From the NCBI GenBank assembly GCA_002699025.1, contig PABA01000142.1:1-38298 (forward strand): 38,298 bases of DNA, given 5' to 3'. The notes beneath the pieces were generated by a model that saw only the letters and a list, made by a program, of their open reading frames with translations, was not told the DNA's origin and did not search any database. This document shows positions 1 to 38,298 of the stretch, one piece after another; position 1 is the first letter of the stretch, and each line of letters begins with the position of its first letter. The DNA comes from Sandaracinus sp. (GTDB lineage: Bacteria; Myxococcota_A; Polyangia; Polyangiales; Houyiibacteriaceae). The translations under genes and the position numbers were made by a program.

Positions 1-117
1 GCGGCACTCCGCGATGGCCAGCTCTACGACCGTCGGCGGCGGCAGGGAATTCTGCCACAAGCCGCTTGACGGACGGTGGGAGGTCCGTGCCCGATCCGCC
101 TGAAGAAACCCGAGCAT
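1..117 (-). CDS. possible partial reading frame running off the left edge
   Basis: A minus-strand frame opens at an ATG at 115-117 and stays open for 39 codons to the window edge. Its edge-proximal half uses G or C at nearly every third position, as real genes here do. I do not recognise the product. A competing reading is the tail of a plus-strand gene ending at a TGA at 67-69, but that frame has weaker third-position bias. The stretch is visibly less G+C-rich than its surroundings and contains an EcoRI-like GAATTC. The rest of the interval up to 231 shows nothing I can support. Confidence 0.2.
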   Translation of the reverse strand, partial: MLGFLQADRARTSHRPSSGLWQNSLPPPTVVELAIAECR

Positions 118-231
118 CGTCCGCTCGGCTCCCCTCGACTCGACGTCCCCTTCACACGCTCTGTGCGAACAGCTTCGGACGCCCCAGCCCCGATGATCCG
201 AAGCCCCCCGTCCGCCGTCCCCCCGCCCCGA

Positions 232-750
232 CTACTCCTCGGGCGGCCCGTCGTAGCCGATCGCCAGGATCACCAGCTCGAGGTCGCCCTTCGGGCGCTC
301 CACCAGGACCTCGTCGTCGAGCCGCTTGCCGAGGAGCGCCCGCCCGATCGGCGAGTCCATCGACACGTAGCGCGGGTCCATGTCGTGCTCGTCCGGCCCG
401 ACGATGCGCCAGATCCGCACCTCGCCCTCCTCGTCCTCGCAGCGCACCCACGCGCCGAAGAAGATCCGGTCGGTCTGCGCCCGCCGCTCGGTCGGGTCGA
501 CGACCTTCACCGCCTCGAGCCGCCGCGAGAGGTGCTGGATGCGCCGGTCGATCTCCCGGAGCTTCTTCTTGCCGTAGATGTACTCGGCGTTCTCCGAGCG
601 GTCGCCCTCCGCCGCGGCCTCGGCGACGCCCTGGACGATCTTCGGGCGCTCGACGTTCCAGAGGTGGAAGAGCTCCTTCTCGTAACGCTGGTGCCCCTCC
701 GGGGTGATGTAGCCGCTCTGTTTGGGGCGAGGTCTGCGGGTCCGCGCCAT
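232..750 (-). CDS. greB: transcription elongation factor GreB
   Basis: This 172-aa cleavage factor enters the RNA polymerase secondary channel and stimulates hydrolysis of backtracked transcripts. The N-terminal coiled coil (about residues 15-90) carries the acidic tip in GDRSENAEYIYGKK, with D50 and E53 as the expected metal-coordinating residues. The YIYGKK form is typical of GreB rather than GreA. The C-terminal FKBP-like domain ends with DSPIGRALLGKRLDDEV and a PKGD turn. The chosen ATG at 748-750 gives the normal family length; the same frame runs on upstream without any family similarity. It is divergent from the lipoprotein gene at 865 with a 114-bp gap. Family assignment is firm; the exact start is fairly sure. 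Confidence 0.93.
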   Translation of the reverse strand: MARTRRPRPKQSGYITPEGHQRYEKELFHLWNVERPKIVQGVAEAAAEGDRSENAEYIYGKKKLREIDRRIQHLSRRLEAVKVVDPTERRAQTDRIFFGAWVRCEDEEGEVRIWRIVGPDEHDMDPRYVSMDSPIGRALLGKRLDDEVLVERPKGDLELVILAIGYDGPPEE

Positions 751-864
751 CCCCGGACCCTGGCCGCTCCGGGCGCGCGCGTCCAGCGTCTGCCGGGCAG
801 GCGCTGCGGCGAGCGTCGGGCGCGTGGTACGGACCGTCGGGTGACGATTCGGTGGGACGATACG

Positions 865-1971
865 ATGCGAGGCGGCGCGGCGGGCTGGGCCGTGCTCTGC
901 GTCGCGCTCCTGGCGCTCGGCTGTGGCGACGACGATGCGGGCGGCGTGGACGGCGGCGGCGTGGACGCGGGCGGCGGCGTGGACGGCGGCGGCGTGGACG
1001 CGGGCGGCAGCGTGGACGCGGGCGGCGTGGACGCGGACGGCGGCGCGGACGCGGGCGTCGATCCCGAGGCGGCCTACTTCCCGCCGAGCGTGTCCTGGCG
1101 CCAGCCCGTCGACGAGGCGCCCCTCGACGACGAGTCCGAGGCGGTCATCGGCTGGCTCGAGGGCGCCGACGGCTGGGGCAACGGCAACACCTTCCAGATC
1201 GACTTCTCCATCGAGGTCCTCCCGCGCGCGGGCGCCGAGCCGCGGGCCTTCACGCCCACCGGCGATCACTACAGCCCCGACTGCGACACGGACCCGGTCC
1301 CCGTCCCGCCCGGCGGCCGGCTCGAGGGCGAGGAGGGCTACGCCTGCGCCGGAGACGGCGACTGCCACCTCATCGTCTGGGACGCCGCGGGCGAGACGCT
1401 CTGGGAGATGTGGCGCGCGGACATCGAGGGCGAGACCTTCGCGGGCGGCTGCCTCGCCGTCTGGGACACGGCCCGCGACTACGGCGACGTCGGCCGCGGC
1501 CTCGACTGCACCAGCGCGGACGCCGCGGGCCTGCCCATCGCCCCGCTCCTCTTCACGGCCGACGAGGTGGCGAGCGGCGAGATCCGCCACGCCATCCGCT
1601 TCATCCTGCCCAACGGGCGCATCCGCAACCGCGTCTACGTCCCCCCGGCCACCCACTCCACGGGCGCGACCGACGGCGCCGACGACGCCCCGCCCTACGG
1701 CGCCCGGCTCCGGCTCCGGGCCGACTACCCGGTCGAGTCCCTGCCGAGCGAGGGCGCGCGCGTCGTCGCCCGGGCGCTCCAGCGCTACGGGATGATCCTC
1801 GCGGACGCGGGGCAGATCGCGCTCACGGCGCAGTCCGATCGGCTGACGACGGCCAAGTGGGAGGACTTGCTCGGCCCGCGCGACCTCAGCGACCTCGAGG
1901 TCGGCGACTTCGAGATGGTGCGCGCCGGGGAGCGCCGCACCTTCACCGGCGACTGCGTGCGCGTGGACTGA
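865..1971 (+). CDS. lipoprotein with VDGGG/VDAGG linker, function unknown
   Basis: A 368-aa protein with a signal peptide ending in LALGC, giving a lipidated Cys at about residue 20. It continues with an Asp/Gly/Ala tract of repeated VDGGG and VDAGG units (about residues 25-67), which probably acts as a flexible tether. The remaining roughly 300 residues are a globular extracytoplasmic domain with several Cys, including a CDTDP and a CAGDGDC segment, plausibly disulfide bonded. I recognise no named family. Asp/Gly tethers after a lipobox are typical of myxobacterial surface lipoproteins. The ATG at 865 is chosen because it begins the signal peptide; the frame is open upstream but composition there does not look like protein. 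Confidence 0.75.
   Translation: MRGGAAGWAVLCVALLALGCGDDDAGGVDGGGVDAGGGVDGGGVDAGGSVDAGGVDADGGADAGVDPEAAYFPPSVSWRQPVDEAPLDDESEAVIGWLEGADGWGNGNTFQIDFSIEVLPRAGAEPRAFTPTGDHYSPDCDTDPVPVPPGGRLEGEEGYACAGDGDCHLIVWDAAGETLWEMWRADIEGETFAGGCLAVWDTARDYGDVGRGLDCTSADAAGLPIAPLLFTADEVASGEIRHAIRFILPNGRIRNRVYVPPATHSTGATDGADDAPPYGARLRLRADYPVESLPSEGARVVARALQRYGMILADAGQIALTAQSDRLTTAKWEDLLGPRDLSDLEVGDFEMVRAGERRTFTGDCVRVD
937..1060 (+). repeat. coding minisatellite, 15-bp units (VDGGG/VDAGG)
   Basis: A run of near-identical 15-bp units of the type GCGTGGACGGCGGCG or GCGTGGACGCGGGCG lies inside the lipoprotein gene and encodes its tether. Unit length is a multiple of three, so copy-number change would alter tether length without breaking the frame. 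Confidence 0.85.
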
Positions 1972-2045
1972 CTCCGCGGTCCGCCCGGAGAGCGGTCCAC
2001 GGCGCCGGGGTCGCGGGCGCGCCGCTCTCGTGCCATGATCGCGTC

Positions 2046-2684
2046 ATGGCTCGGCCGGTCACGCTCCGGGGGCTCCTCGCCCTGGCCCTGACGTTCGCCC
2101 TCGCCTGCGAGGGGGAGCGCGCCACGCCGGAGGCCGAAGACGGCACCCTCGGATCCCCCGCCGCCGTCGGCGCCGCGGAGCTCGCCCAGGCCGCCCAGCG
2201 CGCCGTCGAGCCCGCCCCCGAGAGCCCGGACCCGGTCTACTCGCCCTTCCTCGTGGAGATGAGCGAGGCCGCGCTGCCCTTCGAGGTCATCTCCTTCAAG
2301 GACGTCGGCATGTCCTTCCCGGAGCAGGAGCGCGCGCTCGCCTACGAGACGCTCGCCGAGGGCCTGAGCCACGCGCTCCGCTTCGGCGAAGGCGACGAGC
2401 ACGCGCCCATGAGCTCGCTGGTGCGCCACGACGAGCGCATCACGGACCCCTCCAACCACCTCTACTGCGAGGGGCGCCACATCTACGTGGACCTCTGGCA
2501 GGAGCGCGAGGGCTGGGGCTACTCGCTCTGGAGCGGTTGCGACGAGAACGACGAGTTCGCCCACGTCGCCGTCGAGGCGCCCCGGCACGACGACCGGCTC
2601 GCGAGCCTCGCCCCGCTGGCCGACGACATCGCCGCGCGCCTCCGCGAGGCGGTCCGCACGGGCTGCTTCACGAAGACCTGCTGA
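2046..2684 (+). CDS. putative lipoprotein, function unknown
   Basis: A 212-aa protein beginning with a basic n-region and a hydrophobic core ending FALAC, so Cys21 may be lipidated, although the -3 residue is Ala and the lipobox is imperfect. A disordered Glu/Pro/Ala-rich stretch (about residues 22-65) precedes a compact domain with four further Cys (CEGRH, SGCDEN and a C-terminal CFTKTC), likely disulfide bonded outside the cytoplasm. I recognise no family. It follows the lipoprotein at 865-1971 by 74 bp on the same strand and may be co-transcribed. It converges on dnaK. Confidence 0.7.
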   Translation: MARPVTLRGLLALALTFALACEGERATPEAEDGTLGSPAAVGAAELAQAAQRAVEPAPESPDPVYSPFLVEMSEAALPFEVISFKDVGMSFPEQERALAYETLAEGLSHALRFGEGDEHAPMSSLVRHDERITDPSNHLYCEGRHIYVDLWQEREGWGYSLWSGCDENDEFAHVAVEAPRHDDRLASLAPLADDIAARLREAVRTGCFTKTC

Positions 2685-2699
2685 TGGGTCGTATCTCGG

Positions 2700-2719
2700 C
2701 GCAGCGACCCTCCGCTGCG
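2700..2719. terminator. possible bidirectional hairpin between convergent genes
   Basis: A perfect 7-bp inverted repeat, CGCAGCG and CGCTGCG with a 6-nt loop, sits in the 81-bp gap between the 3' ends of the lipoprotein gene and dnaK. There is no T-tract on either side, so intrinsic termination is only a guess from position. Confidence 0.3.
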
Positions 2720-2765
2720 GGCCCGAAGGACGCGCGAGGACGCGCCGACGGGTGACGAATCCGGG

Positions 2766-4589
2766 CTATCCCGCGTCGTCTTCGCCGCCACCGTACATGG
2801 CCTCGGCGATGCGGTAGGCGCTCAGCTCGAGGTTCTGCAGCGCCTCGCGGATCGCCACCGCGTCGCCCTCGCCGGCGAGCAGCCCCTTGAGCCCGTCGAT
2901 GTCGGCCTGCACCTCCGCCAGCACCTCCTCGGGCACCAGCTCGGCGCACTCCTCGACGGCCTTCTCGCTCGTGTAGAGGAGCGCCTCGGCGCTGTTCTTG
3001 AGCTCGGCGAGCTCCTTGCGCCGCTCGTCGCTCTCCTTGAACTGCTCGGCCTCCTCGATGATCTGCTCGATCTGATCCGCCGAGAGCCCGCTCGAGGCGA
3101 CCACCTTCACGCTCTGCTCGCGCCCGGTGCGCAGGTCCTTCGCCGAGACCTCCACCATGCCGTCGGCGTCGATGTCGAAGCTCACCTCGATCTCGGGCAC
3201 GCCGCGCGGCGCGGGCGGGATCGGCGAGAGCTCGAACTTCGCCAAGCTCTTGTTGTCCTGGGCCATCTCGCGCTCGCCCTGGAGCACGTGGATCGGCACG
3301 AAGGGCTGGTTGTCGACGCTGGTCGTGAAGATCTCCTGGGCCCGCGTCGGGATCGTCGTGTTGCGCGGGATGAGCGGCGTGAAGCCGCCCCCGCCGGTCT
3401 CCACGCCGAGGCTCAGCGGCGTCACGTCGAGCAGGAGCACCTCGTCGACCTCGCCGCTCAGCGCCGCCCCCTGGAGCGCCGCGCCCATGGCCACGACCTC
3501 GTCCGGGTTCACGCCCTTGTGCGGCTCCTTCTCGAAGAACTCGCTGACCTTCTTGCGGACGAGCGGCATGCGCGTCTGCCCGCCGACGAGGAGCACCTCG
3601 TCGATGTCGCCGACGCTCAGCCCGGCGTCGTCGAGGGCCTGCTGGCAGGGGAGCAGGCTCCGATCGATCAGCTCGATGCAGAGCTGCTCGAGCTCCGTGC
3701 GCTTGAGCACCGTCTCGAGGTGCTTGGGGCCCGTCTCGTCGGCGGCGATGAAGGGCAGGTTCACCTCGGTCTCGAGCGAGGTGCTCAGCTCGTGCTTCGC
3801 CTTCTCGGCCTGCTCGCGGAGGCGCTGGAGGGCGATGCGGTCCTTCGAGATGTCGATGCCCGTGTCGTCCTGGAAGCGCTTGGCGAGCTCCGTGACGAGC
3901 AGGTTGTCGATGTCCTCGCCGCCGAGGTGCGTGTCGCCGCTGGTCGAGCGCACCTTGAAGACGCCGCCGGCGATCTCGAGGATCGAGATGTCGAAGGTGC
4001 CCCCGCCGAGGTCGTACACGGCGACGCGCTTGCCCTCCTTCTCGTCGAAGCCGTAGGCGAGGGCGGCGGCGGTGGGCTCGTTGATGATGCGGCGCACCTC
4101 GAGGCCGGCGATCTGCCCGGCGGCCTTGGTGGCGGCGCGCTGTGCGTCGTTGAAGTAGGCCGGGACCGTGACGACGGCCTCCGTGACCTCCTCGCCGAGG
4201 TAGCTCTCGGCGACCTCGCGCATGGTCTCGAGGATCATCGCGCTGATCTCGGGCGGCGAGTAGTCCTTGCCCGCGACGTGGATCCAGGCGTCGCCGTTGG
4301 TGTTCTGGATCACCCGGTAGGAGACGATGTCCTTGTGGCGCTGGACGTCCTCGTCCTCGAAGAGCTGCCCCATGAGGCGCTTGACGGCGAAGACCGTGTT
4401 CTCGGGGTTGGTCTGCGCCTGACGCTTGGCGACGCTGCCGACGCGGCGCTCGCCCTCCTTGGTGAAGGCGACGACCGAGGGCGTGGTGCGCGAGCCCTCC
4501 CCGTTCGGGATGACGACCGGCTCTCCGTTGTCCACGAAGGCGACGCAGGAGTTGGTCGTCCCGAGGTCGATGCCGATGACCTTGCCCAT
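2766..4589 (-). CDS. dnaK: molecular chaperone DnaK (Hsp70)
   Basis: A 607-aa ATP-dependent chaperone. The nucleotide-binding domain shows the phosphate-1 motif [10 protein letters not shown] (residues 6-15), the signature [11 protein letters not shown] (170-180) and DLGGGTFD (193-200). The interdomain linker [14 protein letters not shown] is followed by a substrate-binding beta domain and a short helical lid ending GGGEDDAG. The protein is slightly shorter than typical DnaK (about 610-640) and lacks an EEVKD-like tail; the acidic EDDAG end may replace it. grpE is immediately upstream, with 97 bp between the genes, so one heat-shock transcript is likely. No dnaJ is adjacent. The genome may hold other dnaK copies, which cannot be judged here. 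Confidence 0.97.
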
Positions 4590-4686
4590 GTGCCGACTCT
4601 ACCACCCGGCGCTCGGGGGAGCGCCCGGGAATCGCGTGGGAATTCGGCCCACCCGGCGCTCCCCCCGGGCGCCGGCGGGCGGGCTC

Positions 4687-5307
4687 TCACTCGTCCGAGG
4701 GAGGCCGCGCGACGACCACCATGGCCGCGCGCAGGAGGCGCCCCTGCATCGTGTAGCCGGGGACGACCTCGGCGACGACGGTGCCGGGCGGGTGCTCGTC
4801 CGTCGGGTGCTGCTGGACGGCGTCGTGCAGGTTCGGATCGAACTGGGCGCCGACCGCCTTCACGCGCTCGAGGCCCATGCGCTCGGCGCGCTCCTGGAAG
4901 CCGCGGAGGACCATGCGGACGCCCTCGGCGACGGCCTCGGCGTCCTTGGCCTGGCCCGACGCGGCGACGGCGCGCTCGAGGTCGTCGACGACCGGCAGGA
5001 AGTCGCGGAAGGCGTCCTCGCGGGCGCGCTTCTTCGTGTCTTCGAGCTCGCGCTTGGCGCGCTTGCGGAAGTTGTCGAAGTCGGCGGCGACGCGAAGCAG
5101 GCGATCCTTGAGCTGCTCGCGCTCGGCGATCAGGGCTTCCACGTCGACCTCGAGCTCGGCCGGCGGGTCGGCGTGATCGACCACGTCCTTCGCCTCGGCC
5201 ACGGCGCTCTTCGGTGCGGGGTCCTCGCCGTGGGGCTGGGGCCCGGTGATGTCCTCGTGCTCGTGGTGCCCGTCGTCCTGCGGGTCGTTGTGCGTATCGT
5301 CGGCCAC
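4687..5307 (-). CDS. grpE: nucleotide exchange factor GrpE
   Basis: A 206-aa dimeric cochaperone that releases ADP from DnaK. An acidic, His-rich disordered N-terminus (about 1-45) leads into a long coiled coil (about 50-110, with RVAADFDNFRKRAKRE) and the C-terminal beta domain ending GYTMQGRLLRAAMVVVARP, the usual GrpE signature. I chose the GTG at 5305-5307 because a GGAG ribosome site lies 6-7 bases upstream; upstream codons in the same frame run into repeat DNA with no homology. A sigma70-like promoter is placed just upstream. Gene order grpE-dnaK supports an operon. Confidence 0.93.
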   Translation of the reverse strand: MADDTHNDPQDDGHHEHEDITGPQPHGEDPAPKSAVAEAKDVVDHADPPAELEVDVEALIAEREQLKDRLLRVAADFDNFRKRAKRELEDTKKRAREDAFRDFLPVVDDLERAVAASGQAKDAEAVAEGVRMVLRGFQERAERMGLERVKAVGAQFDPNLHDAVQQHPTDEHPPGTVVAEVVPGYTMQGRLLRAAMVVVARPPSDE

Positions 5308-5326
5308 GTCTCGCTCCAGGGACGCG

Positions 5327-5355
5327 AGCGTAGGCCGGCGCGGCGAATCCTTCAA
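5327..5355 (-). promoter_or_regulatory. candidate grpE-dnaK promoter
   Basis: On the minus strand TTGAAG (5355-5350) and TACGCT (5332-5327) are separated by exactly 17 bp, a sigma70-like arrangement about 20 bp from the GTG start. The TTGAA core could also fit a heat-shock sigma -35 element. No complete CIRCE operator (TTAGCACTC with its inverted partner) overlaps it. Confidence 0.45.
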
Positions 5356-5391
5356 CGAAAACGCAGCACGCTCGCTGCGCTCGCGCGGTGC

Positions 5392-5607
5392 GCGCTCGCT
5401 TCGCTCGCGCGGCGGTCCGCTGTCCGCTATCCGCATTCCGCCGGGGGCGGTCGGCGGGTGCGGGGAGCGGCCGCGTTCGCGGAGAGGGCGGCGCGGTTCC
5501 TCGCGCTCGCTTCGCTCGCGCGGCGGTCCGCTGTCTGCTTTCCGCTTTCCGCCGGGGGCGGTCGGCGGGTGGGCGGAGCGGCCGCGTTCGCGGAGAGGGC
5601 GGCGCGG
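5392..5607. repeat. 111-bp direct repeat, two copies, with 7-bp periodicity
   Basis: Two copies start at 5392 and 5503 and match over roughly 105 bp each. Each contains heptamers of the form CCGCNNT (5417-5444 and 5528-5555) followed by a shared segment reading CCGGGGGCGGTCGGCGGGT and by GCGTTCGCGGAGAGGGCGGC. No gene is supported in this interval. Confidence 0.85.
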
Positions 5608-5755
5608 GCTGGCGCGGTAGGAGCACTTCCTGCCGGCCCTCGTGCACGCGCACGAGGGCCCGCGTCGCCCGCGCGCGGGGGAGCTCGGTGAGCGTCTGCG
5701 CGCGTGCTCGCTCCCCGCCGCGCCAGCCCGCCCCGCCCCTCTCCGCGAACGCGGC
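5581..5755. repeat. nested inverted repeat with central 11-bp hairpin
   Basis: The arm at 5581-5617 is almost the exact reverse complement of 5718-5755. Between them lies a perfect hairpin with stems at 5635-5645 and 5650-5660 (GGCCCTCGTGC and its complement) around a 4-nt ACGC loop. There is no T-run for an intrinsic terminator. It lies between ftsB and grpE and forms the centre of the surrounding repeat complex. Confidence 0.8.
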
Positions 5756-6081
5756 ATGGACCGTGAAGTCGAGCGCCAGCACGGAAAGCGGACAGCGGAA
5801 CGCGGAACGCATCCCGACCGCAGGGAGGGATCCCCAGCGGCATGGACCGTGAAGTCGAGCGCCAGCACGGAAAGCGGACAGCGGAACGTGGAACGCATCC
5901 CGACCGCAGGGAGGGATCCCCAGCGGCATGGACCGTGAAGTCGCGCGCCAGCACGGACAGCGGACAGCGGAACGCGGAACGCATCCCGACCGCAGGGAGG
6001 GATCCCCAGCGGCGTGAAGTCGCGCGCCAGCACGGACAGCGGAAAGCGGAACGCGGAAGGCATCCCGACCGCAGGGAGGGA
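5755..6081. repeat. 86-bp tandem repeat, about four copies
   Basis: Units begin at 5755, 5841, 5927 and 6013. The first three are nearly identical; the last lacks the first 7 bp. Each unit contains four 7-mers of the form CGGANNG (for example 5782-5809) and a CATCCCGACCGCAGGGAGGG segment. The array ends exactly at the stop codon of the ftsB-like gene. Together with 5308-5754 this makes 774 bp without a gene. Confidence 0.9.
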
Positions 6082-6522
6082 TCACTCCGGGAACTGGAAG
6101 ACGAGCTCGTCGTCGCGGATCATGCCGAGCTCGTCGCGGGCGACCCGCTCGATGGCCGCCGGGTCGCTCTCGAGCGCCTCCACCTCGCGCTGGAGCGCCC
6201 GCACCTCGCGCTCGAGGCGCTGGTTCGTCGCGTCCACCTCGCGGAGCTCGTCGCTGAGCACGCGGTAGCGGGGCAGACCCTGCTCGTCGAGGATGCGCAG
6301 GGGCACGGCGACGATCGCGACCACGAGCAGCATGAAGGGCAGGAGCCAGGCGAGCGTGTGGGCCGCCGTGCGGAGCTCCCCCTCCGGCTCGGGCGCCGCG
6401 CTGCGCGCCCGTCCCCGCGGGCGCAGGCTCCCCCGCGCCGCCGAAGGCTCCCGCTCGCGCGCGTCTCCAGGCACGGAGGGAGAGTCCCGATCCCGTGGGA
6501 TTCCGTCCAGTTTCCGGTGCAT
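6082..6522 (-). CDS. FtsB/DivIC-family septum formation protein
   Basis: A 146-aa bitopic membrane protein. A basic, Pro/Ser-rich cytoplasmic tail (1-52) is followed by one transmembrane helix (about 56-77), a heptad coiled coil (about 85-119) and the family's closing motif, here IERVARDELGMIRDDELVFQF. FtsB/DivIC proteins form a complex with FtsL and FtsQ/DivIB that activates septal wall synthesis. The cytoplasmic tail is longer than in Escherichia coli FtsB. I chose the ATG at 6520-6522. Its 3' end abuts the 86-bp tandem array, so a read-through transcript towards grpE would carry those repeats. Divergent from hrcA. Confidence 0.85.
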   Translation of the reverse strand: MHRKLDGIPRDRDSPSVPGDAREREPSAARGSLRPRGRARSAAPEPEGELRTAAHTLAWLLPFMLLVVAIVAVPLRILDEQGLPRYRVLSDELREVDATNQRLEREVRALQREVEALESDPAAIERVARDELGMIRDDELVFQFPE

Positions 6523-6592
6523 GCGGCGCCCGCCGATGGCACCATCCCTCCGTGAGGCGCCGCCGCGGGGCGGGGGCGCGAGGACGAGACCC

Positions 6593-7654
6593 TTGGCCGA
6601 GCTGACGTACCGCGCCCGCCGCATCCTCTACGCCACGGTCACCGAGTACATCTCGACCGGCGAGCCCGTCGGCTCGCGCAAGCTCTCGAAGCGCTACGGC
6701 ATCAACCTCTCGCCGGCGACGATCCGCAACGTCCTCGCCGACCTCGAGGACCTCGGCTACGTGCAGCAGCCGCACACCTCGGCTGGGCGCGTGCCCACCG
6801 AGCGCGGCTTCCGCGTCTTCGTCGACGCGCTGGTGCAGATGCGCGAGGTGACCGCCGAGGACCGCGCCGCCGTGCTCGACCGGCTCCAGCACCTGGCGCC
6901 CGGGACGGACGTGCTCCACCAGGCCGGCGAGCTCCTCAGCACGCTCACGGGCGCCGCCGCCGTGGTGACCGACCCGCAGCCCGAGCGCGAGTCACTCGCG
7001 CAGCTCCGCTTCATGCCCCTGGACGCGAGCCGGCTGCTGGTGGTGCTCGTCACGCGCCATGGCGGCGTCGAGAACCGCGTCGTCGACCTCGCCGGCGGGG
7101 TCGACCCGGCCGAGCTCGAGCGCGTGAACAACCTCATCGAGGAGCTCCTCCAGAGCGACGCGCGCAGCCTGGTCGCCGTGCGCGACGCGCTCCTCGCCGA
7201 CATCGACGCCGAGCGGGGCACGATCAAGCAGCTCCGGGAGAAGGCGCGCTCGATGATCGACGCGGCCGTCGAGCGGGAGGAGCCGGCGAAGGTGCGCATC
7301 GAGGGGCAGGGGCGGCTCTTCGACCGGCCCGAGTTCCTCGACGCCGACAAGATCCGCCAGTACCTGCGCGCCTTCGACGACAAGGAGCGGCTGCTCGAGC
7401 TGCTGGAGCAGACGCTGGCCTCGGGCGGCGTGCGGGTGTTGATCGGGTCCGAGACGCGGCTCGAGCACGTGGACGACATCAGCCTGATCTCGAGCCCCTT
7501 CAGCGGGAGCGGCTCGGCGAAGGGCTCGCTCGGCGTGATCGGGCCGACGCGGATGGACTACGCGAAGGTGGTCCCGCTGGTCGGCTTCACGGCGCGGGTG
7601 ATGAGCGAGATCCTCGGCGACCACGACGTCGACTCGGAGGACGAGGGCGAGTGA
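6593..7654 (+). CDS. hrcA: heat-inducible transcription repressor HrcA
   Basis: A 353-aa repressor from the start used here. HrcA dimers normally bind CIRCE operators upstream of groE and dnaK operons, with GroEL keeping the repressor active. The N-terminal winged helix (about 5-75) shows ILYATVTEYISTGEPVGSR and a second segment, PATIRNVLADLEDLGY. A GAF-like domain ends with the characteristic GSLGVIGPTRMDYAKVVPLV. I prefer the TTG at 6593-6595 because AGGA lies 8 bases upstream and the length then fits the family; ATG at 6536 or 6521 would add 19 or 24 residues without a visible ribosome site. It is divergent from ftsB and separated from grpE-dnaK. Its stop abuts the next convergent stop in TGATCA. 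Confidence 0.94.
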   Translation: MAELTYRARRILYATVTEYISTGEPVGSRKLSKRYGINLSPATIRNVLADLEDLGYVQQPHTSAGRVPTERGFRVFVDALVQMREVTAEDRAAVLDRLQHLAPGTDVLHQAGELLSTLTGAAAVVTDPQPERESLAQLRFMPLDASRLLVVLVTRHGGVENRVVDLAGGVDPAELERVNNLIEELLQSDARSLVAVRDALLADIDAERGTIKQLREKARSMIDAAVEREEPAKVRIEGQGRLFDRPEFLDADKIRQYLRAFDDKERLLELLEQTLASGGVRVLIGSETRLEHVDDISLISSPFSGSGSAKGSLGVIGPTRMDYAKVVPLVGFTARVMSEILGDHDVDSEDEGE

Positions 7655-9175
7655 TCAGTCGGCGGCGGCGTCGTCGCCGTCCACGGGCTCGTCACCCTGG
7701 GTGTCGTCGGACTCCGCCTGCTCCCGCGCCCGGCGCATGGCCCGGGCGAAGTCCGCCAGCACGCTCCGCGTGTCGAAGGTCAGTCGCCCTTCTTCGCGGA
7801 AGAAGCGCAGCGATAGGTGCCAGCCCGGCTGATCGCTCGTCGGCAGGTCCAGCTCGATGCCGTGCCGCGCCAGCCTCTCGCCGAGCCGGCTCGGCGTCGG
7901 CTCGCCCTCGGCGGGCCGGAGCCGGAAGGGTGGCGTGTGAAAGCTCTCGGCTGCCCGGGTCACGCACGCCCGGAGCTCGGCGCTCTCGGAGCGCGCGACC
8001 ACGTCGTGGAGTCGCCCGTCTCCGCGAACCCAGGCGTCGAAGAAGAGCTCGTCTTCCGCCTCCGAGCACGCGCCGATGGCCTCGACCATCGCGTGGAGGG
8101 CGGCGTCGATCTCTTCGGGGTGCGGGGCGCACTCGGGGCCCTCTCCGCGCGCGAGGGCCGCCCGATCCTCCGGGGTGCAGAGGCGCCACGCGGCGGGCCT
8201 GGCGGTGTTGTCCGGCCCGCCGGTATAGCGGGCGCGGTCGGCGCCGCAGACGGCGGGCAACATCATCCCGAGCGCGCCGGTCAGCGCGCGCATGACGGCG
8301 AGCGCCTCGTCCTCGCGCTGCTCTTCGGCCATCCGCTGCATGAGCGCGAACCCCCGCTCGGGCATGCCGTTCATCGCGGCGACTTCGAAGTAGCTGTCCA
8401 CGTGGTTCGGCAGCTCGTCGGCGGGGAGGGCCTCGAGCCACTCGAGCAAGGCCTTGCGTCGCCGCGCGTGGAAGAGCGCCGGCAGCACACACGCCGGGTC
8501 CCCGCCCGCGCGCGCCTGGGCCAGGTCCTCGTCCCGGCGCGCGTACCAGTCGGCGTCGTGGAGCTCGACCGCCCGGCCGAGGCGCGCGTCGGCCGCCCGA
8601 TGAAAGCGCGCGCGCGTCACGCGCCAGCCGTCCGGCTGGCGCTCCAATCGGTAGCGGCCCACCTCGACGTGGGCTCCCTGCGAGGTTCGGAGCTCGACGT
8701 CGACGACGCCGTCCTCGGTCACGTCCGCCGTGGCGGCGACCGTGGGAGCGTCGAGTGGTCGGCGCGCGGCGCGCAGGGCGGACCGGTCGTCGAAGCCGGT
8801 CGCGTCGAAGGCCGCGCGCTCTTCGAGGAGCCGGTCCAGCGTCGGTACGCGCCGGCACGCCGGGGGGACCTCTTCTTCCGCGAGAGCCTCTTCGGTCAGC
8901 GCCTCCACGGCCGCGCGGGCCGGTGCGCCTCGAAGCCGGATGTCGAAGGGGTCTGGCTCGCCGTGGCGGGCGAAGACGACGACGGGCTCCTCGGCCCAGA
9001 TCGCCATGCGGAGCGACGGGTTCATCTTCACCCGTGCGTCGCACTCGGCTTCGATCAGCTGGGCGACGATGGGCGCGGTGTCGATGGGGGGTGAGGCCGG
9101 CCCGACCGGCGCGGGGGGGGGCGCGCCGGCGCAGGCGGCGAGGAGGAGCAGCGTCGCGGGGAGGGGGCGGGGCAT
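7655..9175 (-). CDS. putative lipoprotein, function unknown
   Basis: A 506-aa protein whose short signal peptide ends LLAACAG, giving a lipidated Cys at residue 15. A Pro/Ala-rich linker follows, then a large, mostly helical region with many charged residues and several scattered Cys. A domain around residues 70-230 mixes strand-like and helical segments. The last 20 residues are acidic. No catalytic motif or family was recognised. The stop overlaps the TGATCA shared with the convergent hrcA stop, so there is no intergenic space at that end. It lies 99 bp downstream of the Kazal-domain gene on the same strand. Confidence 0.7.
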   Translation of the reverse strand: MPRPLPATLLLLAACAGAPPPAPVGPASPPIDTAPIVAQLIEAECDARVKMNPSLRMAIWAEEPVVVFARHGEPDPFDIRLRGAPARAAVEALTEEALAEEEVPPACRRVPTLDRLLEERAAFDATGFDDRSALRAARRPLDAPTVAATADVTEDGVVDVELRTSQGAHVEVGRYRLERQPDGWRVTRARFHRAADARLGRAVELHDADWYARRDEDLAQARAGGDPACVLPALFHARRRKALLEWLEALPADELPNHVDSYFEVAAMNGMPERGFALMQRMAEEQREDEALAVMRALTGALGMMLPAVCGADRARYTGGPDNTARPAAWRLCTPEDRAALARGEGPECAPHPEEIDAALHAMVEAIGACSEAEDELFFDAWVRGDGRLHDVVARSESAELRACVTRAAESFHTPPFRLRPAEGEPTPSRLGERLARHGIELDLPTSDQPGWHLSLRFFREEGRLTFDTRSVLADFARAMRRAREQAESDDTQGDEPVDGDDAAAD

Positions 9176-9274
9176 CGCACGCCCTTCTTCGCGTGACGGG
9201 GGGGTGTCGTCAATGCGCGCTTTCGCGCATGGAGTCGCGGGGGCTCGCGCGGCGCTCGAGGTCGGGCGAGCGCG

Positions 9275-10165
9275 TCAGCACTCGCCTTCGCGGCGCGCGC
9301 TCACGCCGTGCATGTGGGCGTCGCACTCGTTGCCGTAGGTCCGGCCGTCGCAGCCGCAGACGGGGCGGTAGATCTGCGTGCAGGCCTCCGGGCGCGGCTC
9401 GCAGCGACCCGGGCGGTCCGTGGCGCCGCAGTCGGCCTCGATCGGGTGGATGCACTGGAGGCCCTCGCCGCAGGGGGTGGCGCCCCGGGTGCCGCAGAGG
9501 GCGCCGCGCTCGCCGGGGGCCGGCTCGTCGTTCGCGGTGGGGCCATCGCTCGGGGGGTCGTCGGCGGGCGGCGCCGTGGGCGGGTGCGGGATCGGCGCCG
9601 AGTCGCCGAGGAAGGGCGCGCAGTAGCTCGGGCAGGGGGTGGTCACGCACTGCACCCGGGCGCAGCCGCTCCCGGCCGGGCAGGCGCCGTCCGGGCCGCA
9701 CTCGACGCGGCACTCCGCGCCCTCGCAGCCGAGGGCCACGGCGAAGGAGGCGCCGGCGGGGCCGCGGACGGCGACGTGGTAGGTGCCGTCGGCGGGGAGC
9801 GCGTGGGCGCCGGCGCCCTCGGCGACGAGCGGGTGCGTCGCGTGGGCGCGGTCGGTCGGGCCGTGGAGCGAGATCGACACGTTCGGGGGCGCCTCGAGCG
9901 CGAGCGTGACGGTGGAGCCGCCGCGCCCGGCGAAGGCCCAGGCGAGCGCCGTGTCGCGGCCGAGCGCCTCCTCCTCGACGCGCCCGCCGTGGTCGAGGGA
10001 GCCGCGCACGCGGAGCACGAAGGCGCGGGCGGTGGGCTCGGTCGGCGTGGCGCCGCCGCTGGTGTCGTCGGCGCGCTCCTCGGGCGCCGCGTCGCCCTCG
10101 ACGACGACGCAGCCGGCGAGGCCGAGGAGGAGGGCGGAGGAGAGGGCGAAGAGGGTGGGGCGCAT
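9275..10165 (-). CDS. Kazal-domain lipoprotein (putative protease inhibitor)
   Basis: A 296-aa secreted protein with lipobox LAGC (Cys19). Residues about 45-145 look like a beta-sandwich of the bacterial pre-peptidase C-terminal kind (TYHVAVRGPAG), then a Cys-rich segment (CPAGSGCARVQC), a Pro/Asp linker, a second Cys-rich segment, and at about 262-296 a Kazal-type domain with the signature VCGCDGRTYGNECDA. Kazal domains inhibit serine proteases through a disulfide-braced loop. The target is unknown; protection of the cell's own surface or action on prey proteases are both possible. The ATG at 10163-10165 starts the signal peptide; no clear ribosome site precedes it. Confidence 0.82.
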   Translation of the reverse strand: MRPTLFALSSALLLGLAGCVVVEGDAAPEERADDTSGGATPTEPTARAFVLRVRGSLDHGGRVEEEALGRDTALAWAFAGRGGSTVTLALEAPPNVSISLHGPTDRAHATHPLVAEGAGAHALPADGTYHVAVRGPAGASFAVALGCEGAECRVECGPDGACPAGSGCARVQCVTTPCPSYCAPFLGDSAPIPHPPTAPPADDPPSDGPTANDEPAPGERGALCGTRGATPCGEGLQCIHPIEADCGATDRPGRCEPRPEACTQIYRPVCGCDGRTYGNECDAHMHGVSARREGEC

Positions 10166-10180
10166 GGAGCTGCTCACTAG

Positions 10181-10236
10181 GAAAAGGGCGCGGTGAAGAG
10201 GGCGCGGTGAAGAGGGCGCGGTGAAGAGGGCGCGGT
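10181..10236. repeat. 14-bp tandem repeat, four units
   Basis: Four contiguous units of GAAGAGGGCGCGGT (the first with one A for G) lie 15 bp upstream of the Kazal lipoprotein start, in the 284-bp gap shared with the divergent GGDEF gene. The rest of the gap contains a T6 run (10373-10379 area) and a GC-rich palindrome at 10414-10429 near the GGDEF start, but no convincing promoter pair. Confidence 0.9.
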
Positions 10237-10449
10237 GGTAGCACGGCGCGCTCTCCGGGGAGAGACGGGCGAGCTCCCCGGAGCTTCCGATCGCGCGCGG
10301 GTGGGGCTGGATCCAGGCGAAAGCGTGCGCCTTCATGGGCGTCTTCATGGGGGCGGGTCTCCGGTCCTGCTGCTTTTTTGCGCAGTCACCCCTCGGCCCC
10401 GTACCACCGGGGGGCGGGGGAGCCCCCGCACGGAGATGCACCCCTCGCG

Positions 10450-12555
10450 ATGACGACCCTCGTACACGCCGCCCTGACCTTCCGGCGCACGGTCCGCGGC
10501 TCCTACGGCTTCTTGGCCGCCGCCGCGTTCCTGGTCTGCCTGCTGCTCGGCGTCTTCGAGGGGCCCCTCGAGCGGCTCCGCCTCGAGCACGCTGTCGTCG
10601 GCGTCGCCTGGCTCGCGATCTTCGGCGCCCGCTTCGCCGCGCGCTGGAAGAAGGAGGAGGCCGAGGGGCCCGCCTGGATCGACCTCGAGCTCGGCCTGCT
10701 GATCCTGGTCGCCGTCCACGCGGCCATCCAGATCGGCGGCGGCCTCGCCTCGCATGGGTACGCGGCGCATTACGTCGTCGTCGCCTTCCTCGCCTCCTTC
10801 GCGCGGCGCCCGATGGGCCACGTCCTCGTGCTCTGCGCGGTCGGCCTCGAGGTCGGCGTGCACCTCCTCGCCGAGGACCGGGCCGACGACTGGCTGCCGC
10901 TCGCGCTCCACGCCGCCTTCACGCTCTGCTTCGGGCTCATGAGCCTCCTCTTCACGCGCGTGGAGATCGCGCGCGTCCGGGAGGTCTCGCGGCGCGAGCT
11001 CGAGGACGAGAAGGAGAAGGTGAAGACCGAGTCGCGCATGTTCCGCCTGGTCTCGGCGCCGAGCGCGGCCGGGGCGAGCGACGAGGAGCGGCTGGTGCGC
11101 TCGTCCGTGGAGGAGCTGCACCATCAGGTCTACCACGTGCTCACGCTGCTCCAGCGCACGCTCGGGCTCCACACCTGCGTGCTGCTCATGCGGGACGACG
11201 ACGGTGACGGGCTGCGCATCGTCGAGCTGGTGACGGAGAGCGATCACATCGCCGAGGGGCCCTTCGGCGCTGGCGAGGGCGCGGTCGGCGCGGTGGTGAA
11301 GCGGCAGATGCCCATGAACCTCCGCAACCTCAAGCCGGGCTACAAGGGGCTCTGCTACTACGAGGGGCCGGCGCTCGTGCGGGCCTTCCTCGGCGTGCCC
11401 ATCCTCGACGGCGGCCAGGTGCGCGGCGTGCTCTGCGCCGACCGGATCGACGATCGGCCCTTCACGGAGAGCGAAGAGCTCGCGCTCCAGGAGGCGCTCG
11501 CGCAGGTGCTCCGGGCGCTCGAGAACGAGCGGGTCTTCGTGCAGCTCGAGCGCACCAAGCGTGAGCAGACGATCCTCTACCGGGCGTCGCAGGCGCTCGG
11601 CGCGGCCCTCGACGAGGGGGCGGTGATCGAGGCCGGGCTCGAGGCGGCGGGGGACATCGCGCCGCACGACTTCGCGGCGATCTCCTTCTACGACCCGGAC
11701 GACCGGCGGCACCGCGTGAAGCGCGCCATCGGCGACGGGGGCGAGACCTTCGAGGGGCTGACCTTCCGGGACAACACCTCGCTCACGGCCATGGCCGTGA
11801 AGAACCGGCACTACCTGCCCTACCGGGGCGACTTCGACGCGCGGCAGCAGACCGTGTTCACGAAGCGCGCGAACCTGCGCGGGATGAAGTCGCTCCTGAT
11901 CCTGCCGCTGGTGGTGCGGGAGGACGCGATCGGGACGATGATCCTCGCGGCGCGGCGAGCCGGGGCCTTCGGGCCGGCGATCCGGCCGACGCTGCAGCTC
12001 CTCGCGAACCAGCTCGCCGTGTCGCTCTCGAACGCGCAGGCGGTCAAGCGGCTCGAGGAGATGGCGACGACCGACGGGCTCACGGGCTGCCTGAACAAGC
12101 GGGCCTTCCTCGAGGAGCTCGACCGGAAGCTGCGCTCGGCGACGCGCTTCGGGCGCCAGCTCAGCCTGATCGTCACGGACATCGACCACTTCAAGTCGGT
12201 GAACGACACCTACGGGCACGCGACCGGCGACGTGGTGATCAAGGAGCTCGGGGCGCTGCTGAGGCGGGTGAAGCGCGAGACCGACATCGTGGCGCGCTTC
12301 GGCGGCGAGGAGTTCTGCGTGCTCTGCGAGGAGACCGACACGGAGGGGGCGCGGTTGCTGGCGGAGCGGGTGCGCGAGGAGCTCGGCGGGACGACCTTCC
12401 AGACCGAGCTCGGGGAGCTGCGGGTGACGGCGTCGCTCGGGGTGGCGACCTACCCGGAGCACGCGGACGACGGCGGGGGGCTCTTCGAGGCGAGCGACAA
12501 GGCGCTCTACGCGGCGAAGCACGGCGGGCGGAACCAGGTCTGCGTGCCCGAGTGA
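10450..12555 (+). CDS. membrane-anchored GAF-GAF-GGDEF diguanylate cyclase
   Basis: A 701-aa sensor that should make cyclic di-GMP from two GTP. Five or six hydrophobic helices fill residues 18-170, followed by a charged coiled linker (172-200), a first GAF-like domain (about 220-370), a second GAF domain (about 390-530) and a GGDEF domain (about 535-701). The active-site loop is GGEEF (618-622), an accepted active variant, with DIDHFKSVND upstream. The product-inhibition I-site RETD is present at 609-612, five residues before the loop. The ATG at 10450 gives a proper N-terminus; TTG at 10378 is an alternative. No EAL or HD-GYP partner lies nearby. The signal sensed is unknown. Confidence 0.93.
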   Translation: MTTLVHAALTFRRTVRGSYGFLAAAAFLVCLLLGVFEGPLERLRLEHAVVGVAWLAIFGARFAARWKKEEAEGPAWIDLELGLLILVAVHAAIQIGGGLASHGYAAHYVVVAFLASFARRPMGHVLVLCAVGLEVGVHLLAEDRADDWLPLALHAAFTLCFGLMSLLFTRVEIARVREVSRRELEDEKEKVKTESRMFRLVSAPSAAGASDEERLVRSSVEELHHQVYHVLTLLQRTLGLHTCVLLMRDDDGDGLRIVELVTESDHIAEGPFGAGEGAVGAVVKRQMPMNLRNLKPGYKGLCYYEGPALVRAFLGVPILDGGQVRGVLCADRIDDRPFTESEELALQEALAQVLRALENERVFVQLERTKREQTILYRASQALGAALDEGAVIEAGLEAAGDIAPHDFAAISFYDPDDRRHRVKRAIGDGGETFEGLTFRDNTSLTAMAVKNRHYLPYRGDFDARQQTVFTKRANLRGMKSLLILPLVVREDAIGTMILAARRAGAFGPAIRPTLQLLANQLAVSLSNAQAVKRLEEMATTDGLTGCLNKRAFLEELDRKLRSATRFGRQLSLIVTDIDHFKSVNDTYGHATGDVVIKELGALLRRVKRETDIVARFGGEEFCVLCEETDTEGARLLAERVREELGGTTFQTELGELRVTASLGVATYPEHADDGGGLFEASDKALYAAKHGGRNQVCVPE

Positions 12556-12683
12556 GCCCGGCCGCTGGCGCGGCGGGCTCGCTCGGGGGGTGCGCTCGCG
12601 TTGCTCGCTGGAGCCATGTGGACAACGCCGACTGCGCGACGCCCAACTCCCCGGCTAGGGCCGTGGCCGTCATGGCGCCTGGC

Positions 12684-14075
12684 TCAGTCCGTGGCGTCGC
12701 GGCGCGCGACGTCGCCCACCGTCTGCCAGTCGCCCCAGTGCGGGCCGTTCAGCGGGGCCCCGTCGTCTCGCAGTGCGGAGCCTTCGGAGACGGGCAGCGC
12801 GAGCAGTGCGATCACGCGCACGAACCAGCGGTCTGAGCTGAGCGCGTCGCGCAGCGCGCGGGTCGCGGCGTCGCCGAGGTCGGCGAGGCGCTCGGCGTAA
12901 TCGTTCAGCTCCACGCTCGCGTACTCGCCGTGTTCGGAGAGTGCTGCGAAGAAGCGCGGCACGGCGCTCGCGTCGACGCGCGACAGCAACAGCGAGCCCA
13001 GGCGCCAGCGCAGGCGCCAGCCGAGCGGGCCGTCGGCGGCGGTCGGCAGCTCGCGCCACAGGCGCTCGGTGATGCGGGGGTCGTCGATCTCCGCCAGGCG
13101 ATCGAACGCGTAGTCGCGCACCGACACGGGAACGTTGGCGTCGAAGCCGAGCGCGATCAGGGCGTCGACGTGGCGGGCCGCGGCGCAGCCCTCGAGCGCG
13201 ACGAGCGCGCGCGTTCGGAGCTGATCGTCGGGGTCCTCGGCGCCGATCGCCATCAGGCGGTCCGCGACCGCGCGCTCCGCGCAGAAGAGACGCATCCCGA
13301 AGAGCACGCCCTCGAGGAAGTTGCGACGGTTGAGCTCGACCGCGGCCTCGAGCCGCGCGGGCGGGAGGTCCCGGAGCCCACGCAGGTACGCCCCCTCGCG
13401 CAGCCGCTCGCGGAGCCAGGTCTCGAACGACTCGCCGCGCAGGGCGGTCTCGGTCTCCAGCAGGCGCGCCGCGGCGCGCGCTCGCAGGGGGCCGTCGGCG
13501 AGCAGCTCCGCCGCCGCGCCCAGGTCCGTCGGGCCGCGGCGCGGTCCGAGCGCGTCGAGCAGCCGCGAGCGGTCGTCGCCGAACACCGCGAACGCCTCCC
13601 TGATGCCCGCCCGCCCGAGATCCCGCCGCCGCGCGACGTCGCGCACGTGCCACGCGAGCACCGCCTCCCCCAGCTGCGCGCGGACGTCGGCGCCGACGTG
13701 CGGCGCGAGCGCGACCGCGTGGTCCTTCGCCGTCACCTGCACGCGCTCGGGGTCGCCGTTGACGTTGGGGTCCTCGTGCAGCGCCTCGGTCACGCGCTGC
13801 GCGATCGCTCGCTCGATCGCCGGCTCGGACGCCTCGCGCACGGAGTCGACGAGCAGCGCCTGCACGTCGTGATCGCGGTCGAGCGTGACGAGGGATCGCG
13901 CGGCCGCGGCGCGCACGTCGAGCGGCTCGGCGGGGTCGCGGACGATCGCGGCGAGCTCGGCGGGCCCGTCCACCGTGCCCCAGTACAGCTCGACGTGCTC
14001 GAGCGTGTGGTGACACGGCGCCTCGGTAGCGCAGGCCGCGAGCGCGAGCGCGACGACGATGGGAGCACGCCTCAT
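12684..14075 (-). CDS. lipoprotein with HEAT-like helical repeats
   Basis: A 463-aa protein with lipobox LAAC (Cys15) and then nearly all helix. Segments such as PLDVRAAAARSLVTL, QLRTRALVALEG, SVRDYAFDRLAEIDDP and WFVRVIALLALP have the look of HEAT-like repeats, which usually form protein-binding solenoids. The ATG overlaps the stop of the upstream gene in ATGA (14072-14075), so the two are almost certainly translated together. It converges on the GGDEF gene, with 128 bp between them holding nothing recognisable. No enzyme motif is seen, so a scaffold role is inferred. Confidence 0.72.
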   Translation of the reverse strand: MRRAPIVVALALAACATEAPCHHTLEHVELYWGTVDGPAELAAIVRDPAEPLDVRAAAARSLVTLDRDHDVQALLVDSVREASEPAIERAIAQRVTEALHEDPNVNGDPERVQVTAKDHAVALAPHVGADVRAQLGEAVLAWHVRDVARRRDLGRAGIREAFAVFGDDRSRLLDALGPRRGPTDLGAAAELLADGPLRARAAARLLETETALRGESFETWLRERLREGAYLRGLRDLPPARLEAAVELNRRNFLEGVLFGMRLFCAERAVADRLMAIGAEDPDDQLRTRALVALEGCAAARHVDALIALGFDANVPVSVRDYAFDRLAEIDDPRITERLWRELPTAADGPLGWRLRWRLGSLLLSRVDASAVPRFFAALSEHGEYASVELNDYAERLADLGDAATRALRDALSSDRWFVRVIALLALPVSEGSALRDDGAPLNGPHWGDWQTVGDVARRDATD

Positions 14076-15067
14076 CGGATCCCCGCGCTGAGCTGCGTGT
14101 TCGGGAACAGCCCTCGGTCCTGGCCGGCGGCCGCCACGGCGGCGCGCGCGACGTGCTCGAAGGCGACCTCGGGGTCGGCGGTGATCGTGATCGTGTCCTC
14201 GTGAGGGAACAGCTCGTGGATGCCTCGCAGGCACCGCCGGAGCTCGTAGACGTCGACCGCGCCGCCCGGCGCGGGGAGCGTCGGCTCGGAACCCGAGGTG
14301 ATCTGCTCGCACCCGGGCGCGAGCCGACCGCCCGAGCCCGAGACGATCGCGCCGTCCGAGGTGAGCGCGAGGCTCAGGCTCAGGGGCTCGACCTCGACCT
14401 CGGCTGCCTCGAGCATCTCCTGCATCGAGGCGACCCGAAAGCCCGGGAGCGCGAGGGCGTGCGCGCGCTCGACGTCGCCGACGCGCACCACGATCTGCAG
14501 TCGCTCCACGCCGGCCTGGCCGGCGGTGTAGACGATCTCGGCGACGGTGCGGAACGGCGTGGACGGTCGGATCTCGAGCCCGAGCTCCCGCGGGAGATCA
14601 CCGAGCCGGATGCGCTCCTCGAGCGCCGCGTGGAGCGCCTCGATCAAGTACCCCTCCGGGCCGCCCATCCGCTCCTCGGCGGGGACGCGCCCATGGGAGT
14701 CGAGCGGCACGAGCGCGTCGACGTCGTCGCGCGACAGGAGCCACCCGAGGCGCATCGGGTCGGCGTGCGACAGCTCCACGTCGAGCTCGGCGCGCGTCAG
14801 CGACGACGGAACGTGGCCCTCGCGCACGCCGATCCCGCGCTCGCCGACGCGCACGCGCAGGTACGTCGTGGGCCGCGCGAGCCCCTCCCCGAGGTCGGCC
14901 TCGAGCACGGGCACGGCCGCGCCCGTCGCGTCGGCGCGCCGAGCCTCGAGGCGCTCGAAGAAGGCGGCGCGCTCGCTCTCGGGGGTCGGCAGCGGGCACG
15001 GCCGCGAAGGCGCGCTGCCGCACGCCGCGAGCGCGAGGGCCGCGGTGGTCGTCGCGAGGGGTCGCAC
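14072..15067 (-). CDS. lipoprotein with two ExbD/TolR-like modules
   Basis: A 331-aa protein with lipobox LAAC (Cys16). Two regions resemble the periplasmic domain of ExbD/TolR. One is at about 165-195, where PFRTVAEIVYTAGQAGVERL matches the usual helix and strand. The other is at about 228-330, with LALTSDGAIVSG, then ITITADPEVAFEHVARAA and LFPNTQLSAG. ExbD and TolR normally have an N-terminal transmembrane helix that works with ExbB/TolQ; here a lipid anchor replaces it. Start and stop overlap with the HEAT-like lipoprotein indicates a two-gene unit. The ExbD likeness is by eye from motif spacing and needs a profile comparison. Confidence 0.65.
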   Translation of the reverse strand: MRPLATTTAALALAACGSAPSRPCPLPTPESERAAFFERLEARRADATGAAVPVLEADLGEGLARPTTYLRVRVGERGIGVREGHVPSSLTRAELDVELSHADPMRLGWLLSRDDVDALVPLDSHGRVPAEERMGGPEGYLIEALHAALEERIRLGDLPRELGLEIRPSTPFRTVAEIVYTAGQAGVERLQIVVRVGDVERAHALALPGFRVASMQEMLEAAEVEVEPLSLSLALTSDGAIVSGSGGRLAPGCEQITSGSEPTLPAPGGAVDVYELRRCLRGIHELFPHEDTITITADPEVAFEHVARAAVAAAGQDRGLFPNTQLSAGIR

Positions 15068-15347
15068 GCCGCGTCCATAGCCGACGCGCCGCGCGGAGTC
15101 ATCTCGCGGCGCTCACGCGGCGACCCCGGGCAAGGCGCGCGCGAGCCGCCGAGACAGGCGTCGCGATGATGACGACATTCATAGCGCCCTCACACTTCGG
15201 GCGCGAGGAGCTTGGCGGCGCGGTTGCCGCACTCGCTGGTTCCGACGGGTCAAGAGCGGGAGGCGGGACAACCATGCCGACACCTGGGGGGGCCGCTTGG
15301 CGGAGAGGGGTGGGGTCGGCGGCGCGCCGGCTCGACCTGCCGCTTCG

Positions 15348-15566
15348 CTACGGGGTCGGGAGGCCGGCGTCGGGCGGGGAGGCGGCGTCGGCCGCGGCGT
15401 CGACGCCCGCGGCGTCGGCGTCGGCCGTGGCGCCTCCGGTGACCTGCTGGTGCTCGGCCCAGGTGCCGCCGACGGCGATGGCCATGACGATGCAGCCGAG
15501 CAGGAGGACGGCGCAACCGAAGGAGACGGCGGCGAGCTTCAGCGGCTGGCGGGCGACCCGGTCCAC
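15348..15566 (-). CDS. small single-pass membrane protein, hypothetical
   Basis: A 72-residue frame from a GTG at 15564-15566. It has a basic N-terminus, one strongly hydrophobic helix (about 10-34) and an Ala/Asp tail typical of extracytoplasmic linkers in this genome. LLLGC occurs inside the helix, but the following residues stay hydrophobic, so a membrane anchor is likelier than a lipoprotein. A GAGG lies about 10 bases upstream. The 280 bp between this frame and the ExbD-like gene show no gene. The hydrophobic segment on this strand makes coding more credible than the overlapping Ala/Arg-rich frames. Confidence 0.45.
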   Translation of the reverse strand: MDRVARQPLKLAAVSFGCAVLLLGCIVMAIAVGGTWAEHQQVTGGATADADAAGVDAAADAASPPDAGLPTP

Positions 15567-15644
15567 GGCGAGCGAGCCTCACAGCTGGTGCGCCGGTGAG
15601 CAAGCACACGTGGGGGGCGCGCGCGCTGCGGAGATCGTGCGGCC

Positions 15645-16128
15645 ATGCTCGTCCGCGCGTCCGTCCCGCTCCTCGTCGGCCTCTCGCTCGTCCTCGGATG
15701 CGGGGACGATCGGCGGCCCGGGGCCGACGCCGGGAGCGGGGTCGACGCGGGGGGCACGCCGAGCGCGGACGCCGGCGGCACGCCAGGGAGCGACGGAGGC
15801 GCCACGGGGAGCGCGGCCGTCGGCGATCCGTGCACGAGCGCCGCGGACTGCGCGCTCCCCGGCGCCGAGTGCTTCACCGAGAGCTTCGGATCCGTCTCCT
15901 GGCCCGGCGGCTTCTGCTCGAAGGCCTGCGGCGGTGACGACGCTCCCGAGAACGAGTGCGGCGAGGTCGCGGGCTGCGCCTCCATCGGCTCGAGCGGCGG
16001 CGGCATGGGCATCAGCGGCATGTTCTGCTCCCCCCCCCTGCTCGAGCGACGCCGAGTGCCGCCAGGCCGAGGGCTACCGCTGCCAGATGCTCCTCGGCTT
16101 CGGCTTCTGCGTGCCGCCCGGCCTCTGA
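15645..16128 (+). CDS. Cys-rich lipoprotein interrupted by a frameshift
   Basis: Signal peptide with lipobox LVLGC (Cys19), an Ala/Asp/Gly tether with repeated DAGGTP-like units, then a disulfide-rich domain with motifs CTSAADC, FCSKACG and ECGEVAGC. At a run of nine C (16030-16038) the frame is lost. With one C fewer the reading continues as CSSDAECRQAEGYRC and FGFCVPPGL to a TGA at 16126-16128, giving about 160 aa. That tail repeats the Cys spacing seen before the break, so it clearly belongs to the same protein. Without correction the frame drifts into Arg/Pro-rich sequence to 16490. The cause may be a base-calling error, a real null mutation or slippage. It resembles the lipoprotein at 24439-24873. 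Confidence 0.75.
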
Positions 16129-16323
16129 GCGCGGTCTGGCCGAGCATGCCGGCAGGCCCGCGGCGCGGCGGACGGGCACGCGTCGCCCCTTCCGACTGGC
16201 GAGCCGAGCGCCCGACCTGCGGAAGCGAGGTCCGTACGCCGCCACCCGGAGCGCGGGCTCGACCAGCCCCCTCGGAGGTGTGTCGACGGACGGGGGAGGC
16301 CCACCCGAAACGGATCCTCGGAG

Positions 16324-18972
16324 TCAGTCCGCGGCGGGGCGCGCGCTCGGCGGGCCGAGGGGCGCGCCCGCGAGGAAGTCCTGGACGAGGTCGGCGCGGA
16401 GCATGGCCTCGGTGGGCTCGAAGAGGGCGGCCTCGAGGAGGGGGCCGGGCGCGCGCACGCGGAGGGCCCAGAGCGCCTCGGGGCGGCTGAGCCAGAGGTG
16501 GCCCTCGGGGGTGAAGGCGACGTCGAGGGGCGCGCGGCGGAGATGGATCCGCGCGAGCGTGAGGCGCTGGCCGTCGGCGAGGCGGAGCACGGTGGCGCGG
16601 GTGCCGTCGGTCCAGGCGACGAAGCCGTGCGCGAGCTCGAGGCGGCCCGCGGGCGGGCAGGGGCCGAGGGGGCGGGCGGCGGCGCTTGCGTCCGGATCGA
16701 CCGGGACGAGGAGCAGGCGGCCCTCCCGGCAGACGAGCGCGCGTTCGCGGTCGGGCGTCAGCGTCCGGAGGCCCTCGAGGTCGACGCGGCCGGCGAGCTC
16801 GCCCGAGCGGAAGTCGTACCAGAGCATGGCGCCCGGGATGAGCACGCTGATGCGCTCCCCGTCGAAGGTCGGCCATCCGCCGGCCGGGAGGCGGATCGCG
16901 TGGAGGCGCCGGTTCGTCTCGAGGTCGACGAGGACCAGGCTCGCGCCGCGCACGATCGCCAGCCGCGTGCCGTCGACGGCCAGCCGCGCGCGCCGGTTCG
17001 GGCGCGGGCGGAGGAGCGTCGCGCGGGGTCGGAGGTCCGGCCCGAGGCGGAGCACGCGGCCGTCCCGGAGCGTGGCGACCCAGGTGCCGTCGTCGAGGAG
17101 GAGGTCGCGGACGACGCCCTCGGCCAGGCCGACCGCGCGGCGCCGGCCCAGGTCGAAGACGCCGAGCGCGTCGCCCGGCGGCCCGTAGCGGAGCGTGAGG
17201 CGGCCGTCCTCGGCGAAGGTCGCCTCGAGCTCGCAGTCCAGGTAGTCGCCCTCATGACCGAAGGCGCAGCGCACGGGCCGGTGGAAGGCGCGCGGCAGGG
17301 GGATGGGCTCGGCGTCCTCGTCGGCGAAGACGATCGCGACCGGCGCGTAGCGCGATCCGTCCTGCCACACGACGGCGACGCCGCGCTCCCCGCTCTCGTC
17401 GACGAGGACGTGGCTCTCCTCCTCCGACTCGTACTCGAGCCAGGGCGGCTCGCCCTCGTCCTCCGCCGGTGGGCGGGGCCGGGGCGCGTCCCCCGGCGGG
17501 AAGCGCGCGGACCAACCGCGGCCGTGGAGAGAGAGCCGCTCGGCCGCGAGGGAGACGGACCAGGCGGACTTCTCCGGCGTCCCGCGGCGGTGGAGCAGGG
17601 GGCGCGCGCGGCGGCGGTCGACGGCGACGAGCTGGACCGGCCAGCCGGCCGTGAGGACGTAGCGGCCGCGCGGAGGGACGCCGTGGCGCCCGAGGGGGAG
17701 ATAATCGGGGACGGGGACCTCGAGCGGGCGCCGATCGGGCGTGCGCACCACCAGGGTCCCGCGCGTCGTGGCGTCCGGATCCAGCAGGTAGGGCCGGGGG
17801 CCTTCGAAGAGGTAGGCGTCGCGGGCGGAGCAGGGGGTGGCGTGGCGCGTGTGCGCGCCCAGGTCGTCGCCGGCGTAGACGTCGACGTGCTCGCCGCGGC
17901 AGACGACCAGGTGGCCGGCCGGCGACCATCGGAGCGCGAGCGGGGGAGCGTCATCGGCCGGGGAGAGCGCGCGGGGCGCCGGGTCGGCGTCGCCGTCGTC
18001 GGCCGGGGCGCGGGTCCAGACGCGACCGCCCTCGCCGGCCCAGGCCAGCCGACCGTCTTCCCGGGCCGCGGGTAGCGGGTCCTCGCCGGCGTCGGAGAAG
18101 CGCGCGACCTCCCGGCCGGTCAGGGCGTCGCGGAGCACCAGCGCGCCCTCTTCGCGGACGGCGAGGCGGTCGGCGTCTCCGGCGACGCGGAAGGGTACGC
18201 CGGCGAGGGGCCAGGCCGGTCGCCGGGGGCGCAGGGTCGCCGGCACGAGGGGCTGGATGGCGTCGCCGGCCCAGAGGAGGAAGGCGGCGCCGTCGCGCGT
18301 GAAGCCGAGGCCCTCGGCGCGCTCCGGGAGGGGGCGGCTCGCCTCGCGGCCGTCCGCGCCCCGGGCCTCCAGCCGCTCCTCCTCGGGGCCGAGCTGGACC
18401 GCCCAGGCGCCGTCCGGCGAGAGGCGGAGGCGCGCCCCGTCGAAGCTCGGCGGGTCCCAGAGGCGATCGCGCCGCAGGTCCCAGACCACGCCGCCGTAGA
18501 CGTAGCCCGCGTTGGGGTCCATGAAGTGGGCGGCCGCCGCGGGGCCCTCGTCGGCCAGCCGGAGCTCGGTGACGGGCTGGGTGCGGGCGACGCGGCGGTA
18601 GGCGCGGACGTGGCCGCTCGGGACGTCGAAGAGCAGGAGGGCGCCCTGGTCCGTGCCGGCGAGGACGCGGTGAGGCGCGGGAAAGGCGAAGGCGACGACG
18701 GCGCCGCGCACCGGAGCGCGGGGCACGACGTCGAAGCCGGCCCCGCGGAGGCGCGGACCGGGACCCGTGGCCTCCGCGTCTCCCTCGGTCGGGGCGGCAG
18801 GCGAGGGGTCCGCCGACTCGGCTGGGCGGCTCTCGCTGCCGCGGGCCTCGTGACGGTTCTCGGCGCCGCGCTCGTCGGCGCCGCGCTCGTCGGCGCCGCG
18901 CTCGTCGTCGCTCCCACCGCAGGCTCCGAGCCCGACCAGCAGGAGCAGCGCTCCGGTCCACGCTCTCCGCAT
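16324..18972 (-). CDS. large beta-propeller-like lipoprotein
   Basis: An 882-aa protein with lipobox GLGAC (Cys18), a disordered charged tether containing three ERGAD-type units (about 24-40), and about 780 residues of repeated strand-rich units. Typical pieces are GALLLFDVPSGHVRAYR, RLRLSPDGAWAVQLG, DGTWVATLRDGRVLRLG and AFTPEGHLWLSRPEALWALR, which resemble WD40/PQQ-type propeller blades with degenerate motifs. Such proteins usually present binding surfaces outside the cytoplasm. It lies 53 bp downstream of the kinase gene on the same strand and is probably co-transcribed with it. No enzymatic motif was seen. Propeller assignment is from repeat appearance only. Confidence 0.72.
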   Translation of the reverse strand: MRRAWTGALLLLVGLGACGGSDDERGADERGADERGAENRHEARGSESRPAESADPSPAAPTEGDAEATGPGPRLRGAGFDVVPRAPVRGAVVAFAFPAPHRVLAGTDQGALLLFDVPSGHVRAYRRVARTQPVTELRLADEGPAAAAHFMDPNAGYVYGGVVWDLRRDRLWDPPSFDGARLRLSPDGAWAVQLGPEEERLEARGADGREASRPLPERAEGLGFTRDGAAFLLWAGDAIQPLVPATLRPRRPAWPLAGVPFRVAGDADRLAVREEGALVLRDALTGREVARFSDAGEDPLPAAREDGRLAWAGEGGRVWTRAPADDGDADPAPRALSPADDAPPLALRWSPAGHLVVCRGEHVDVYAGDDLGAHTRHATPCSARDAYLFEGPRPYLLDPDATTRGTLVVRTPDRRPLEVPVPDYLPLGRHGVPPRGRYVLTAGWPVQLVAVDRRRARPLLHRRGTPEKSAWSVSLAAERLSLHGRGWSARFPPGDAPRPRPPAEDEGEPPWLEYESEEESHVLVDESGERGVAVVWQDGSRYAPVAIVFADEDAEPIPLPRAFHRPVRCAFGHEGDYLDCELEATFAEDGRLTLRYGPPGDALGVFDLGRRRAVGLAEGVVRDLLLDDGTWVATLRDGRVLRLGPDLRPRATLLRPRPNRRARLAVDGTRLAIVRGASLVLVDLETNRRLHAIRLPAGGWPTFDGERISVLIPGAMLWYDFRSGELAGRVDLEGLRTLTPDRERALVCREGRLLLVPVDPDASAAARPLGPCPPAGRLELAHGFVAWTDGTRATVLRLADGQRLTLARIHLRRAPLDVAFTPEGHLWLSRPEALWALRVRAPGPLLEAALFEPTEAMLRADLVQDFLAGAPLGPPSARPAAD
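18861..18905 (-). repeat. 15-bp coding tandem repeat, three units
   Basis: Three exact copies of CGGCGCCGCGCTCGT (plus-strand reading) encode the ERGAD-type units in the tether of the propeller-like lipoprotein. Unit length preserves the frame if copies are gained or lost. Confidence 0.9.
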
Positions 18973-19025
18973 CCCCCCTCCTCGTGAGGGGCCAGCGTAT
19001 CATCGCCACCCCGAGGCGCTTCGGG

Positions 19026-20033
19026 TCAGCGCGGAGGCGCGGCCTCGAAGACGCCGGATGACTCGGGCGCGAGGTGGGTGTCCCACCAGGCGCGCGCGTG
19101 CTTCGCCGTCCAGCCGGAAGAGAGGCCGGTGGCGCGGAGCGCGTCGCGCAGATCGGCAGCGCTCGCGGGGCGGTCGGCGGGCGCCTTCGCGAGGCAGGCG
19201 AGGATCAGCGCCTCGAGGTCGCGGGGGATGAGCGCGCGGGTGCGCGTCGAGGGCGGGGCGGGCGCTTCGACCACGTGCGCGGCGGCGACCTGCATGGCCG
19301 TGACGCCCTCGAAGACCGGCGCCCCCGTGAGCAGCGCGTAGGCCACGCAGCCGAGCGCGTAGAGGTCCGCCCGCCCGTCGACGGCGTCCCCGGTGGCGAC
19401 CTCCGGGGCCATGAAGGCGGGCGTGCCGGCGACCTCGTCGACGCCGGTGAGCGTGACCACCGCGTGGTTCGTGTCCTTCACCAGGCCGAAGTCGAGGATC
19501 TTCAGCCAATCGACCTCGCCGCCGCGGCGCGCGAGGAAGAGGTTCGCGGGCTTGATGTCCCGGTGCACGAGGCCCCGGCGATGGGCGGCGGCGAGCCCGT
19601 CGCAGGCCTGCTCCATGAGGTGTGCGACGCGGGCCGGCGGGAGCGGGCCGAAGCGGTCGAGGAGCGACTGGAGGTCGATCCCGCGGAGCAGCTCCATCAC
19701 GTGGAAGAGCTCGCCGTCCGCGGTCATGCCCACGTCGAAGAGGCGCACCACGTGGGGCGACTCGATGGCGGCGGTGGCGCGGGCCTCGCGGCGGAAGCGG
19801 GCGACGGCGCGGGTCTCGTCGCGGCCGAAGGAGCCGGGGCGGAGGAGCTTCACGGCGGCCTCGCTCTCGAGGACCACGTGGCGGGCGCGCCAGACGTCGC
19901 CGTTCGTGCCCTGGCCGATGGGCTCGAGGAGCGCGTAGGCGCCGGCGCGGCGGAGCGCGTCGGACGCGTCGGCGGGCCCGTCCGGGCTGCGGAAGAGGCG
20001 CGAGAGGGCGTCGATGGAGTCGCGGAGGCCCAT
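19026..20033 (-). CDS. soluble serine/threonine protein kinase (Hanks type)
   Basis: A 335-aa kinase consisting of little more than a catalytic domain (about 33-300). Visible elements are the glycine loop GQGTNG (40-45), VAIK-like Lys62, catalytic HRDIKPANL (157-165), DFG (181-183), APE (209-211) and the DLYALGC helix of subdomain IX. All residues needed for activity are present. There is no transmembrane helix or extracellular sensor, unlike many bacterial kinases. I start at the ATG at 20031-20033; upstream codons look non-coding. It precedes the propeller-like lipoprotein gene by 53 bp. The 252 bp upstream towards gluQ contain no gene I can support. Confidence 0.93.
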   Translation of the reverse strand: MGLRDSIDALSRLFRSPDGPADASDALRRAGAYALLEPIGQGTNGDVWRARHVVLESEAAVKLLRPGSFGRDETRAVARFRREARATAAIESPHVVRLFDVGMTADGELFHVMELLRGIDLQSLLDRFGPLPPARVAHLMEQACDGLAAAHRRGLVHRDIKPANLFLARRGGEVDWLKILDFGLVKDTNHAVVTLTGVDEVAGTPAFMAPEVATGDAVDGRADLYALGCVAYALLTGAPVFEGVTAMQVAAAHVVEAPAPPSTRTRALIPRDLEALILACLAKAPADRPASAADLRDALRATGLSSGWTAKHARAWWDTHLAPESSGVFEAAPPR

Positions 20034-20285
20034 GGATAGGCGTCGGGGAGAAGGGGCGAGAGGTGTGCGTGCGGGGAGGCGGAGGTGGGGAAGCAGCACA
20101 CGTGCCAGGTCGGCGGCTTGGAGGAGGGGTGCGGCGCGGGCGCCGGGATCGTTGCAGAAAACCTGCGCCTCGCCTCGGCCTGGTCGCGTCTCGGGCGGCG
20201 CGGGCGCGGCGTGGGCGTCGCGAGGTGGCTACACCAGGGCCCACCCCGGCGCATGTTGTTCACATCGCCCCCACCCGTGCCCGTA

Positions 20286-21179
20286 TCAGGGTGCCGGGAG
20301 CGTCACCGGCGCTGGGGAGAGCGGGTCCAGCGAGAAGCGCTCGAGCAAGGCCGGCAGCGTGGTCGGCGTGGGCGCGGGGAGGAGCCCGAGGCTGTGGGCG
20401 AGCGTCCCGAGGAGCCGCTCGGGGCTCCAGCCGGCCTCGCGGTAGTCGGCGACCGCCACGCTGCCGTGCCGCTTGGCGAGGCGCTCGCCGTCCTCACCGA
20501 GCACCAGCGGCACGTGGAGGAAGGACGGCGGCGTCCAGCCGAGGGCCTCGTAGAGGGCGATCTGCCGGGGCGTGGAGGGGAGCAGGTCGTCGCCCCGTAT
20601 CACCTCCGTCACGCCCATCTCGTGGTCGTCCACCACGACGGCGAGCTGGTAGGCGAAGAGCCCGTCGCTGCGACGCACGATGAAGTCGCCGCCGACCCGG
20701 CCGGCCTCGTAGGGGCCCGCGAGCGCGTCGACGAAGCCCGGCCCGTCGTCCATGCGGAAGCGGATCGCCGGGTCCCGCTCGGGGTGGCTGGGCCGCTCGC
20801 GGCAGGTGCCCGGATAGCGCGGCCCGTCGTCGCCGTGGGGGGCGGACGCGGTGGCGGCCTGGACCTCCTTGCGCGTGCAGGTGCAGGGGAAGACGCGGCC
20901 GGCGGCCTCGAGGCGCGCGAGGGCGGCCTCGTAGCGGGCGGTGCGCGTGGACTGGTGGAAGGGGCCCTCATCCCAGTCGAGGCCGAGCCAGGCGTGATCC
21001 CGGAGGATGCTCTCCTCCGAGCCCTCGCGGACGCGCGGCGGGTCGAGGTCTTCGATGCGCATCACGATGCGGCCGGCCTCTCGGCGGGCGCGGAGCCAGG
21101 TCACGAGCGCCGTGCGGGCGTGGCCCAGGTGCATGGCGCCGGTGGGGGAGGGAGCGTATCGGGTGCGGTACTCGGCCAT
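20286..21179 (-). CDS. gluQ: glutamyl-Q tRNA(Asp) synthetase
   Basis: A 297-aa truncated paralogue of glutamyl-tRNA synthetase that attaches glutamate to queuosine at position 34 of tRNA(Asp). The class I signature is HLGH (17-20) after RYAPSPTG, and the KMSKS-like loop is LAKRHGS (234-240). The zinc-binding set C99, C101, Y122 and C126 typical of GluQ/YadB is intact. The tRNA anticodon-binding domain of full GluRS is absent, as expected from the length. It starts 18 bp after the stop of the small membrane protein gene and is probably in the same transcript. Confidence 0.93.
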   Translation of the reverse strand: MAEYRTRYAPSPTGAMHLGHARTALVTWLRARREAGRIVMRIEDLDPPRVREGSEESILRDHAWLGLDWDEGPFHQSTRTARYEAALARLEAAGRVFPCTCTRKEVQAATASAPHGDDGPRYPGTCRERPSHPERDPAIRFRMDDGPGFVDALAGPYEAGRVGGDFIVRRSDGLFAYQLAVVVDDHEMGVTEVIRGDDLLPSTPRQIALYEALGWTPPSFLHVPLVLGEDGERLAKRHGSVAVADYREAGWSPERLLGTLAHSLGLLPAPTPTTLPALLERFSLDPLSPAPVTLPAP

Positions 21180-21197
21180 CGGTGGGGGCGCGCGGGG

Positions 21198-21746
21198 CTA
21201 TCGAGGCTCGGGGGGCGGGTCGGGAAGCGGTGTGTCCGGTGGTGGGAGCTCGGCGGCCTCGAGCGCGGCGAGGTAGGTGCGGGCATGGCCCTCCGCGCGG
21301 ACGTCGAGGGCCATGAGGGTGAGGGCCTGGGCGACGAGGGCCAAGCCGGCTGCCCGGTAGGCGGTGCGGCGGGCGGCGACGGCCATGGCGAGGCCGATGA
21401 AGACCAGGAAGCCCTCGACGATCTCGTAGACGTCGAAGGCGGCGATCACGTCTTCCACTCGCTCCCGCTCCTCCAGCAGGGCCGCGGCGGGGGTCACCTC
21501 GAGGTCCGTCTTCAGGTTCGCGACCTGCGCCTCGGTGGTCACCAGGACCGCGCCGCCCACGGCGAGCTCGACGAGCCCGAGGATCACGAGCGGCACCGCC
21601 GCGCCGCGCCACGGGCGGCGCTCGCCGCGCGCCAGTCCGAGGAGCCCGAGCGCCAGCACGATGGCGGTCACGCCGGCCGCGACGAAGAGGGTCGCCCCGG
21701 CCTCCTCGGAGGCGAAGTAGGCGTCGATGGCCGGCTCGAGGTCCAC
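21198..21746 (-). CDS. four-helix membrane protein, unknown
   Basis: A 182-aa integral membrane protein with hydrophobic helices at roughly 18-40, 48-70, 110-128 and 130-150, and a Pro-rich cytoplasmic tail. The loop between helices 2 and 3 is long and charged. No family was recognised. The GTG at 21744-21746 is the first start in the frame that precedes the helices. The gene is 18 bp upstream of gluQ on the same strand, suggesting co-transcription, though no functional link is evident. Confidence 0.72.
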   Translation of the reverse strand: MDLEPAIDAYFASEEAGATLFVAAGVTAIVLALGLLGLARGERRPWRGAAVPLVILGLVELAVGGAVLVTTEAQVANLKTDLEVTPAAALLEERERVEDVIAAFDVYEIVEGFLVFIGLAMAVAARRTAYRAAGLALVAQALTLMALDVRAEGHARTYLAALEAAELPPPDTPLPDPPPEPR

Positions 21747-21977
21747 GCCGCGCGAGCATAGCGGTTTCGCGCCGGACGGAGTCGCCGAGCGCGAAGGAGG
21801 GGGGAACCGGAGGTCGGGGCGTGCAGCGGATGCGCCACGTCTGACACGGATGTCGGGGTGTGAAACGGGGGCTCACGGCGCACTCGGGGGAGGTGGGCCG
21901 GGGCTGCGACGATCGTGGCGCATCGAGGCCCTCAGATGGCACCCATCCGCGCGGGATCGAACGCGATTCGCCATGGT

Positions 21978-22004
21978 GTGAGACTTGCAAACTTCCTTTC
22001 TCAC
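21978..22004. promoter_or_regulatory. inverted repeat abutting a GTG start
   Basis: GTGAGA (21978-21983) and TCTCAC (21999-22004) form a 6-bp inverted repeat around a 15-nt, unusually A+T-rich loop containing TTGCAA. The second arm touches the GTG start of the lipoprotein gene. It could be an operator or RNA hairpin; if translation starts upstream it is merely coding sequence. Confidence 0.2.
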
Positions 22005-22526
22005 GTGACCCGCCTGCTCGCCGCTCCCCTGCTCCTCGCGCTCGCCGCCTGCCTCGCGCTCGGTGGCTGCCAGAGCGAGCTGCGCGCGACGGGCTCGGCG
22101 GAGGGCGTCGGCCTCGAGCGTGGGACCCTCGCCGTCCGATGGGCCGAAGCCGGCCGCGGGTTGGTGCATGGTGAAGGGCGCGTCGAGAGCGGCGCCTTCT
22201 GGGTCGCGCTCCCCGATCGGCCGCCGCCTGCCGCCTTCGAGGGGGGCGTGGCCCTCGGCGAGCTGGTGCTCCTTCCCGAGGGGGCGACGGTCCGCCTCGG
22301 CACCCCGCTCGAGGGCGAGCGCGGCGTCGACGGAGAGCACGCGCTCGTCTACCGCGACCCGGAGCTCGAGGCGCCGAGCTGGGCCGAGGCCTTCCCGCCC
22401 GGCCTGAGCTGCGCTCGCCGCGAGGTCTCCACCGACGGGGCCGCCTGGGCGCTCACGCCTTGCGAGGGGCTCGCCCTGCGCTTCGCGGATCGAGCCGGTC
22501 TCGCAAGCCGTCTCCCGCGAGATTGA
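22005..22526 (+). CDS. putative lipoprotein, function unknown
   Basis: A 173-aa protein from the GTG at 22005. Its hydrophobic core ends LALGGC, so Cys22 is the likely lipid site; the mature part is about 150 residues with two more Cys and no recognised domain. ATG at 21936 or GTG at 21915 are alternative starts in frame, but they would put a long hydrophilic stretch before the signal peptide. No clear ribosome site precedes any of them. Its last 74 bp overlap the 3' end of the convergent permease gene. Confidence 0.6.
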   Translation: MTRLLAAPLLLALAACLALGGCQSELRATGSAEGVGLERGTLAVRWAEAGRGLVHGEGRVESGAFWVALPDRPPPAAFEGGVALGELVLLPEGATVRLGTPLEGERGVDGEHALVYRDPELEAPSWAEAFPPGLSCARREVSTDGAAWALTPCEGLALRFADRAGLASRLPRD

Positions 22527-23319
22527 AGCCGAGCACGGTCGCGGCGATGGCCCCGCCGGCGACCAGCGCGACGTGCGGGTAGCGGAGCAGCACGCCGCTC
22601 CCCTGGTCCAGCAGCGCGCCCCAGCTCACCCCCTCGCTCGGTCCGAGCCCGAGGAAGGAGAGCGTCGACTCGGCGAGCACCACGCCGCCGACGCCGCTGG
22701 TCGCCTGCACCACGATCGGGCCGAGCAGGTTCGGCAGCACGTGCCGACCGAGCACGCGGGAGCGCGTCATGCCGAGCGCGAGCGCCGCCTCCACGAACTC
22801 GCGCTGGCGCAGCGCCATCGCCTCCGCCCGCGCGATGCGCGCGTAGAGCACCCAGCCGGGCACGCAGAGGGCGAGAATCACGTGCGACACACCGGGCTCG
22901 TCCACGACGGCGAGGATGGCGATGTTCAGCACGATACCGGGGAAGGCCTGGAGCAGGTCGGCGAGGCCGCTCACGGCGTGGTCCACCGCCCCGCCCGCGT
23001 AGCCCGCCCAGGCCCCGAGGAGCGTCCCCACGCTGGCCGAGACGCCGACGACGACGAGCGCCACCAGGCCGGCGAGGCGGGCGCCGTGGAGCAGGACGCT
23101 GGCGAGATCGATGCCGTTGTCGCCCGTGCCCAGGAGGTGCGCCGCGCTCGGCAGGGCGTACTGGTCGGCGAGGTCGATGGCCTGGGGATCGGCGGGCGCG
23201 AGCCAGGGCCCGGCGAGCGCGAGGAAGACGAAGAGCCCGACCAGCGGGGCGCCGACCCGGAGGCGCGCGCCGAGGTCGCGGACGCGTCGAGCGGGAGCTG
23301 AGTCAGTCGGTCGACTCAC
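22453..23319 (-). CDS. ABC transporter permease, DppC/OppC family
   Basis: A 288-aa inner-membrane permease of the dipeptide/oligopeptide/nickel type. After an N-terminal helix (about 25-42), a periplasmic segment with DLADQYALPSAAHLLGTGDN shows the family's typical LGTD-like motif. Five further helices follow, with the cytoplasmic EAA loop EFVEAALALGMTRSRVLGRH that docks on the ATPase, and the usual end DGLRDRLDPR. The GTG start at 23317-23319 overlaps the stop of the DppB-type gene in GTGA. No ATPase or substrate-binding protein gene is next to it in this window. Confidence 0.9.
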   Translation of the reverse strand: MSRPTDSAPARRVRDLGARLRVGAPLVGLFVFLALAGPWLAPADPQAIDLADQYALPSAAHLLGTGDNGIDLASVLLHGARLAGLVALVVVGVSASVGTLLGAWAGYAGGAVDHAVSGLADLLQAFPGIVLNIAILAVVDEPGVSHVILALCVPGWVLYARIARAEAMALRQREFVEAALALGMTRSRVLGRHVLPNLLGPIVVQATSGVGGVVLAESTLSFLGLGPSEGVSWGALLDQGSGVLLRYPHVALVAGGAIAATVLGFNLAGDGLRDRLDPRSAGRAPRKA

Positions 23320-24248
23320 TCCAGCCTCACCCGCGGATCGGCGGCCGCGTAGGCCAGGTCCAGGAGCACGTTCACGACGACGTAGGTCGTGGCGATGACC
23401 AGCACGCAGCCCTGCACCACCGGCATGTCGCGATCGAAGAAGGCGTTCAGGAAGAGGGTGCCGAGGCCGCGGCGCTCGAAGATCTTCTCGACGACGACCG
23501 TGCCGCTGAGGAGGGCGCCGAGCTGGGCGGCGCCGACGGTGAGCACGGGGAGCGCGGCGTTGCGGAGGGCGTGGCGGAAGTACACGCGGCGCGGGGGGAG
23601 GCCGCGGGCGTGGGCGGCGAGCACGTAGGGGCGCGAGAGTACCTCGGCGAGGGAGGCGCGGGTCTGGCGCGTGAGCGAGGCGGCGAGGGCGGTGCCGAGG
23701 GTGATCGCGGGGAGGACCAGGCTGGCGAGGCCGGCGGCGTCGTCGCCGGGGAGGGGAAGCCAGCGGAGCTGGACGGCGAAGAGGAGGACCAGGAGCGGGC
23801 CGAGCCAGATGTTCGGGATGGCGAGGCCGAGGACGGCGACGGTGCTGGCGAGCCGGTCCGGGGCGCGGCCGCGGAAGCGGGCGGCGAGGACGCCGAGGGG
23901 GATGGCGAGGAGCCAGGCGACGAGGAGGGCGGCGAGGGCGAGGGCGGCGGTGCCCGGGAGGACCTCGGCGACGAGCTCGGAGACCGGGCGGTCGCCGCGG
24001 AAGGACTGGCCGAGGGAGCCGTCGGCGACGTCGCCGAGGAAGCGGCCGTACTGGAGCGGGAGCGGGTCGTCGAGGTGGAGGTGGGCGCGCATGGCGGCCC
24101 GGTCCTCGGGGGAGGCGCGGTCGCCGAGGATGACGTCGACCGGGTCGCCGGGGACGAGGCGCACGAGGAGGAAGACGAGGGTGACGACGCCGAGGATGGT
24201 GAGGAGGGCGCGGAGGAGGCGGCGCGCGAGGTAGCCGAGGCCGCTCAT
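23316..24248 (-). CDS. ABC transporter permease, DppB/OppB family
   Basis: A 310-aa permease that pairs with the DppC-type protein encoded directly downstream. The N-terminus RRLLRALLTILGVVTLVFLL and the motif RLVPGDPVDVILG are diagnostic of the family. The EAA loop reads RPYVLAAHARGLPPRRVYFRHALRNA, and the C-terminus ends DPRVRLE. About six transmembrane helices are visible. The two genes overlap by 4 bp and must be co-translated. The 190 bp upstream hold no gene. Confidence 0.92.
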   Translation of the reverse strand: MSGLGYLARRLLRALLTILGVVTLVFLLVRLVPGDPVDVILGDRASPEDRAAMRAHLHLDDPLPLQYGRFLGDVADGSLGQSFRGDRPVSELVAEVLPGTAALALAALLVAWLLAIPLGVLAARFRGRAPDRLASTVAVLGLAIPNIWLGPLLVLLFAVQLRWLPLPGDDAAGLASLVLPAITLGTALAASLTRQTRASLAEVLSRPYVLAAHARGLPPRRVYFRHALRNAALPVLTVGAAQLGALLSGTVVVEKIFERRGLGTLFLNAFFDRDMPVVQGCVLVIATTYVVVNVLLDLAYAAADPRVRLE

Positions 24249-24438
24249 GGCCGCCGCTCCGCTCGCCGGGCTCGCTCGATCTCCTCGGGGCGCACGGTCT
24301 CGTGTGTAGTGGGCTCGGGCGATCGCGCCGAGAAAACGGCAGCGGGGGCGGCCCGGCGGAACAAAGGAGGGGGCCCGCGCGCTGCCCTCGCGACGCCACG
24401 TGGCGGGCCCTCGGCCCGTCCCCTATGCTCCGCCGCCC

Positions 24439-24873
24439 ATGCTCGCCCCCTCGTCCCGGCTCCTCGCCTCCGCGTGCCTCGCCCTCGCCGCCCTCGCGGG
24501 CTGCGCCCCGGCCATCGGCGACTCCTGCGAGAGCTCCGTGGACTGCTCGGTGAACGGCGACCGCATCTGCGACACGGCCCAGCCGCGCGGCTACTGCACG
24601 GTGTCCGGGTGCGAGCCCGACACCTGCCCGGACGGGGCGCTCTGCGTGGAGTGGCGGGGCACGCCGGACCGCACGGCCGTGCGCTTCTGCATGAAGAAGT
24701 GCGGGATCGACTCGGGCTGCCGCGACGGCTACTCGTGCATGGGCACCGAGGACCCGCGCTTGCTCGAGGGCTACCCGGACGACCTCGAGAGCGAGCCGAT
24801 CGCGCAGATCGTGGACCTGCGCGAGGGACGCACCGAGAAGTCGTTCTGCGTGGCGGACCCCGACGCGATCTAG
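24439..24873 (+). CDS. small Cys-rich lipoprotein
   Basis: A 144-aa protein with lipobox LAGC (Cys22) followed by about 14 further Cys in a regular pattern: CESSVDC, GDRICDTAQ, GYCTVSGC, DTCPDGALC, FCMKKCG and CRDGYSC. This looks like a small disulfide-braced surface domain. Cys spacing and motifs such as F-C-x-K-x-C and GY-x-C match the frameshifted lipoprotein at 15645-16128, so they are probably paralogues. It is divergent from the permease genes and precedes the transglycosylase gene by about 120 bp. Confidence 0.78.
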   Translation: MLAPSSRLLASACLALAALAGCAPAIGDSCESSVDCSVNGDRICDTAQPRGYCTVSGCEPDTCPDGALCVEWRGTPDRTAVRFCMKKCGIDSGCRDGYSCMGTEDPRLLEGYPDDLESEPIAQIVDLREGRTEKSFCVADPDAI

Positions 24874-24992
24874 CCGGGAAGCCCGAAGGGCGCCGGCCCC
24901 CGTGCCCGTCCCACGTGGACGAGGCCAGGCCTGGAAGCGCCCCGCACCGGCGCCTTTGGCGCCGGACGCCGGGGTTCGTGGTAGGTCGAAGC

Positions 24993-27140
24993 GTGCGCCT
25001 CGTCGCCCCGCTCCTCTGCCTCCTCCTCGCGCCCGGCCTCGCCGGGGCGCAGGACTGGGACGCGATCGGCGCGCACGTGCGCGCCCGCCGGGACGCCGAC
25101 GCGCTCGCGGCCCTCCGTGGGGCGAGCGGCGCCGACGCGGCGTCCCTCCGCGGTCGCCTCCACGAGCGCCGGGGGCGGCTGGCCGACGCCGCCGAGGCCT
25201 ACGGCGCCCTCGCCGAGGCGGACGCGGAAGCGGACGCCGCCGCGCTCCCTTCCTCAGTCCGCGCCGACGCCCACTACCGCCGCGCCCACCTCCTCGCCCG
25301 GCTCGGCCGCTGCGCCGCCGCGCGCCCGCTCCTCGAGGCGATCTCCGCTCCACCCCGCCGCGCCGCCGTCGCCGAGGCCCTCCGCGCCGAGTGCCTCCTC
25401 CGCGAGGCCCGCACCGACGACGCGCGCGAGGAGGCCCTCGACGCTCTCCGCGCCGCCATCGCCACCAACGGCCGCGCCGTCGACGTCTTCGCCCTCCGCT
25501 GGATGCTCGCCGAGACCCTCCTCGCCACCGGCGACGCCGACGAAGCGCGCCGCGAGCTCGTCGCCCTCTGGGTCGATCGGCCCGCCCACCCGGAGGCGCC
25601 CCAGGTCGAGGCCGCCCTCGGACCGAGCTTCGACCCGACCGCCGAGCAGCGCCTCTCCCGCGCCAGGACGCTCCTCCGCCGCCGCATCCCCGCCGACGCG
25701 GCCGCCCTGCTGGAGGGGAATCCGCCCCGAGACCGCGCCCTCCGCGCGCGCTGGCTCCACACCCGCGGCATGGCCCTGTATCGCACGCGGCACCACTACG
25801 CCGAGGCCGCCGAGCTCCTCGCCCAGGCCGCCCGCCTCGGGGGCGCCACCGCGCTCGAGGACGAGTTCCACGCCGCCCGCGCGCTCTCCCGCGCCGACCG
25901 GGATCCGCAGGCCATCCGTGCCTACCGCCGCTTCGTCCGGTCTCATCCCCGACACCCACGCGCCGCGGACGCCGAGTTCCTCGCGGCCTGGCTCGAGATC
26001 CACATCGGCCGCGCCCGCGGCCGGCGCAGCATGGACCGCTTCCTCGGCGGGCCGCGCGCGCGCCTCCGCGCCAACCGGCGCCGCTCGGCGCTCTGGCAGC
26101 TCGGCCTGACCGACTTCGAGCGCGGTCGCCACGCCAGCGCCGCCCGGTATTTCGAGCGATACGCCTCCACCGGCTCGGGCGCGATGGTCGCCGGGCGGGG
26201 TCATTACTGGACCGGTCGCGCCGAGCAGGGCCGCGGCCGGAGGACGGCCGCGATCGCCGCCTACCGGCGCGCCCGCGCCATCGACCCGCTCCACTGGTAC
26301 GGGCTCTGGGCCGAGCGACGCCTCGCGGAGCTCGGGGAGTCGGACCCGATCCCCCTCGACCCGGCCGCGTCGGCCGAGCCCCTCCCGCCGCCGAGCCTGC
26401 CGGCCGAGGCGCGCTTCTTCCGTCGCCTCGGGCTCCAGGCCGATGCCCTCGACGCCCTCCGCCGCCACGAGCGCGCCGTCCGCGCCGCCGCCCCGCGCGG
26501 CCGTGTCACGGAGACCCGCGTCGCCGCCTACCGCATGCTCGACGGGACCGAGCGCGCCTACCGGCTCGCCGCCCTCCAGCACACGCTCCTCGGCCAACGC
26601 CCCGAGGGCGCCGCGCGCTGGGCCTGGGACGCCGCCTACCCGCGCCCGGAAGAGGACGCCGTCCGCGCCGCCGCGCGCGAGAGCGGCGTCCCCTGGGAGC
26701 ACCTCTACGCGACCATGCGCCAGGAGAGCGCCTACGACCCGGACGTCGTCAGCCACGCCGACGCCATCGGCCTGCTCCAGGTGCTCCCCTCCTCCGGCGC
26801 CCGCGCCGCCGCGCGCCTCGGCCTGCCCTTCGAGCGCGACCGGCTCTTCGACCCGGCCTTCAACGTGCGCATCGGCGCCGCCGAGATCGCCGCGCTCTGG
26901 GAGCGCTACGAGGGGGTGCTCCCGCTCGTGATCGCCGCGTACAACGCCGGCGCCCATCGGGTGGACGAGTGGGTCGGCGAGCTCGACGGCCCCACGGACC
27001 TCGACCTCTTCGTCGAGCGCATCCCCTTCGACGAGACCCGCGGCTACGTGCGCCGCGTCGTCAGCCACTTCGCGCGCTACCGCTACCTCGAAGACCCGGA
27101 CGCGCGCCCCGAGCTCCCCGCGCAGGTCGGCGGCGAGTAG
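24993..27140 (+). CDS. soluble lytic murein transglycosylase (Slt family)
   Basis: A 715-aa periplasmic enzyme that cleaves peptidoglycan glycan strands, forming 1,6-anhydromuramyl ends. A signal peptide ends LAPGLAGA before QDW, then a long helical superhelix of TPR-like repeats (about 30-560), and the lysozyme-like catalytic domain (about 560-715). Catalytic Glu578 lies in MRQESAYDP, followed by the family motifs AIGLLQVLP and AAYNAG. Architecture and length match Slt70-type enzymes. I start at GTG 24993, which has an AGG 8 bases upstream; GTG at 24978 is close by and possible. It may follow the Cys-rich lipoprotein in one transcript. Confidence 0.92.
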   Translation: MRLVAPLLCLLLAPGLAGAQDWDAIGAHVRARRDADALAALRGASGADAASLRGRLHERRGRLADAAEAYGALAEADAEADAAALPSSVRADAHYRRAHLLARLGRCAAARPLLEAISAPPRRAAVAEALRAECLLREARTDDAREEALDALRAAIATNGRAVDVFALRWMLAETLLATGDADEARRELVALWVDRPAHPEAPQVEAALGPSFDPTAEQRLSRARTLLRRRIPADAAALLEGNPPRDRALRARWLHTRGMALYRTRHHYAEAAELLAQAARLGGATALEDEFHAARALSRADRDPQAIRAYRRFVRSHPRHPRAADAEFLAAWLEIHIGRARGRRSMDRFLGGPRARLRANRRRSALWQLGLTDFERGRHASAARYFERYASTGSGAMVAGRGHYWTGRAEQGRGRRTAAIAAYRRARAIDPLHWYGLWAERRLAELGESDPIPLDPAASAEPLPPPSLPAEARFFRRLGLQADALDALRRHERAVRAAAPRGRVTETRVAAYRMLDGTERAYRLAALQHTLLGQRPEGAARWAWDAAYPRPEEDAVRAAARESGVPWEHLYATMRQESAYDPDVVSHADAIGLLQVLPSSGARAAARLGLPFERDRLFDPAFNVRIGAAEIAALWERYEGVLPLVIAAYNAGAHRVDEWVGELDGPTDLDLFVERIPFDETRGYVRRVVSHFARYRYLEDPDARPELPAQVGGE

Positions 27141-27319
27141 CACGGCCCGCGGAAACCTGGTGAAGCTCCCGGCGCGCGAAGTCGTGGCTCCGAACCGGGC
27201 GAAGCCGATCCCTCGTGGTGGGGCCTGGCCAGCCGCCGTCGGCGGCCCGGACCGGGACCGGAGCTTCCGGGTCGTCACGCGGGTGTAAGCGCCGGTCGGG
27301 CTGTGCCGTTGCTCGCCCG

Positions 27320-28093
27320 ATGCTCCGCCTCGCCGCCGCCCTCGCGCTCGTCGCCGCCCTCGCCTTCGTCGCCGCGCCCGCCCACGCCAGCGCCCCGCCG
27401 CGCGTGGAGCCCCTCCCCGCGGCCGGTCCGGCCACCCCCTCGGCCTCGCCCGTCGCGCCGGGCCAGGCCACCCCCGCTCGCGCCGCGGCCGCTCAGGCCG
27501 TCGTCCCCGCCCATCGGCCGCCGCCCCGCCGGCAGCCCCGCGAGCAGCGGGACCGTCGCTGGGGTGGCTGGGTGGCCTTCGGCGCCCAGAGCGGCCTCTT
27601 CCTCGGTGTCGGCGCCGGCCTCGGGCTCTCCGCCCGCGATGGCTCGCGGCGGGCCAGCGGCATCGTCGGCGGGGTCGGCAGCTACGTCCTCGCGGCCGTC
27701 GGCGCCAACCTCCTCGGCCGCCAGGCGGAGCGGCTCGGCTGGCGTCCCGAGCTCGGCCACGCGCTCGCCGGCCTCTATCCGGGCATGCTCGAGGGCTCGC
27801 TCGTCGGCGGGCTGATCGTCCAGGAGACCGGCCTCGAGGGGCGCCCCGCTCGGGCCGTGCTCCTCGGTTCGACGGCGGCCTTCTCCGTCCTCGGCGCGCT
27901 CCTCCACCGCATCGCGGGCGAGCGCTCCGGCACGCGCGTGGGCCTCTTCTACGCGCTCCTCGTCGGCTCGCTCAGCTTCCTCGCGCCGGCCGCCATCGCC
28001 ACCGATCGACCGAGCGTGCTCACGCGCGGCCTGGCCGGCGTCGGCGCCGCCGGGCTCCTCGCCACCGGCCTCGCCCCCGTCATGCGCTGGTAG
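27320..28093 (+). CDS. secreted/membrane protein with Pro/Ala linker, unknown
   Basis: A 257-aa protein with a signal peptide (cleavage near AAPAHASA), a Pro/Ala-rich stretch (about 25-75) and then about 170 residues of Gly- and Ala-rich hydrophobic segments that could form five or six membrane helices. Family not recognised. The ATG at 27320 is the natural signal-peptide start. It follows the transglycosylase gene by 179 bp on the same strand. Confidence 0.6.
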   Translation: MLRLAAALALVAALAFVAAPAHASAPPRVEPLPAAGPATPSASPVAPGQATPARAAAAQAVVPAHRPPPRRQPREQRDRRWGGWVAFGAQSGLFLGVGAGLGLSARDGSRRASGIVGGVGSYVLAAVGANLLGRQAERLGWRPELGHALAGLYPGMLEGSLVGGLIVQETGLEGRPARAVLLGSTAAFSVLGALLHRIAGERSGTRVGLFYALLVGSLSFLAPAAIATDRPSVLTRGLAGVGAAGLLATGLAPVMRW

Positions 28094-28214
28094 CGCCCGC
28101 TCGCCGGGGGGCTGGAGGCCCGCCGGTGGCTGCTCGAGTCGCCACCGGCGCCGTCCGTTCACGGCGTTTCGTGGGTGAATGCCGGGCCTTTCGCGATCGT
28201 CCGCGCTGGCCCGA

Positions 28215-28841
28215 ATGGTGCGCGACCTCGCCCCGGTGTCTCTCGCGCGCCCCGCCCCCCTCCTGCTCGCCGCCCTCGTCGCGCTCTGCCCGCTCTTCGC
28301 CGCGCCGGCCGGCGCTCGCGGGCAGGCTTGCGAGCGAACCGTGACCCGCACGCCGCTCCGCTTCGGCGCGGACGGCGGCCAGGTCCTGGTCGAGGTCGTC
28401 GAGCGCGACCGCTGCTTCCCCGACGGCGTCTCGGCGCACGGCATGGAGCGGCGGCGCACGGGCGATCTCGAGCTCCTCGAGCGCACGGAGCTGCTCCGCG
28501 GGACGCGCGACTGGAGCGACCCCTCGACCTGGCGCGAGCGGGCGCCGGCCGAAGTGGAGGCGGCGATCCGACGGCGCCGCGGGCGCTACCTGCGGGCCCA
28601 CGCCGAGGCCTTCCCCTTCCGGGCCGTGCGTCGCGACGCCGCCTGGGAGGGCGAGCGGCTGCGCGTCGGGGGCCTGGAGCTCGCGGTGCCGCGGGCGCTG
28701 ATCCGCTACGCCGCGCCCTACTCGGAGGAGCCGCCCGAGGTGCAGGTCTGGGTCGCCGAGGAGGCGGCGCCGCGCGTGCTCGCCGTGGGCACGGTCGAGC
28801 GGGCCGGGCGCGATCGGCTGGTCGTGCTCGAGCGCGGCTGA
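28215..28841 (+). CDS. secreted protein, function unknown
   Basis: A 208-aa protein from the ATG at 28215, with a hydrophobic segment ending LFAAPAGARG as a likely cleavable signal. The mature part has two Cys near its start (CERTV and DRCFPDG) and a mixed strand/helix composition; no family was recognised. An ATG at 28179 in the same frame would add 12 residues and is possible. The stop codon lies inside a 17-bp tandem duplication. Confidence 0.6.
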   Translation: MVRDLAPVSLARPAPLLLAALVALCPLFAAPAGARGQACERTVTRTPLRFGADGGQVLVEVVERDRCFPDGVSAHGMERRRTGDLELLERTELLRGTRDWSDPSTWRERAPAEVEAAIRRRRGRYLRAHAEAFPFRAVRRDAAWEGERLRVGGLELAVPRALIRYAAPYSEEPPEVQVWVAEEAAPRVLAVGTVERAGRDRLVVLERG

Positions 28842-28865
28842 GCCTCGGGCGCGGCTGAGCCTCGG
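28832..28865 (+). repeat. 17-bp tandem duplication across a stop codon
   Basis: GCGCGGCTGAGCCTCGG occurs twice in direct succession (28832-28848 and 28849-28865). The first copy contains the TGA that ends the secreted protein gene. Confidence 0.9.
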
Positions 28866-28988
28866 CCGCGCAGCTCGAGAGCGTGGGCGCGACGGGCCCG
28901 GACCGTCCTCCCACGACCGCCGGATGGCGGGGCCTGGCCGAGCCGCGGTCGTCGAGGGGGGCGCGAGCCGTCGGCGCCGCGCGGGCGC

Positions 28989-29813
28989 TCAGCCCTCCAG
29001 GAAGCCGATCTCGCGCGCCACGGCCTCGGCGACCGGCAGGACCTTCTCGTAGGCCGCCGCGTTGCACGCGAGGATGCCGCCGCTCGTCCGCAGGTCGTCG
29101 CTCTTGTACTGGTAGGGCGCTCCGTCGAGGCGCACGAAGCGACCGCCCGCGCCGCGCAGCACGGCCTCCGGCCCGCAGGCGTCCCAGAGCGACGACTTGT
29201 CGCTGATGTGCACGTAGAGGTCGGCGACCTGCTCGGCGATGAGCCCGACCTTCAGGCCGACCGAGCCGCTCTTCATCTCGCTGGTGATGCCGAGGCGCTT
29301 CACGACCATGTCGATGGACTCGGCCCGGTGCGAGCGCGAGACCACCAGCCGGAGGTCCTTCGCCTCGGGCGTGTCGCTCACCTTCAGCGCGCGCTTCTCG
29401 CCGCCCGCCTCGAGCCACGCGCCCTCGCCGACCACACCCGTGTAGAGCTTGTCCTTCGCGACCTGGTAGACGACGCCGAGCTTCGCCGCGCCGTCCACGG
29501 CCAGCCCGATCATCACGGCGAACTCGCCGTTCTTGGCGATGAACTCCTTGGTGCCGTCGAGCGGGTCGACGTACCAGACCCGGCCGGCGGCCGTGCTGTC
29601 GCTCTTGTCCTCGCTCTCCTCGGCGACGATGCCATCCTCGGGGAAGGCCTCGCGGAGCGCCTTCACGATGAGCGCGTTGGCCTGGCGGTCGGCGTCCGTG
29701 ACCGGGTCCCGCGGCGACTTGTAGGCGACGGAGAAGTCCTTGGCGTAGACGCCGCGGATGATCTCGCCCGCGTCGCGGGCGATGCGGGTGACGGTCTCGA
29801 GCTCGCGCTGCAT
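28989..29813 (-). CDS. cysQ: 3'(2'),5'-bisphosphate nucleotidase, CysQ type
   Basis: A 274-aa metal-dependent phosphatase of the inositol monophosphatase superfamily. CysQ members remove the 3'-phosphate from PAP, a by-product of sulfate activation. The metal-binding set is visible: Glu65 in AEES, Asp83 and Asp86 in DPLDGTKEF, and WDACGPEAVL near the C-terminus. The DGTKEF form points to CysQ/BPNT rather than a plain inositol phosphatase, but substrate cannot be settled by sequence alone. The ATG at 29811-29813 is well placed. It stands alone on this strand. Confidence 0.85.
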   Translation of the reverse strand: MQRELETVTRIARDAGEIIRGVYAKDFSVAYKSPRDPVTDADRQANALIVKALREAFPEDGIVAEESEDKSDSTAAGRVWYVDPLDGTKEFIAKNGEFAVMIGLAVDGAAKLGVVYQVAKDKLYTGVVGEGAWLEAGGEKRALKVSDTPEAKDLRLVVSRSHRAESIDMVVKRLGITSEMKSGSVGLKVGLIAEQVADLYVHISDKSSLWDACGPEAVLRGAGGRFVRLDGAPYQYKSDDLRTSGGILACNAAAYEKVLPVAEAVAREIGFLEG

Positions 29814-29982
29814 GGGCGGCGGGATACCACGCCCGGGGCCGATGACCAGGCCGCCGCGGAATAGGAGCGGCGCCGGTCTGTTGCGGAGGCGACCCCGCGA
29901 TGGCTCCCCCCAGGGGACGTCGCTGCGACGCGAGGGGTCCGCGAGGAGACGCCGGGCGCTCGCCCGGCAGGAGGAGGTACGC

Positions 29983-31911
29983 GTGCATCGATGGAGGCAC
30001 GGCGTGTGGCTGGCGTGCGCCTGGGCGCCGGCGCTCGCGCTCGCGCAGGAGGCGCCCGTGGAAGGGCACGGGGGCCAGACGGAGCGCCCGGTGCGCGGCG
30101 AGGACGTCGAGGAGGAGGGCGAGCCCCCGAACGGCGGCGCCGAGGCCGACCCGCCCGAGGCATCGGAGGGCTCGGGCGACGGGCTCCGCCTCTCCATCGA
30201 CGACGCCGCGCCGCCCGACGCGATCGACGCGGGCGTGGGCGCGAGCGACCCGGGGCCGGCGGCCGGCGAGGCCACCGCTGTGTCGCGGGGGGAGCCGCGC
30301 GCTCGCCCAGGCGCGCCCGCCGATCCCGGGACCGACACGCCGCGCGGAGACGCGCCCGCCGGCGCCTCGCGCGAAGACGCGGCGCCGGAGGACGATCCGA
30401 CGCGACCCGTCTCCTCCGAAGCCGACCCGGACGCCCGCCCCCCGGACGCCGCCTCGAGCGACGCCCCCGAGGACGACCCGGGCTGGCGCGATCGGCTCCG
30501 CTCCGTCATCGATCTCCACGGCGACTTCCGCCTCCGCCTCGAGCGCTGGCAGCGCTTCCACCTCGGCCTGGAGGACGGCCCCTTCGACCGCTTCCGCGCC
30601 GCCACCGCGGACGAGGCCCCGGCCGGCGGCTGCGGCGGCGAGCGCGAGACCTGCGGCGGCTCGACCCTCCGCTTCGCCACCCTCCGCCTCCGCCTCGCCC
30701 CGCGCATCCACGTCACCGACGACATCTCCGTCCACGCCCTCTTCGACGCCTTCGACGACCGCGTCCTCGGCGCCGACGCCGACGACCTCTCGCTCCCCGA
30801 GACCCAGCGCGCCGCCCGCGGCGCCGTCGCCGTCCGCCGCGTCTGGGCGCGCTTCCGCCTCCGCGGCGTCGGCGAGCTCCGGGCCGGCCGCATGGGCGCG
30901 CGCTTCGGCCTCGGCCTGGTGCAGGACGACGGGATGGACCTCGACGACGACGCCAGCACGGACGTCGATCGCATCGAGGCGCGCGTCCCGCTCGGGCCCC
31001 TGGTGCTCCGCGGCGCCTGGGACTTCGCCGCCCGCGGGGACGTGGGCGCCGGCCGCGCCGAGCTCCCGCGCGTGCCCTTCGACCCCTCGCCGGAGGACGA
31101 CGTCCGCCAGTGGACCCTCGCCGTCGCGCACCGCCTCGCCCCCGCCGAGGCCGAGGCGCGCCTCGCCCGCGGGGACGTCCTCCTCGAGGGCGCCGCCCAG
31201 CTCCTCGGTCGCCGCCAGCACCTCGCGCCCGTCGAGGAGGGCTGGGCCCGGCGCGGCGCGCGCGTCTACACGCCCGACGTCTGGCTCCGCCTCCGCTGGC
31301 GGGGCTTCCGCGCCGAGCTCGAGGCCGCCGCGCACGTCGGCCGGGTCGAGGACGCCACCGACGAGGGCCGCGGTCAGCGCGTCGACCTTCGCCAGCTCGG
31401 CGTCGCCCTCCAGCTCGAGCAGCGCCTCCTCGACGACCGGCTCCGCCTCGACCTCGGCGGCGTCTACGCGAGCGGCGACGGCGCCCTCGGCGTCGCGGGC
31501 GAGGCGGAGCTGCAGGACGCGGGCGCCACCGCGAGCCGCTTCGCGATCCACCCGAGCCACCGCGTCGACGAGATCCTCTGGCGGCGCCTCGTCGGCCGCG
31601 TGCAGGGCGCCTGGGTCCTCCGCGCCGGCGGCCGCTACGACCTCCTCCGGGACGCGCGCGGCCGCGGCCTCGGCGTCACGCTCCACGGCGTCTACAGCCG
31701 CGCCTCCGCGGGCCCGGGCGATCGCGACCTCGGCCTCGAGGTCGACGCCGGCCTCGAGTACGGCACGGAGGCCGCCGACGGTGAGCCCGGCGCCTACCTC
31801 GCCGTGCGCTACGGCGTGCTCGTCCCCCTCGCCGGTCTCGACGGCGAGGGCGAGGGCGAGGGCGCCAAGCCGGCCCAGGCCCTCCGGGCGATCATCGGCG
31901 CCCGCTTCTGA
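29983..31911 (+). CDS. probable outer-membrane beta-barrel protein
   Basis: A 642-aa protein starting at GTG 29983, which has a strong GAGGAGG ribosome site five bases upstream. A signal peptide ending LALAQ leads into about 140 residues of acidic, Pro/Asp/Glu-rich disordered sequence, then about 480 residues of alternating short strands with turns (for example LHGDFRLRLERWQRF, RVWARFRLRGVGELRAGRMG, RLRWRGFRAELEAAAHVGR). It finishes with the short strand IIGARF and a terminal Phe, as expected for barrel assembly. It resembles myxobacterial porin-like proteins of unknown function; the exact family is not certain. The substrate is unknown. Confidence 0.75.
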   Translation: MHRWRHGVWLACAWAPALALAQEAPVEGHGGQTERPVRGEDVEEEGEPPNGGAEADPPEASEGSGDGLRLSIDDAAPPDAIDAGVGASDPGPAAGEATAVSRGEPRARPGAPADPGTDTPRGDAPAGASREDAAPEDDPTRPVSSEADPDARPPDAASSDAPEDDPGWRDRLRSVIDLHGDFRLRLERWQRFHLGLEDGPFDRFRAATADEAPAGGCGGERETCGGSTLRFATLRLRLAPRIHVTDDISVHALFDAFDDRVLGADADDLSLPETQRAARGAVAVRRVWARFRLRGVGELRAGRMGARFGLGLVQDDGMDLDDDASTDVDRIEARVPLGPLVLRGAWDFAARGDVGAGRAELPRVPFDPSPEDDVRQWTLAVAHRLAPAEAEARLARGDVLLEGAAQLLGRRQHLAPVEEGWARRGARVYTPDVWLRLRWRGFRAELEAAAHVGRVEDATDEGRGQRVDLRQLGVALQLEQRLLDDRLRLDLGGVYASGDGALGVAGEAELQDAGATASRFAIHPSHRVDEILWRRLVGRVQGAWVLRAGGRYDLLRDARGRGLGVTLHGVYSRASAGPGDRDLGLEVDAGLEYGTEAADGEPGAYLAVRYGVLVPLAGLDGEGEGEGAKPAQALRAIIGARF

Positions 31912-31969
31912 ACGAGCCCCCCCGCACGCTCGCCGCTGCCCGTCAGAGGTTCGTGCGAGGCTTCTATCC

Positions 31970-32350
31970 ATGAGCGACCCGACCGACCCGGGCGGCCCGC
32001 GCGGCCCGCACCACGGCATCGACTACATCGAGATCACCGTCTCCGACATGGCGCGCGCGAAGCGCTTCTACGGCGAGGCCTTCGGCTGGCGGTTCACCGA
32101 GTACGCGCCGAGCTACGTCGGCTTCGTGGACGGCGCCCGCGGCGAACGCGAGGCGGGCGGCCTCACGCTCGGGGAGGTGGTGCGCGGCGGCCCGCTGGTG
32201 GTGCTCCATTCGCGCGACCTCGAGGCGACCGAGGCTGCCGTGCGCGCCGCCGGGGGTGAGATCGTGAAGCCGATCTTCGACTTCCCCGGCGGGCGCCGTT
32301 TCGAGCTCGAGGACCCGGCGGGCAACCGCCTCGCCGTCTGGTCCTCCTGA
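31970..32350 (+). CDS. VOC superfamily (glyoxalase/bleomycin-resistance-like) protein
   Basis: A 126-aa single-domain protein of the vicinal oxygen chelate fold. Typical pieces are HHGIDYIEITVSDMARAKRFYGEAFGW at the N-terminus (His near residue 14 as a likely metal ligand) and RFELEDPAGNRLAVW at the C-terminus with the usual Glu ligand. The DPAGNRLAVW ending is found in many uncharacterised members, so no reaction can be assigned. The ATG at 31970 lies 58 bp after the barrel gene. Confidence 0.88.
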   Translation: MSDPTDPGGPRGPHHGIDYIEITVSDMARAKRFYGEAFGWRFTEYAPSYVGFVDGARGEREAGGLTLGEVVRGGPLVVLHSRDLEATEAAVRAAGGEIVKPIFDFPGGRRFELEDPAGNRLAVWSS

Positions 32351-32458
32351 ACGGCGACCCGACTCGCGGCGGGCCGAGCCGGTCCTCGCCCAGCCGGACA
32401 TGCGGCGGACATGCGGGGGCCCGGCCGGCGCGCCACCCTACGGGACGCCGGCCGCCCC

Positions 32459-33385
32459 TCACGCGGCGCGAGCTCGCGCGAGCGCGCCGAAGTCGACGCC
32501 CGTGAGCGCGACGCTCTTCTCCCAGAGCGCCGCCGCGTCCGCCTCGTCCCGGGCGGCCTTCGTGCAGCCGACCTTCACCGGGTAGCCGCGCCACTCGAAG
32601 AAGGCGTGCGGGCCGTAGTAGTCGCCGCCCTCGGCGGCCGGGTCGGTCGCCGCGCGGAGCGTCGGCAGGGCGCCCTGCGGCTGGGGCATGGCGAAGACGT
32701 GGTTGGCGAGCTCGAAGAGCTTCACGTGGCGCTGGAGCTCCGTGCCGGTCCAGCCCGGGTGCGCGGCGAGGGCGAGGGCCCCGGCGCCCGCCGCCTCGAG
32801 GCGACGCTGGAGCTCGAAGGTGAAGAGCAGGTTCGCGAGCTTGCTCTGCGCGTAGGCCGCGACCTTGCCGTAGGAGCGCGTCTCCCAGCTCAGGTCGGCC
32901 AGGTCCAGCTTGCCCTGCTTGTGGGCGATGCTCGAGACGGTGACGACGCGCGCGCCGGGCGTCGCGAGCACGAGCTCGAGGAGCCGGCCGGTCAGCGCGA
33001 AGTGGCCGAGGTGGTTCACGCCGATCTGAAGCTCGAAGCCCTGCGCCGTGCGCGTGAGCGGCGGCATCATCACGCCGGCGTTGTTGATCAGCAGGTCGAG
33101 GCGATCGAAGGCCTCCCGGAAGGCGTCGGCGAAGGCGGCGACCTCCTCGAGGTCCGCGAGGTCGAGGGCCATGAAGCGCACGTCGGCGTCCGGCGCCGCC
33201 TCGCGGATGCGCGCCACGGCCCCCTCGCCACGCTCCGCGCTCCGGCAGGCGAGCACCACCGTCGCGCCCTTCTCCGCGAGGGCCTTCGCCGTCTCGTAGC
33301 CGATGCCGCTGTTGGCGCCGGTGACGATCGCCACCTTGCCGCTCTGGTCGCCGATGTTCGCGTGGGTCCACTTGCCGTCGTGCAT
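32459..33385 (-). CDS. short-chain dehydrogenase/reductase
   Basis: A 308-aa Rossmann-fold NAD(P)-dependent oxidoreductase. The cofactor loop is TGANSGIG (22-29), followed by NNAG (101-104), Ser151/152 and the catalytic pair Tyr178 and Lys182 in YAQSK. Length and the GVNHLGHFALTGRLL segment fit the retinol-dehydrogenase-like group; the substrate is unknown. A strong GGAGGAG precedes the ATG. It is divergent from the TetR gene, which probably controls it. Confidence 0.92.
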   Translation of the reverse strand: MHDGKWTHANIGDQSGKVAIVTGANSGIGYETAKALAEKGATVVLACRSAERGEGAVARIREAAPDADVRFMALDLADLEEVAAFADAFREAFDRLDLLINNAGVMMPPLTRTAQGFELQIGVNHLGHFALTGRLLELVLATPGARVVTVSSIAHKQGKLDLADLSWETRSYGKVAAYAQSKLANLLFTFELQRRLEAAGAGALALAAHPGWTGTELQRHVKLFELANHVFAMPQPQGALPTLRAATDPAAEGGDYYGPHAFFEWRGYPVKVGCTKAARDEADAAALWEKSVALTGVDFGALARARAA

Positions 33386-33410
33386 CTCGTCTCCTCCCCG
33401 GTCGCTTGCA

Positions 33411-33443
33411 GACCGGCGGTCACCTATTTGCTGACTGGTGGTC
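33411..33443. promoter_or_regulatory. candidate TetR operator
   Basis: Two related 11-mers, GACCGGCGGTC (33411-33421, itself palindromic) and GACTGGTGGTC (33433-33443), are 22 bp apart, about two helical turns, in the 176-bp gap between the divergent SDR and TetR genes. The local sequence is A+T-richer than usual (CACCTATTTGCTGA), as expected for a promoter region. Confidence 0.4.
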
Positions 33444-33561
33444 GCATAAAGCCGGGGAGCGTAACGAGAGGGCCCGCTTTTTTCGCATTTCGACGGCGAA
33501 ACACCGGTCGTTTGGTGCAGGTCCCCTTCTACCCAGGTGGATCACGCACTAGGTTGCTTCC

Positions 33562-34218
33562 GTGGACTTCGAGCGCGCCCGGCAGCCCGAGCAGAAGGCC
33601 CAGCGGCGCGAGGCGCTCCTCGACGCGGCGGCGGCCCTCCTGGCCGAGCGCGGCCTCGGCGACGTCAGCCTGAGCGCCATCGCCCGGCGCGCGGGCATGA
33701 GCAAGGCGAGCGTCTACCGCTACTTCGAGAGCCGGGAGGCGATCTTCCTCGAGCTCCTCGCGCGCGACTACGAGGCCATCGCCGAGCGCTTCGAGGCGGC
33801 CCTCGTGCCGCTCGCCGGGCGCGGCGATCTCGACGCCGTGGCCGAGGCGATCGCCGACGCGCTCGACTCCAACCCGCGCGCCCTCGAGCTCTTCGCGAGC
33901 ATCGCGAGCGTGCTCGAGCACAACGTGAGCGCGGACTTCGTACGTGAGTACAAGCGGCGCACGGTGCGCATCGGGGCGCGCCCGGTCTTCGCGCTGCACG
34001 CGGCCGTGCCGGAGCTGAGCGTCGAGCGCGCCCAGCGGCTGATGCACCTGGTGCTCGTCTTCGCCGGCGGCCTCTACCCGACGGCGCACCCGGCGGAGCC
34101 CGTCGCCGAGGTGCTCGCCGAGCCCGAGTTCGCGCCGCTCCGCCTGGACTTCCGGGAGACCTGCGCGGAGCACGCGCGCCTGCTGCTGCGCGGCGCCGTC
34201 CAGGGCGCGCCGCGCTGA
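33562..34218 (+). CDS. TetR/AcrR family transcriptional regulator
   Basis: A 218-aa one-component regulator. The N-terminal helix-turn-helix (about 17-62) reads ALLDAAAALLAERGLGDVSLSAIARRAG then MSKASVYRYFESREAIF, the usual TetR recognition helix. The C-terminal ligand-binding domain is helical and unassigned. I use the GTG at 33562. Being divergent from the SDR gene suggests local repression relieved by the enzyme's substrate or a related molecule. Confidence 0.92.
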   Translation: MDFERARQPEQKAQRREALLDAAAALLAERGLGDVSLSAIARRAGMSKASVYRYFESREAIFLELLARDYEAIAERFEAALVPLAGRGDLDAVAEAIADALDSNPRALELFASIASVLEHNVSADFVREYKRRTVRIGARPVFALHAAVPELSVERAQRLMHLVLVFAGGLYPTAHPAEPVAEVLAEPEFAPLRLDFRETCAEHARLLLRGAVQGAPR

Positions 34219-34248
34219 GCCGGCCGCGCCTCCTCGCCGAGGGCCGAC

Positions 34249-34459
34249 AGCCGAGCGACGCGGGGAAGCCGAGCCGAGCGCCGCGAGGAGGCCGAGCGCA
34301 GCGGGGAAGCAGCGCCGAGCGCCGCGGGGAAGCCGAGCCGAGCGACGCGGGTGGAAGTGCGAGCGCCGCGAGGAAGCCGAGCCGAGCGACGTGGGTGGAA
34401 GCGCGAGCGCGGCGGGGAAGCAGCGCCGAGCGCCGCGGGTGGAAGCGCGAGCGCAGCGG
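34249..34459. repeat. degenerate GC-rich tandem repeat, no gene
   Basis: About nine imperfect units of roughly 19-25 bp built on GCCGAGCGCCGCGGGGAAGC fill most of the 353-bp interval between the TetR gene and the small membrane protein. A 28-bp block at 34301-34328 recurs exactly at 34412-34439, and a 44-bp segment starting at 34329 recurs at 34373 with few changes. No coding signal is convincing here. Confidence 0.75.
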
Positions 34460-34571
34460 TCCACATGCGGGCCGAGAGCGAGCCCGCCAGGCTCTCCGAA
34501 GCGGGCGACGCTTTCGCGCCGATTGAGCTCCAACCCTTGCCGGGGCGGTCGGGGACCGGCATTCCGTCTTC

Positions 34572-34952
34572 ATGGAGCTCGTCGCCACGTTCGCCGCGTC
34601 CTTCCTCGTCTCCGCGCTGACGCTCGGCATCTCGGCGCGCGTCGTCGACGGGATGAAGATCCGCGGCGCGCTCGGCTACCTGACCGTGCCGCTGCTCTTC
34701 GCCCTGCTCGAGACGCTCCTCGGCGGGCTCCTGACCTTCGCCCTGACGCTCGTGCTCGGCGTGCTGATCCCGGTCCTCGGGCTCCTGCTCGGCTTCGTCG
34801 CGCGCATCTTCGTGCGCGCCTACCTGATCCGCCTGACCGGGCGGCTGACGAAGCGGCTCGAGGTCGACGGCTGGGGCATCGCGCTGAAGGTCAGCGTGCT
34901 GGTGGGCCTCCTCGCCTTCGGCGCCGAGCTGCTCGCCCGCGCGGTGTTCTGA
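34572..34952 (+). CDS. small four-helix membrane protein, holin-IV-like family
   Basis: A 126-aa integral membrane protein with four hydrophobic stretches (about 3-22, 34-52, 54-76 and 103-125) and the basic loop RIFVRAYLIRLTGRLTKRLEVDG before the last helix. The layout, with DGMKIRG after the first helix, is like the widespread family annotated as mycobacterial four-helix phage holin superfamily IV (PF04020), whose cellular role is unknown. There are no phage genes around it, so the holin name should not be taken literally. Confidence 0.72.
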   Translation: MELVATFAASFLVSALTLGISARVVDGMKIRGALGYLTVPLLFALLETLLGGLLTFALTLVLGVLIPVLGLLLGFVARIFVRAYLIRLTGRLTKRLEVDGWGIALKVSVLVGLLAFGAELLARAVF

Positions 34953-35151
34953 GCGACCGCACCGGGACGGCGAGGGCCCGTGCCCGTGCCCGTGCGTGCC
35001 CGCAGGTCGAGTGGGCGCACCGCACGCGCGGAGAGTCGCATCCGAGGAGTGCGACGCCCCGGCGCAGCGCGAGCGGGAAGTGACGGCGCGAAGGGTCGCT
35101 CGCCGCACGAGCCCGCGTGGCGTCCGCGCGCGAAGCGTCGTCGTCGCGCGC

Positions 35152-35958
35152 CTACTCGAAGCGCGTCCAGGTGCCGTCGACGAGCCGCTCGTGCGGCTGG
35201 AAGCGCGCCTTGTAGCTCATCGCGTCGCAGCCCTCGATGTAGAGGCCGAGGTAGAGCCAATCGAGGTCCCAGCGCTGGCAGAGCTCGAGCTGCTTGAGGA
35301 TCGAGTACGTGCCGAGGCTGAGCTTCGGCAGGCTCGGATCGTAGTAGCAGTAGACGGCGCTCATCGCGCGCTCGCCGCGGTCGGTCACGGCGACGGCCAC
35401 GAGCCGATCGTCGCGATCGAAGTAGCGGAGCTCGAAGGCGTCGCATTGCCGGTCGACGAGGAAGCGCTGGTAGCTCAGCGGATCCATCGGCGTCGCCTCG
35501 GGCCGCGCGAGCCCGCGGCCGAAGCGGTGCGCGTCGTAGAGGGCCACGCGCTCGTCGCTCACCGTCGGCGATCCGATCTCCACGCGCAGCTCGCGCTCGC
35601 CGCGGTTGAAGACGCGGCGCTGCGACTTCGAGAGCGGGAAGTCGGCGGGCAGGCGGATGGCCTGGCAGGCCTGGCACTCGGGGCAGGTCGGCCGATAGAA
35701 GAGCGCGCCGTGGCGTCGGTCGCCGCGGGCGAGCCGATCGTCGAGCTCGCTGCGGGTCAGGGCGCGCACGGGGAGGCGCAGCGGCATGCGCGCGGTGCGG
35801 CCCTCGAGGTAGGGGCAGGCTTCCGTGGCGTCGTGCACCAGCAGCTCGGCGGGCTGCACGTCGACGAGGATGGGAAGCGACTCGAGCCTGTTCACGAGGC
35901 GTGCATCATGCCTGAGTTGGCGCGCGTGGGCACGCGTGGGAGGGAAGTAGCGGGGCAT
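35152..35958 (-). CDS. bpt: arginyl-tRNA--protein transferase (Bpt/Ate family)
   Basis: A 268-aa enzyme of the bacterial Ate1-like group that adds an amino acid from aminoacyl-tRNA to protein N-termini, marking them for ClpAP in an N-degron pathway. The N-terminal domain has CPYLEGRTARMPLR (Cys48) and CPECQACQAIR (Cys92, 95, 98), and the C-terminal GNAT-like fold carries YFDRDDRLVAVAVTD, YCYYDP, SLGTYSILKQLELC and LYIEGCDAMSYKARFQP. All are hallmarks of the family. The ATG at 35956-35958 is used; GTG at 35893-35895 would give 247 aa and fits common family starts equally well. It lies 71 bp downstream of the oxidoreductase gene. Confidence 0.9.
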   Translation of the reverse strand: MPRYFPPTRAHARQLRHDARLVNRLESLPILVDVQPAELLVHDATEACPYLEGRTARMPLRLPVRALTRSELDDRLARGDRRHGALFYRPTCPECQACQAIRLPADFPLSKSQRRVFNRGERELRVEIGSPTVSDERVALYDAHRFGRGLARPEATPMDPLSYQRFLVDRQCDAFELRYFDRDDRLVAVAVTDRGERAMSAVYCYYDPSLPKLSLGTYSILKQLELCQRWDLDWLYLGLYIEGCDAMSYKARFQPHERLVDGTWTRFE

Positions 35959-36029
35959 CGGGGAGGCGAGCGGCGCGCGGGCCCTCGCGAAGGAAGCGAG
36001 AGGGAAGTGAGCGGTCGGCGCGGCGGCGC

Positions 36030-37535
36030 TCAGCCGGCGGCGGGGGCGGGGAGGAGCGCGGGGGTGTGCGTGGGGAGCATGGCGTGGGTGGTGCGCACGC
36101 CGCCGAGCGCGGTCGCGAGCGTGGACTGGCCGGGGAAGACGCTGTCGCCGACCATCCAGAGGTCGGGCAGCAGCGCGCGGGGCCAGAGCCCAGCGTAGCA
36201 GCCGAGCCCGGCGCGCCGCGGGATCCCGCCGACGTAGCCGAAGTCGCGGCCCGTGAAGCGCTCGAACGTGCGCGGGCTCGCCGTCATCTCCTCGCGCACG
36301 GCGGCGGCGAGCTCCGGGGCGCGCGTGGCGAGGCCCTCGCGCATGCGCTGCTGGATGCGCGCGACGTAGGCGCCCGGGTCCTCTGCGGCGCGAAGCCGCT
36401 CCATCGGCACGTGCGTCGAGACCGTCACCGTGCGTCCGCCGCTCTCGCTCCGATCCTCGTCGGCGCCGCTGATGGACGCGAAGAGGTGGTTGCCTTCGAC
36501 GAAGGGCGCGCCGGGGTCGACGACGAGCTCGAGGTGGTGCGCCTCCGGGCGGAGCTGGGCGCCGGGTTCGAGCACGAGGTAGAGCATGGCCGCGCCCCAG
36601 CCGCGCTCCACCCGCTCGGCGAGCGCGTCGAGCCGCGGGTGCGCGCCGACCTCGGCGCCGAGGACGCGCCGGAGTGCGTGGGGCGTGAGGTTGGCGACGA
36701 CGCGATCGGCGAGGAGCGAGCCCTTCCGCGCGTCGACGCGCCAGCCCTCGGGCGTGCGCGTGAGGGCCTTGACCCGATCGCTCGTGCGGAGCGCCGCGCC
36801 GCGCGCCTCCGCGGCGTGGGCGAGGGCCCAGGCGAGCTCGCCGATGCCGCCGTGCACGTGGCCCGTGCCGCGAAAGCAGTAGTCCATGGCGCCGAGGGCG
36901 AAGGGCGCCTCGACCTCGCGCGTGCCGGCCTGGACGGTGATCTGGCAGACGGCGTCGAGGTAGGTGCGGAGCGGCGCGCAGCCCTCGAGGCCGTGGCGCC
37001 GGAGCATGCGCTCGAGGGGGCGACCGACGTGCCGGAGCAGCGGGAGGTAGCGCGGGGCGCGGGCGAGGTGGCGGGCGAAGGCGCGGGCGGAGAGGGGCGG
37101 GAGGAGCGAGGGGTCGTCGAAGAGGGACCAGAGCGCGTCGGCGACGCGGCGCTGCTCCGCGAAGAAGGCGCGGGCGCGCTCGGCGGGCACGTCCGGGAGG
37201 GCGGCGACGCGCTCGACGAAGGCGGCGCGGTCCGGCGGGATCGGGAGCGTGAAGCCTGGCGCGCGGAGCTCGATGACCGGGTCGAGCGGCTGGAAGGTGA
37301 CCGGGAGGCGGAGCCGCTCGATCCACTCGGCGAAGAGCTGCCCCTCGCCGAAGCCGCTGAAGAGCGTCGCGCCCGACTCGAAGCGGGCGCCGCGGCGCGT
37401 GAAGGTCGAGGCGCAGCCGCCCGGGTAGCGGAGCTGCTCGAGGAGCGCGACCTTCGCCCCCGCCTCCGCGGCCGTGAGCGCCGCGGCGAGCCCGCCGAAG
37501 CCCGCGCCGATCACCGCGACGTCGTAGCGGTCCAT
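36030..37535 (-). CDS. CrtI/CRTISO-like FAD-dependent oxidoreductase
   Basis: A 501-aa flavoprotein of the phytoene desaturase / carotenoid isomerase / retinol saturase superfamily. The N-terminal dinucleotide motif is VIGAGFGGLAAALTAAEAG (9-27) with RYPGGCAST after it; substrate-side features include FESGATLFSGFG and MDYCFRGTGHVHGGIGELA, and the closing FAD motif is VGDSVFPGQSTLATALGGVR. No other carotenoid gene (crtB, crtE) is nearby, so the substrate cannot be named. The ATG at 37533-37535 starts the FAD fold directly. It is upstream of bpt on the same strand. Confidence 0.88.
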   Translation of the reverse strand: MDRYDVAVIGAGFGGLAAALTAAEAGAKVALLEQLRYPGGCASTFTRRGARFESGATLFSGFGEGQLFAEWIERLRLPVTFQPLDPVIELRAPGFTLPIPPDRAAFVERVAALPDVPAERARAFFAEQRRVADALWSLFDDPSLLPPLSARAFARHLARAPRYLPLLRHVGRPLERMLRRHGLEGCAPLRTYLDAVCQITVQAGTREVEAPFALGAMDYCFRGTGHVHGGIGELAWALAHAAEARGAALRTSDRVKALTRTPEGWRVDARKGSLLADRVVANLTPHALRRVLGAEVGAHPRLDALAERVERGWGAAMLYLVLEPGAQLRPEAHHLELVVDPGAPFVEGNHLFASISGADEDRSESGGRTVTVSTHVPMERLRAAEDPGAYVARIQQRMREGLATRAPELAAAVREEMTASPRTFERFTGRDFGYVGGIPRRAGLGCYAGLWPRALLPDLWMVGDSVFPGQSTLATALGGVRTTHAMLPTHTPALLPAPAAG

Positions 37536-37637
37536 GCCGCGGGGTGTAGGGGCGGGAGGCGGAGGCGTGTAGGGGAGGGGGAGGTCGGAGGCGTGGGGCG
37601 GAGCTCGAGCGGGAAGCGGGAGGCCCAGCTGCAGCAG

Positions 37638-37960
37638 CGAGAGCGGAGCCGGAGCCCCAGCCCGAGCCGAAGCCGAGCCCGGGCTCGAGGCCGAACGTGA
37701 GCGCGAGCTCGAGCCCAAGCGCGAGCCGACGCCGAGCCCAAGCGCAAGCGCAAGCCCAAGCTCGAGCGAGCAGCCCAAGCTCGAGCGAGCAGCCCGAGCT
37801 CGAGCGCGAGCCCAAGCGCGAGACCCTGCGTGAGCGAGCAGCCGGGGCGCCCGAGCTCGAGCGCGAGCCCAACCGCGAGACCCTGCGTGAGCGAGCAGCC
37901 GGGGCGCCCGAGCTCGAGCGCGAGTCGGAACGGAAGCGTCGGCCCGAGCCCGAGCGAAGA
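37638..37960. repeat. low-complexity repeat block with 57-bp and 19-bp tandem units
   Basis: The last 763 bp of the window (37536-38298) contain no gene I can support. From about 37638 the sequence is built on GAGC and AAGC hexamers (GAGCCCAAGCGC type). It includes a 19-bp unit repeated at 37755 and 37774 and a 57-bp unit repeated at 37804 and 37861 with one difference. A 15-mer GTCCGACCGCCGGCG recurs at 37995 and 38068. A plus-strand frame reads through with a 19-residue Glu/Arg-rich period, but it lacks any other protein-like feature. Confidence 0.8.
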
Positions 37961-38298
37961 GCCCAAGCCGCGAGCAGGAGCCCGCAGCCACTCTGTCCGA
38001 CCGCCGGCGCCGAGCCGACACCGAACGACCACCCGGCTCGCCCTGAGCCGCAGCTCTCCACCACGCCGTCCGACCGCCGGCGTCACCCCGATGCGTGGCA
38101 GCTCCTCCGCGCCGAGCCCGACCGCCGCGTCGCCCCGAAGCGCCGCGGGGACGAAGCGACCACGCGACCACCCCCGCACTCGAAGCGCCACCGCAGCCCG
38201 TGTTCTCCCCCAGCCGCGCGAAGGGGAGCGCACCCACGTCTGCCCCGCCAGCTCGGCCCCACGGAGCCGCCCCCCCGCTGACTCGGAAGAACCGCGCC

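Follow-up and report, generated by a model that had tools for sequence, protein, structure and literature searches.

A dispersed intergenic hairpin-heptamer repeat in a Sandaracinus genome

Six repeat units between grpE and ftsB

The window analysed here, a 38,298-nt stretch of contig PABA01000142.1 from Sandaracinus sp., contains between grpE and an ftsB-like gene about 690 bp of non-coding DNA, which a first-pass annotation had read as a single mirror-arranged inverted-repeat complex. What is this stretch, does it occur elsewhere, and what places it at the edges of genes? The stretch (5391-6087) falls between the grpE start at 5307 and the ftsB stop at 6082, as annotated, with both genes on the minus strand. 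We found that the 690 bp consist of six units of one family, two on the plus and four on the minus strand, arranged tail to tail:

4687-5307, minus strand: grpE, start 83 nt from the P1 hairpin
5366-5388, plus strand: further copy of the 5' hairpin segment, upstream of P1 and lacking heptamers (repeat family D4)
5391-5484, plus strand: unit P1, GGGGGCGGTCGG-middle subtype; outer stem 5391-5395/5407-5411, heptamers 5415-5442, 3' stem-loop 5470-5484; assigned by sequence, a covariance-model match at 5386-5444 (E 1.7e-4) and an nhmmer match
5502-5595, tail to about 5617, plus strand: unit P2, subtype of P1; outer stem 5502-5506/5518-5522, heptamers 5526-5553, 3' stem-loop 5581-5595; assigned by sequence, 95% identity to P1 and nhmmer
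5596-5740, no strand: inter-array spacer; contains a hairpin of its own (5632-5663) and the arms formed by the 3' tails of P2 (5597-5617) and M1 (5718-5738)
5741-5836, minus strand: unit M1, a 112-bit covariance-model match and the sole minus unit of the window with a full 3' stem-loop
5837-5922, minus strand: unit M2, short form of 86 bp that lacks the 3' stem-loop tail
5923-6008, minus strand: unit M3, short form
6010-6087, minus strand: unit M4, gene-proximal; its 5' hairpin begins inside the ftsB TGA stop codon
6082-6474, minus strand: ftsB-like gene (septum formation initiator), stop codon abutting M4

The two plus units are 111 bp apart and 95% identical to each other, while the four minus units are spaced by 86, 86 and 79 bp. 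The plus-strand heptamers described before are present, at positions shifted by 2 nt (5415-5442 and 5526-5553), and reappear on the minus strand in all four units of the 86-bp type. The inverted arms were also recovered (5581-5599 with 5737-5755 at 100%, 5597-5617 with 5718-5738 at 95%), as was the central hairpin (5632-5645/5650-5663, 93%). A single 690-bp element, on the other hand, did not hold up: the unit is about 95-120 bp long, the stretch looks mirrored because two opposite tandem arrays of one family meet tail to tail, and the arms correspond to the 3' ends of P2 and M1, the innermost pair of units, which are homologous.

Architecture of the unit and pairing of its stems

Read on the heptamer strand, a unit comprises a first stem-loop (for example ATCCC-TCCCTTCGGTC-GGGAT), the dinucleotide GC, three to four heptamers NTCCGCN, a spacer of about 30 nt, most commonly CTGGCGCTCGACTTCGCGGTCCATG, a second stem-loop (CCGC-TTCG-GCGGAG) and a degenerate tail. 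The plus units of the window carry a different spacer, starting with GGGGGCGGTCGG, but one of them is nevertheless picked up by the covariance model of the other subtype (E 1.7e-4). With a tail that is weak and G-rich and with most units spaced at 105-130 bp, the full unit comes close to 120 bp; the 86-bp units seen in the window are short versions that lack the second stem-loop tail. Three full heptamers are present in 173/207 units (range 2-6), so that variation in number concerns whole units and not inner modules. TCCGC, the core of the heptamer, hardly varies and repeats at a fixed 7-nt pitch, both being partly imposed by the search pattern. An unusually long heptamer run with overlapping four-core matches at 7-nt steps was noted at G000:C19:112685-112737.

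In the first hairpin, the outer stem is paired in 97.6% of cells and shows 18 double changes where 5.6 are expected. Its covariation score is 0.167 compared with 0.046 in shuffles, and slid controls fail. In the canonical register there are 32 distinct stems; AT, CG and TA all occur at pair 1, while pair 4 can be CG, GC or AT. The first stem-loop is thus maintained through compensatory changes, and the hairpin is real. The second stem is nearly invariant and hence uninformative with regard to covariation. Folding of whole units revealed no added stability over shuffles (z -0.4 sense, -0.8 antisense), and a strand preference of G-U wobbles, which would be a sign of RNA, fell from 41 vs 11 on all copies to 10 vs 4 on independent stems (p 0.18). 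As neither the folding nor the comparison of G-U with A-C is significant, the hairpin could form in RNA or in single-stranded DNA. Alternative pairings are possible as well, since TCCGC of the heptamers can base-pair with GCGGA in the 3' stem-loop.

A long 3' tail shared by all copies was considered as a further part of the element and rejected: beyond the weak G-rich tail, what 3' flanks have in common is chiefly simple repeats and units that are decayed or lie on the opposite strand. On the gene-distal side of arrays a second motif recurs around TCGTCCTCGTGCACGTGCACGTC (3' flanks, e.g. loci L117, L118 and L150), as do the simple repeats GCTCGTG and GGGCTT.

Abundance in one genome

The draft genome (9.24 Mb in 238 contigs, 95.9% complete) was screened for four TCCGC cores at 7-nt pitch, which yielded 348 exact matches, a few of them overlapping in long heptamer runs, and none for the reversed control pattern. 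The covariance model gave at least 150 matches in the genome, and nhmmer 260 in about 1 Mb of genome sequence, of which a few stretches overlap. A BLAST search of the genome with the region returned 109 matches, the region itself included. A sample of 398 kb chosen irrespective of the family contained 11 arrays, grouped at four places, which agrees in order of magnitude with the count for the whole genome. Many different gene pairs carry copies. A large number of arrays are no more than a few hundred bases away from a contig end (for example on contigs C7, C8, C101, C169 and C202 of the genome, on C7 and C8 at both ends); the repeat therefore probably interrupts the assembly, and the actual number of copies would be higher.

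Among 36 relatives of the same family and order the heptamer pattern was matched 0-2 times each, and the covariance model found no match in 56 relatives. No homologous family was found among about 85,000 species genomes, a set that may lack records very similar to this genome; the nine strict-pattern matches obtained there were single, spread over unrelated phyla and chance-like, and were not accepted as homologues. A phage origin was rejected, as the strict pattern had no match in viral contigs, and a known RNA family was rejected after Rfam 15 gave no covariance-model match up to E 1. The family is therefore abundant in one genome and all but missing from family-level relatives. With about 350 copies, 98% of them intergenic, and 0-2 in relatives, the idea of a dispersed intergenic repeat rather than chance composition was borne out, while the opposite case, units found nowhere else and conserved by descent, was checked and does not apply.

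Placement and polarity

Genes were called with a purpose-written codon-usage gene caller, and 205 of 210 arrays were found to be intergenic. Convergent regions are somewhat over-represented (23/71 compared with 40/194 ordinary regions), and in co-directional regions the orientation is even, with 16 sense and 18 antisense arrays. The distance to a stop codon has a median of 10 nt from the hairpin (5') end and of 114 nt from the 3' end (p 1e-7). Gaps to start codons are 59 nt for the 5' end and 254 nt for the 3' end (p 3e-9), values that are approximate because gene starts are less certain than stops. In 53 of 63 arrays with a single orientation the hairpin end points toward the nearer gene (p 3e-8), and opposite-strand junctions within one intergenic region are tail to tail in 14 cases and head to head in none. 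Undetected decayed distal units may widen the 3' gap somewhat but cannot yield the 14:0 order. This rule, with the hairpin against the gene and opposite arrays tail to tail, provides a direct test of site choice and of a possible effect on transcript ends.

In about 40% of arrays the hairpin end is turned toward a start codon and not a stop. Stop-facing arrays place a sense-strand stem-loop just past the stop codon, as a terminator would have it. In the region 20-60 nt past array-contacted stops T is more frequent than after ordinary stops (0.23 vs 0.12) and YC dimers are also commoner (p 3e-4), the C/G excess is marginal (p 0.045), and no U-run follows stops with arrays. Scores against the family are higher for the gene-proximal unit (50 bits) than for the distal one (39 bits; p 0.004), a difference that suggests selection at the edge of the gene.

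Likeness of units within arrays

Units share 87% identity when they belong to one array and 62% when they come from different arrays, and for 94 of 119 units the closest match is another member of their own array. Stem sequences are shared by 59% within arrays compared with 6% between them, and arrays often keep one private stem. This likeness and the private stems indicate local growth or homogenisation of arrays once a seed has arrived, and the restriction of the family to one genome implies recent spread.

Comparison with known repeats

With the REP/BIME/REPIN repeats of Enterobacteria and Pseudomonas (PMC3116915, PMC2817692) the family shares more than 100 dispersed extragenic copies, hairpins and mosaic arrays in both orientations. 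Those are RAYT-linked palindromes of 20-40 nt with a conserved tetranucleotide at the foot of the hairpin and inverted doublets, whereas here a unit of about 95-120 bp (about 95 nt in the alignment) carries a heptamer tract, the stem foot is variable, a REP-like core with its conserved tetranucleotide is lacking, neighboring units form direct tandems for the most part, and inverted pairs are exclusively tail to tail. The Y1 tyrosine transposase (Y1_Tnp, PF01797) had no match in the 95.9%-complete genome although controls were detected, and a RAYT-driven REP/REPIN was rejected on this basis.

Pneumococcal BOX elements (boxA-boxB(n)-boxC; PMC3049150) likewise have end modules around a repeated inner module, are intergenic and frequent between convergent genes, and are predicted to form RNA stem-loops. 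In contrast to BOX, the inner module here is a 7-mer, nearly always three plus a partial one rather than variable in number (three full heptamers in 173/207 units), the whole unit is tandemly repeated, and there are no terminal inverted repeats. A MITE/BOX assignment was dropped on the absence of terminal inverted repeats and flush target duplications. TAACTGA heptamers of Beggiatoaceae and Cyanobacteria (PMC4679880) are also direct heptamer repeats at many intergenic sites of one genome, and were proposed to be RNA-level protein-binding arrays, mostly located just upstream of start codons (PMC4679880); the present heptamers have a TCCGC core, are flanked by hairpins and often follow stop codons.

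The repeat works most like REP/BIME and BOX yet fails defining tests of each. Inverted DNA uptake sequences of Neisseria and Haemophilus act as terminators and are dispersed at gene ends, with inverted pairs between convergent genes; they are words of 10-12 nt with far higher copy number and without a heptamer tract. In the literature searched, in which subscription journals are thinly covered, no earlier description of the hairpin-heptamer family was found. Small dispersed repeats are known in many bacteria; what stands out here is the abundance in one species-level genome together with a strict placement rule.

Possible origin and role

We tentatively favor a lineage-specific, REP/BIME-like dispersed intergenic repeat that spread recently and was amplified locally, with the gene-proximal unit as a putative transcript 3'-end element. 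New sites would be reached by copying within the genome, followed by local amplification, and copies would be kept, or best tolerated, where outgoing transcripts meet the stem-loop first and the pyrimidine-rich heptamer tract next. The gene-proximal unit could in this way serve the transcript 3' end, by termination or by stabilisation; the order seen at stop codons, first a stem-loop and behind it a pyrimidine-rich tract, would fit a transcript-end element, perhaps a Rho-assisted one. Judged from sequence, the repeat probably acts as, or is tolerated as, such an element. The even sense/antisense split (16/18) and the many start-facing arrays are unexpected for a pure terminator, and folding no better than shuffles, the wobble counts (10 vs 4, p 0.18), the absent U-run and the marginal C/G excess also speak against the 3'-end role; against the proposal as a whole, a mobilising enzyme was not identified in the genome.

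As start-facing arrays misfit a simple terminator, there is room for a selfish repeat with polarised insertion. A purely selfish repeat, moved in trans by an enzyme with fixed polarity at gene edges and subject to tandem duplication and decay, with no gain to the host, we regard as possible rather than probable. The lineage-specific burst, the even orientation in co-directional regions and the decay of gene-distal units all agree with it, and the genome has a group II intron reverse transcriptase, at least two retron-type reverse transcriptases and a fourth RVT_1 match; but neither Y1_Tnp/RAYT nor terminal inverted repeats nor flush target duplications were found, and insertion alone leaves the better preservation of the gene-proximal unit unexplained. 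In the alignment the two unit ends are unlike each other, and words shared by the flanks derive from neighboring decayed units and simple repeats. With RAYT, terminal inverted repeats and target duplications all looked for in vain, the "small non-autonomous element" of the annotation stays conjectural. The RVT_1 matches lie at loci L209, L210, L211 and L212, one being a group II intron reverse transcriptase, two retron-type and one unnamed (L210). No repeat adjoins the three named enzymes, and two heptamer-pattern matches lie on the same locus as L210.

It is unlikely that the repeat is primarily a DNA-level site, at which a nucleoid, gyrase-type or recombination protein would bind the heptamer array and an extruded hairpin irrespective of transcription. 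REP elements bind gyrase and similar proteins. Stem pairing is kept without an established one-strand wobble preference, and TCCGC recurs nearly invariant at 7-nt pitch as in a protein-binding array (partly an effect of the search pattern), but gene-directed polarity and stop-codon contact are easier to reach via transcription. Equally doubtful is a polarised repeat growing at gene edges, in which the hairpin would always face the gene on copy-in, units would be homogenised locally with compensatory stem change and older units would decay inwards, giving self-spreading transcript-end modules genome-wide in one lineage, perhaps by RNA- or hairpin-primed copying not yet described. Chance composition or an assembly artefact, which high GC, a draft assembly and several arrays at contig ends might suggest, is already refuted by 348 matches vs 0 for the reversed pattern, 0-2 in 36 relatives, the covarying stem and the many distinct gene pairs carrying copies.

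Gene order around the locus

The repeat likely breaks assemblies and offers homology for rearrangements. Relatives examined for an empty site at ftsB-grpE have a gene order there that differs from the one in this genome. In most relatives hrcA, grpE and dnaK run in one direction with ftsB divergent from hrcA, while two relatives (L092, L099) have yet other orders. In the window (4687-7654) the segment of hrcA and ftsB is inverted relative to grpE-dnaK, and the arrays therefore sit at a rearrangement breakpoint. Beside this otherwise expanded intergenic region, hrcA and the convergent gene at 7655-9175 adjoin with zero gap (7654-7655).
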